NCBI GenBank assembly: GCA_903859715.1
Contig: CAIONS010000032.1
Span: forward strand, 1-44,036
Length of the DNA: 44,036 nucleotides
Source of the DNA: an uncultured Opitutia bacterium
GTDB lineage: Bacteria; Verrucomicrobiota; Verrucomicrobiia; Opitutales; Opitutaceae
Reading direction: 5' to 3'
A model generated the notes under the pieces. It did no database searches. It was not told where the DNA came from and saw only the letters and a program-made list of their open reading frames with translations. Made by a program: the position numbers and the translations under genes. This document shows, piece after piece, positions 1 to 44,036 of the stretch (position 1 is its first letter; each line of letters opens with the position of its first letter).

Positions 1-145
1 CGAGGATGTAGTGGGCGCAGTTGACCAGCAGACAGCGCAGCTGGCGGTTGCCGGCCTTGGTGATCGGCAGCTGCTTGTCGGTGTTGCCGGACTGGTCACG
101 GCGCGGCACGAGGCCGAGATAGGACCCGACGTCGCGGGTATTCAC
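1..145 (-). pseudogene. IS110-family transposase remnant (3' part runs off the window)
   Basis: The minus strand reads RDVGSYLGLVPRRDQSGNTD and then KQLPITKAGNRQLR, which is the C-terminal transposase_20 (IS116/IS110/IS902) region of IS110-type DEDD recombinases. Reading upstream (to higher coordinates), the frame meets a TGA at about 152-154 and recognisable homology is lost near 145, so the N-terminal catalytic part is missing. What follows the visible segment leftwards lies outside the window. This is a truncated insertion-sequence gene rather than an active one. The family assignment is confident from the motif; whether the left part is intact cannot be judged here. Confidence 0.8.
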
Positions 146-232
146 CTCAACTCAGTTGAGCTTTGCACGGTTGCGGCCATGGGCATGAGTAGGGATGCTA
201 ACCCTCTGTGAATCAATATTCGAGTTGGCTGG

Positions 233-274
233 GTTGAGCTTTAGCCGGGTTGATTTATCCGGCTAAAGCTCAAC
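233..274. repeat. Perfect 16-bp inverted repeat (hairpin) near the IS110 remnant
   Basis: Positions 233-248 (GTTGAGCTTTAGCCGG) are the exact reverse complement of 259-274, with a 10-nt loop. The 10-mer GTTGAGCTTT also occurs at 155-164, beside a near-palindrome at 146-160 (CTCAACTcAGTTGAG). The hairpin lies 59 nt past the stop of the minus-strand aminotransferase. It could act as its terminator, although no clear T-tract follows, or it could be the hairpin target of the adjacent IS110 element. Nothing else is visible in 146-333. Confidence 0.7.
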
Positions 275-333
275 TCGTTTTCCAGCTAAGCCGAGGCGCG
301 GAGGCAGACGTCCGCCTTAGGCTGGCAAACCGA

Positions 334-1422
334 TCACGCCGGGAGCTTGGGCGTTTCTGCGAGCGCGGAGTCGAGGGCGGCGAGCAGCGTGGCGATGGTG
401 GCGTCGGTTTCGTCGCCCATGTTCGAGATGCGGAAGGCTTTTCCCTTCAACTTGCCGTAGCCGCCGTCGATCACGAGGTGGTGCTTGGCCTTGAGGATCT
501 TGTTCAGCGCGCTCAGATCGTAGCCGAGATTGTTGTTGAAGCAATTCAGCGTCACTGAGCCGTAGCCTTCCTTCGGGAAGAGCGTGAAGCCTTTCGCGAG
601 GGCCCAGTCGCGGACGGTCTTGTTCAGCCGGGCATGGCGGGCGTAGCGGGCCTCGATGCCCTCGGCGCGAATGTCCTCAACCTTCGACTGCAGCGCGTAG
701 ATCAGCGGGATGACCGGTGTGCTGGGCGTCATGCCGTTCTCGTGGTTCTTCTGGAACTCGATGAAATCGAAATAGTACCCGCGGTCCTTCGTGGCAGCGG
801 CGCGTTCGAGGGCGCGCTTCGAGACGGAGAAAATCGCCAGACCGGGCGGCAGGGCGAGGGCCTTCTGCGAGCCGGTGATCATGACATCGATGCCGAGTTC
901 GTCCTTCTTGATCGGCAGGGCGCTGAAGGAGCTGATCGTGTCGATGATGCTGATGACGTCGGGGAACTCGCGGATGACCGCCATGAGCGCGGGCAGGTCG
1001 CTCATGCAGCCGCAGGACGTCTCGTTGTGGATGAGGGTGAGGGCGTCGTACTGGCCGGTCGCGAGTTCACGGCGGAGCGCGGCGGGATCGATGGGCTGGC
1101 CCCAGGCGACCTGGAGTGCACTCGCGGCCTTGCCGCAGCGCTGGGCGACGTCGAGCCACTTGTCGGAGAACGCGCCGTTCATGCAGCAGAGCACCTTCTT
1201 TTGAACGACGTTGCGGAGAGAGCTCTCCATCACGCCCCACGCGCTGCTGGTCGAGAGGAAGACGGGATCCTTCGTGAAGAAGAGCGCCTGCAGGTCGGGC
1301 TGCATCGACTGGTAGAGCGCGACGAAGTCCGGGCTGCGATGCCCGATCATGGGCTGCGTCATGGCGCGGAGGGTTTTCTCCGAGACGGCGATGGGACCGG
1401 GAATGAAAAGTTTGTAGCTCAT
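334..1422 (-). CDS. Class V PLP aminotransferase (serine-pyruvate / alanine-glyoxylate aminotransferase family)
   Basis: This 362-aa cytoplasmic enzyme has fold-type I aminotransferase features. The N-terminus [18 protein letters not shown] is typical of the AGAT/phosphoserine-aminotransferase-like branch. An SSFSALP segment precedes the PLP-binding lysine, about K187, in [12 protein letters not shown]. The likely reaction is transfer of an amino group between serine or alanine and glyoxylate or pyruvate, or phosphohydroxypyruvate; the substrate cannot be fixed from sequence. The ATG at 1422 was chosen because the homology starts there. The same frame stays open upstream across lpxK, but that part is antisense. 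It is divergent from lpxK with 66 nt between start codons. The stop is TGA. Confidence 0.9.
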
Positions 1423-1488
1423 GGCGAAGGCGAGGGGTCGAAAACAGTTTGCGCGGCGGGCGGCGTCAACCTTCATTCCCGTCAACGC

Positions 1489-2703
1489 ATGTCGCAATCC
1501 TGGCTGCAGAAGAAACTCAACGCCCTCGAGCTCTACACGATTGACGTGATCCTGGGGCGGCGCGCGGGCACGGGCGCGGCGATTTACGGCGCTTTCCTGC
1601 AGGTGCTGTCGTGGCTGTTCAGCATCGTGGCGCAGACGCGGCTGTGGCTCTACCAGCACCGGATCCTGCACGACCAGCCGCTCGGCTGTCTCGTGGTGGT
1701 GGTCGGCAACCTGACAGTGGGCGGCACAGGCAAGACGCCGGTGGTGGAAAAATTTGCCCGCGCGCTCCGCGACCGCGGGCGCAAGGTCGCGATCCTCAGC
1801 CGCGGCTACAAGAGCAAGGCGCCGCCCTTTTGGAAAAAATGGTGGTTCGCCCTGACCCACACTCAGGAACCGCCGCCGCGCATCGTGAGCGACGGCGAGC
1901 GGGTGCTGCTCGATAGCGAGGAGGCGGGCGACGAGCCGTACATGCTCGCGCGCAATCTGCCCGGCGTGATCGTGCTGGTGGACAAGAACCGCGTGAAAGC
2001 CGGGGCCTATGCGATCAAGCGGTTTGGCTGCGACACACTCGTGCTCGACGACGGTTTCCAGTACCTGCCGCTGAAGGGCCGGCTCAACCTGCTGCTGGTG
2101 GACAAGACCAACCCCTTTGGCAACGGCCACCTGCTGCCGCGCGGCATCCTGCGCGAACCGATCAAGCACCTGAAGCGGGCGAGCTATATTTTTCTCACGA
2201 AGTCGAACGGACAGCGCGATCCGGAGCTCGAGGCGCTCATCACGAAGTACAATCCGACGGCGGATATCATCGAGTGCGCGCACCGGCCGCAGTACCTGCA
2301 GCGCTTCGGGTTTGCGCCGGAATCGCCGGGCGCGCGGGAGCCGCTGTCGTTTCTGAAGGGGCGCCGGGTTGCGGCCTTCAGCGGCATCGCGACGCCAGAG
2401 AGTTTCGAGAAATTTCTGCGCGACTTGGGCGCGCTGCTGGTGGCGCGCGAACGCTATCTCGATCACTACCGCTATACGGACGAGGATGTGGATGGGCTGT
2501 TTGAACTGGCCCGGCGCGAAGGAGCGGACTGTCTCGTGACCACGGAAAAGGATGCCGTCCGCCTGCCGGAGAACCGGGTGTTTCCGCTGCCGCTGTTTTA
2601 CCTGCGGCTGGAGATCGACATCATCCACGGCGCGGCGGATTTCGACGAGGCGGTGGGGCGGATTTGTTTTCCGCAGAGTGGAGCGCGGGCGGGCACGCTT
2701 TGA
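1489..2703 (+). CDS. lpxK: Tetraacyldisaccharide 4'-kinase (lipid A biosynthesis)
   Basis: LpxK phosphorylates the 4' position of the lipid A disaccharide-1-phosphate at the inner face of the cytoplasmic membrane. The 404-aa product has an N-terminal amphipathic or membrane-associated segment (about residues 28-58) and the Walker A motif GGTGKTP (about 78-84). SRGYKSK and [11 protein letters not shown] follow, the latter a family hallmark, and the C-terminus contains [10 protein letters not shown]. Family members are usually 310-350 aa, so the N-terminal part is somewhat long; the upstream ATG at 1489 is used because residues 1-60 still resemble the family membrane anchor. Its presence implies a lipid A-containing outer membrane. 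It is divergent from the aminotransferase gene and is followed by repeat DNA. Confidence 0.95.
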
Positions 2704-2713
2704 ATTTCGGATG

Positions 2714-3027
2714 GCGGATACCGGAAACCGGATAGGCGGAGGCTCGGAGGGCCGGGGAATCTTTTAGCTCTTCTTTCTATGACCGTCATCCTGAGCGAAG
2801 CCGAAGGATCGCTGTGAACCTTCAGGCGGATTCTGCGGTTGATTCGGACATTTTCGCATCGTTGCGGGAGTGTCTGTGCTGGAGCTCAGGCGGACGGGAG
2901 CAATCACAGAGATCTTTCGGCTTCGCTCAGGATGACGGGGTAGGGGATCGGGACTTTGTGATCATGGTGGATTTGAATGAACTGCCACAGCTCGATCCGT
3001 CCGAACTATCCGGTTTTCGGTATCCGC
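2714..3027. repeat. Outer inverted-repeat pair nested around repeat element A1
   Basis: Positions 2714-2735 (GCGGATACCGGAAACCGGATAG) and 3006-3027 are reverse complements at 21 of 22 positions. They enclose the 156-nt element at 2783-2938. The whole 2704-3085 gap between lpxK and the M29 peptidase gene is therefore nested palindromic repeat sequence. The open frame at 2814-3077 inside it shows no protein family and is not called. Confidence 0.7.
2783..2938 (+). repeat. Dispersed palindrome-bounded element, family A, copy 1
   Basis: Arm 2783-2810 carries CCTGAGCGAAGCCGAAGGAT. It is matched by its reverse complement at 2911-2938 with one mismatch in 28. The centre is exactly 100 nt. An inverted, diverged second copy lies at 5376-5523. 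Aligned by eye without gaps, the two 100-nt centres agree at roughly two thirds of positions, including the shared blocks TTCGGACA and CGGGAGTGTC. Similar arm sequences are known as widely dispersed bacterial intergenic repeats. The shared centre shows that the arms and centre form one unit. Confidence 0.8.
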
Positions 3028-3085
3028 AATCCGCAATCAAACGCCGGGCTTGCGCGCGGCGTGCGGTCTCGGGTTAGCTCAGGGC

Positions 3086-4207
3086 ATGATTATCGATCCC
3101 CGCATCACGAAACTGGCTGAAGGACTCACTGGGTTTTCCACCGACCTGAAGAAAGGCGAACGCGTCCTGATCGACGCGTTTGACGTCCCGGAGTCCATTG
3201 TCATCGCACTCATCCGCGCGGCCCGGAAGCTCGGCGCTCATCCCTACGTGCAGATTCACCGGGCCCGGGTGACGCGGGAGCTTTCGATCGGGGCCGAGGA
3301 GGCCCAGTTCGCGCCGCATGCCGAGGTCGAACTGGCCCGGATGCAGAAGATGGACGCCTACATCGCGCTCCGTGGTTCCGATAATATCTTCGAGGGCTCG
3401 GACATCCCGGCGGAGCGCGTGCAGCTGGTGAGCCGGCTGATGAAACCGGTGATTGACCATCGGGTCGGCAAGACGAAATGGGTGGTCCTGCGCTGGCCGA
3501 CGTCGGCGATGGCGCAGCAGGCGGGCATGAGCACGGAGGCGTTCGAGGAATTTTACCTGAAGGTCTGCACGCTGGACTATCGCCGGCTCACGCCGGGCAT
3601 GGCGGCGCTCAAGAAGCTGATGGATGCCACGGACCGCGTGCACCTCAAGGGTCCGGGCACGGACCTGCGGTTCTCGATCAAAGGGATTGGCTCCCAACCG
3701 TGCGGCGGGCTTCGCAACATTCCCGATGGTGAGGTTTTCTCCTGCCCGGTGAAGGACAGTGTCGAGGGCGTGGTGCAGTACAATGCGCCGACCGTTTATC
3801 TCGGCTCTTCGTTCGACAACATCCGCCTCGTGTTCAAGCAGGGCCGGATCGTCGAGGCGACCTCGAGCAACACGAAGCGCCTGAATGAAATTCTCAACAG
3901 CGATGCGGGGGCGCGCTACATCGGCGAGTTCGCGATCGGGTTCAATCCGTACATCCTCGAGCCGATGCGCGACATTCTGTTCGACGAGAAGATCGCGGGC
4001 TCCTTCCACTTCACGCCCGGCCAGGCCTATGAGGGCGTGGGCAACGGCAACAAATCGCAGGTCCACTGGGACATGGTGTGCATCCAGCGCCCGGAATACG
4101 GCGGCGGCGAAATCTGGTTCGACGGGAAGCTCATCCGGAAGGACGGGCTCTTTGTGCCGAAGTCGCTGCACAAACTGAACCCGGAGTATCTGCTGGCGGC
4201 CGGGTGA
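3086..4207 (+). CDS. Aminopeptidase, peptidase family M29 (AmpS/AmpT-like)
   Basis: The 373-aa protein is a predicted cytoplasmic dinuclear-metal exopeptidase releasing N-terminal amino acids from peptides. The N-terminus ([19 protein letters not shown]) is the family signature. In the C-terminal half, candidate metal ligands appear in order: the glutamate in GEFAIGFNP, the histidine in GSFHFTPG, and HWDM after [12 protein letters not shown]. The ATG at 3086 is used because family homology begins within a few residues of it. Its length is slightly below the roughly 400 aa typical of the family. It stands alone between two repeat-filled gaps. Confidence 0.92.
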
Positions 4208-4209
4208 AC

Positions 4210-4352
4210 CACGAATGGACACGAAGGGACACGAATTTTCGGGCGCCGAAGGGTTGGCCGCAAAGAGGCGCAAAAAAGCGCAAAGCAGAGTTGATCGGAA
4301 TTGAGGCCAATAATTCCCGGTTCGGATTAGTGTGAATTCGTGTTCATTCGTG
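4210..4352. repeat. Dispersed inverted-repeat element, family B, copy 1
   Basis: The arm CACGAATGGACACGAA at 4210-4225 is matched by an inverted copy within 4334-4352 (15 of 16). The centre contains TTGGCCGCAAAGAGGCGCAA at 4254-4273, which recurs inverted at 13946-13967. The element fills nearly the whole gap between the M29 peptidase stop and the adenosine deaminase start, ending 7 nt before the ATG. Any promoter or ribosome-binding site for the deaminase must lie inside it. Confidence 0.7.
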
Positions 4353-4359
4353 ATTAAAA

Positions 4360-5343
4360 ATGCCTTTAGCGATTCGTGATTTTATCCAGGCCCTGCCGAA
4401 GACAGAGACTCATCTCCATGTCGAGGGGGCGTTGCCGTATGAGCTGCTGAGAGCTTGGGATCCGGCGCGCTACGAGGCGAATCCGCCGTTTCGGCGTGCG
4501 GAGTATCGGTACGAGACGTTTCCCGACTTCGAGCGGATCCTCCTCGATAACGCGCTACCTTGGTTCACCACGGCCGAGCGCTATTACGAGGCGACCAAGG
4601 TCATGTTCGCAAAGCAGGTGGCGCAGAACATCCGTTACGTGGAGACGAGCTTCCACCTGCCGGTCACGAAATTCATCCACGTGCCCGGGCCGGAGATCAT
4701 CGCCGCGATCCGCGCCGCCGTGCCGTCGGGCCTCGAGGTGCGGATCTTTGCCGGGATGCTGCGCAGCGACATCGCGGGCGATCTGCGGCCGACCATTGAC
4801 CAGCTGCACACGTGGAAGGATCTCGCGGGCGTGGATCTGCACGGCTTCGAGCAGATGCCCACCGAGCGAGATACGGCGGTGGTCTGGGCGCGGTTGCGAG
4901 AGGCCGGAAAGGTTACCAAGTGCCATGCGGGCGAATTCGATGGACCGGCCCGCGTGCGCGAAGCGATTGAGCAGCTCGGGGTCACGCGCATCCAGCATGG
5001 CGTTCGCTCCATCGAGGATCCGGCGGTGGTGCGGCTCGCGGCAGAGCGCGGCGTGACCTTTGACGTCTGCCCGATCAGCAATGTGCGGCTCAAGGTGGTC
5101 GGCTCCATTGCCGAACATCCCATCCGCCGGCTGATGCAGGCCGGGATCCGCTGCACGGTAAGCACGGACGATCCCCTGTGCTTCGCGAACGCCCTGAATG
5201 ACGAATATACCGCGCTGGCCGGCGAATTGAATTTCACCCGCGCCGAGCTGGCCCAGGTCGCGCGCAACGGCTGGGAAGTGGCATCCGTGGCGCCCGCGCT
5301 GAAGCAGGTGGCCCTCGCGGAAATTGCGCGTGCCCTAATTTAG
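4360..5343 (+). CDS. add: Adenosine deaminase family protein
   Basis: The 327-aa protein is a metal-dependent amidohydrolase that deaminates adenosine to inosine, or adenine to hypoxanthine, in purine salvage. The motifs run in the expected order: the zinc ligands HLH in THLHVEGA (about H18, H20), CHAGEFDG (H189, catalytic E), the IQHGVRS histidine, and STDDP (about 268-272). The motifs do not decide between the adenosine and adenine deaminase subgroups, so the symbol is provisional. The start at 4360 is the first ATG and places the HLH motif at the usual distance. It ends in TAG; element A2 begins about 30 nt later. Confidence 0.88.
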
Positions 5344-5375
5344 GCGTCATCCCTTCGGTAAACTCAGGGCAGGCT

Positions 5376-5523
5376 CTGAGCGAAGCCGAAGGATCTCTGT
5401 TGTTATTTCCATCGGTCCGCTTTCAGCCACCGACACTCCCGAAACACTGCTTAAGTGTCCGAACCAAGCGCGGAATCATCGGGGAAGATTACAGCGATCC
5501 TTCGGCTTCGCTCAGGATGACGG
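5376..5523 (-). repeat. Dispersed palindrome-bounded element, family A, copy 2 (inverted)
   Basis: Positions 5376-5395 (CTGAGCGAAGCCGAAGGATC) and 5496-5515 are perfect reverse complements separated by exactly 100 nt. The right arm continues to 5523 as GATGACGG. The matching outer 8 nt of the left arm sit displaced at 5345-5352, separated by a 23-nt insertion resembling another half-arm. The reverse complement of the centre aligns with the centre of copy 1 at 2811-2910. The rest of the 5344-5614 gap shows no gene. Confidence 0.8.
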
Positions 5524-5614
5524 ATAAGAAGGAATGCTAGGTTGTGACTGTAAGTCGAAATCGCCGAGCTGGCCAAGCGGTGAAGGGCTCAGTAGGGGTG
5601 TTGGCATCGTGAGC

Positions 5615-6640
5615 ATGCTTTATACTCTTCCCGACGGCATCCGCCAGTTGCGCGCCGACAAGGCCCTGGCCCTGTCGCATCCCGAGCACAGCCGGGTGGC
5701 GTTCCATCGTGCGTTTGATGCGGGGCTGGTCCTGCTGCGCGGCAAGGCGATCAGCCGGGATGCGTCGGTGACGGGCGGCGATACGCTGGAGTTTTCCTTC
5801 CCTGACACGAAGCCGGCCGAGCTGAAGGCGGTGGACATTCCGCTCGAGGTGATTTTCGAGGACAAGCACCTGCTCGCGGTGAACAAGACGTCCGGCATGA
5901 TCGTGCATCCGGGCGCGGGCACCGGCGAGGACACGCTGGTCCATGCGCTGCTGGCGCACTGTGCGGGCAGCCTGAGCGGGATCGGGGGCGTCGAGCGGCC
6001 CGGCATCGTGCACCGGCTGGATCGCGAGACGTCGGGCATCATTCTGGTCGCGAAAAGCGACGCCGCGCATCGCGGCTTGTCGGAGCAATTTTCCGAGCGG
6101 GCGCTACAGAAGGAATACCTGGCGCTGGTGGCGGGCGCACCGGCGCTGATGAGCGGCTCGATCCGGAAGGCCATCGGGCGCAACACGACCCACCGGCACA
6201 AGATGGCCGTCGTCGAGGCGGAGGAAGGCGGGAAGGATGCCCACACCGACTGGGAAATCGTCGAGCGCTTTGGCCAGATCGCGACGCTCATCCGCTGCAC
6301 GATTCACACGGGGCGCACGCATCAGATCCGGGTGCATATGAAATCGCTCGGGCACATCGTGATGGGCGATGCAGTTTACGGCTGGAAGCCCGACACGCGC
6401 CTGAAGCACCAGCCGGAGCGGGTCATGCTGCATGCGGAGCATCTCATTTTTCAGCATCCGGTCACGGGCAAGACGCTCGACCTGCGGGCGCCGATGCCGG
6501 CGGACATGGAAGCGATGCTGGCGCAGTTGCGGAAACTGACGGTGGCGTCGGCGAAAGCGCGGCGGCTGAAGGAAACGCCCGTGAAGCCACGGAAGAAGCC
6601 GGCGCCGCCGGCGTTTCATCCGCATGAGTCGCGGAAGTGA
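5615..6640 (+). CDS. RluA/RluD-family RNA pseudouridine synthase
   Basis: The 341-aa enzyme converts uridine to pseudouridine in rRNA, most likely 23S as in RluD. An N-terminal S4 RNA-binding domain spans about residues 5-65. The catalytic domain follows, with HRLDRETSG (about 133-141, catalytic Asp about 136) and the HTGRTHQIRVHM motif. The C-terminus ends in a Lys/Pro-rich tail. The ATG at 5615 is preferred over an in-frame ATG at 5534, because the extra 27 residues have no family counterpart and lie beside repeat A2. GTG at 5609 is also possible. It is convergent with ppx. Confidence 0.92.
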   Translation: MLYTLPDGIRQLRADKALALSHPEHSRVAFHRAFDAGLVLLRGKAISRDASVTGGDTLEFSFPDTKPAELKAVDIPLEVIFEDKHLLAVNKTSGMIVHPGAGTGEDTLVHALLAHCAGSLSGIGGVERPGIVHRLDRETSGIILVAKSDAAHRGLSEQFSERALQKEYLALVAGAPALMSGSIRKAIGRNTTHRHKMAVVEAEEGGKDAHTDWEIVERFGQIATLIRCTIHTGRTHQIRVHMKSLGHIVMGDAVYGWKPDTRLKHQPERVMLHAEHLIFQHPVTGKTLDLRAPMPADMEAMLAQLRKLTVASAKARRLKETPVKPRKKPAPPAFHPHESRK

Positions 6641-6655
6641 GGGAGAGAACCACCG

Positions 6656-6682
6656 GACGGCTCATCCGGAGGATTCGCCCTA
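6656..6682. repeat. Partial family D repeat supplying the ppx stop codon
   Basis: The 25 nt at 6656-6680 (GACGGCTCATCCGGAGGATT followed by CGCCC) occur identically at 36866-36890 inside a complete family D element. The following TAC completes the TAGGG edge of the repeat when read on the minus strand. That TAG (6680-6682 reversed) is the stop codon of ppx/gppA. The 39-nt gap to the RluD-type gene is otherwise featureless. Confidence 0.75.
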
Positions 6683-7633
6683 CAGTGTTTCCAGTGCCTC
6701 GGCGGCGAGGCCGTAGCGGAGGTTGTAGAGTGAGTGACGGTAGGCGGTGAATCCGCCGGTTTCGGCCACGGTGATCAGCGTCGTCAGGGCGGCGGGCATC
6801 ACATCGGCGCGGGCGGGCGGCAGGCCGGCGATTGATCGGCGTTCGGCGAGCGGCAGCGGTCCCAGCCAGGCCAAGAGCTCATGGAGCTGCGCGAGGGTTA
6901 CTTGTGGTTCGCTGGCTTCCAAGGTCAGGCCGCTGCGCGCGGCGAGGATGGCACGCGCGACGGTGACCGTGCCGCCGGTGCCAATGGCGGCAGTACCCGG
7001 CGGCAAAGCGAAACCGAAGTTGGATTGGGCGAGAAGATCCTGGGTGTGCTGACGGATCGCGCGCTGCGCCTCGCTGGAAAAGGGGGCCGTGGGATCGGTG
7101 ACAAATTTCTCCGTGAGCCGCACGCAGCCCAGTTGGAGGCTGACCGCCTGCTGGATTTTGCGATCGCGAAAGGCGAGGCACTCAAGGCTGCCGCCGCCGA
7201 GGTCGAACATGTAGAAATCGCGCAGTTCCGCCAGGGCAGGGTCACAGGTCAGCCCGCGGCCGATGAGATTGGCTTCTTCGTCACCGCTGAGAATCCGGAT
7301 GGCGTGGCCGGTCGCGCGGCTCACCCGGTCGCGGAATTCAGTGCCATTCTGCGCATCGCGCACGGCGCTGGTGGCCACGAGTACCGTGGCTGCAGGGGAA
7401 AAGGGCGCGGCTTCCGCGAGCAGCGCGCGAATGGCGTCGAGGCCGGCGGCCATGCCGGGTTCGCTGAGGCGCGGCACGGCCTGGCTGATTCCGGCGCTGA
7501 TCCGGGCATCGAGGGTGCGGGTCTTGAGGATGGTGAGCCCCCCGGTGGGCGCACGCGCAGCGACAAGCACCTTGATCGAGTTGCTCCCGATATCGATGAC
7601 TGCGACCGCTGGCTGGGAGATGGACGGGTTCAT
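6680..7633 (-). CDS. Ppx/GppA phosphatase family protein
   Basis: The 317-aa member of the actin-like ATPase superfamily would hydrolyse polyphosphate or pppGpp. It has DIGSNSIKVLVA near the N-terminus, DLGGGSLECL in the middle and IGTGGTVTVARAI later, which are the phosphate-binding segments of the family. It has only the two-lobe catalytic core and lacks the C-terminal HD-like extension of enzymes of about 500 aa, as in short exopolyphosphatases. Its ATG overlaps the stop of the upstream acyltransferase gene (ATGA, 7630-7633), implying translational coupling. Its TAG stop lies in repeat DNA. Confidence 0.88.
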   Translation of the reverse strand: MNPSISQPAVAVIDIGSNSIKVLVAARAPTGGLTILKTRTLDARISAGISQAVPRLSEPGMAAGLDAIRALLAEAAPFSPAATVLVATSAVRDAQNGTEFRDRVSRATGHAIRILSGDEEANLIGRGLTCDPALAELRDFYMFDLGGGSLECLAFRDRKIQQAVSLQLGCVRLTEKFVTDPTAPFSSEAQRAIRQHTQDLLAQSNFGFALPPGTAAIGTGGTVTVARAILAARSGLTLEASEPQVTLAQLHELLAWLGPLPLAERRSIAGLPPARADVMPAALTTLITVAETGGFTAYRHSLYNLRYGLAAEALETL

Positions 7634-8763
7634 TCGTAGGAAACGCGGTGACCGAGTTTGAGAAGCGGACCCTCGAACCAGCGCCATGAAATTCCCGCGG
7701 CGGCAAGCGTTATGAAGAAGGCGAGGACCGTCACTGCGCCAGCCTGCCAACTCACGTGCAACGGCGGCAAATTAAAGCAGAGCCAGTGCAACACATACCA
7801 GATCGGGGTGTGGAAAAGGTAGATGAAGTAGGACGTGATACCGACTGCTGCCAGCGGCCGCCATGTGAGCATTTCTGTGGCCTTGGCGCTGGGGAACAGG
7901 ATCACGCCAAGCACGGCCGCGGCGAACCAGGCCGACAGCAGGCTGTAGCCCCAGCTGAGCATGGGCGGCGAATCGGCTCCTGAGTGCTGCAACGTGAGCA
8001 CGACGAAGACAATCGCACCGCCTGCGACCGCCGCGGTCAGCCATCGGCCGTGGCGCTGAATCGCAGACTTCATCGCCGCATCGCGGACCAGGCATGCGCA
8101 GAGCACGCCCCACATGAGTCCATCGGCCCGCGTCAGCAGCAGGAACATCGCGGCGAATGCGTTGTGGGCGTTGTACAGTGCGTTTAGCCGGAGCAACGGG
8201 GATAGCAGGATAACGATCACGCAGGACACCATGACCTGGCGCAGGGAAAGGCCGCGGATGATGAAGGGCATCACGAGGTAGAATTGCTCCTCGACGGCGA
8301 GCGACCAGGTGGCGCCAAGCCAATAGGGTCCGATGTCCCGCATCCACGTCATGGCGATATTCTGCACGAAGACAAAATAGCTCCACGTCGGCACGGCGCT
8401 GACAAAATAGGCGCCATGGTTGGTGGTGCTGAGGCCGGGAATTTGCCGGCCGATCAGGAAGGAGGCCAGCAGCAGCAGATAGAGCGGGATGATCCGGTAA
8501 AACCGGCGGGCATAGAAGGCGGGCAGCAACCGCGGCGAAGCGTGGTGATCCAGCAGTGCGCCCCCGATCAGGAATCCGGACAGGACAAAGAAGAGGTCGA
8601 CGCCGGTATAACCCAGGCCTGCCGCGCCCCGGAGGAAATCGTTGATGGCCGAACCTTCGGGTGTCGGTACGCTCGCGTAGTAGTGGCAGCCGACCACGAG
8701 GAGGATCGCGATCCCGCGCAGCCCATCGAGGGCAGCAATGCGGGAGGGCACCAGCAGGCTCAT
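7630..8763 (-). CDS. Acyltransferase 3 family membrane protein (OafA/NodX-like)
   Basis: The 377-aa polytopic inner-membrane protein starts with the family hallmark RIAALDGLRGIAILLVVGCH (about residues 8-27), whose His is the presumed catalytic residue. RRFYRIIPLYLLLL and about ten hydrophobic segments follow. Members O-acetylate or O-acylate surface polysaccharides or other envelope molecules; the acceptor cannot be deduced. It overlaps rsmI upstream and ppx downstream by 4 nt each (ATGA at 8760-8763 and 7630-7633), so the three genes form one coupled operon. Confidence 0.9.
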   Translation of the reverse strand: MSLLVPSRIAALDGLRGIAILLVVGCHYYASVPTPEGSAINDFLRGAAGLGYTGVDLFFVLSGFLIGGALLDHHASPRLLPAFYARRFYRIIPLYLLLLASFLIGRQIPGLSTTNHGAYFVSAVPTWSYFVFVQNIAMTWMRDIGPYWLGATWSLAVEEQFYLVMPFIIRGLSLRQVMVSCVIVILLSPLLRLNALYNAHNAFAAMFLLLTRADGLMWGVLCACLVRDAAMKSAIQRHGRWLTAAVAGGAIVFVVLTLQHSGADSPPMLSWGYSLLSAWFAAAVLGVILFPSAKATEMLTWRPLAAVGITSYFIYLFHTPIWYVLHWLCFNLPPLHVSWQAGAVTVLAFFITLAAAGISWRWFEGPLLKLGHRVSYE

Positions 8764-9485
8764 AAGGTGAAATCCACCGGAGCGATGAGCAGCACGAATT
8801 CGCCCTTGAGGCTGGTCTTGGCGAGCCGAGCCTGGACGTCGGCCGCCGGTCCGACGAGGAACGTCTCGTGCAGCTTGGTCACTTCCTTGGCGACGCAGAG
8901 GACGCGGGCCGGGCCGAGGGTGGCGACGATTTCATCGACGGCCTTGTCGATCCGATGGCAGCTCTCGTAGAGGGCGATGGTGTAGGCGAAGTCCCGGTGC
9001 TTTTCGTAGAACGCGATGCGCGCCGCACTTTTCGGCGGGAGAAACCCGACATAGAGAAAGCCGTTGGTCGGCAGGCCGGCGGCGCTGAGCACGGCGGTGA
9101 GGGCGCTCGGGCCGGGCACGGGAACGACCGGCAGGCCGCGCCGGCGGCAGGCGCGCACCAGACGGAAACCGGGGTCGCTGAGCGCCGGGGTACCGGCATC
9201 GCTGACGACGGCGACGGATTTACCGGCGGCGATCTGCGTGGCGAGAGACTCGGCCATTTCGGTCTCGTTGTGCTCGTGGTAGGCGACGAGGTCCTTGCGC
9301 AGGCCGAAGCGCGTGAGCATGGCGCCGGTGGTGCGCGTATCCTCGCAGGCGATGAGATCGACCGCGGCGAGGATGGCCCGGGCCCGCTCAGTCAGGTCGG
9401 CCAGGTTGCCGATGGGCGTGGCCACGACGTAGAGATGACCGGGGAGCGGAGTCAGCGAGGCGTTGGTGGGGTGGGGCTCGGTCAT
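8760..9485 (-). CDS. rsmI: 16S rRNA (cytidine-1402-2'-O) methyltransferase
   Basis: The 241-aa SAM-dependent enzyme of the tetrapyrrole-methylase fold 2'-O-methylates C1402 of 16S rRNA. Visible motifs are LYVVATPIGNLADLTERA near the N-terminus, CEDTRTTG, VSDAGTPALSDPGF and PVPGPSALTAVLSAAG. It is shorter than the 270-290 aa typical of the family because the C-terminal extension is missing. The ATG at 9485 sits directly behind the T-tract of a terminator-like hairpin, with no Shine-Dalgarno sequence. No good alternative start exists before the VVATPIGN motif. Confidence 0.93.
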   Translation of the reverse strand: MTEPHPTNASLTPLPGHLYVVATPIGNLADLTERARAILAAVDLIACEDTRTTGAMLTRFGLRKDLVAYHEHNETEMAESLATQIAAGKSVAVVSDAGTPALSDPGFRLVRACRRRGLPVVPVPGPSALTAVLSAAGLPTNGFLYVGFLPPKSAARIAFYEKHRDFAYTIALYESCHRIDKAVDEIVATLGPARVLCVAKEVTKLHETFLVGPAADVQARLAKTSLKGEFVLLIAPVDFTL

Positions 9486-9512
9486 AAAAAAATCCGGCCA
9501 GCGGCCGGATTT
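9486..9512 (-). terminator. Terminator-like hairpin between the small lipoprotein gene and rsmI
   Basis: On the minus strand the stem AAATCCGGCC (9512-9503) pairs perfectly with GGCCGGATTT (9499-9490) around a 3-nt loop and runs into seven T residues ending at 9486. This is a textbook intrinsic terminator for the lipoprotein gene. It is unusual because the T-tract touches the rsmI start codon at 9485. Confidence 0.85.
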
Positions 9513-9536
9513 GGTGGGGACATGCTGTGGGCTGGC

Positions 9537-9704
9537 TTAGTGGCCAGGGCCATTGGCGCCCATGCCGGGGATCTGGCCTTCCCAGTCCGCGGGCCGGCTC
9601 CACGGCATCGAGCTGTCCTTTTCGGTTTTGGAGGTGCAGCCGCCGAGCATCGCACCGAGCGCGAGGAGAATCAGGGCGAATACGGGCTTCTTGAGCGAGT
9701 TCAT
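9537..9704 (-). CDS. Small predicted lipoprotein (55 aa)
   Basis: The minus strand encodes MNSLKKPVFALILLALGA followed by MLGGC. This is a basic n-region, a hydrophobic core and a lipobox with the acylated cysteine at about residue 23. The mature part is only about 33 residues, with SSMPWSRPADWEGQIPGMG near its end. I recall similar short Trp/Pro-containing lipoproteins from Verrucomicrobia but know no function. The good promoter at 9713-9740 and terminator at 9486-9512 make this a complete monocistronic unit, which supports a real gene. Cellular role unknown. Confidence 0.8.
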   Translation of the reverse strand: MNSLKKPVFALILLALGAMLGGCTSKTEKDSSMPWSRPADWEGQIPGMGANGPGH

Positions 9705-9712
9705 GTGATTGG

Positions 9713-9740
9713 TTTATAGGGGTGAATGGATTTTGTGCAA
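9713..9740 (-). promoter_or_regulatory. Sigma-70-like promoter of the small lipoprotein gene
   Basis: On the minus strand TTGCAC (9740-9735) and TATAAA (9718-9713) are 16 nt apart. The start codon lies 8 nt after the -10 box, so the expected transcript would have almost no 5' leader. Confidence 0.55.
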
Positions 9741-9800
9741 GACGCCAAGCGGAATCGGTGAGAACCGGCGCGGCCGGGATCGGTTCCGGGGAAGATTGAG

Positions 9801-9896
9801 GGTAGGGCGGGTCTTCGACCCGCCATCTTGGACTCATTTCGCGAGTGCGGACTCGATGAACGGGTAGGCGAGAGCGGGTCAAAGACCCGCCCTACC
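9801..9896. repeat. Dispersed inverted-repeat element, family D, copy 1
   Basis: The arm GGTAGGGCGGGTCTTCGACC (9801-9820, extending to 9823) is matched by its reverse complement at 9874-9896 with one mismatch in 23. The spacer is 50 nt. Each arm is itself a small hairpin (GCGGGTC-GACCCGC). The right arm ends at 9896, exactly one base before the pgi stop codon, so the element abuts the gene end and may serve as its transcript end. Confidence 0.8.
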
Positions 9897-11480
9897 TCAC
9901 GCCTTGAACAGATACCGCGACTGGTGCCAGGGCGTGCGGGCGCGCTTTTTGACGCCGCTGGGTTTGTTCGCGGCGAGGTGCTCCAGGATCTTGAAGACGA
10001 GTTCCGTCTGCTCGGTGACACCCAGCTGGCTGGCGAGCTCCTCGACGGTGAAGGGTTTGCCCGGCGAGGCCTTGAGGGCAGTGGCGAGCTTGAGCTTGAG
10101 GGCGATGACGCCGCCGGCGGCCTTCTTGCCCGCCTCGACGCCGGGCTGGTGGTAGGCGTTGATGCCGATGAGCGAGGCGTAAAAGCCGACCACGCGCTCG
10201 TAGAGGGCAATCAGCAGGCCGATCGAGCGCGGGGAAACGTCGGGGAGAGTGATCGTGACCGAGTGACGGTCCTTCTCACTGAGGGCATCCCGCGTGCCGA
10301 GGTAGAAGCCCTGCAGGTAGTCGCCGGCGGTGATGCCGGGGTCGACCTCGACGGACGTCTTCGCATCGTGGTCCTTGAGTACCTCGATGAAGGTAACGAA
10401 GAAATTGTTCACGCCATCGCGGAGCTGCTGGACGTAGGCGTGCTGGTCGGTGGAGCCCTTGTTGCCGTAAACAGCGATGCCTTGATGAACGACGTTGCCC
10501 TTCAGGTCGTGCTCCTTGCCGAGCGATTCCATGACGAGCTGCTGCAGGTAACGGGAAAACAGCAGCAGCCGGTCCTTGTAGGGGAGCACGACCATGTCCT
10601 TGGCGCCGCGGCCATCGGTGGCGAAGTACCACATCAAGGCGAGCAGGGCGGCGGGATTTTGCGCGGTCGTGCGGTTGCGCGTGACGACGTCCATGGCCGC
10701 GGCGCCATCGAGCATCGCCTGGATGTCGAGACCCTGCAGCGCGGCCGGTAGCAGGCCGACGGCGCACAATTCTGAGGTGCGGCCGCCCACCCAGTCCCAC
10801 ATCGGGAAACGGGCAAGCCAGCCCTCGCTGATCGCAGTGGCATCGAGCTTGGAGCCGGCGCCGGTAACGGCGACGAAGTGACTGGCGTGGGCGAGACCGG
10901 CGGCCTTGAAGGCGGCGATGGCGGCGAGCTGGCCGTTGCGGGTTTCCGCCGTGCCGCCGGATTTGGAAATGACCACGACAATCGTCTTGGCGAGCTGGCC
11001 GCGCAGCCCGGCGAGCACATAGTCGATGCCGTCGGGATCGGTGTTGTCGAAGAAGGAGACGGCGAGCTTGTCCTTGCGCGGGTGTCCCAGTGCGTGGCTG
11101 ACAAACTGCGGACCGAGCGCGGAGCCGCCGATGCCGATCACGAGCAGGTGCTTGAATTTGCCCTTGGGGCCGGCGAGCGCGCCAGAGTGAACCTTGGCGG
11201 CGAATTCCTTGATCGCGGCGAGCGTGGAGGAGATTTCAGCCGACAGCTCGGGTGTGGGCGCGAGCTGCGGGGCGCGGAGCCAGTAGTGGCCGACCATGCG
11301 CTTCTCGTCGGGATTCGCAATGGCGCCCTTCTCCAAGGCGTCCATCGCGGCGAACGCCTGCTGGATGGCCGGTTCCTTGGCGGCGAGGAAGCCGTCGGGA
11401 AACGGAATGCGGCTGATGTCGAGCGCGACGTCGAGGTCGGGGTTCTGGTAGAAGTGGGATTTGAAGCGGGACCAGTTCAT
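9897..11480 (-). CDS. pgi: Glucose-6-phosphate isomerase
   Basis: The 527-aa cytosolic glycolytic and gluconeogenic enzyme interconverts glucose-6-phosphate and fructose-6-phosphate. It shows the paired SIS domains: [18 protein letters not shown] and [13 protein letters not shown] bind the phosphate, [10 protein letters not shown] follows, and [18 protein letters not shown] carries the catalytic glutamine/histidine region. The C-terminus has a short winged-helix-like tail ([20 protein letters not shown]). Such a tail occurs in some bacterial versions; here it is an inference from sequence. It lies 10 nt after the disrupted GNAT gene, in the ilvD-GNAT-pgi run. Confidence 0.95.
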
Positions 11481-11490
11481 GGGAGATGGA

Positions 11491-12036
11491 TCAGGGTAAG
11501 TCGGAGTGCAGAATGGCAAAAAGTTTCATATCGAAGAAACGATCATCGCGCCGGTGTGATTGGCGCAGGAGACCCTCGTACTTAAGGCCGATCTTCGCAA
11601 GCACCCGTGCGGATGCTTCATTTCCGACCATGCAGGTGCCTTCAATCCGGCGCAGCTACATCGAGCCCAACGCGTGCCGCAGTACCGCGGTGGCGGCCTC
11701 GGTGGCGATTCCCTGGCCCCAGCATGAGCGAGCGAGATTAAAGGCCAGTTCGGCTTCTCCGTGGTAGGAATTGAAACTGTGCAGGAACACCGTGCCGATC
11801 ACCCGGGGATCGGATTGCCGGCGGATGGCCCAGGCGAAAAATTTCGGACCTTGGAGCCAGGCGACGAATCCACGGCTATGCTCGATCGTTTGATGGCGGG
11901 GCCAAAAGACATAACGGGTCACTTCCTCGTCCGAGCCGAAGGCAAAAATATCCTCGGCGTCGCCTGCCTGCAATGACCGCAAGGACAGGCGCGCGGTGGT
12001 CAATTCCGGCGCTGTTCCCTGGAAGTCGTCCGCCAC
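11491..12036 (-). pseudogene. GNAT acetyltransferase (RimJ/RimL-type) with in-frame amber codon
   Basis: The first 126 codons give a GNAT start with TARLSLRSLQAGDAEDIFAF, then ELAFNLARSCWGQGIATEA (acetyl-CoA binding loop). A TAG at 11656-11658 interrupts the same frame. After it the frame continues without any shift as LRRIEGTCMVGNEASARVLA and KIGLKYEGLLRQ, the usual C-terminal half, to a TGA at 11491-11493. The full length of about 181 codons is normal for the family. The gene starts with GTG 1 nt after the ilvD stop. It is either a fresh pseudogene, a sequencing error or a read-through case. Confidence 0.85.
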
Positions 12037-12037
12037 G

Positions 12038-13756
12038 TCAGAGATATTTGTCGGTGACGGCGCCCTCCGAGGCGCTGGTGACGAGTTTGGCGTACTTGGC
12101 GAGGACGCCGCGGGTTTCGCGCGGGGGGCGCGGCTTGAAGGCCTTCAGGCGCGCGGCGTAGTCGGCGTCGGGGATCAGCAGGCTGATGGTATTTTTCACC
12201 GCGTCGATTTCGATGATGTCGCCGGTTTTCACGATGCCGATGGGGCCGCCCTTTGCGGCTTCAGGAGTGATGTGGCCGACGTCAAAGCCGTGGCTGCCAC
12301 CGGAGAAGCGGCCGTCGGTAATGAGGGCGACGTCCTTGATGAGCCCGCGGCCGGCGCAGGCGCTGGTGGGCGAAAGCATTTCGCGCATGCCGGGGCCGCC
12401 GACGGGGCCTTCGTTGCGGATGACGACCACGTCACCCTTCACCACGTCGCCGCGGAGGATGGCCTTGAGGGCGTCTTCCTCGCCTTCGTACACCTTGGCG
12501 GTGCCCTTGAAGTAGAGGCCTTCTTTGCCGGTGATTTTGCCGACGGCGCCGTCGGGGGCGAGATTGCCGCGGAGGACGCGGAGATGGGTTTCCTTTTTGA
12601 TCGGCTGGTCCCACGGATGGATGATGTCCTGCTCGGTGGGATAGGCGCCGTAGGGCTTCACGTCCTTGAGCGACTCGGCCATGGTCTCGCCGGAGACGGT
12701 GAGGCATTCGCCGTGAAGGAGGCCGCGGTCGAGGAGGAGCTTCATCATCGGGCGGATGCCGCCGATGCGGATGAGGTGGCTCATGCCGTATTTGCCGAAG
12801 GGCTTCACGTCGGCGAGGAGCGGGATCTTTTCGCCGATGGTCTTGAAATCCTCGAGCGTGAGCGGGACTTCCGCGGAGTGGGCGATGGCGAGGAGGTGGA
12901 GGATGAGGTTGGTCGAACCGCCGAGGGCGAGGCAGACCATGATGGCGTTCTCGAAGGCGTGGCGCGTGAGGATGTCGCGGGGGGTTATGCCTTTCTTCAG
13001 CATGGCCATGACGGCGGCACCGGCGCGGACACAGTCGTCGCGCTTCTCCTGGCCGACGGCGAGCTGGGCGCTGCTGTTGGGCAGGCTCATGCCGAGGGCC
13101 TCGATGGCGCTGGCCAGCGTGTTGGCGGTGTACATGCCGCCGCAGGAGCCGGGGCCGGGAATGGCGCCATCCTCGATCTCCTTCAGGCCGGCGTCGGAGA
13201 GCTCGCCCTTGGCGTGCTTGCCGATGGCCTCGAAGACGGAGACGACGTCGAGGGGACGCTTGTGGTCGCAATCGCTGGCAGCGAAACCCGGGAGAATCGT
13301 GCCGCCGTAGACGAAGACGGCAGGGCGGTTGAGGCGGGCGATGGCGATCATCGCGCCTGGCATGTTCTTGTCGCAGCCACCGATGGCGACGAGACCATCG
13401 AAGCCCTCGGCGGCGACGGCAGTCTCGATGGAATCCGCAATGACCTCGCGCGAGACGAGGCTGTAGCGCATACCCAACGTGCCCATGCTGATGCCGTCGG
13501 TGACGGTGATGGTGTTGAAATAGATGGGCTTGCCACCGGCGGCGGCGATGCCTTTGCGGGCGTGTTCACTGAGTTCGCCGAGATGGACGTTGCAGGGCGT
13601 CATGTCGCTGGGGGCGGAGGCTACGGCGATCTGGGGCTTCTTGAAATCCTCGTCGGTAAAGCCGACGGCGCGCAGCATGGAGCGGGCGGCGGCGCGATCA
13701 TGGCCGTCGACGACGATGGAGGAGAATTTGCGCGTGGAGTCAGGAGAGGAGCTCAT
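12038..13756 (-). CDS. ilvD: Dihydroxy-acid dehydratase
   Basis: The 572-aa iron-sulfur enzyme converts dihydroxy-isovalerate or dihydroxy-methylvalerate to the 2-keto acids of valine and isoleucine synthesis. The three presumed cluster cysteines are visible: C55 in TPCNVHLGE, C128 in IGGCDKNMPG and C205 in GPGSCGGMYTAN. TDGRFSGGSHGFDVGHITPE near the C-terminus is also diagnostic. The ATG at 13756 gives the usual length. No other ilv or leu genes are near. It is the first gene of a minus-strand run with GNAT and pgi. Confidence 0.96.
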   Translation of the reverse strand: MSSSPDSTRKFSSIVVDGHDRAAARSMLRAVGFTDEDFKKPQIAVASAPSDMTPCNVHLGELSEHARKGIAAAGGKPIYFNTITVTDGISMGTLGMRYSLVSREVIADSIETAVAAEGFDGLVAIGGCDKNMPGAMIAIARLNRPAVFVYGGTILPGFAASDCDHKRPLDVVSVFEAIGKHAKGELSDAGLKEIEDGAIPGPGSCGGMYTANTLASAIEALGMSLPNSSAQLAVGQEKRDDCVRAGAAVMAMLKKGITPRDILTRHAFENAIMVCLALGGSTNLILHLLAIAHSAEVPLTLEDFKTIGEKIPLLADVKPFGKYGMSHLIRIGGIRPMMKLLLDRGLLHGECLTVSGETMAESLKDVKPYGAYPTEQDIIHPWDQPIKKETHLRVLRGNLAPDGAVGKITGKEGLYFKGTAKVYEGEEDALKAILRGDVVKGDVVVIRNEGPVGGPGMREMLSPTSACAGRGLIKDVALITDGRFSGGSHGFDVGHITPEAAKGGPIGIVKTGDIIEIDAVKNTISLLIPDADYAARLKAFKPRPPRETRGVLAKYAKLVTSASEGAVTDKYL

Positions 13757-13845
13757 GGTGGGCCGGCAGCGAACCAAACGGCATGGGTGCGGGCAAGCCG
13801 CATGTCGGGGCGGTGGTCCGCTAATTTCAGGTAAGCCGCAGTTGA

Positions 13846-13967
13846 TCCATGAGTGGCCACGAAAAGGCACAAGGGCTCTGGGGCTGCGAAGGAGCCTCCA
13901 TTGCGCCTATAGGCGCGCGGGAGATTCGAGCCGGAGTCACGGACATTTTGCGCCTCTTTGTGGCCAA
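13846..13967. repeat. Dispersed inverted-repeat element, family B, copy 2
   Basis: Within the 330-nt divergent gap between ilvD and scpB (13757-14086), GAGTGGCCACGAAAAGGCAC at 13851-13870 resembles the arm of copy 1 at 4210. TTTTGCGCCTCTTTGTGGCC at 13946-13965 is the reverse complement of the 4254-4275 segment with one mismatch in 22. The element is degenerate. A further small hairpin, CTTGGC(6)GCCAAG, lies at 13996-14013. No gene is seen; both promoters of the divergent pair must be here. Confidence 0.6.
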
Positions 13968-14086
13968 CCTTCCGGATGGTTGGTTTGAGCGGTGTCTTGG
14001 CATCGTAGCCAAGGCGTGAGTATGCCGTGTGTTTCGGGATTGCTTCGCCTCCGGCGCGCCGCATTCACTCAGGGCAACTTTACCGC

Positions 14087-14908
14087 ATGGCCTTCAACCT
14101 GAAAAAGGTGCTCAAAGCACTGCTCCTCTCCTCCAGCCAGCCGCTCGCCATCAAGGACATTCAGGCCGCCTTCACGCGGTTTCATGAGCAAGGCTCGCTG
14201 CTCCTGACGGCGGACAACGAGACGGTTGCCGCGGTGGTGCCCGGCGAGGAACCGAAGATGGCGGAACCGGCGGTTGATGCGAACGAGCCGGCCGAGGTGA
14301 TCGCCGAGGCCCCGGAAGATGCCGAACTTTACCACGATGTGCCATCGCTGGTGACGGCGACTCAGATCCGCGAAGTCATTGATGAGATCGCGGCCGAGCT
14401 GCGTGCCGCGGATGACGGCCTGCTGCTGATCGAGGGCTCGAACGGCTACCGGCTGGTCACGCATCCGCGCTTTGCCCGCTGGGTGCGCATCCTGCGCGCG
14501 GAACCGCCGCCGTTGAAGCTCAGCCAGTCATCCGTCGAGACGCTCGCGATCGTGGCTTACCGCCAGCCGGTCACCCGCGGGGAAATTGAGACCATCCGCG
14601 GCGTTTCGGCCGAGGCGGGCGTCAACAAATTGCTCGAGCGCGAACTCATCTACGTGGTGGGCCGCGCCGACCTGCCAGGCCGGCCGATCCAGTATGGCAC
14701 GACGGATAAATTCCTGGAGTTTGTCGGTGTGAAATCTCTCGACGAACTGCCGGCGTCGGACGTGCTGTCCACGCGCCAGATCGACGAATGGCTGACCAAT
14801 GCGATGAATCCCTCCAAGCTCGGCGACACCGACATGGGCCTCTCCGACGAGCAATTGCCGCTCGAGAGCGCGGCCGCACCGTCCGGTGACAGCCCGGCCC
14901 AGACCTGA
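14087..14908 (+). CDS. scpB: Segregation and condensation protein B
   Basis: The 273-aa kleisin-associated winged-helix protein works with SMC and ScpA in chromosome condensation. The N-terminal first winged helix starts MAFNLKKVLKALLLSSSQPL. An acidic insert rich in Glu, Ala and Pro follows (about residues 50-90), longer than usual. The second winged helix contains LKLSQSSVETLAIVAYRQPV and TRGEIETIRGVSAE, the strongest family signature. The ATG at 14087 is chosen because homology begins there. The pheA start follows after 1 nt, so the two are probably co-translated. Confidence 0.93.
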   Translation: MAFNLKKVLKALLLSSSQPLAIKDIQAAFTRFHEQGSLLLTADNETVAAVVPGEEPKMAEPAVDANEPAEVIAEAPEDAELYHDVPSLVTATQIREVIDEIAAELRAADDGLLLIEGSNGYRLVTHPRFARWVRILRAEPPPLKLSQSSVETLAIVAYRQPVTRGEIETIRGVSAEAGVNKLLERELIYVVGRADLPGRPIQYGTTDKFLEFVGVKSLDELPASDVLSTRQIDEWLTNAMNPSKLGDTDMGLSDEQLPLESAAAPSGDSPAQT

Positions 14909-14909
14909 C

Positions 14910-15989
14910 ATGGACCTCGGCCCGATTCGCGAAAAGATCGACCAGCTCGACCGTCAACTGGTCGATGTGCTGAACCAGCGCCTGAAGCTCGCCGCCGAGA
15001 TCGGCAAGCTGAAGCGCAGCCAGGGCGGCCAGATTTACGTCGCGGAACGCGAGGAAGCGGTGCTGCGGAAGGTTTCAACCCAGAACGAGGGACCGATCAA
15101 GCACGAGGCATTGCGGGCGATCTACCGCGAGATCATGTCGGCGGCCATCGCGCTGGAGAAGCCGCTGCTGATTGCCTATCTCGGACCGGAGGCGACCAAC
15201 ACGCACATGGCGGCGATGAAGAAGTTCGGCGCGAGCGTGGATTATCATGCGATGGCCAACATCGGGGACATTTTCACGGCGGTGGAGAAGGGTGAGGCCG
15301 ACTATGCGGTCATCCCGATCGAGAATTCCACCGAGGGCTCGGTGCGCGATGCGCTCGACCTGTTTGTGGAGTCGGACCTGAAGGTCGTGGCCCAGATCTA
15401 CCTCGAGATCACGCATTCCCTGATCTCGGCCTCGCTGCTGGAGAAGATCGAGCGCGTCTACTCGAAGGACCAGGCCCTGGCCCAGTGCCGGAACTGGCTG
15501 CAGCGGCATCTGCCGCATGCGCAGCTGATCGAGGCGCCGAGCACGGCGCGCGCCGTGCAAATCGCCAAGGAGGAGCCGGGATCCGCGGCCGTCGCGAGCG
15601 AGCTGGCGGCGGCGACGTATGGCGTGCCGATCGTGGTGAAGAACATCCAGGACAAGGCGGACAACACCACGCGCTTCTTTGTCCTCGGCAAGAAGCCGTC
15701 CGGCGCGGTCGGCGGCGGTAAGGATGTCACCAGCTTCGCGATCTCCCTCGGGGATGCGGCGGCCTCGCATTCGGGCTCGCTGCTCAAGATGCTCATGCCG
15801 CTGGCGGAGCGAGGCATCAATCTCTCGAAGATCGAGTCGCGTCCGAGCAAGAAGCGCCCGTGGGACTACTATTTCTTCATCGATGTGTCGGGTCATTACG
15901 ATGACCCGTCAATGAAGGAGGCGCTCGCGGAGCTGCAGAAATTCTGCCCGTTCGTGAAGTGGCTGGGCAGCTATCCGGCGGCGAGCTGA
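14910..15989 (+). CDS. pheA: Bifunctional chorismate mutase / prephenate dehydratase (P-protein)
   Basis: The 359-aa enzyme takes chorismate to phenylpyruvate in phenylalanine synthesis. The N-terminal AroQ chorismate mutase domain (about residues 1-85) contains IREKIDQLDRQLVDVLNQRL. The prephenate dehydratase domain (about 90-270) runs from IAYLGPEATNTHMAAM through IPIENSTEGSV to the TRF motif in NTTRFFVLG. A C-terminal ACT domain (about 280-355) contains LSKIESRPSKKRPWDYYFF, the expected site of phenylalanine feedback. The AroQ-PDT-ACT order and length are canonical. It begins 1 nt after scpB. Confidence 0.96.
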   Translation: MDLGPIREKIDQLDRQLVDVLNQRLKLAAEIGKLKRSQGGQIYVAEREEAVLRKVSTQNEGPIKHEALRAIYREIMSAAIALEKPLLIAYLGPEATNTHMAAMKKFGASVDYHAMANIGDIFTAVEKGEADYAVIPIENSTEGSVRDALDLFVESDLKVVAQIYLEITHSLISASLLEKIERVYSKDQALAQCRNWLQRHLPHAQLIEAPSTARAVQIAKEEPGSAAVASELAAATYGVPIVVKNIQDKADNTTRFFVLGKKPSGAVGGGKDVTSFAISLGDAAASHSGSLLKMLMPLAERGINLSKIESRPSKKRPWDYYFFIDVSGHYDDPSMKEALAELQKFCPFVKWLGSYPAAS

Positions 15990-16007
15990 GGCGGGACAAG
16001 ACGGTTG

Positions 16008-16115
16008 CCCGCGAATGGCGCGAATCAGCGCGAATTAAAGACCGCTAAATGCCATGACGGATGTTGGCCGGGTACTTTCGCCCAGCATTCGCGGCGATTC
16101 GCATGATTCGCGGGC
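16008..16115. repeat. Dispersed inverted-repeat element, family C, copy 1
   Basis: A left arm of the form GCCCGCGAATGGCGCGAATC (from about 16008) and an imperfect inverted arm ending GATTCGCGGGC (about 16087-16115) flank about 50 nt. They lie between the convergent ends of pheA and the 16144 gene. A second, more compact copy is at 24866-24922. No gene is visible in 15990-16143. Confidence 0.6.
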
Positions 16116-16143
16116 GCTGATTTGAATAAGGCCCGCGGTACTT

Positions 16144-16536
16144 TCACTTCGAGGTGGCGGTCGCGGGTTTATCGGCGAACAGCACCGGGTGATCGCGATA
16201 GGCCAGGAAATAGATCGCCACGGCCCCAAGGAAGAGGAGGGCGAAAGCGAGGGCGGCATACATCAGACAGCCGCGACGGGCGGCGCTTTGCATGCTGGCG
16301 GCATCGGCCTGGTATTCGGGGAAATCCGGAAGCGGCGCGGCCGGGACGACGCGCGGGGCGACAGGAACAGCCGGCGCGACGACGGCGGGAGGAGCCACAG
16401 CGGCAGACGCAGCAGCGGGCGGAGCGGACGCCTCGGGTGCGGAAGAGCTGAGCGCGGCGATCTCCCGGTCGAACCAGGCGAGCTGCTCCTGGACGAGCGC
16501 ACGCTGCTGGCGGAGGACTTCGAGACGATCGGGCAT
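16144..16536 (-). CDS. Hypothetical single-pass membrane protein
   Basis: The 130-aa protein of no recognised family has a short helical N-terminus (LEVLRQQRALVQEQLAWF, likely coiled coil). A low-complexity Ala/Pro/Val linker spans about residues 30-75, and one transmembrane helix lies near the C-terminus (LMYAALAFALLFLGAVAIYF, about 92-111) before a short polar tail. Codon use matches the neighbours and the start ATG is clear. It lies downstream of the rpmA terminator in the same orientation, so it is probably transcribed on its own. Function unknown. Confidence 0.65.
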   Translation of the reverse strand: MPDRLEVLRQQRALVQEQLAWFDREIAALSSSAPEASAPPAAASAAVAPPAVVAPAVPVAPRVVPAAPLPDFPEYQADAASMQSAARRGCLMYAALAFALLFLGAVAIYFLAYRDHPVLFADKPATATSK

Positions 16537-16591
16537 GGGAGAAGTGGAGATCCGCCTTGGGTGCGAGGTTAACCCGGTCGAGGCTGGACAA

Positions 16592-16621
16592 ACAAAAACG
16601 CAGCCCGGTTTGGGCTGCGTT
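16592..16621 (-). terminator. Intrinsic terminator after rpmA
   Basis: On the minus strand AACGCAGCCC pairs perfectly with GGGCTGCGTT (stem positions 16621-16612 and 16606-16597) around a 5-nt loop. TTTTTGTTTG follows. It lies about 30 nt past the rpmA stop codon and ends the rplU-rpmA transcript. Confidence 0.9.
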
Positions 16622-16650
16622 TGAAAGCTAAATAAATGGCTGAGACGGGC

Positions 16651-16908
16651 TCAGGCCGTGACCGCGGCCGGGACGACGGCGACCTTGCGGTGGGCCTTGT
16701 CGTACTTGACCGTGCCGTCGGTGAGCGCGAAGAGCGTCCAATCGCGGCCGATGCCGACGTTTTTGCCGGCGTGCAGCTTGCTGCCGCGCTGCCGGACGAT
16801 GATGGTGCCAGCGAGGACGGTCTGACCGCCGAAGATTTTAACGCCGAGCCGCTGGGAGCGACTGTCGCGGCCGTTGCTGGATGTTCCCTGACCTTTCTTG
16901 TGCGCCAT
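16651..16908 (-). CDS. rpmA: 50S ribosomal protein L27
   Basis: The 85-aa ribosomal protein is located near the peptidyl-transferase centre. [16 protein letters not shown] is the conserved N-terminus without a cleavable leader peptide. [18 protein letters not shown] and [17 protein letters not shown] are diagnostic. It is preceded by TAAGGAG at about 16918-16924, where the TAA of rplU doubles as part of the ribosome-binding site 10 nt before the ATG. This is one of the few clear Shine-Dalgarno sites in the window and links translation of the two genes. Confidence 0.98.
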
Positions 16909-16922
16909 GGCGGGTATTCTCC

Positions 16923-17237
16923 TTAAGCTGTGATGGATTCGATCTTGATGACGGAAAGCTCCTGGCGATGGCCGCGTTTACGCTCCATGCCCTTGCGCTT
17001 TTTCTTCTTAAAAACGATGACCTTGTCGCCACGCTTGTTCTCGAGGATCTTGGCGGAGACGGAGGCGCCGGCCAGCAGCGGGGTGCCGACCCGGAAGGAC
17101 TCGCCTTCGCCGGTGGCGAGAACGTCCTTAATCTCCACGGTGGCACCGGCTTCCGTGTTCGGATAGCGGTTGACGATCAGAATGTCGCCCTCGGTGACAG
17201 TGAACTGCTGCCCTTGGGTTTTGATAGTGGCTTTCAT
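16923..17237 (-). CDS. rplU: 50S ribosomal protein L21
   Basis: The 104-aa ribosomal protein starts [18 protein letters not shown], a canonical L21 N-terminus. [20 protein letters not shown] is the basic rRNA-binding segment near the C-terminus. It forms the conserved rplU-rpmA pair; obgE, often third, does not follow here. A terminator-like hairpin at 17243-17265 sits 5 nt upstream of the start codon, leaving no room for a Shine-Dalgarno site. The transcript may start inside or after that hairpin. Confidence 0.98.
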
Positions 17238-17242
17238 AAAAT

Positions 17243-17265
17243 AAAACCGCGGATAAAGCGGTTTT
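17243..17265 (-). terminator. Hairpin directly upstream of rplU (terminator of the upstream gene or leader structure)
   Basis: AAAACCGC (17265-17258, minus strand) pairs with GCGGTTTT (17250-17243) around a 7-nt loop. ATTTT and the rplU ATG follow. It can be the intrinsic terminator of the coiled-coil gene at 17315-17986 or a leader hairpin of rplU. On the minus strand TTGCGT and CTTTAT 17 nt apart form a weak promoter whose -10 overlaps the loop. Confidence 0.6.
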
Positions 17266-17314
17266 GCCACGGGTAACGCAAGGATTAATTTACCCGAAAC
17301 TGCTGCCGCGGGCG

Positions 17315-17986
17315 TTATTTGGGCGGCACGGACTGGGCGGGATCGGCGGCGGGCTTGTCTTGTTGCAGGGCGCTATCCCGCAGGATGCGGATCGATTGAA
17401 AGTCGGTCACGAGGTAGCCGCCCACTTTGTAGGCATTTCGCTCCTGTTCGAGCGCAAGTCTTTGCGCCTCCGCTTCCAATTCCTGCTGGTGGAGGAGAGC
17501 TTCGCGACGGGCGGTCTCGCGATCCGCCAAGGCGCGTTTTTCGTCGAGATCGTGCAATTTCTGGAGGGCGGCGAGGCGAGCGGATTCGGCCGCGGCGGCG
17601 TCACGCTGGCGGTCGGCGGCGAGGCGGGAGGCCTCGAGATTGCCGGCATCGCGCTCGGCGGTGAGCCGGGCGGTTTCCGCGGCGAGGCGATCCACTTCAG
17701 CTTGGGCGGCGGCCAGCGCGGCCTGGGCGGCGGTTTGCTCCTCGCGCAGACGTTCCTGGCGGGCGATCTCTTCCCTCGCGCGGGCTTCCGCCATCTGGCG
17801 GGCCTCGAGGATGGCGGCCATGCGGCGGGCGAGCTCGGCTTCGTGTTCCTTGATCAAGGACAGCTGGGCCGCGGCGCGCTGCTGGGCGAGCTCACGATCG
17901 GCTGTAAGCTTGTAGGCGCGGTAGCCGAAGAAGAGCCCGGCTGCGACGACCAGGGCGATGAGAGTGATGATGATTTTTCGGTTCAT
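17315..17986 (-). CDS. Membrane-anchored coiled-coil protein of unknown function
   Basis: The 223-aa protein has an N-terminal signal-anchor helix ([20 protein letters not shown]). A very long Ala/Glu/Arg-rich heptad region follows (about residues 30-180, e.g. [20 protein letters not shown]). A short C-terminal part contains [19 protein letters not shown]. The body would sit in the periplasm as an extended helix. It recalls envelope coiled-coil proteins such as TolA-like spacers, but the composition alone cannot identify a family. It lies upstream of rplU and is separated from it by a hairpin. Confidence 0.75.
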
Positions 17987-18078
17987 GGGAGGAGCACAGG
18001 CATCGACCGCGGCGGGCGTGAAATGTTCGCCGTCACGGTCGGTCAAAATAGCGGTCCTGCGCCGGGCCGCAAGGCCGG

Positions 18079-18984
18079 TCAGGGCTCGGGAAACTCCGCA
18101 ATCCCGGGATCGGCGGCATTGGCGGCAGCGTAGGGCAGGGCCCGGGCCACGGAGGCGGCCAGTGAAAGGCCCCGGCGGTAACAGGCATCGAGCACGCAGG
18201 CGAAAAGCACATCGCCTGAACCGGTGGCCGAAACCTCGGTTACGGCGGGTGGCTGAAGAGAGGCCGGCTCGCCGCCTTGGTCGCAGAACCACACCGGTCC
18301 GCCGCCATCGGTCACAATCCAGCGCAGGGCGGCCCAGCGTTGGGCGGCGGTTTTGAGCAACGTGGAGGTGGAGATCGTCGCCGGTTGATCCGCGAAGAGG
18401 GTGCGCAGCTCCGTGGCGTTGATTTTCACCAGGGCAAGCGGCTGGCTGACGAGCCAGGCGAGCGGCGGGCCATAGCTGTCGGCGGCGAGCACGCCGCGTT
18501 GCTGCCAGCGGGTGAGTGAATCGCGGAGTGGCTCAAAATCGGGTGACGCCCAGCCGGGAATGCTGCCGCAGATCGCGAGGATTTGTCCGGCAGGCTGGGC
18601 GTCGAGCAGATCGGCGCAGGCGCGTACGGCAGTGGCATCGTGCGGCGCATCGAGTCCCATGAACGTGGTCTCGGGCTGATGGCCGCTCCGGACGACCACG
18701 CCGATGCGCGTGGCGTAGCGCGAGGGGAAAGCCTGATGGGCGAAGCTTTGCCGGCGGAGCCAAGCGTCGCACTCGGCTCCGGTGGTGCCGCCGGTGAAAC
18801 ACAGCGCCGTCGTCGGGGCGCCGAGCCGGTGCAGCATCTTTGAGACATTGATGCCCTTGCCTCCGACCTGAAACGATTCACGCGTCGCCCGCTGGGTTTT
18901 CCCGGCGGACCAGTCCGTGAATTCCAGCGTGCGCTCGCAGAGCAGATTGCCAGTGAGAGTGAAAATATGCGGCGGGGGGCTCAT
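18079..18984 (-). CDS. PfkB-family sugar kinase (1-phosphofructokinase-like)
   Basis: The 301-aa ribokinase-fold kinase has the N-terminal PfkB signature SFQVGGKGINVSKMLHRLG (about residues 37-55). This is the GGKG-N type of 1-phosphofructokinase and tagatose-6-phosphate kinase. The C-terminal nucleotide/anion-hole motif reads VSATGSGDVLFA, with GSGD instead of the usual GAGD. The protein is probably cytosolic and phosphorylates a phosphorylated ketose. No PTS or fructose gene is nearby, so the substrate is open. The start ATG at 18984 gives the normal length of about 300 aa. Confidence 0.85.
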   Translation of the reverse strand: MSPPPHIFTLTGNLLCERTLEFTDWSAGKTQRATRESFQVGGKGINVSKMLHRLGAPTTALCFTGGTTGAECDAWLRRQSFAHQAFPSRYATRIGVVVRSGHQPETTFMGLDAPHDATAVRACADLLDAQPAGQILAICGSIPGWASPDFEPLRDSLTRWQQRGVLAADSYGPPLAWLVSQPLALVKINATELRTLFADQPATISTSTLLKTAAQRWAALRWIVTDGGGPVWFCDQGGEPASLQPPAVTEVSATGSGDVLFACVLDACYRRGLSLAASVARALPYAAANAADPGIAEFPEP

Positions 18985-19050
18985 CGGGCGGAAGAGCTCT
19001 AACCCAGCAGGGCCGGCCGAATGGGGCAAGCGGGCAAGTGCGGGCGAAAC

Positions 19051-20505
19051 TCAATTCGCCTTGGGCGGTCCTGCGGCTCCACCGCCAGGGGCGCGGATGA
19101 AGACCTGGTTCACGAGGAAACTGAGGCCGAACAGCGAGGCGACGGTGCGGACATTGCGCATGGCGCCCACTACTTCCGTCAGGCCGGCGGAGTTGGGTTC
19201 GCGCACCCGATGCAACAGCAGGCAGCAAAGTGTGATCAGGATCGCGCTGACAAAGAACGCCCCATGGTAGACGGCCATGGGCGCAAATCCGTGCGCGATG
19301 GCTGCGGTGATGAGATAGCCGCCCGTGATCGGCCCGAAGGCGGCGGCGAGCGAGGACAGGGAAACAAACAGCGCCATGCCCATCGTACGGGCGCCGGGCG
19401 GGGTGAGTTTCAACAGGAGGCCGAACAGGCCGATGCCGTAGCCGGCGACGAAGAAACCACCGGTCGGCATGATCAGGTAGAGCAGCCAGAGATTATGCGT
19501 CGTCGACCAGCCCATGAGGACCGTGGAGAGCTGCCAGAGGATCACGGAGACGATCATCACCGGCACGTTGCCATGGCGATCGATCAACCGGCCCCACGTG
19601 GGGAAAGTCAGGGCGGCACCCATGACGCCTAGCAGGATCAGCAGGTTCGTGTAGGCGGCACTCAGATGAAGCTCGCCGTACATGAAGACGGGAACGAAGG
19701 GGCCGACCAAATTGGTGGCAAAGCCCATGACGGACGCAAAAACGATGAAGCGCACGAGGGCGACGTCGCGCCAGACCACGCCGACCTGTTCACGCCAGGG
19801 CGGCTCGGGGGCGGGAGCCTGCGTGCTCGTCGAATCCTGCATCCGTTGCTGGGCCAGGACGGAGACGATGCGGACGAGGATCGCTCCGGCAAACAGCAGT
19901 TGGTACGCGAGGAGGCTGCCGTTCAACCAGGCCAGCAGTCCCGACACGCCCAGCATGAAAACGAATTGGGAGAGGTAGAGCAGCCGGTTGCGAAACCCGA
20001 AATATTTTCCGCGGAGACGGACAGGGATGCACTCCTGCATCCAGGCATTCCACGCGACGCCATTGATCGCACCGGAAAGGGCGACAACGGAAAACACGGT
20101 GAAGAAGACCGTCAAGGTGCGCGTATTTTCACCGGGAGCGAGGAACGGCAGCGCCACAAGCAGCGCGACCCAGCCGGCGAAATGCAGCCAGGCGCTGACG
20201 ATGGTCATGGAGCGGGCATGGAGCCGTTGCGCGAGCAAAGGAGTGAGCAGGACCTGCAGGAAATTGAACCAGTAAGGCAGCGACGTAATGAAGCCGTAGG
20301 TTCGCGTGGAAAAGGCGAACAAGGTGGTGAGCAGCGCCGCCAGGACGAAATTGCCCGGTTGGCTCAGCACCACGAGCGGCATGGCCGCGACGCCATCCAG
20401 GAGACCCAGCCGGAGATTGCGCCGGAGCGGCGTGATTTTTTCGGCGTGGGCCGGAGTTGCGTGCACTGGGCTGCAGGCTAAAACAGCGGGCACCTCCAAA
20501 GTCAT
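19051..20505 (-). CDS. Major facilitator superfamily transporter
   Basis: The 484-aa polytopic inner-membrane protein has about 12 hydrophobic segments, for example FVLAALLTTLFAFSTRTYGF and LLILLGVMGAALTFPTWGRL followed by IDRHG. The latter is the loop between transmembrane segments typical of the superfamily. The substrate cannot be told. The first ATG at 20505 overlaps the start codon of the divergent glycosylase gene by 2 nt. Residues 1-13 look non-homologous, so a GTG at about 20466 is an alternative start. The C-terminal tail is Gly/Pro-rich. Confidence 0.85.
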   Translation of the reverse strand: MTLEVPAVLACSPVHATPAHAEKITPLRRNLRLGLLDGVAAMPLVVLSQPGNFVLAALLTTLFAFSTRTYGFITSLPYWFNFLQVLLTPLLAQRLHARSMTIVSAWLHFAGWVALLVALPFLAPGENTRTLTVFFTVFSVVALSGAINGVAWNAWMQECIPVRLRGKYFGFRNRLLYLSQFVFMLGVSGLLAWLNGSLLAYQLLFAGAILVRIVSVLAQQRMQDSTSTQAPAPEPPWREQVGVVWRDVALVRFIVFASVMGFATNLVGPFVPVFMYGELHLSAAYTNLLILLGVMGAALTFPTWGRLIDRHGNVPVMIVSVILWQLSTVLMGWSTTHNLWLLYLIMPTGGFFVAGYGIGLFGLLLKLTPPGARTMGMALFVSLSSLAAAFGPITGGYLITAAIAHGFAPMAVYHGAFFVSAILITLCCLLLHRVREPNSAGLTEVVGAMRNVRTVASLFGLSFLVNQVFIRAPGGGAAGPPKAN

Positions 20506-21121
20506 GCCTCAAATTGTACCGATCGCGTCATGGCGCCGCCGCGCCGCGCTCAGCCATGCCCGGAGCCTCCTCGGCAAGTATCTGCTGCGGACAGGCCACG
20601 CGCCGCGCATGATCACCGAAGTTGAGGCCTATAATGGCGAGAAGGATCTGGCCAGCCATGCACGGGTCGGCCGGACGGGTCGCACCGAGGTCATGTACGG
20701 TCCGGGCGGCGTCTGGTATGTCTACCTGTGCTATGGCGTGCACGAGATGCTGAACCTCGTGGTGGGCCCACCGGACTGGCCCGCGGCGGTGCTGATTCGC
20801 GGCCTGGAGGGGTGCAGCGGACCCGGGCGGCTGACGCGCCTGCTCGACATCGACCGGCGGCTCAATGGCGCGGCTGTTTCCCGAGCCAGCGGACTATGGA
20901 TTGAGGATCACGGAATCCACGTGCCGCGCTCAATGATCCGGAGCGGTCCCCGCGTGGGCGTAGATTATGCCGGACCGATCTGGGCCAATAAGCCGTGGCG
21001 ATTCAGTTTTGATCCGGCAGCGCTGCGGCGACGGCCTGCTGAACTTCGGCCAGGGAAATTGACGCGAGGTCGGCGTCGCGTTGCAGGACGCGCATCGTCG
21101 GAGTCGGCGGAGCCCAGATGA
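20504..21121 (+). CDS. 3-methyladenine DNA glycosylase (Aag/MPG family)
   Basis: The 205-aa base-excision-repair enzyme removes alkylated purines. LLGKYLL, ITEVEAYNGEKDLASHA (with the catalytic glutamate region) and RTEVMYGPGGVWYVYLCYG are classic MPG motifs; NLVVGPPDWPAAVLIRG follows. The family normally ends at KPWRF, reached here at about residue 168. The frame then runs on for about 37 more residues to a TGA at 21119-21121, overlapping the convergent GT9 gene by 119 nt. The extension (Arg-rich) has no family counterpart and suggests stop-codon loss. The start ATG overlaps that of the MFS gene. Confidence 0.9.
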   Translation: MPQIVPIASWRRRAALSHARSLLGKYLLRTGHAPRMITEVEAYNGEKDLASHARVGRTGRTEVMYGPGGVWYVYLCYGVHEMLNLVVGPPDWPAAVLIRGLEGCSGPGRLTRLLDIDRRLNGAAVSRASGLWIEDHGIHVPRSMIRSGPRVGVDYAGPIWANKPWRFSFDPAALRRRPAELRPGKLTRGRRRVAGRASSESAEPR

Positions 21122-21872
21122 GTGGATCCGTCGGGCCGAAAAGCAGCACGCCCGGAACCCCGGTCGCAGCGGCGAGATGACTTATACCGGAATCGTGCCC
21201 GATAAAAAGCCGGCAGCGCGCCAGCTCATCGGCCAGCGTATTCATGGGCAGGTTTCGCAGGTGAGCGCCGATCCCGGTCAGGAGATCCGGGGGCTCGGTC
21301 TCGCCAGAAATCACGAGCAATTCCGCGTGATGCTCTTCCTCCAGCCAGTGAGCCAGGGTGAGCCAGCGATCCACCGGCCAGTTTTTCCGCGTCGAGCCGC
21401 TGCCCGGATGCAGCGCAATGCGTCGCGCTTCCGGTTGCGGAATACACAGGGTATGCAGCCAAGCGACCGGACTCAGCCCGAGCTGACGCAGGGGTTCGCA
21501 GAAATGCCGAGCTGCGGGCGCGCTTCGCGGCAGTGCTTCGGCGGTCAGGAAATTCTGTCCGGCACGCAGCGGAAACCGCCGGGCCAGTTCCTGCGCCGGG
21601 TCGGGCCAGAAATTAAGGATGAGATCAAAGTCGCCGAGCCATTGCGCCAGCGCCGGCGGCAGAGGTGCGTCGCCGTACAGGGCCGCCCAGCGGGCCTCAT
21701 GCTGGGAGTGCGCCGCGTCGATCAACCGGGACGGCAGCGCGAGTGAAGCGGCGGTGAGGTTGCCGACCAGCTCGATGCTGGCCTCGGGCCAGCGCTGGCG
21801 CAGCAGGGCGAGCGCGGGTAGCGTGACAATAAAATCGCCGAGCGCGCCGCCTCTAAGGACCAGGATTCGCAT
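21003..21872 (-). CDS. Glycosyltransferase family 9 (ADP-heptose:LPS heptosyltransferase-like)
   Basis: The 289-aa GT-B glycosyltransferase probably adds a sugar to the LPS core at the cytoplasmic face of the inner membrane. The N-terminus MRILVLRGGALGDFIVTLPA is the GT9 hallmark. IALHPGSGSTRKNWPVDRW and CRLFIGHDSGISHLAAATGV carry the donor-binding segments. It is shorter than RfaF/RfaC (about 320-350 aa). It begins 20 nt inside the DUF3108 gene, which implies coupling, and converges on the glycosylase gene. Confidence 0.9.
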   Translation of the reverse strand: MRILVLRGGALGDFIVTLPALALLRQRWPEASIELVGNLTAASLALPSRLIDAAHSQHEARWAALYGDAPLPPALAQWLGDFDLILNFWPDPAQELARRFPLRAGQNFLTAEALPRSAPAARHFCEPLRQLGLSPVAWLHTLCIPQPEARRIALHPGSGSTRKNWPVDRWLTLAHWLEEEHHAELLVISGETEPPDLLTGIGAHLRNLPMNTLADELARCRLFIGHDSGISHLAAATGVPGVLLFGPTDPLIWAPPTPTMRVLQRDADLASISLAEVQQAVAAALPDQN

Positions 21873-22632
21873 TCGCCGGCGGCGGAGGAGGCACGTAGCG
21901 CGTGAGCGTGGAGACGCCGACCCCGAACTTGAATTCGACCTCAAACTTTACCGGCAGGTGCAGGTCGTCCTGTGAGATCCAGACCCCGACGTTCGACCCG
22001 CGCTTGAAAATGCCTTTCGGGGCCGTCTTTTCCATATGGGGCTCGAGCACGAGGGCATCAAATTCGCCCATGGGCGTGCGGACTTTTTCATACCGCAACG
22101 CATGGAAAGTCAGCTCATAGGGTTCCTCCTCAAACATCACCAGCACATCGCGCTGGTCCCCGGGCTTCAGGGTCCAGGTACGCGTCTGCACCAGGCAGGT
22201 GATGAGGTCGATCGGGTCGCCCGCCGGCAGTGTGACCACCTGGTTTTTCTCCGGGTGGACCAAGTCCCGGAAGTCGGCTGCACCCGTGCCGTAGTCGACC
22301 GCGAGCATGGTGTCGGTCGGTTTTTTCCCCGCCGCGCTGCGCTCCGTGTGCACGATCATGCGGCCGGTGTGGTTGCTGAAGACCGACTCGGCCTGGGCAT
22401 CGAAGGGAAAAAGACCCCGCAGGAATCCCCGCGTCGACGTGGTGGTCACGACCACGGTGCACGGCTGCTGGTCATTCCGTTCCGTGCGGGCGGTGATCTT
22501 GATTTCGCCGGCACTGGGAAAGACGCCCCAGCTCACGCGATAGTCCAGCTCTTCCCCGGGGCTCAGTGCGATGGGCGTGGCCGCGCGGACGGACGGCAAG
22601 CCGAGAAGACTGAGCAGGAGAAGATAACGCAT
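21853..22632 (-). CDS. DUF3108 family exported protein
   Basis: The 259-aa protein has a signal peptide (MRYLLLLSLLGLPSVRAA, cleavage near residue 18). A beta-rich domain with GEELDYRVSWGVFPSAGEI then matches DUF3108, a periplasmic family of unknown function with a lipocalin-like or LolA-like beta architecture. The C-terminal tail is proline-rich (YVPPPPPANANPGP). It lies 17 nt after the MBL exonuclease gene and overlaps GT9 by 20 nt, within a four-gene minus operon. The stop is TAG. Confidence 0.8.
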   Translation of the reverse strand: MRYLLLLSLLGLPSVRAATPIALSPGEELDYRVSWGVFPSAGEIKITARTERNDQQPCTVVVTTTSTRGFLRGLFPFDAQAESVFSNHTGRMIVHTERSAAGKKPTDTMLAVDYGTGAADFRDLVHPEKNQVVTLPAGDPIDLITCLVQTRTWTLKPGDQRDVLVMFEEEPYELTFHALRYEKVRTPMGEFDALVLEPHMEKTAPKGIFKRGSNVGVWISQDDLHLPVKFEVEFKFGVGVSTLTRYVPPPPPANANPGP

Positions 22633-22649
22633 GGAATGGGAGAGGAACC

Positions 22650-23633
22650 TCAGCCGGACAGCTTGAACTCAAGCTGGTTGCCTTGGCCAATAGCAAGCGC
22701 GTCCCAACCGCGGGAGCGCAGAGTCTGCGCGAATTCGCGGGTAAACCCATGCACCGTGAGTACACGCTTGGGCTGCACACGTTCCACAAATGTGATGAGA
22801 TCGTCGAATCCCGCGTGATCGGACAGCGGGAAGGCGGTGTCGCAGCGGAGACGGTACGTGGCGCCGGAATCGAGCGCCCAGCCGGTGATGGCCGCGGTGC
22901 GGCGGGCCGGAATCCGGTCGAGCAGGCCCTGGGAATGCGGCGGACAGATCACGATGTGCCCGGCGACTTCGTTGACATCGAAATCCCGGTAAGGCGGAAA
23001 ACTGACCCCCACCTGTTCGCAGATCCGCGTAAGCCGCAGCGTCTCGGAATGCAGCATCACCGGGAGATTCGCGGGCGCGAGGGCGCGGAGGACTTCCTGG
23101 CTTTTGCCGAGACTGTAGCAGAGCAGGACGGGAGTGATCCCATCGGCGATCGCGCGCTGGCAAAACTCAATGATCCGGGCGATGGTCTCGGACTCCGGCG
23201 GGAAGACATACCGCGGGAGTCCGAACGTTGTTTCCATGATCAGGACATCGGCATGCGGAGTGGTACAGGGCTCGGCGGCGAGCCCGGGGCGGAGCTTGAA
23301 GTCGCCGGTGTAAAGCAGGGAGCCGTGTTCCTCATGTTCGAGGAGGATCTGGCTGGAGCCGACGATATGGCCGGCGGGATGAAGCGTGGCGGTGGTACCG
23401 AAATCGAGGGCCTGCGCGCGACCAAAGGGCGGGGTGAGCTCGGCGCGCCGGCCGGGCAGGCGGGCGTGCAGCAAACGCGCCGTGGCCGGGGTGCAGAGCA
23501 CTTCCTTGTGCCGGGCGATGTGATCGCCGTGGGCGTGGGAGACGAAGGCGCGCTCTGCGCGGGCCTGGGCGTCGAGCCACCAGCCGATCTGTGGCAGCCA
23601 GATGCCCTTGCGGTGATGAATCTCCCACGCCAT
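22650..23633 (-). CDS. MBL-fold exonuclease (ligase-associated DNA exonuclease / CPSF-like)
   Basis: The 327-aa metallo-beta-lactamase-fold nuclease belongs to the family annotated as ligase-associated DNA exonuclease or mRNA 3'-end processing factor. FVSHAHGDHIARHKE contains the HxHxDH motif (about residues 33-40). HPAGHIVGSSQILLE, YTGDF and LSDHAGFDDL provide further metal ligands, and LTVHGFTREFAQTL lies near the C-terminus. The ATG at 23633 is preferred; a TTG 6 nt upstream is in frame. No DNA ligase or helicase partner is adjacent. It starts 18 nt after the AI-2E transporter stop. Confidence 0.88.
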   Translation of the reverse strand: MAWEIHHRKGIWLPQIGWWLDAQARAERAFVSHAHGDHIARHKEVLCTPATARLLHARLPGRRAELTPPFGRAQALDFGTTATLHPAGHIVGSSQILLEHEEHGSLLYTGDFKLRPGLAAEPCTTPHADVLIMETTFGLPRYVFPPESETIARIIEFCQRAIADGITPVLLCYSLGKSQEVLRALAPANLPVMLHSETLRLTRICEQVGVSFPPYRDFDVNEVAGHIVICPPHSQGLLDRIPARRTAAITGWALDSGATYRLRCDTAFPLSDHAGFDDLITFVERVQPKRVLTVHGFTREFAQTLRSRGWDALAIGQGNQLEFKLSG

Positions 23634-23651
23634 GCGCAAAGCGGCGCCGGC

Positions 23652-24797
23652 TCAGGCGGGGACGTTGAAATATTTCCGCTTCGCGAGGCGCCAGGCTGTC
23701 ACGAAGAAGGCGGTCAGCGGGATCGCGAGCAGCATGCCGAGCACGCCGTTGAAGGCCGTGCCCCAGAAAAAGATCGCGACGATAATGGTGATCGGGTGGA
23801 GCCCGGTGCGGTCGCCCATGATCTTCGGCGTGAGAACCCAGCCCTCGATGGCCTGCACAAAAATCTTTACGAGCAGGACCAGCCCGACCAGCCGCCAGCC
23901 GCCCTCGGGTTGGAGAAACGCGAGCGGGAGCGTGACGGCGAGTCCGACGATGGTGCCGAGGTAGGGCACGATGTTGAAGACCCCGACGATGAGGCCGATG
24001 ATCAGGCCGAACTTCAGGCCGATGAGTGTAAACCCGGCGGCCAGCAGCACGCCCATGATCAGGCCGATGAGCAGCTGGCCGCGAAAAAAGGATTCCACGA
24101 TGGCGACGAACTCCCGCAGGAGAAACACGATGTCCGCCCGGACGCCGGTGCTGAGGAAGGGCAGGTTGTGACCGATCTTCTGGATGGAGCCGCCGCGGGC
24201 CAGGAGAAAGAAAAACAGGTAGACCGGTACGATCGCCACATGCGTGCCAAAGGTGAAGAGCCCGAGAATCCCGCCGCCGGCCGCCCGCAGCGAGGGAAAG
24301 GCATGGGACAGCATGGTCTTGAGTTCATTGACCAGTCCCTCGGCAATCTCGTGCACGGTGGGGTTGACGAGCCCGCGCTGGATCAAGGCGATCCACTGCG
24401 GGTAATGTTGCTCAACATAGCCGGTGCCGTTGGCCCACAGGGACGGGGCGTAGGCGACAAAATCGAGGAGCTGGTCGATCGCCGGAGGCAGCACGACGAT
24501 CAGGGCCGACGTCGCCAGCAGCAGGAAAATGCCGTAGAGCAGCACCACGGCGGCGGGCCGGCGCAGCCGCAGGCGCTTTTCCAGGACGGTCACCACGGGC
24601 CGGAGAATCAGCGCCAGCACCCCGGCCGCGGCCAGCGGCCAGAGCACGCCCGAGAAAAAGCCCACGAGCCGGCTTAGCACGATGAACGCCAGCATGATGG
24701 CGGCGACCGCTGCGCCCACGGACAGTAGCAGCAGCGTGCCGCCGATCACCCGGCGCTGGGTAGCGGAAAAAAAGGAGGGCGCGTTTTCGTCCGACAT
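23652..24797 (-). CDS. AI-2E family transporter (PerM/YhhT-like)
   Basis: The 381-aa inner-membrane protein has about eight hydrophobic segments, including VPVYLFFFLLARGG and GVFNIVPYLGTIVGLAVTLP (a PYxG-type motif characteristic of the family). FVQAIEGWVLTPKIMGDRTG followed by LHP is another strong signature. Some members export AI-2 or act as Na/H antiporters, but most substrates are unknown. The start ATG at 24797 gives SDENAPSFF; a TTG at 24833 is in frame but has no support. It is the first gene of a four-gene minus operon ending with GT9. Confidence 0.92.
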   Translation of the reverse strand: MSDENAPSFFSATQRRVIGGTLLLLSVGAAVAAIMLAFIVLSRLVGFFSGVLWPLAAAGVLALILRPVVTVLEKRLRLRRPAAVVLLYGIFLLLATSALIVVLPPAIDQLLDFVAYAPSLWANGTGYVEQHYPQWIALIQRGLVNPTVHEIAEGLVNELKTMLSHAFPSLRAAGGGILGLFTFGTHVAIVPVYLFFFLLARGGSIQKIGHNLPFLSTGVRADIVFLLREFVAIVESFFRGQLLIGLIMGVLLAAGFTLIGLKFGLIIGLIVGVFNIVPYLGTIVGLAVTLPLAFLQPEGGWRLVGLVLLVKIFVQAIEGWVLTPKIMGDRTGLHPITIIVAIFFWGTAFNGVLGMLLAIPLTAFFVTAWRLAKRKYFNVPA

Positions 24798-24865
24798 GGA
24801 CGCGACCCTCGGGGAAAGCAGGGCCAAGGCCAAGGAAAACCCTCCGCTGAATTATCCTGATGACT

Positions 24866-24922
24866 GCCCGCGAATCACGCCAATCACCGCGAATTTCGGG
24901 TTGATTCGCGTCATTCGCGGAC
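24866..24922. repeat. Dispersed inverted-repeat element, family C, copy 2
   Basis: The left arm GCCCGCGAATCACGCCAATC (24866-24885) and the inverted arm GATTCGCGTCATTCGCGG (24903-24920) flank 17 nt. The sequence matches copy 1 at 16008-16115 in its GCCCGCGAAT and GCGAATC blocks. It lies just past the RND gene stop (24929), between that gene and the AI-2E operon, and may form the RND transcript's 3' end. Confidence 0.65.
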
Positions 24923-24928
24923 AATTGC

Positions 24929-27255
24929 TTAGACCGGTTCAATCGGGCTGATTGGATGGCGGAAGCACCAGCGGGCCATGGCCGGCAGCAGTACGATGGC
25001 TCCGAGCATGTTGACCAGAAACATGAACGTGAGCAGCAGACCCATGTCGGCTTGGAATTTCAGGTCGGAGAAAATCCACGTGCTCACACCGATGGCGAGG
25101 GTGAGCCCGGTGAAGACGATGGCGGTGCCGGTGTCCTTCAGGGCGGCGAACATTGTCGCCTCAAAATCCTGTCCGGCTTTCAGAGCGCCGTGCAGCTGCG
25201 CGAAAAGGTAGATGCCGTAGTCGACGCCGATACCGACGCCGAGGGCGACCACGGGCAGGGTGGAGGTCTTGAGGCCGATGCCGAGGACGACCATCAGGGC
25301 GTAAGCGAGCCAGCTCACGATGGCGAGCGGCACCACGATGCAGAGGGTGGCGCGCACGCTGCGAAACGTGACCAGGCAGAGTCCGATGACCGCGCCGAAC
25401 ACCCAGAGAACGATGGGAGTCTGGGCCGCCTGCACGACCTCATTGGTGGCGGCCATGACGCCGGCATTGCCGCTCGCGAGGACGAACCGGGCCTTGGGCG
25501 AAGGATGATCCGCGGCGAAGGCCTTCACGGCGTCGGTCACGGCGCGGAGTGTCCCGGCTTTGTGATCGGCGAGAAAAATGATCACGGGCATCACGCTGGC
25601 ATCGGCGTTGAGCAGACCGGTCGAAGTCTCAATGGGTGAAACGGCCTGGGCGAGCGCCTGCGGGTTGCGCGGGAGAATGCGCCACTTCAATGAGCCCTCG
25701 CTGTAGCCTGAGTTCACCAGCTTGGCCATCGAGGTCAGTGAGATCACCGACTGTACGCCGGGCACGGCACGGATGCGGCCCTCGAACTGGTCCATCAAGG
25801 TGACGACATCGTAGTCGACGCAGCCGTTGGGCACTGTCTCGACCATCACTGAAAGCATGTCGGCCCCAATGCTGAACCTGGAAGTGATCACGCGGGTATC
25901 CTGATTGTAGCGCGAACTCTGCCGCAGCTCGGGCACGCCGGCCTGGGTGTCGCCGATGCGAACCTGCTCCGCCTTCCAGTAACCCCACGCTCCGAGGGCA
26001 AACCAGATCACGATGATGACCAGGGAGGGCACAGGCTTCATCCCGCGGGCCAGACGGGCCCAGAACCGGTCCGTTCGGGCCCGGCGGGAGGCGACCCATT
26101 CGCCATAGGATGCCGGCAGGTGCAGATAGGACAGCAGGATCGGCAGGAGAAGAAAATTGGTGATCACGATCACGCTGACCCCGAGGCTGGCGATGATGGC
26201 CAGTTCCTGAATGACCGGGATCTTAATCACCAGCATCGTGAGAAAACCGACCGTGTCAGTGAGCAGCGCGACGACGCCCGGCACGATCAACTGCATGAAG
26301 GCATGCTTCGCGGCCGTCGGGCCGTCGTGGCCCTGAAATATCTCGTTGCGGAACAGGCTGATTTTCTGAACGCCGTGGCTGACGCCAATGGCGAAGACGA
26401 GGAACGGCACAAGGATGGAAAAGGGATCGATGCCGTAGCCGAGCGCGGTCAGGGCCCCGAGCTGCCAGATGACCGCGACCAGCGAGCAGACAATGGGTGA
26501 GGCGGCGAGTTTCCACCGGCCGGCATACTGCCAGACGAGCAGGGCTGTGATGAAAATGGACACGCCGAACAGGAAGAGCACGCCGCGGGCACCGTTGCTG
26601 ATGTCGCCGATGACCTTGGCGAAACCGATGATGTGGACGGAAATGGCCCCGGCACTTTCCCGCTCGACGCGCTGGCGATGGCTTCAAGTCCGTCGGCGAC
26701 GCGGAGATAATCGATCTTCCGTCCGGTGCGCGGGTCAACCTCGAGCAGCTGGGCGCTGACGATGGCGCCCGTGAAATCCGTTGCGACCAGCTGGCCGAGT
26801 TTGCCGGACTTGATGATGTTTTCGCGGACCTTGGCAAAGTGGGCGGGCGTGGCCGTGAAATCCGCCGGGATGACGTTGCCGCCTGCAAAGCCATCCTCGA
26901 CGACCTCGATGTAGCGCACATTCGGGGTGAAGAGCGACTGCACTTGGGAGCGGTCAACGGCAGGGAGGAACGTGACCTCGTCCGTGACCTTCCGGAGTTG
27001 GGCGAAAAAATCCGGTGTAAAGATATCGCCCTGCCGGGCCATCAGCGCGACAAGGACGCGATTGGCGCCGCCGAACTCGCCCTGGTATTTCACAAACGTC
27101 CGGATGTAAGGATGGCCGAGCGGCAGGGATTTGTTGAAACTCGCATCGACGTGCAGCCGCAGGGCAAACCCGCCCATGACCACGGTGAAAGCGGCAAAGA
27201 CCGCGACCAAGGGCAGGCGGAACCGGAAAATCCAAGTGGCGAATTTTTCGAGCAT
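24929..27255 (-). pseudogene. MMPL/RND-superfamily exporter, split by a one-base frameshift
   Basis: The N-terminal frame (27255 to about 26675) begins MLEKFATWIFRFRLPLVAVF, with the first transmembrane helix and a periplasmic loop up to LEAIA. Reading then jumps to another frame as QRVERESAGAISVHIIGFAK and continues to 24929. That part carries FLVFAIGVSHGVQKISLF, VVALGVGIGVDYGIYLFAQL and FMFLVNMLGAIVLLPAMARW. One base is missing near 26670-26676: the span is 2327 nt, one short of 776 codons. The intact protein would be an RND exporter of about 775 aa and about 12 helices. It is the last gene of the DUF1302-DUF1329-YCF48 cluster. It could be a pseudogene or an assembly error. Confidence 0.85.
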
Positions 27256-27261
27256 GCGCGG

Positions 27262-28212
27262 TCAGGGCTTGGGCAGGATCACCGCGCCGGCTTCGCCCAG
27301 GGTTAAGAGGGAGCCATCGGGGAGCGGAAGCAGTTCGGCTACAGCGGAGGTGAAAGCCACCGGCCACGGCGCGACTGACCGCCCTTCTTCACGGCTGACC
27401 AACCAAGACCGAGCCTGGCCGGTGAAGATCAAGGCGCCGCCCGGGGGTCGCACCGCGGTGGCGATGAGCCCGGACAGTTCGTTGGGCACGGTGATCCATG
27501 AGGCGCCGTTATCCGTGGAGCGATAGATCCGGCCGCGCAATCCATAGGCCAGCAGCGTCCGGGCATCGAGCGGAAGGATGCCGTAGAACGAGCCCTCATA
27601 GGGCGAACGGATGCGCTCCCAGCGGACGCCCTGGTCTGTTGAGCGCAGGAGGGTGCCGTGTTCGCCGGCGAGGTAGAGGGTTCCGGTTGGGCCGCGCGAG
27701 ATGCGGTTGAGGTGAAAATCGTCGTTGCTGATTTTCCCGCGGACCCAGGTCCGGCCACCATCAGCCGAGCTGACATATAAGCCGTAGGCGCCGACGGCGA
27801 TGACATGCCGCGCATCGAGCGCGATCACATCGAGGAAGGAATCCTGCAGATTTTCGCCCTGCCACTGTTTCCGCCAAATGAGACCGCCGTCGTCCGTGGC
27901 CAGAATCAGGGCGTCATGCCCGACCGCCCAGCCCTTCAGAGTGCCCGGGGCAAAGCCCACTCCGGTCAGGGTGGCGGAGGCAGACACGGTGGCGGGCAGC
28001 CAGGTTTGTCCCGAGTTGGTGGAGCGGAGAATAGTGCCGCGCTCACCGACCACGACGATTGCCGAACCGGCGAGGGCGCCGTCCAGCAACAGCATGGTGG
28101 GGGCGATCTCAGTGGCCTGGGCCGCAAGGGCACCCAGTATGGCGAGCGCGAAGGCGTGGAGGAGGGATTTGGCCAGACGCAAAGAGGCCAGTGTGCGAAT
28201 GGCGTCCCTCAA
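27262..28212 (-). CDS. YCF48/HCF136-like beta-propeller protein, exported
   Basis: The 316-aa protein has a signal peptide (MRDAIRTLASLRLAKSLLHA followed by FALAILGALAAQA). Repeated BNR-like blades follow: GTILRSTNSGQTW, GTLLRSTDQGVRWE and GRIYRSTDNGASW, each with the Ser-x-Asp/Asn-x-Gly-x-x-W pattern. This is the photosystem-II-stability-factor-like (YCF48) family, here a likely periplasmic partner or scaffold. TTG at 28212 is chosen as start because AGGAG lies 5 nt upstream and the signal peptide then begins correctly. The stop is 6 nt before the RND start. Its neighbours DUF1329, DUF1302 and RND are usual companions of this family. Confidence 0.85.
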   Translation of the reverse strand: MRDAIRTLASLRLAKSLLHAFALAILGALAAQATEIAPTMLLLDGALAGSAIVVVGERGTILRSTNSGQTWLPATVSASATLTGVGFAPGTLKGWAVGHDALILATDDGGLIWRKQWQGENLQDSFLDVIALDARHVIAVGAYGLYVSSADGGRTWVRGKISNDDFHLNRISRGPTGTLYLAGEHGTLLRSTDQGVRWERIRSPYEGSFYGILPLDARTLLAYGLRGRIYRSTDNGASWITVPNELSGLIATAVRPPGGALIFTGQARSWLVSREEGRSVAPWPVAFTSAVAELLPLPDGSLLTLGEAGAVILPKP

Positions 28213-28259
28213 AAAAGCTCCTAGTATTCGCGTCTTGGCGCCTTGGAGATTGATTCGGT

Positions 28260-28292
28260 GCCGAGGTTCAAGCCCAGCCTCGTTACCTCGGC
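28260..28292. repeat. Hairpin in the gap between the DUF1329 and YCF48-like genes
   Basis: GCCGAGG (28260-28266) and CCTCGGC (28286-28292) pair around 19 nt in the 115-nt gap (28213-28327). There is no T-tract on the minus strand, so it is more likely an mRNA-processing or stability structure than a terminator. Confidence 0.4.
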
Positions 28293-28327
28293 TGCTACTG
28301 GCCCGGCTGTTACTGTGCGGCATCTCG

Positions 28328-29674
28328 TCAGCGGATGCCATCGCGGCGCAACGAATCGGGACTGTAGTCGGCCGGGGTCCGCTTGAGGCCGAAGTCGTAC
28401 ATCTTGCCCTCGTTATCGAGCCCGATGACGAGGTACCGGCCGTTTTGCAGATCGGTATGGACCTCAAGCGTGCTCCAGAAGGTGAGCGCATCGTAGTAAT
28501 TGATGCAGTGGGCCTCGGACACACGCCAGATTTCGCCGCGGGAATCGTACTGATCGGCTGCGAGGATCTGCCAGCTGTCCTCGTCGACGTAGAAAGTACG
28601 GCGTGAGTAGAGATGCGAAGTGCCGGGCTTGAGCGTCGCATCGACGACCCAGACGCGGTGCAGTTCGTAGCGGGCGAGATCCTGGTTAATGTGCAGCGGC
28701 TTGAGGATGTCGTCATACTTCACCTTGTCGCTGTGCAGGTGGTAGGAATTGTAAGGAACGATGATCTCCTTCTTGCCGACGAGGTTCCAGTTGTAGCGGT
28801 CGGGAGCGCCATTGAACATGTCGAACTGGTCGCTGGTGCGCTGGCCGTCGGCGGCGGTGCCGGGATTGTCGTAGGCCACGTTCGGGGCGCGGGTGACACG
28901 GCGACGGCCTGGATTGTAGACCCAGGCCCGGCGCGGCTCCTTGACCTGGTCCATGGTCTCATGGGCGAGGAGAATGGTCCCGGCGAGGCGGGCCGGAGCA
29001 ACGACGGCCTGCTTGAAGTAGATCAGGATGTTGTTGAGGTCGGCCTCCGTCATGTCCTCGCGGCAGTAGTTGAAGAGAAACTCGTCCTCGAATTCGACAA
29101 GCGTATAGCTGCCGTTGCGCTGGGGCGCAGCCTGGCCGATGTGACGCGAAGCGGCAATGCCACGGTAACGCGTGAGGTGATTCCAGACGACCTCGAGCCC
29201 TCTGGCCGGAATGGGAAAGGGGATGCCGACCACGGAACCCGTAACGCCATTGCCGCCCTCCGTGAGCCGGGCCGTGGTGGCGTGCTGCTTCGTGGCGTCG
29301 TAGATCCGCTGCGGGTTGGAGGCGCTGCGGTGCGACGGGTAGACCATCAGCTTGTAGTCGGGGTAGGCCTTGAGAAGCGCGATGTGCCCGGCGGTGAGCT
29401 TATCCTGATACTGGGAGAGATTCGCAGCCGTGATGGTGTAGAGCGGCTGGTCGCCGGCGTAGGGATCAGGATGGTGATCGCCGACCTTGTAGCCGGCGGG
29501 TGGCGTGGTGATGCCGCCGTCCCAAGCGGGGATGGCGCCGTCGGCACTGCCGGCCTTCTCCGCGCCCAACGGGGTGAGGTCGGCGCCCAGGCGGGCGGCC
29601 TGGGATTCACTGATGGCGGCATGCAACCCGGCGGCCGCAAAGGTGAAGAGGGTGGAAAGAATGATTTTTTTCAT
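28328..29674 (-). CDS. DUF1329 (LolA-like fold) exported protein
   Basis: The 448-aa protein has a signal peptide (MKKIILSTLFTFAAAGLHAA) followed by ARLGADLTPLGAEKAGSADG and IPAWDGGI, the diagnostic start of DUF1329. RAWVYNPGRRRVTRAPN and SRRTFYVDEDSWQILAADQY are further family blocks. DUF1329 is grouped with LolA-like proteins, which bind lipids in a half-barrel, so a periplasmic lipid-carrier role is plausible but unproven. It starts 22 nt after the DUF1302 stop, so the two are almost certainly co-transcribed. The gene looks intact. Confidence 0.92.
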   Translation of the reverse strand: MKKIILSTLFTFAAAGLHAAISESQAARLGADLTPLGAEKAGSADGAIPAWDGGITTPPAGYKVGDHHPDPYAGDQPLYTITAANLSQYQDKLTAGHIALLKAYPDYKLMVYPSHRSASNPQRIYDATKQHATTARLTEGGNGVTGSVVGIPFPIPARGLEVVWNHLTRYRGIAASRHIGQAAPQRNGSYTLVEFEDEFLFNYCREDMTEADLNNILIYFKQAVVAPARLAGTILLAHETMDQVKEPRRAWVYNPGRRRVTRAPNVAYDNPGTAADGQRTSDQFDMFNGAPDRYNWNLVGKKEIIVPYNSYHLHSDKVKYDDILKPLHINQDLARYELHRVWVVDATLKPGTSHLYSRRTFYVDEDSWQILAADQYDSRGEIWRVSEAHCINYYDALTFWSTLEVHTDLQNGRYLVIGLDNEGKMYDFGLKRTPADYSPDSLRRDGIR

Positions 29675-29696
29675 GGCGGGGTATTTCCGATGACGG

Positions 29697-31682
29697 TTAG
29701 AAAGAGTACTTCACCGTGGTCGAGACGTAGTCGCGATCACTGAGCAGATTGTAGGCGCCGGCCCCGAAGAAATTCACGTAGCGGACCTCGAAGGACCAGG
29801 CGTTCTGGAAGGTAAACTCGGCGGCGAGGTTGATGCTCTTGCGGCCGGCGATGAAATTGCCGAGGGGCAATGGAGTGTTGCCGGTCACGTCGTGTGAAAA
29901 GGCAAGCGACGGCGAAACGTTCACACCGGCGAACACGTTGTTGTAGTCGAGCTTGGCCAGCACCTGGTAGCCCCAGGAGAAGGGGTCGGCGAAGGCGCTG
30001 GCGGGAGTCGCGGGCAAGCCGCCGAAGCCGGTGTTGGTCATCGCGGTGGCGCTGCCGCTGGTGAAGGTGCCGGAGCCGTCGTAGCGGAGCACGTTTTTGT
30101 CGGGAAGATTGGCCCAGATGCCGCCGACCTCGCCGACCAGCGTGAGTTGCTGGGAGCCGAGAATCGGGCCGAAGACCTTGGTGAACGTCGTCTGGGCCGT
30201 CACGACGCGGTGGCGGCGGTAGCCCGGGATGACCGTGTTCAGCTGGCCGTAATAATTGCCGATCTGATTGTTGGCGCCGAAGACCGGGTTGAGCGAGGAG
30301 AGCGTGGCGAACAGGAGTTCAACGTCGTCGACCTGCAGCGGCACGTTGCTCTTCAGGGACATCTCGCCCTGCCAGGTGATGCCGGACTGGCCGAGGGAGG
30401 TGTTGAAGCTCGCGCCGACCATCTAGATCGCCTCGGGGTATTCGTCGAAATACCGGCCGGCGGCCGCGGCGGTGAGCAGGCCGATTTTGCCGGCGCCGGC
30501 CGCGATGCTCTGGGCGGCGGGGTAAAACGGCTGAAGGCTCGGCGGCAACGCCGCTGCCGGCACGCCGGTGAGGGCGGCGCCAATCAGCGTGTTGAGCGCC
30601 GAGGGGATGCCGGCGGGAGGATAGCCGTTGGCGATCATCACCGGGACGAGGTTGGTGGTGGCGAGGCTGGTGGCGGTTGCGACGACGAGGGATGAATCGA
30701 TCGGAGCCGTCGGGGTGATGGCGCTGATCACCGGGGAACGGCTGTGGTACCGCGCGAAATAGAAGCCGAACTCCGTGTCGTTCAGGCCGGGCGCGAGGAC
30801 GCGGAGCGAGGCGCCGAATTGGTCGTAGTTGTTGCCGGTGTGATCGGCGGCGCGCGGAATCGCGCCGAGCGTGCCGTTGTCCGGCAGCGTGCCGAACCCG
30901 AGATAGACGTTCCGGCCGCCGGGGCTGGCAAAATCGTTGGTCGAGAAATACGTGCCGGCGGGCTCGAGTTCGTTGGGCCGGAACTCCAGCAGCCAGAAGG
31001 GCTCGAAGGTGATGTTCTTGGTCAGGCCGATGGAGACCTTGAGCATGTTGACCGGCAGGAACGCCTCCTTCAACTCGGCGCCGGGTGCGCGCAGCTTGGA
31101 GAGGTCAATGGGATTGATGACGTTGACGCCGTTCGGAATGAACGTGCTTTCGCCGAGGCTGAGCACCTGGCGGCCGAAGCGGATATCCAGCGGCAGGTCG
31201 TTGACGGCCTCGAACTTTCCGACGACGTACAGGTCGAGCAATTCCGCGCCATTCGTCACGCGTTCCTTTGCCAGACTGGAGAGTGGGGTGCGCAGGGTGT
31301 TGTCGGCTTCCAGGTCGCTGAAATAATAGCCGCGGGCGAAGAACCCGTAATCGTGGTACTTGAGCTCGAGGTCATGCGAGCCCTTGAAGAGCTCGGAGAC
31401 CCAGCCCTTGCCGTAGTTGAGGTCGCCGTCGTCGGCATTGACCGAGTTTTGCTGGCCCGCGACACCGTGAAAGGAGTTGGTCGTGCCGTAGAATTCCGGG
31501 CTGGGATTGCTCAGGCGGTACAAGCCACCGAACGAAAACGTGCTGTCGAAGCTGCCGGTGAGGTCGCCGTCGGCGAATTGGAAGGCGCGGCTGGAAGGCG
31601 CCAGCAGCAGACAGCCAAGGCCGACGGCCAAGGTGCAGCGAATCCGGCGCGATGAGACACGTGGGAACGTCATATCTTTCAT
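29697..31682 (-). pseudogene. DUF1302 outer-membrane protein with an in-frame amber codon
   Basis: A signal peptide (RCTLAVGLGCLLLAPSSRAF) is followed by FADGDLTGSFDSTFSFGGLY and RFGRQVLSLGESTFIPNGVN, typical of DUF1302 porin-like barrels. The frame runs to YFDEYPEAI, then TAG at 30423-30425. It continues directly in the same frame as MVGASFNTSLGQSGITWQGE to RDYVSTTVKYSF, a C-terminal beta-signal ending in Phe as outer-membrane barrels require. Full length would be about 661 residues, normal for the family. The residue replaced lies in the conserved YPE-I-x-x-x-G-x-SFNT block. The ATG after the TAG could restart translation, but the fragment would lack a signal peptide. Confidence 0.85.
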
Positions 31683-31702
31683 GGGGTATCCTGGTCGCAA
31701 AG

Positions 31703-31718
31703 GATTCCACGTGGAATC
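31703..31718. promoter_or_regulatory. Perfect 16-bp palindrome, candidate operator of the DUF1302-DUF1329-YCF48-RND cluster
   Basis: GATTCCACGTGGAATC is a loop-less perfect palindrome 20 nt upstream of the DUF1302 start codon, in the divergent gap with uvrA (31683-31892). Lack of a loop argues for a dimeric DNA-binding protein rather than an RNA hairpin. The regulator is unknown and no transcription factor gene is adjacent. The remainder of the gap shows no gene. Confidence 0.5.
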
Positions 31719-31892
31719 TCGCTGCGAGGGGGGTTGGGGTGGTTGAGGCGGAAGGCCGCCTAGGGGTTGTTTCTGCGGGCAACAAACGAAGTCGCCTGTG
31801 CCAGTTCAAGAACCAATTCGGCCAGCGGAACCCGGAATCGACGCTTATCGCTTTGACCTCGTTGAAATATGCGTAACGTGCGCGTTCGACCC

Positions 31893-34766
31893 ATGCAGGC
31901 TGCCACCCACATCCACATCAAAGGCGCGCGAGAGCACAACCTGAAGAACCTCGAGTTGCGCATCCCGCGGGGCAGGCTGGTGGTCATCACGGGCCCGAGC
32001 GGTTCGGGCAAGTCCTCGCTCGCCTTTGATACGATCTATGCCGAGGGCTACCGGAAATACATGGAGTCGCTCTCGACCCAGGCGCGGCAGGTGCTCGAAC
32101 AGCTCCGGCGTCCCGATGTGGATTTCATCCACGGACTGTCGCCGGTGCTGGCGATCGAGCAGCGCACAGGTGCGGGCGGCCCGCGCAGCACGATCGCGAC
32201 GGCGACGGAAATCGCCGACTATGCGCAGCTGCTCTGGGCCATCAGTGGCGAGCAGCGCTGTCCCAAGGATGGCGGCCGGGTCATCCAGCGTTCGCTCGAC
32301 GACAATGTGCAGCGGATCCTCACCGAGTGTGCGGGTGAACGCGTGCTGCTGCTCGCGGCGTTCATGCGGGCCAAGCCGAGCGTGCTGCGCGACGAGCTGC
32401 CCCGGTTGCGCCAGCGCGGGTTTCAGCGGGTGCGGATCGACGGGGAAATCAAGAGCCTGGACGAACCCAAGCTGATCCCGGCCGCGGCGGGCACCAAGGA
32501 AATGATCGTGGAGATCGTGGTCGACCGCCTGGTGGCGACTGCCGACCAGCGGTCGCGGCTGGCCGACTCGCTCGAGCTGGCCTTCCGGGAAGGCAAAGAC
32601 CGGGTCGTGGTGCTCGCGCAGAAAAACGCCGAGTCGCCCTGGCGGGAGCTGGCCCTGAGCCAGTCGTTGTCCTGCGAGGTGTGCGGGGATATTTTCGAAA
32701 AGCTCACGCCGCGGCATTTCTCCTTCAGCAATCGCGAGGGCGCGTGCCCGACCTGCGACGGGCTCGGGCGGAAGCTGCGGTTTGTGCCCGAGTTGATCGT
32801 GGCCGACCCGGAGAAATCCGTGCGCGAGGGCGCACTCAAGCCGTGGCGCATTGGCGGAAAAAATCTCATCATCAAGCACAACGCGCTGCTGAAGCAGCTG
32901 GCCGAGCAACTGCCGTTTGATGCAGATGTGCCGTGGAAAGAACTCCCCGAGGCGACGCGGCATACGATCCTGTATGGAGCGGGGGAGCGGCTCTTCGCGT
33001 TCAAGCTGCGGCGGATGCGCGAGGCGAAGTCCATGCCATTCGCGGGGGTCATCGCTGACCTGGAGGACAGTTTCCGGCATACGGACAGCGAGGGATTCCA
33101 GGCGCGGCTGACGACCTTCATGGTCGCGGGCGAATGCCCGGAGTGTCACGGCACGCGGCTGAATGCCCGGAGCGGCGCGGTGCTGCTCGGTGGCAAGACG
33201 TTCCCGCAGTTTATGGAGCTGGATATTGCCGAAGCCCACGCGTTCGCGCGGGAACTCGTCGCGGAGCACGCGGCCAATGAAGCGGTGCGCGATGTCGTGA
33301 CCGGAATCGACCAGCGGCTCTTTTTCCTGCTGGAGACGGGCCTGGGCTACCTGACGCTCGACCGCGATTATGCCACGCTGTCGGGCGGCGAAGCCCAGCG
33401 CGTGCGGCTGGCCACCCAGCTCGGCATGGGTCTCATGGGCGTCATCTACGTCCTCGATGAGCCGAGCATCGGCCTGCATCCGCACGACAATCAGAAACTC
33501 CTCGATACCCTCGTCGCGCTGCGGGATCGCGGCAACACCGTGCTCGTGGTCGAACACGACGAGGACACGATGCGTCTGGCTGACGAGCTGATCGAACTCG
33601 GACCCGAGGCGGGCGTGGAAGGCGGGCAGCTGCTGTTTCAGGGTACGCCGGAGCAGTGCATGCAGCTGTCGGCGAAAGTGTCGCGCACCGGACCATACCT
33701 CGCGCGCAAGCTTGGCGTCGTGAAGGACGCGACGACGAAGGCGCCCGATGGGGCGTGGCTCACGGTGCGCGAGGCGCGGGCGAACAATCTCCGGGGTATC
33801 GATGCGAAATTTCCCATCGGGCTCCTGACCTGTGTCACGGGCGTCAGCGGCTCGGGCAAGAGCACGCTGGTCAACGATGTCTTGGCCGCGGCGGCCGCGC
33901 GCAAGCTGAACGGCGCCAAGACCGTGCCCGGCAAGCACCGGCACATCGAGAACCTGGATTTCTTCGAGAAGCTCGTGCAGGTGGACCAGGAGCCCATCGG
34001 GCGCAGCCCGCGGTCGAATCCCGCCACCTACGTCGATCTGCTTACGCTCCTGCGCGACCTGTATGCCTCGGTGCCGCTGGCGAAGGTGCGCGGCTACAAG
34101 GCGAGCCGGTTCTCCTTCAATGTCCGCGGCGGACGCTGCGAACGCTGCCAGGGCGACGGTGCCATCAAGCTCGACATGCAGTTCATGGCGGATGCGTACG
34201 CGCCGTGCCCGAGCTGCGAGGGAAAACGCTACAACCGCGAGACGCTCGAGATCCTGTTTCATGGGAAGTCCATCGCGGACGTCCTCGCCATGACGGTGCG
34301 CGAGGCGATTGCGCTGTTTCGGAACCTGCCGCGGGTGATGGACAAACTCGCCACGCTCGACGCGGTCGGGCTGGGCTATCTCACGCTGGGACAGTCCGCG
34401 ACGACGCTCTCGGGGGGCGAGGCGCAGCGGCTCAAGCTCTCGCTGGAGCTGAGCAAGCGCGCGCAGGGCAGCACGCTCTACATCCTAGACGAGCCGACCA
34501 CGGGCCTGCACTGGGTGGACATCCAGAAGCTGATGGACCTGCTGTTCAAACTGCGCGACCAGGGCCACACCGTGATCGTGATCGAGCACAACCTCGACGT
34601 GATCAACATCGCGGACTGGATCATCGACCTCGGGCCGGGCGGCGGCCGGCATGGCGGGGAGCTGCTCTGCGCCGGTCCGCGCGGCACGATCGAGGCCTGC
34701 GAGCGTTCGCTGACGGGCGCGGCGCTGAAAAAGTGGGCGGAGGGCGCCAAACCATCCCGGACATGA
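31893..34766 (+). CDS. uvrA: Excinuclease ABC subunit A
   Basis: UvrA is the damage-sensing ATPase of nucleotide-excision repair. The 957-aa protein has both ABC modules. Walker A motifs are [12 protein letters not shown] (about residue 40) and [13 protein letters not shown] (about 650). Two signature motifs read LSGGEAQR. Zinc modules are CEVC...CPTC (about 265-292) and CERC...CPSC (about 750-777). The second ATG, at 31893, is preferred because homology ([17 protein letters not shown]) starts there; 31869 is an alternative. The stop codon overlaps the dinB start (ATGA), a pairing of two DNA-damage genes. No LexA-type box was seen upstream. Confidence 0.96.
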
Positions 34767-35932
34767 CGCTGCCGCTGATCGTCCATCTCGATGCCGACGC
34801 GTTCTTCGTGTCGTGCGAGCTGGCGCTCAAGCCGGAGTTACGCGGAACCAAGTGCGCAGTGGGCGGACGGGAGCGAGGCATCATTTCGTCGGCGAGCTAT
34901 GAGGCGCGGGCCTGTGGCGTTTATACGCCGATGCCGACGACGCGGGCCATGAAGGTCTGTCCGGACCTGATCCTGCTGCCGCACACCTCGGGACTCTACG
35001 GAAAGATGTCCCGGCAAATGTTCGATCTCTGCGAAACCCTCACACCGCTCGTACAGCGCAACTCCATCGACGAGGGTTATCTCGACCTGCAGCCCTGTGG
35101 TTTCACGACGACGGCTGAAATCGAGACGCGGATGAAAGCGCTGCAGCTGCGGATCTGGCAGGAACTCCAGGTGCCGACCTCCTTCGGGATCGCGACCAAC
35201 AAACTCGTGGCGCAGATCGCGTCAAAGCTGAGGAAACCTCGCGGGTTCGTCGTCGTGCCGCCCGGGACGGAGACGGAGTTCCTGGCGCCGCTGCCGGTCG
35301 GCAAGTTGCCGGGCGTCGGAACGAAGACGGAGGCCGAACTGCTGACCCGGCATGGGATCAAGCTCGTGCGGGACCTGACGGCGAAAAACGAGAGCGAGCT
35401 GCAGGCCATCTTCGGTTCGGGTTGGCGGGAAATGCGGGCGATGGCGATGGGGCAGGACGACCGGCCGCTGGAGCTGGAGCGCGATGACGCAAAAAGCTAT
35501 TCGCAGCAGGAAACCTTTGCGCACGACATCGCGGATTTTTCGGAAATCGAGCGCGTGGCCAAGCGGATGGTGGACGAGTTGCTGCCGAAGATCCGCGAGG
35601 ACAAGAAGCGCGTGCGTACCATGACGGTGAAGATCCGCTATCCGGATTTCACGCAAGAGTCGCACGGCCGCAGCTTGGAGACGGCGACGGACCTCGAGGC
35701 GCCGTTTTATCCGCTGGTCGCACCGCTGTTGAAAGCCGCATGGAAAAAGCGCCGGCCGCTGCGACTGGTGAGCGTGCGCTTCTCCAGCGTGGAGGAAGGC
35801 GCAGGGCAGCTGGAGATGTTTGCGCAGACCGATGAGAAGCGCCGCCGGCTGGCCGGAGTACTGGACAAGCTCAATAACCGGGGCCGCAGCGGCGTGGTTC
35901 AGCACGGGCACCAGCTCGGCGGGAAGGAGTGA
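34763..35932 (+). CDS. dinB: DNA polymerase IV (Y-family)
   Basis: The 389-aa translesion polymerase has [16 protein letters not shown] with catalytic acidic residues near the N-terminus and [10 protein letters not shown] (about residues 100-109) with the other catalytic pair. The helix-hairpin-helix [13 protein letters not shown] (about 180) and the little-finger domain follow. Near the C-terminus, QLEMF is a beta-clamp binding motif (QLxLF type). The ATG at 34763 overlaps the uvrA stop by 4 nt, so translation is coupled. This ties error-prone synthesis to excision repair. Confidence 0.95.
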
Positions 35933-36035
35933 TCGAGACTTTTAAAGTGCGACGACGCCAAGCGCACTAAGACGAACCCAACCGAGGCGAATAGGCTTGG
36001 TGCGATGGCTAAATTCCCCTGCATTGGCCGCACAC

Positions 36036-36833
36036 ATGGCTTCGCCTGAAATCACCGCCCGCAGTGCCGCCGCCCAGCGGGCCGTTCTCGCGCAGACGGA
36101 ATTGTTTCACCGCGAATTCGGGCGCGCCAAGAGCGAATGGAAGTCCGACGGCACGCGGGTGACAGCGGTGGACATCGCGATCTCGGAAGGAATCATACGT
36201 GAGCTGCTCGCGCAGTTTCCTGATGACGATGCCTTCAGCGAGGAGCTGACGCAGGCAGACAAACCGATCCCGCTGATAAAGCGGTTTGCGTGGATTCTCG
36301 ATCCGATCGACGGCACGAACAATTACGCGCTGGGCATCGCGAATTGCGCGATCTCGCTCGGCCTGCTGGAGCATGGGCTGCCGGTCTATGGTGTGGTCTA
36401 TGATTTGGCGCGCAGGCGGCTGGTCCATGGCGGGCCCGGGCTGGGGCTGTTTGACGGGGATCGCGCGGCGCAGGTGAGCGCGGCACTGCCGACTGCGCAG
36501 TCGGTGGTCGGGTTTCACAGTCCCTACGACAAGCGTTCCGCGCCGCACGCGCAGGCGCTGGTGGAGAATTTCAAGATCCGCGGGCTCGGCAGCAGCACGC
36601 TGCACCTCGCCTATGTCGCGATCGGCATTCTCGACGGCACGGTGGACCACAACGTGAAGATCTGGGACATCGCGGCCGCCGTGCCGCTTTGCCTCGCGGG
36701 TGGGGGACAGGTCGAGTTTCTCAACGGCGAGCAATTCCCGCTTCGCCAGTTCGACCTGAACATGAAGCGGATCATGTACGTCGCTGGCAATGCGGCGATG
36801 TGCGCGAAGCTGCGGAGCGTGCTGAAGATGTAG
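36036..36833 (+). CDS. Inositol-monophosphatase-family phosphatase
   Basis: The 265-aa Mg-dependent phosphatase has motif 1 FSEEL (metal-binding Glu), WILDPIDGTNNYALGI (motif with the two metal-binding Asp) and KIWDIAAAVPLCLAGGG (C-terminal metal Asp). Substrates could be inositol phosphates, histidinol phosphate (HisN type) or PAP; the motifs do not decide. The ATG at 36036 is used; the upstream in-frame TTG at 35997 adds residues with no family match. The stop TAG (36831-36833) is the first three bases of a family D repeat. The 35933-36035 gap shows nothing clear. Confidence 0.9.
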   Translation: MASPEITARSAAAQRAVLAQTELFHREFGRAKSEWKSDGTRVTAVDIAISEGIIRELLAQFPDDDAFSEELTQADKPIPLIKRFAWILDPIDGTNNYALGIANCAISLGLLEHGLPVYGVVYDLARRRLVHGGPGLGLFDGDRAAQVSAALPTAQSVVGFHSPYDKRSAPHAQALVENFKIRGLGSSTLHLAYVAIGILDGTVDHNVKIWDIAAAVPLCLAGGGQVEFLNGEQFPLRQFDLNMKRIMYVAGNAAMCAKLRSVLKM

Positions 36834-36928
36834 GGCGGGGTCGCTGACCCCGCCGAGCTTGCGCAGACGGCTCATCCGGAGGATTCGCCCGGCCTTCCCA
36901 AAACGGCGGGGTCGGCGGCCCCGCCCTA
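36831..36928. repeat. Dispersed inverted-repeat element, family D, copy 2
   Basis: TAGGGCGGGGTCGCTGACCC (36831-36850, arm to 36854) is matched by its reverse complement at 36905-36928 with two mismatches in 24. The 50-nt centre contains the 25-nt segment at 36866-36890 that recurs identically at 6656-6680. The same arms, 50-nt spacer and self-complementary ends occur at 9801-9896. The first three bases are the suhB-like stop codon. Confidence 0.8.
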
Positions 36929-36944
36929 CAGCAGGATACCGAGC

Positions 36945-38303
36945 TTAAACCTGATACGTCTGCAGCGGCACCGGGTCGATGACCTTGATCTTCGGGGCGT
37001 TCAGTGCGAGCTGCTCGGCGAACCAGGCGCGGGCCGGCGGATCGCCATGGGTAAGGACGATGCAACGGGCCTCGGTCTGGATCGCGAACTCGAGCAGTTC
37101 CTCGCGGTCAGCGTGGCCGCTGAGCTCGAAGCGTTCGACGCGGGCCTTGACCTTGGCTTTCACGTGCGCGGTCTCGAAAATGAACGTGTCACCGGTCTTG
37201 GCGAGCAGCAGCTTGCCGCCGGGAGTGGCAGGATCGCAGTAGCCGACGAACCCGATGGTGTTGCGGGCGTGGCTGACGAGGCCGGAGGCGAGGGTGTAGC
37301 TCGGCGTCCGCTCCACCAGCATGCCGGAGCTGATGATGTAGAGGGCGTTTTGCTGCGGATCCTCGCCGGGCGTGAGCTTGCGGGGCGTCGGCTTGATCTT
37401 GAGATCCTTGATGATGCCGCGGTTGAAATTCACGTGCCGTGTCTTGCGGCTGATCTCATCGAAATAGTCGGCGAGGTCCATGCCGAGGCCGGAGGCGAAG
37501 ATGGGGCACTCGACCAGGCGGCCAAATTTCCGGGCATCATGGATGACCGAGAGAATTTCCTGCATGCGGCCGAGGGCGAACACGGGAATGAGGAAGGAAC
37601 CGCCGCGCTTGATCGTGTCGTTGATGCTCTCGATCAGCCGGGCGATCTCGTTGACGCGCTCCTTGCCGAGCGGGCGCTCGGTCGTGCCGCGCGTAGTCTC
37701 CATCACCAGGGTATCGAAATGGCCCGAGGGAAATTTCGCACCGGGCAGGGTGCGCTGGTTTTCGAAGAGAACGTCGCCGGTGAAGAACACCTGGCGGTGC
37801 TTGTGGTGGATCTCGACCGCGGCGGCCCCGGCGACGTGGCCGGCGGGATGAAAGATGACCTCGATCTCGTCCTTGGTGCCGCGGATTTTCTTGGCGTGAC
37901 CGAAGGGCAGGCCATGCATGCGCTTGGCACAGCGGTCGATGTCGTCGTGCGTGAAGAGTGGGTAGTCGGGGATGTCGTTCTCCTCCTTCTGGCGCATCAT
38001 CACATTGGCCGAATTATGGAGCATGCGCTCGATGAGCATCCGGCTGGACGTCGTCATGATCACGGGGGTGTCCGGGTGCTCGCGCATCACGGCCGGCAGG
38101 CTGCCGATGTGGTCAAGATGGCAGTGCGTGATGATGATCAGGTCGAGCTTCTCATTGCGAATCAGCGCGAAATCAGGGGTGGCCGCCCGGCCCGTCTTTT
38201 TGGGGTGGAGACCGCAGTCAATCAGCACGCGGACGTCGCCGAACTGGACAAAATTGGAGTTGGCGCCGATGCCGCCGTCACGGTTCAAATCAATGAGCTT
38301 CAT
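36945..38303 (-). CDS. MBL-fold / beta-CASP RNase (CPSF73-like)
   Basis: The 452-aa nuclease of the beta-CASP branch probably processes RNA in the cytoplasm. THCHLDHIG holds the HxHxDH motif (about residues 59-64). HPAGHVAGAAA, FFTGDVLFENQRTL and METTRG follow. The beta-CASP insert has IPVFALGRMQEIL. The C-terminal motifs SSGMLVERTP, ELSGHADREELLEFA and LTHGDPPA supply the remaining ligands. The same general family as the 22650-23633 gene, but a different subgroup. It is convergent with the suhB-like gene across the family D repeat. Confidence 0.9.
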   Translation of the reverse strand: MKLIDLNRDGGIGANSNFVQFGDVRVLIDCGLHPKKTGRAATPDFALIRNEKLDLIIITHCHLDHIGSLPAVMREHPDTPVIMTTSSRMLIERMLHNSANVMMRQKEENDIPDYPLFTHDDIDRCAKRMHGLPFGHAKKIRGTKDEIEVIFHPAGHVAGAAAVEIHHKHRQVFFTGDVLFENQRTLPGAKFPSGHFDTLVMETTRGTTERPLGKERVNEIARLIESINDTIKRGGSFLIPVFALGRMQEILSVIHDARKFGRLVECPIFASGLGMDLADYFDEISRKTRHVNFNRGIIKDLKIKPTPRKLTPGEDPQQNALYIISSGMLVERTPSYTLASGLVSHARNTIGFVGYCDPATPGGKLLLAKTGDTFIFETAHVKAKVKARVERFELSGHADREELLEFAIQTEARCIVLTHGDPPARAWFAEQLALNAPKIKVIDPVPLQTYQV

Positions 38304-38357
38304 TTATGTAACCTGACACTCAGAAGGAGAAAACGCCCGAGAACGAGGTTGTTTTTC

Positions 38358-38741
38358 TCAGACGAGCGGAATCGCCATGGTGAAGGCGGGCAGCAGCACA
38401 TGCACGCGGCGCCCCTGCTCATCAACGCCATGGAACGAACCGCGCGCGGTGGCATCGCAGCCGGTCACATGGTAGCTGTTGTAGGAAAACTGCTCGCCGG
38501 GTGCGAGCCGCGGGGTTTCGCCGACGATTTTATCGCCCTCGATGACCAGCTGGCTGCCATCGGCGTGCTCCACGACCCATTTGCGGCCGAGGAGCGTGAC
38601 GGTGTGGTCGGAGCCGTTCTTGATCGTGATGAAATAAACGAAGGCGTGCGGCTGGTCGGCGGGCAGGCTGGCGCCGCCATCATGATAATGGAGCTTATCC
38701 AGGCGGGCCGTGAGGCCGGGCAGTTCGCAGGAGCAGGACAC
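38358..38741 (-). CDS. apaG: ApaG domain protein
   Basis: The 127-aa fibronectin-type-III-like beta-sandwich has [20 protein letters not shown] and [20 protein letters not shown] followed by [16 protein letters not shown]. This is the ApaG pattern (VYxITIxNxS, GRxWxI, GVVGexPxLxPGexFxYxS). Family function is unsettled; ApaG was linked genetically to Co/Mg resistance. No ATG lies in this frame at the domain start; GTG at 38741 (SCSCELPGL) gives the normal length of about 125 aa. It is divergent from purH with 89 nt between starts, and 54 nt separate it from the beta-CASP gene. Confidence 0.87.
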
Positions 38742-38830
38742 AGCGCATAAGAGAGTCGGGAAGGGAGGATGAGCAAGAGGCTTTCGGACTTGCCGCCAAT
38801 TTGGACGGCCGCACACACTGCCCATCCCTC

Positions 38831-40378
38831 ATGGCAAAACTCGCCCTTCTCTCCGTCAGTGACAAACACGGCCTGGCCGAATTCGCCACGGTCCTGGTCA
38901 AGGAGCACGGGTACATGCTGCTTTCCACGGGTGGCACCGCCAAGCTGCTTGCCGAGAAAGGTCTCCCCGTCACCGAGGTGAGCCAGCACACCGGATTTCC
39001 CGAGATGATGGAGGGCCGCGTGAAAACGCTGCACCCCAAGATCCATGGCGGACTTCTGGCCCGGCGCGACAAGCCCGAGCATCTGGCGCAGGCGGCGGAG
39101 GCGGGCATTGCACTCATCGACCTGGTGGTGGTGAACCTTTATCCCTTCGAGGAAACCGTCGCAAAGCCGAATGTCTCATTTGAGCTCGCGATTGAGAACA
39201 TCGACATCGGTGGCCCGTCGATGCTGCGCAGTGCGGCCAAGAATCACGAGAGCGTGACGGTGGTCTGCGATCCGGGCGACTATCCGGCGGTGCTGGCGGC
39301 GATGGCGGATCCGGCCGCGCTGCATACGCTGCGGCGCAAACTGGCGTTGAAGGTATTTCAGCGGACGGGGAGCTATGACACTGCGATCTCGAAATACCTC
39401 GAAGCGCAAGCGGCCGAGCCGGATCTGGCGGCGCTATCCGGATTTCCCGAAGGCCTTACACTCAGCTACAAAAAGGCGCAGCGGCTCCGCTATGGCGAGA
39501 ATCCCCACCAGCAGGCGGCGCTGTACGGGACGTTTCACGAGCACTACCAGCAGCTACAGGGCAAGGAACTCAGCTATAACAACATTTTGGACATCACGTC
39601 GGCGACCTATCTCATCGGCGAATTTGAACGGCCGACGGTCGCAATCCTGAAGCACACGAATCCCTGCGGCGTCGCGAGTGCCGATACGCTGGAGGCGGCG
39701 TGGGAAATGGCCTTTGCGACGGACCGGCAGGCTCCCTTTGGCGGGATCATCGTCGTGAACCGCACGCTGGAAGCAGCCTTGGCGAAGACCATCGCGGAGA
39801 TTTTCACCGAGGTGATCATCGCTCCGCGTTTCAGCGACGAGGCGCTGGCGATCTTTGCGAAGAAGAAAAACCTCCGGCTGATGATTGCCAAGGAAGGCAT
39901 GGGGGCGGACTCTCTGCGTGAAATCCGATCGGTCGTGGGCGGTGTCCTGGTGCAGGACCGCGACAAGACGCTGGGCAAGGTCGCGGACTTCAAGGTCGTC
40001 ACGAAGCGGGCGCCGACACCGGAAGAGTGGGCGGGCATGATGTTCGGCTGGATCGTGGGCAAGCACGTGAAGTCGAACTCCATCGTCTATTGCCGTGGCG
40101 AACGGACGCTCGGCGTCGGCGCCGGGCAGATGGCGCGGGTGGACAGCTCGCGCATCGCGGTCTGGAAAGCGGGCGAGGCCGGGCTTGACCTGAAGGGCTC
40201 GGTCGTGGCGAGCGAGGCGTTGTTTCCCTTTGCCGACGGACTCATTGCGGCGGCGGACGCGGGTGCGACGGCGGCGATCCAGCCCGGCGGATCGGTGCGC
40301 GATGAGGAAGTCATCAAGGCGGCCGACGAACGCGGGATGGCGATGGTGTTTACCGGCATCCGCCATTTCAAACATTGA
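38831..40378 (+). CDS. purH: Bifunctional AICAR transformylase / IMP cyclohydrolase
   Basis: The 515-aa cytosolic enzyme catalyses the last two steps of IMP synthesis. The N-terminal IMP cyclohydrolase (MGS-like) domain has [29 protein letters not shown] and [19 protein letters not shown]. The C-terminal AICARFT domain has [32 protein letters not shown] and a terminal [20 protein letters not shown]. Length and order are canonical. The ATG at 38831 gives [14 protein letters not shown]. It is divergent from apaG and followed by a 111-nt gap. Confidence 0.97.
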
Positions 40379-40489
40379 GCCGGGGATAACGGGAACATGT
40401 TCCGCTGGCGCCGGACCTCAGGGGAGGCCAAGCCTGACCTGCCGGCACACTTGCCTCGTGGGTGTTATTGCCCGTTAACCTGACGTCCC

Positions 40490-41110
40490 ATGTTTCAGAC
40501 CCTGCTGGACTACTTCCAAGGATCGCCCCTTTCCCTCTGGGGACCGTTCGGCCTGCTGCTGCTGTGCGGGCTGGGGCTGCCGGTTCCCGAGGATGTCGTG
40601 CTGATCCTGGCCGGGGCCTTGGGCGAAATGGACGGCCGCTCCTGGATGCGGGTGAGCCTTTACATGTACGTCGGTGTGGTGGGCGGTGACTCGATGATTT
40701 TCTTTGCCGGCCGGCATCTCGGGACACGCATGCTGGCCTCAAGCTGGCTGCAGCGGATCCTGCCGCCCAAGAAACAGATCAAGGTCGAAGGCCTGATGGA
40801 ACGTTATGGATCGATGGCGCTGCTGATCGGCCGCTTCCTGCCCGGACTGCGGGCGCCAATTTTCTTCACGGCCGGTTCGATGAAAGTATCCTACCTGAAG
40901 TTCGTGTTATTCGACGGCTTTGCGGCGCTGATCAGTGTCCCGATCTTCGTTTGGCTCGGCCACTGGCTGTGGGCCCGGTTCCAGGACGACCTCGAGGAAC
41001 TGAACGAAGCGCTCGCCCGCACCCAGTCCTACTCACTGTGGTTTGCCGTCCTGCTCGCGGTGTTGACCGTCGTCTGGCTCTGGACCCGGCGGACGCGCAA
41101 GACCGCCTGA
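40490..41110 (+). CDS. DedA-family membrane protein
   Basis: The 206-aa integral membrane protein of the DedA/VTT family has GLPVPEDVVLILAGAL near the N-terminus (the conserved acidic re-entrant segment). GGDSMIFFAGRHLG and LIGRFLPGLRAPIFFTAGS follow, containing the family arginine motifs. Family members act in lipid flipping, for example undecaprenyl phosphate recycling, and in membrane homeostasis; which applies here is unknown. Multiple hydrophobic helices and a basic C-terminal tail fit. It is codirectional with purH and the M20 gene but separated from each by about 90-110 nt. Confidence 0.92.
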   Translation: MFQTLLDYFQGSPLSLWGPFGLLLLCGLGLPVPEDVVLILAGALGEMDGRSWMRVSLYMYVGVVGGDSMIFFAGRHLGTRMLASSWLQRILPPKKQIKVEGLMERYGSMALLIGRFLPGLRAPIFFTAGSMKVSYLKFVLFDGFAALISVPIFVWLGHWLWARFQDDLEELNEALARTQSYSLWFAVLLAVLTVVWLWTRRTRKTA

Positions 41111-41196
41111 TCGCGCCCGCTTCGGTCCGGCCGTATCGGAAATCCGGTGTTTTTTTGCGGTTGGCGTGACCGGCGGTTTTCCGCCAACGTGAAGGG

Positions 41197-42570
41197 ATGT
41201 TCGATCCTGTTGAAAAACTGAAGGAATTCATCCGCTTCCCGAGCGTCTCAGCCGACTCCAAGTTCAAGGACGGCATGCGCGGCGCCCAGGAATTCGTATC
41301 CGGTCTGCTCGGTTCGATGGGCTTTGCCGTCGAAGTCGTGAAGACCGACCTGCATCCCATCATTCTCGCGCACCGGGGCGGCGACGCTTCGTGGCCGCAT
41401 GTCATCATCTACGGGCACTACGACGTGCAGCCGGCGGATCCGCTCAACCTCTGGCAGTCGCCGGCGTTCGAGCCGACCATCCGGGGCAACCGGATCTACG
41501 GGCGTGGCGCCGCGGATAACAAGGGCCCGCTGATGACGCACCTGACCGCGGTCGGGCAGCTGCTGGAACAGAACCCAAACCTGCCGCTGCGGATCACGTT
41601 CCTCATCGAGGGCGAGGAAGAGATGGGCAGCCCCAGCTTTCTGCCATTCCTCGAGCGCTATAAGGACACGCTGAAGAAGGCGGATTTGGTTTTCCTGTCG
41701 GATACGGGCATACCCAATGAGAAACAGATGGTCATCACGGCCGGCCTGCGCGGATTGGTGACCTTCGAGATCGAGGCGGTCGGGCCGAAGAGCGACCTGC
41801 ATTCCGGTCTGCACGGCGGGGTATTGCTGAATCCGATCCAGGCGCTGGTGGATCTCTGCGCGACGCTTCACACGCCCGATGGAAAAGTGAACATCCCGGG
41901 CTATTACGATGACGTGCTGGACGTCGAGCCATGGGAGCGCGAGGAGCTGAAGAAACTGGGCGGCAACGAGGCGGACTATCTGAAGTTCCTCGGCATCGAG
42001 GCCTTTCACACGCCGCCGGGCCTCACGCCGTTCGAGGCGGTGCGGTTTTTCCCGACGCTGGAGTTCAATGGTTTTGGCGGCGGCTACCAGGGCGAGGGCA
42101 GCAAGACCGTCATCCCCAGCCGCGCCTTCGTGAAGATCAGCTGCCGGCTCGTGGCCAACCAGAACCCGGCGAAAATCAAGGCGCTGGTTTACAGGACGAT
42201 CGAGTCGCGCGCGCCGAAAGGAGTGAAGCTGAAGATCGTGGACGGCCACACGGGCCTGCCGTACGTCGTGGTGCCGCCGGGACGGGCCAATACGCCGAAG
42301 GACCAATCGCCCGTACTTGCGCGGGCGTTTCGCGCCACGGATGCCGCCGTGACGGAAATCTGGGGCAAGGCACCGCTGTATCTGCGCGAGGGTGGAAGTG
42401 TGCCGATCATCGGCGAGATCAAGCGCGTGCTCGGACTCGATTCCGTGATGATGGGCCTGTTCCTGCCGGAGGACAACCTGCACGCGCCGAACGAAAGCTT
42501 TAACCTCGATGTCATGAAAAAAGGCATCGAGACCTCGCGGCGAATCCTTTCGGCGATCGCGAAGAAATGA
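41197..42570 (+). CDS. M20-family dipeptidase
   Basis: The 457-aa dinuclear zinc exopeptidase resembles cytosolic nonspecific dipeptidases (CNDP/PepV-like). IIYGHYDVQPADPLNLW holds the first metal ligand and catalytic Asp (about residues 70-86). RGAADNKGPLMTHL has the bridging Asp and EGEEEMGSPSF the catalytic base and ligand. SDLHSGLHGG marks the dimerisation-domain region. The C-terminal His ligand is probably in FLPEDNLHAPNESFNLDVMK. It ends 17 nt before the bidirectional terminator. It is likely cytoplasmic because no signal peptide is visible. Confidence 0.93.
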   Translation: MFDPVEKLKEFIRFPSVSADSKFKDGMRGAQEFVSGLLGSMGFAVEVVKTDLHPIILAHRGGDASWPHVIIYGHYDVQPADPLNLWQSPAFEPTIRGNRIYGRGAADNKGPLMTHLTAVGQLLEQNPNLPLRITFLIEGEEEMGSPSFLPFLERYKDTLKKADLVFLSDTGIPNEKQMVITAGLRGLVTFEIEAVGPKSDLHSGLHGGVLLNPIQALVDLCATLHTPDGKVNIPGYYDDVLDVEPWEREELKKLGGNEADYLKFLGIEAFHTPPGLTPFEAVRFFPTLEFNGFGGGYQGEGSKTVIPSRAFVKISCRLVANQNPAKIKALVYRTIESRAPKGVKLKIVDGHTGLPYVVVPPGRANTPKDQSPVLARAFRATDAAVTEIWGKAPLYLREGGSVPIIGEIKRVLGLDSVMMGLFLPEDNLHAPNESFNLDVMKKGIETSRRILSAIAKK

Positions 42571-42587
42571 GCGGATTGTAGGGCAAT

Positions 42588-42619
42588 AAAAAAGCCCCGG
42601 TTTTCACCGGGGCTTTTTT
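42588..42619. terminator. Bidirectional intrinsic terminator between the convergent M20 and pal-like genes
   Basis: AAAAAAGCCCCGG (42588-42600) and CCGGGGCTTTTTT (42607-42619) form a perfect 13-bp stem with a 6-nt loop. A-tracts and T-tracts on both sides allow termination of both converging transcripts. Confidence 0.93.
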
Positions 42620-42638
42620 GCGGAGAAGAGGAGACGGA

Positions 42639-43196
42639 TTACTTCTTCAGAACGATGATCTCCGCGCGGCGGTCCTTCGCCATCGTGGCATCATCAGCAT
42701 TCTTGGAAGCCTCGAGGCTGCCCTTGGAGTTGGCCTCGACCTTGTCGGCGGCGATGCCGAGTGAGATGAGATACTTCTTCGCGGCGGTGGCGCGACGGTC
42801 ACCGAGGCTCAGATTGTACTCGTCGGTCCCGCGCCAGTCGGAGTGACCCTCGAAGAGGATGCGATACTGCGGGTTCTTGGCCAGATAGTCCTTGGCGGCC
42901 TGGATCTTGGCGCGTTCGGCGGGCTTGAGATTGGACTCGTTGAAGTCGAAATAAACCGGGGCGAGGAGGCCTTTGATCATGTCGTCCGTCTCGATGACGT
43001 TCGGATCGCGCTGGGTCAGGCCAGCCGCGTTGGGATCAAGCGCCGGGTTGACCTGCTCGGGCGTGATATTGCCGCCACCGGTGGGCCCGAGGACCGTGGA
43101 GCCCGGGTCCGGACGGACCGGCTTTTTGGCGCAGCCCGCGAGAACAAACACGGCGCTGACGATGACGAGGCAAAGTTTCTTCGAGACGTTATTCAT
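42639..43196 (-). CDS. Pal/OmpA-family peptidoglycan-associated lipoprotein
   Basis: The 185-aa protein has a signal peptide and lipobox (LCLVIVSAVFVLAGC, lipidated Cys about 21). A Gly/Pro/Asn-rich linker follows, then a C-terminal OmpA domain (about residues 78-185). VYFDFNESNLKPAERAKI is the strand opening of that domain. FEGHSDWRGTDEYNLSLGDR followed by RATAAKKYL holds the peptidoglycan-binding Asp and Arg. It anchors the outer membrane to peptidoglycan. No tolB or tolQRA genes are adjacent, so the symbol pal is not assigned. It has its own convergent terminator. Confidence 0.9.
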   Translation of the reverse strand: MNNVSKKLCLVIVSAVFVLAGCAKKPVRPDPGSTVLGPTGGGNITPEQVNPALDPNAAGLTQRDPNVIETDDMIKGLLAPVYFDFNESNLKPAERAKIQAAKDYLAKNPQYRILFEGHSDWRGTDEYNLSLGDRRATAAKKYLISLGIAADKVEANSKGSLEASKNADDATMAKDRRAEIIVLKK

Positions 43197-43257
43197 GGAG
43201 GTGGTCAAGGTGGTCGGCGGAAAATCTATTGGGCAACCTGATTGCCGCGGCAAGGCT

Positions 43258-43905
43258 TTACTGCGCTTTCTTCTGCTCGATCAGGCCGACCTCAAGGGCA
43301 TAGCGGGTCAGGCTGGCGACGTCGTGCAGGTTCAGTTTGCGCATGAGGTTCGTCCGGTGGTTGTCCACCGTCTTGATGCTGATGCCGAGCTTGGCGGCGA
43401 TCTCCCGGGTGCTGTGGCTCTCGGCGACCAATTGGAGAATCTCCCGCTCGCGGTCGGTGAGGAAATCGGAGGCGCTGCTGGCGTCGGGGTTGGCCACGAC
43501 ATCACGGAGCAGGGCGGCGACGGCCGGGCCGAAATACGTGCCGCCATTGGCGACAGTCTCGAGGCCTTTCTTGAATTCGAGGAGTCCGGCGGTCTTCTCG
43601 ACAAAGCCATGGGCGCCGGCCTCCAGCATCTCGCGGACGAGCACGGGGTTTTCGTGGCCGGAAAAGATCAGGACCCGCATGCTGGGCAGCTTCTTGGCGA
43701 TCCGGCGGAGGATATCGACCCCGTTCAGGCCGGGCAGCTTGGCATCCAGGACCAGCAGTTCGGGCTTGGTTTCGAGGCAGAGCGCCACGGCATTCTGGCC
43801 GTCGCCGCTTTCCCCCACCAACTGGTAGTTGGGATCGAGTCGGAGGATCTCCACCAGCATCTCCCGGATAGCAGTTTGGTCTTCAACAATGATAAGACGC
43901 TTCAT
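43258..43905 (-). CDS. NarL/FixJ-type response regulator
   Basis: The 215-aa protein has an N-terminal receiver domain. The acidic pocket is IIVEDQ, the phospho-acceptor is the Asp in [13 protein letters not shown] (about residue 54), and VLIFSGHEN and FVEKTAG supply the conserved Thr/Ser and Lys. A C-terminal LuxR helix-turn-helix follows (about residues 150-210, [20 protein letters not shown] then [20 protein letters not shown]). No histidine kinase gene lies in the window, so its partner and regulon are unknown. The start ATG at 43905 is clear. Confidence 0.94.
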
Positions 43906-43952
43906 GAGGCTCGGACGCAGTTAGTGCTAAGGGAGTTGATGGATCGTAAAAG

Positions 43953-44027
43953 TGGTGGGCCGGCTGGGATTCGAACCCAGAACCAATTGCTTAAAAGGCA
44001 ACTGCTCTACCATTGAGCTACCAGCCC
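43953..44027 (-). tRNA. tRNA-Lys (anticodon TTT)
   Basis: The minus strand folds into a full cloverleaf of 75 nt including an encoded CCA. The acceptor is GGGCTGG/CCGGCCC with one G-U pair, the D-arm is GCTC/GAGC, the anticodon stem is GTTGC/GCAAT with loop CTTTTAA, and the T-arm is CTGGG-TTCGAAT-CCCAG. The anticodon TTT reads AAA/AAG. Its 3' end is 47 nt upstream of the response-regulator start. Confidence 0.97.
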
Positions 44028-44036
44028 CCGGGCAAA

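Follow-up and report, generated by a model that had tools for sequence, protein, structure and literature searches.

A putative AmeABCD-type four-gene envelope cassette, interrupted as sequenced, in an Opitutaceae bacterium

The four-gene cassette

The window, by which we mean the whole 44,036-nt stretch of DNA that was analysed, carries four genes in the order A-B-C-D on one strand (-). By their Pfam families they encode a DUF1302 barrel, a DUF1329 carrier, a YCF48 propeller and an MMPL/RND pump. Gene A (31682..29697 (-), 661 codons), for the DUF1302 outer-membrane barrel, contains one in-frame TAG, and PF06980 was found on both of the resulting pieces (2.5e-92 and 1.4e-54). It is followed by B (29674..28328 (-)), an intact gene for a DUF1329 LolA-like periplasmic carrier of 448 aa, which matched PF07044 (1.3e-159) and, over the cut-off, LolA_like PF17131 (2.9e-10). 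Gene C (28212..27262 (-)) is also intact and encodes a YCF48-like beta-propeller of 316 aa matching PF14870 (PSII_BNR/YCF48; 1.4e-18); its TTG start codon was a judgement, made from an AGGAG upstream.

The last gene, D (27255..24929 (-), about 775 codons), encodes the MMPL/RND inner-membrane pump, nearest to HAE3, and is frameshifted at ~26677. Its 550-aa C-terminal piece (24932-26581) matched PF03176 (MMPL) with 1.2e-29 and 103.8 bits vs a cut-off of 20.5, and no Pfam family was found on the N-terminal piece taken alone. The best NCBIfam match of D was TIGR00921 (HAE3), with 141.8 bits for the window fragment and 155.5 bits for the intact D of a congener, both against a cut-off of 351.9. Scanned for hydropathy, at a resolution coarser than single helices, the congener's D gave hydrophobic blocks at ~7-36, 222-381 and 607-765.

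The intergenic gaps measured 22 nt (A/B), 115 nt (B/C) and 6 nt (C/D). Families, order, shared strand and spacing were therefore as the first-pass annotation had described them; its treatment of A and D as whole genes did not hold, as the pieces on either side of the TAG and of the frameshift had been joined silently. Divergently from the cassette stands uvrA (31869..34766 (+)), a name that reflects our reading of the ORF sequence, and downstream lies a gene for an AI-2E family transporter (23652..24833 (-); PF01594 8.3e-51).

Structure models

The model of B (pLDDT 88.6) displayed a LolA-superfamily fold, a LolA-like half-barrel, and superimposed on 9tp6_A (Z 19.9, rmsd 3.0, 237 residues), on 4z48_A (Z 18.5, rmsd 3.5, 237 residues) and on 1ua8 (Z 7.7). 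The LolA likeness that had been proposed for DUF1329 was thus supported by the predicted structure of B. While the modelled B shares its fold with the LolA/LolA3 carriers (9tp6, 4z48, 1ua8), it is ~200 residues longer, its residues 1-154 lie outside the superimposed region, and it would be partnered by an RND pump, where LolA has LolCDE. Protein A was modelled on the intact protein of a congener (L100), which resulted in a full-length outer-membrane beta-barrel (pLDDT 88.4) similar to OpdK 2y2x_B (Z 22.2, rmsd 3.4, 317 residues) and to AlgE (Z 21.0). A sequence search for solved relatives of A returned one match, an unrelated reductase with E 0.029, which we took as chance.

Conservation and loss of the cassette

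Order and strand of A-B-C-D were kept at 18/18 loci of relatives and in 73/80 named loci, and six of the remaining seven were cut by contig ends. Among 200 genomes of the family Opitutaceae, A and B occurred together in 106, a strong D was found in 103, and B stood alone in one. The four families consequently co-occur in other genomes, as had been anticipated. For these phyletic counts matches of A and B were kept over about 200 bits, and those of acyl-CoA dehydrogenase (see below) at E < 1e-15; the thresholds removed A from 5/111 genomes, B from 11/118 and acyl-CoA dehydrogenase from 18/85. The pairwise distances of the four proteins correlated over 61 loci (Spearman 0.62-0.80; six pairs, all within the cassette), and for each pair 0/500 permutations gave a value as high. 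The gene order of this set, published but little studied, is shared by Verrucomicrobiota, Proteobacteria, Desulfobacterota-type and other lineages.

In 16/18 of the relatives' loci uvrA adjoins the cassette at the same place, and in 8/18 the AI-2E transporter lies downstream. At Alteromonadales-type loci the conserved neighbours were a peptidase M1, a Na+/H+ antiporter and an NAD-glutamate dehydrogenase; neither these nor uvrA in Opitutaceae gave a clue to the cargo.

The cassette is being lost within the genus. The sister genome G387 lacks A to C and the first part of D through a deletion that joins window position 27115 to 31682, and in the congener G330 a separate deletion joins 25939 to 31836. 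The two losses fall on different branches of the tree, each with support 100. Being independent, they indicate that the set is dispensable; it holds a fixed site by uvrA in most Opitutaceae carriers examined, and its loss need not impair survival.

Interruptions in A and D

A single match over 29700-31634 covers A, with the one TAG at 30425-30423 (-), residue 420 of 661. In 13 aligned relatives this residue was variable (K, R, S, H, D, N, G) and a stop in 0/13. The 2327 nt of gene D are not divisible by 3; tblastn gave two pieces, each in another frame, that meet at 26677, around which the frame is lost, and the product as sequenced would be 268 aa. In the congener G060, by comparison, all four frames were intact.

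We scanned 34 orthologue rows of the window for lesions, and six were flagged. Three of these are real lesions as sequenced: besides those in A and D, a GNAT gene elsewhere on the contig, unrelated to the cassette, likewise carries a TAG; a further gene was flagged at 16147-16757. The other two (the IlvD region and 40472) were spurious, lying ahead of the true start. The idea that lesions are limited to the cassette was dropped on account of the GNAT gene, and together with 16147-16757 this gene favours general decay or errors. A recoded or suppressed TAG was rejected as the cause of the stop in A, given that TAG ends 5/34 scored window genes; the sole tRNA found in a scan of the window was a tRNA-Lys.

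Constraint past the stop in A was 0.029 on the window branch vs 0.028 on the tree, and past the shift in D 0.013 vs 0.015; C alone lay above its tree (0.100 vs 0.047). As third positions were saturated in all these comparisons the test is a weak one, and within its reach no relaxed selection on the window branch was found in the sequence after both lesions. The lesions are therefore either very recent mutations or assembly errors. That both arose as consensus errors during metagenome assembly, with the cassette intact in the living organism, we hold to be nearly an even chance. The unchanged constraint past both lesions and the third TAG in the GNAT gene speak for such errors, whereas the separate deletions in G387, which is clean, and in G330 speak against them as signs of ongoing loss in the genus, as does the use of TAG as an ordinary stop here.

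Stops were also seen elsewhere: two TAGs in A of G393, stops in A, B and D of the 69%-complete genome G436, in C of G371 and in the uvrA matches of G433 and G283.

Known systems and proposed function

The cluster is not an unstudied one: the arrangement has been published, with a deletion mutant, as AmeABCD of Castellaniella defragrans 65Phen (PMC6394551). AmeABCD comprises a DUF1302 outer-membrane protein, a DUF1329 LolA-like protein, a YCF48/COG4447-like protein and an RND pump, in an order identical to that in the window, and its lengths of 605, 451, 316 and 787 aa compare with 661, 448, 316 and about 775 codons. We judged this likeness by families, order and lengths as published. AmeABCD sits in a monoterpene island, which is a feature of one strain, whereas the window cassette lies between uvrA and the AI-2E transporter and has A and D interrupted as sequenced. 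Read from its sequence, the window cassette is an interrupted member of the AmeABCD-type system, a kind already known, in an Opitutaceae host.

Deletion of AmeABCD lowered growth on apolar monoterpenes and slightly increased Nile Red accumulation in de-energised cells, but mutant and wild type hardly differed in their real-time Nile Red efflux curves (PMC6394551). Related sets have been described in two further reports. In P. putida the DUF1302 and DUF1329 pair PP_0765/PP_0766 is tied by mutant fitness to PP_2018/PP_2019, which encode a periplasmic protein and an efflux transporter of the RND type; members of these families are required for growth on Tween 20 and were predicted to contact one another (PMC10866462). 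There the genes occupy two separate loci, as opposed to one cassette in the window. A 'nanopod' cluster of Ca. Anaerobenzenivorax ORM2a, proposed to move benzene, shares with the window a porin-like protein, DUF1329, a YCF48-related protein and an MMPL transporter, but two additional genes separate DUF1329 from YCF48 there, and the cluster lies on a genomic island (PMC13101534). The phenotypes of published mutants of such systems are of growth or tolerance rather than of native-substrate transport.

We tentatively propose, with a confidence a little short of even, that the window set is an AmeABCD-type four-part envelope system which keeps membrane-dissolved hydrophobic compounds in check or exports them. 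D, powered by the proton gradient and partnered by C on the periplasmic side, would lift apolar or acyl molecules from the inner membrane, B would shield them through the periplasm as a LolA-like carrier, and A, as a wide porin-like barrel, would let them through the outer membrane. The role would be to limit such compounds or to clear them outwards. Both the substrate class and the outward direction are what we infer, and the four proteins would presumably form a complex. Against this proposal stands the score of the intact congener's D (155.5 bits), below the curated HAE3 cut-off (351.9).

Direction and cargo

One Opitutaceae genome, G010, has a second copy of the A-B-C-D set, which lies in a beta-oxidation island. 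Genes for an AMP-binding acyl-CoA ligase, a 3HCDH/ECH protein and a thiolase come after it on its own strand, and divergently upstream lie a second 3HCDH/ECH gene and an acyl-CoA dehydrogenase. This copy is one reason to consider an inward route, which we regard as possible but doubtful: hydrophobic growth substrates, i.e. fatty acids or other acyl compounds, would pass from A to B to the inner membrane and be trapped by an acyl-CoA ligase, while D and C would energise the unloading of the carrier or its recycling. The published phenotypes are growth defects on hydrophobic substrates and would suit such a route. Acyl-CoA ligase or beta-oxidation genes were neighbours at 7/80 named loci, 1/18 of the relatives' loci and 3/4 plasmid loci looked at; however, most loci, the window among them, are without such a neighbour, and 7/80 is not clearly above the expectation for random 17-kb stretches. 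A strong acyl-CoA dehydrogenase was present in 47/107 carriers vs 20/93 non-carriers (Fisher p 0.0009, which ignores kinship). With only 47/107 carriers having it, the set does not need beta-oxidation. RND pumps are known as exporters, which also counts against an inward direction.

A broader claim, which we consider unlikely, is that A-B-C-D is a general conduit for acyl and apolar molecules, driven by the PMF, in Gram-negatives of several phyla. It would be tied to assimilation and not just to solvent efflux, with carrier and barrel working in the inward direction, towards an acyl-CoA ligase, and the 'efflux' role published for AmeABCD would be at best half of its function. If so, the assimilation role should be visible in Opitutaceae, where one copy occurs family-wide and another sits in a beta-oxidation island. 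The transit of apolar molecules through the periplasm is an open question beyond LPS, lipoprotein and Mla transport, and the lone second copy within its island is a concrete, testable hint to the cargo.

Least probable, and in our view improbable, is a route that brings a lipid or pigment made by the cell itself to the outer membrane, like the Lol route or the LolA2/LolB2 pair of Flavobacterium johnsoniae, which is located in the flexirubin locus: the LolA fold predicted for B, the carriers without acyl-CoA dehydrogenase and the family-wide copy by uvrA instead of catabolic genes would fit it, but no recurrent lipid synthesis gene lay beside the cassette among the clusters listed. Squalene/phytoene synthase was found in only 12/107 carriers and 6/93 non-carriers, and not in the 11 genus genomes of the 200-genome draw; this rarity makes C30/C40 isoprenoids unlikely as a general cargo. 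The NF006754 ligase, which we take to be OleC-like, occurred in 200/200 genomes and thus does not discriminate.

The four genes and their reading frames

All four genes lie on the minus strand, in the order A, the DUF1302 outer-membrane barrel (31682..29697), B, the DUF1329 LolA-like carrier (29674..28328), C, the YCF48-like propeller (28212..27262), and D, the MMPL/RND pump (27255..24929). The first-pass annotation had described four genes of these families in this order; it was sound on families and order but incomplete on the reading frames, A and D both being interrupted as sequenced. Its claimed tight spacing was measured again, with gaps of 22, 115 and 6 nt for A-B, B-C and C-D. The genome comprises 3.18 Mb in 71 contigs, of which the window is number 32; close named loci were from Opitutaceae, Cephaloticoccus and Opitutus.

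In gene A the codon of residue 420 (of 661; 30425-30423) was a TAG in frame, which would remove the last third of the modelled barrel. The conserved frame continued past it, with PF06980 matched on both parts (positions 4-338 and 341-541), and the site held varied residues, with a stop in 0 of 13 relatives. In D (2327 nt) the frame was lost at about 26677, and the product as sequenced was 268 aa, about 193 of them native. Downstream of the lesions the substitution ratios were those of the relatives. The lesions in A and D may be either fresh mutations or assembly errors. Stops in A were found in 3 of 106 family genomes with A (the window genome, G393 and G436). The G393 locus L055 (genome 99% complete) had two in-frame TAGs in A and no stop in B. 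Elsewhere in the window, a GNAT acetyltransferase gene (11494-12036, minus strand) had an in-frame TAG within the domain and was open in the sister genome G387, and at 16147-16757 (minus strand) a 199-aa G387 frame, a putative gene, matched as two pieces in different frames.

Conservation of the set and its genomic site

Full-length DUF1329 matches were present in 18 of 288 phylum genomes, 17 from the same family and one from another family of the order; the raw tally of 27 also counts 9 weak partial matches. Outside the window genome, A-B-C-D was ordered on one strand in 18 of 18 places (17 genomes, one with two copies). Of 593 relatives from a profile scan over named genomes, the best 80 by similarity to B were retained, and 73 of these 80 loci had A-B-C-D in order; distant arrangements are under-represented among them because of this selection. 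Contig ends cut off A in three of the 80 and D in three (C as well in one of the latter), and B stood alone in a single case, L145. The co-occurrence of the four families, for which the first-pass annotation had suggested a search, was found to recur. One P. aeruginosa plasmid had A and B without C and D, and another as well as an Azoarcus plasmid carried all four genes together. Among 200 family genomes, A and B occurred together in 106, B alone in one and A alone in none; strong D was also present in 103. The distances of A, B, C and D correlated over 61 loci (Spearman 0.62-0.80), a result that shared ancestry alone can yield. The gene order, fixed across phyla, is among the most interesting points, together with the loss of the set inside one genus and its copy in a beta-oxidation island.

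A divergent uvrA lay upstream in 16 of the 18 relatives' places, the exceptions being the second copy in genome G010 and the order-level outgroup, and an AI-2E transporter lay downstream in 8 of 18. The set is therefore mostly at one site in Opitutaceae. Within the genus, A was present in 9 of 12 genomes and absent from G330, G387 and G463 (83% complete). In G387 window position 27115 was joined to 31682, so that A, B and C were gone along with 46-47 codons from the start of D. In G330 position 25939 was linked to 31836 through about 150 nt of other sequence, and a D remnant remained. The uvrA-dinB tree grouped the window with G387 and placed G330 beside G351 and G447, each grouping with support 100. 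Since G387 and G330 are on different branches and G351 and G447 still have A and B, the two losses were separate.

Predicted structures

The first-pass annotation had called B LolA-like, and in its predicted structure (pLDDT 88.6) residues 155-447 matched structures of the LolA superfamily, most strongly 9tp6_A (Z 19.9, rmsd 3.0, 237 residues), with residues 1-154 barely covered. Against the DUF1329 protein 4z48_A the model gave Z 18.5 (rmsd 3.5, 237 residues) and against classical LolA, 1ua8, Z 7.7. A, modelled on the intact protein of a congener, was predicted as a full barrel (pLDDT 88.4). Its nearest structural matches were channels of the Occ/OprD type (2y2x_B, Z 22.2, rmsd 3.4, 317 residues), with Z 21.0 against AlgE (7acg); substrate specificity is not deducible from the fold, because many porins score nearly as high. 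D was nearest to HAE3, yet below the cut-off of that model.

Related systems and possible cargo

The window set is a member of an already known kind of system. According to PMC6394551, AmeABCD of Castellaniella defragrans consists of the same four families in the same order, its genes are co-expressed, and composition and order are conserved in related cassettes. In that text, the deletion mutant grew more poorly on apolar monoterpenes, Nile Red accumulation was slightly higher in its de-energised cells, and efflux curves were nearly identical. One further paper ties P. putida DUF1302 and DUF1329 proteins, with predicted contacts, to growth on Tween 20 (PMC10866462). Another describes a porin, DUF1329, YCF48 and MMPL cluster in a benzene degrader and cites a Delftia DUF1329 deletion mutant whose growth on phenanthrene was impaired (PMC13101534). 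A single-query literature search found no paper linking Opitutaceae with these families.

C30/C40 isoprenoids are unlikely as general cargo, because squalene/phytoene synthase was present in just 12 of 107 carriers of the set (6 of 93 non-carriers, p 0.32). Strong acyl-CoA dehydrogenase was found in 47 of 107 carriers, against 20 of the 93 non-carriers (p 0.0009 by Fisher's test, kinship ignored); as just 47 carriers had it, beta-oxidation is not needed for the set. Besides its usual uvrA-site copy, G010 had a second A-B-C-D in a beta-oxidation island (G010:C25; L040, L163, L164). Genes for an AMP-binding ligase, a 3HCDH/ECH protein and a thiolase come after this copy in the same orientation, and its other flank holds a second 3HCDH/ECH protein gene and one for an acyl-CoA dehydrogenase. 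Such ligase/beta-oxidation relatives accompanied the set in 7 of the 80 named loci kept, at one of the relatives' 18 places (that of G010) and in 3 of 4 plasmid loci, as raw counts with no baseline. Two genomes from different genera each had an acyl-CoA dehydrogenase match with the same coordinates and an equal frame length (G000:C70:2757-3206 and G299:C49:2757-3206), perhaps one contig binned into both.

Five genomes without the cassette by the family-wide counts (G328, G295, G344, G416 and G390; L156-L160) shared a block that encodes a 202-aa protein (a candidate TetR-like regulator), an MMPL pump, a LolA_like protein matching DUF1329 weakly and another protein, of roughly 400 aa, with Pfam assignment run on L156 only. 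An AMP-binding gene that matched NF006754 was located within a few kb of the block, and in L159 the block's MMPL pump was split over two frames.
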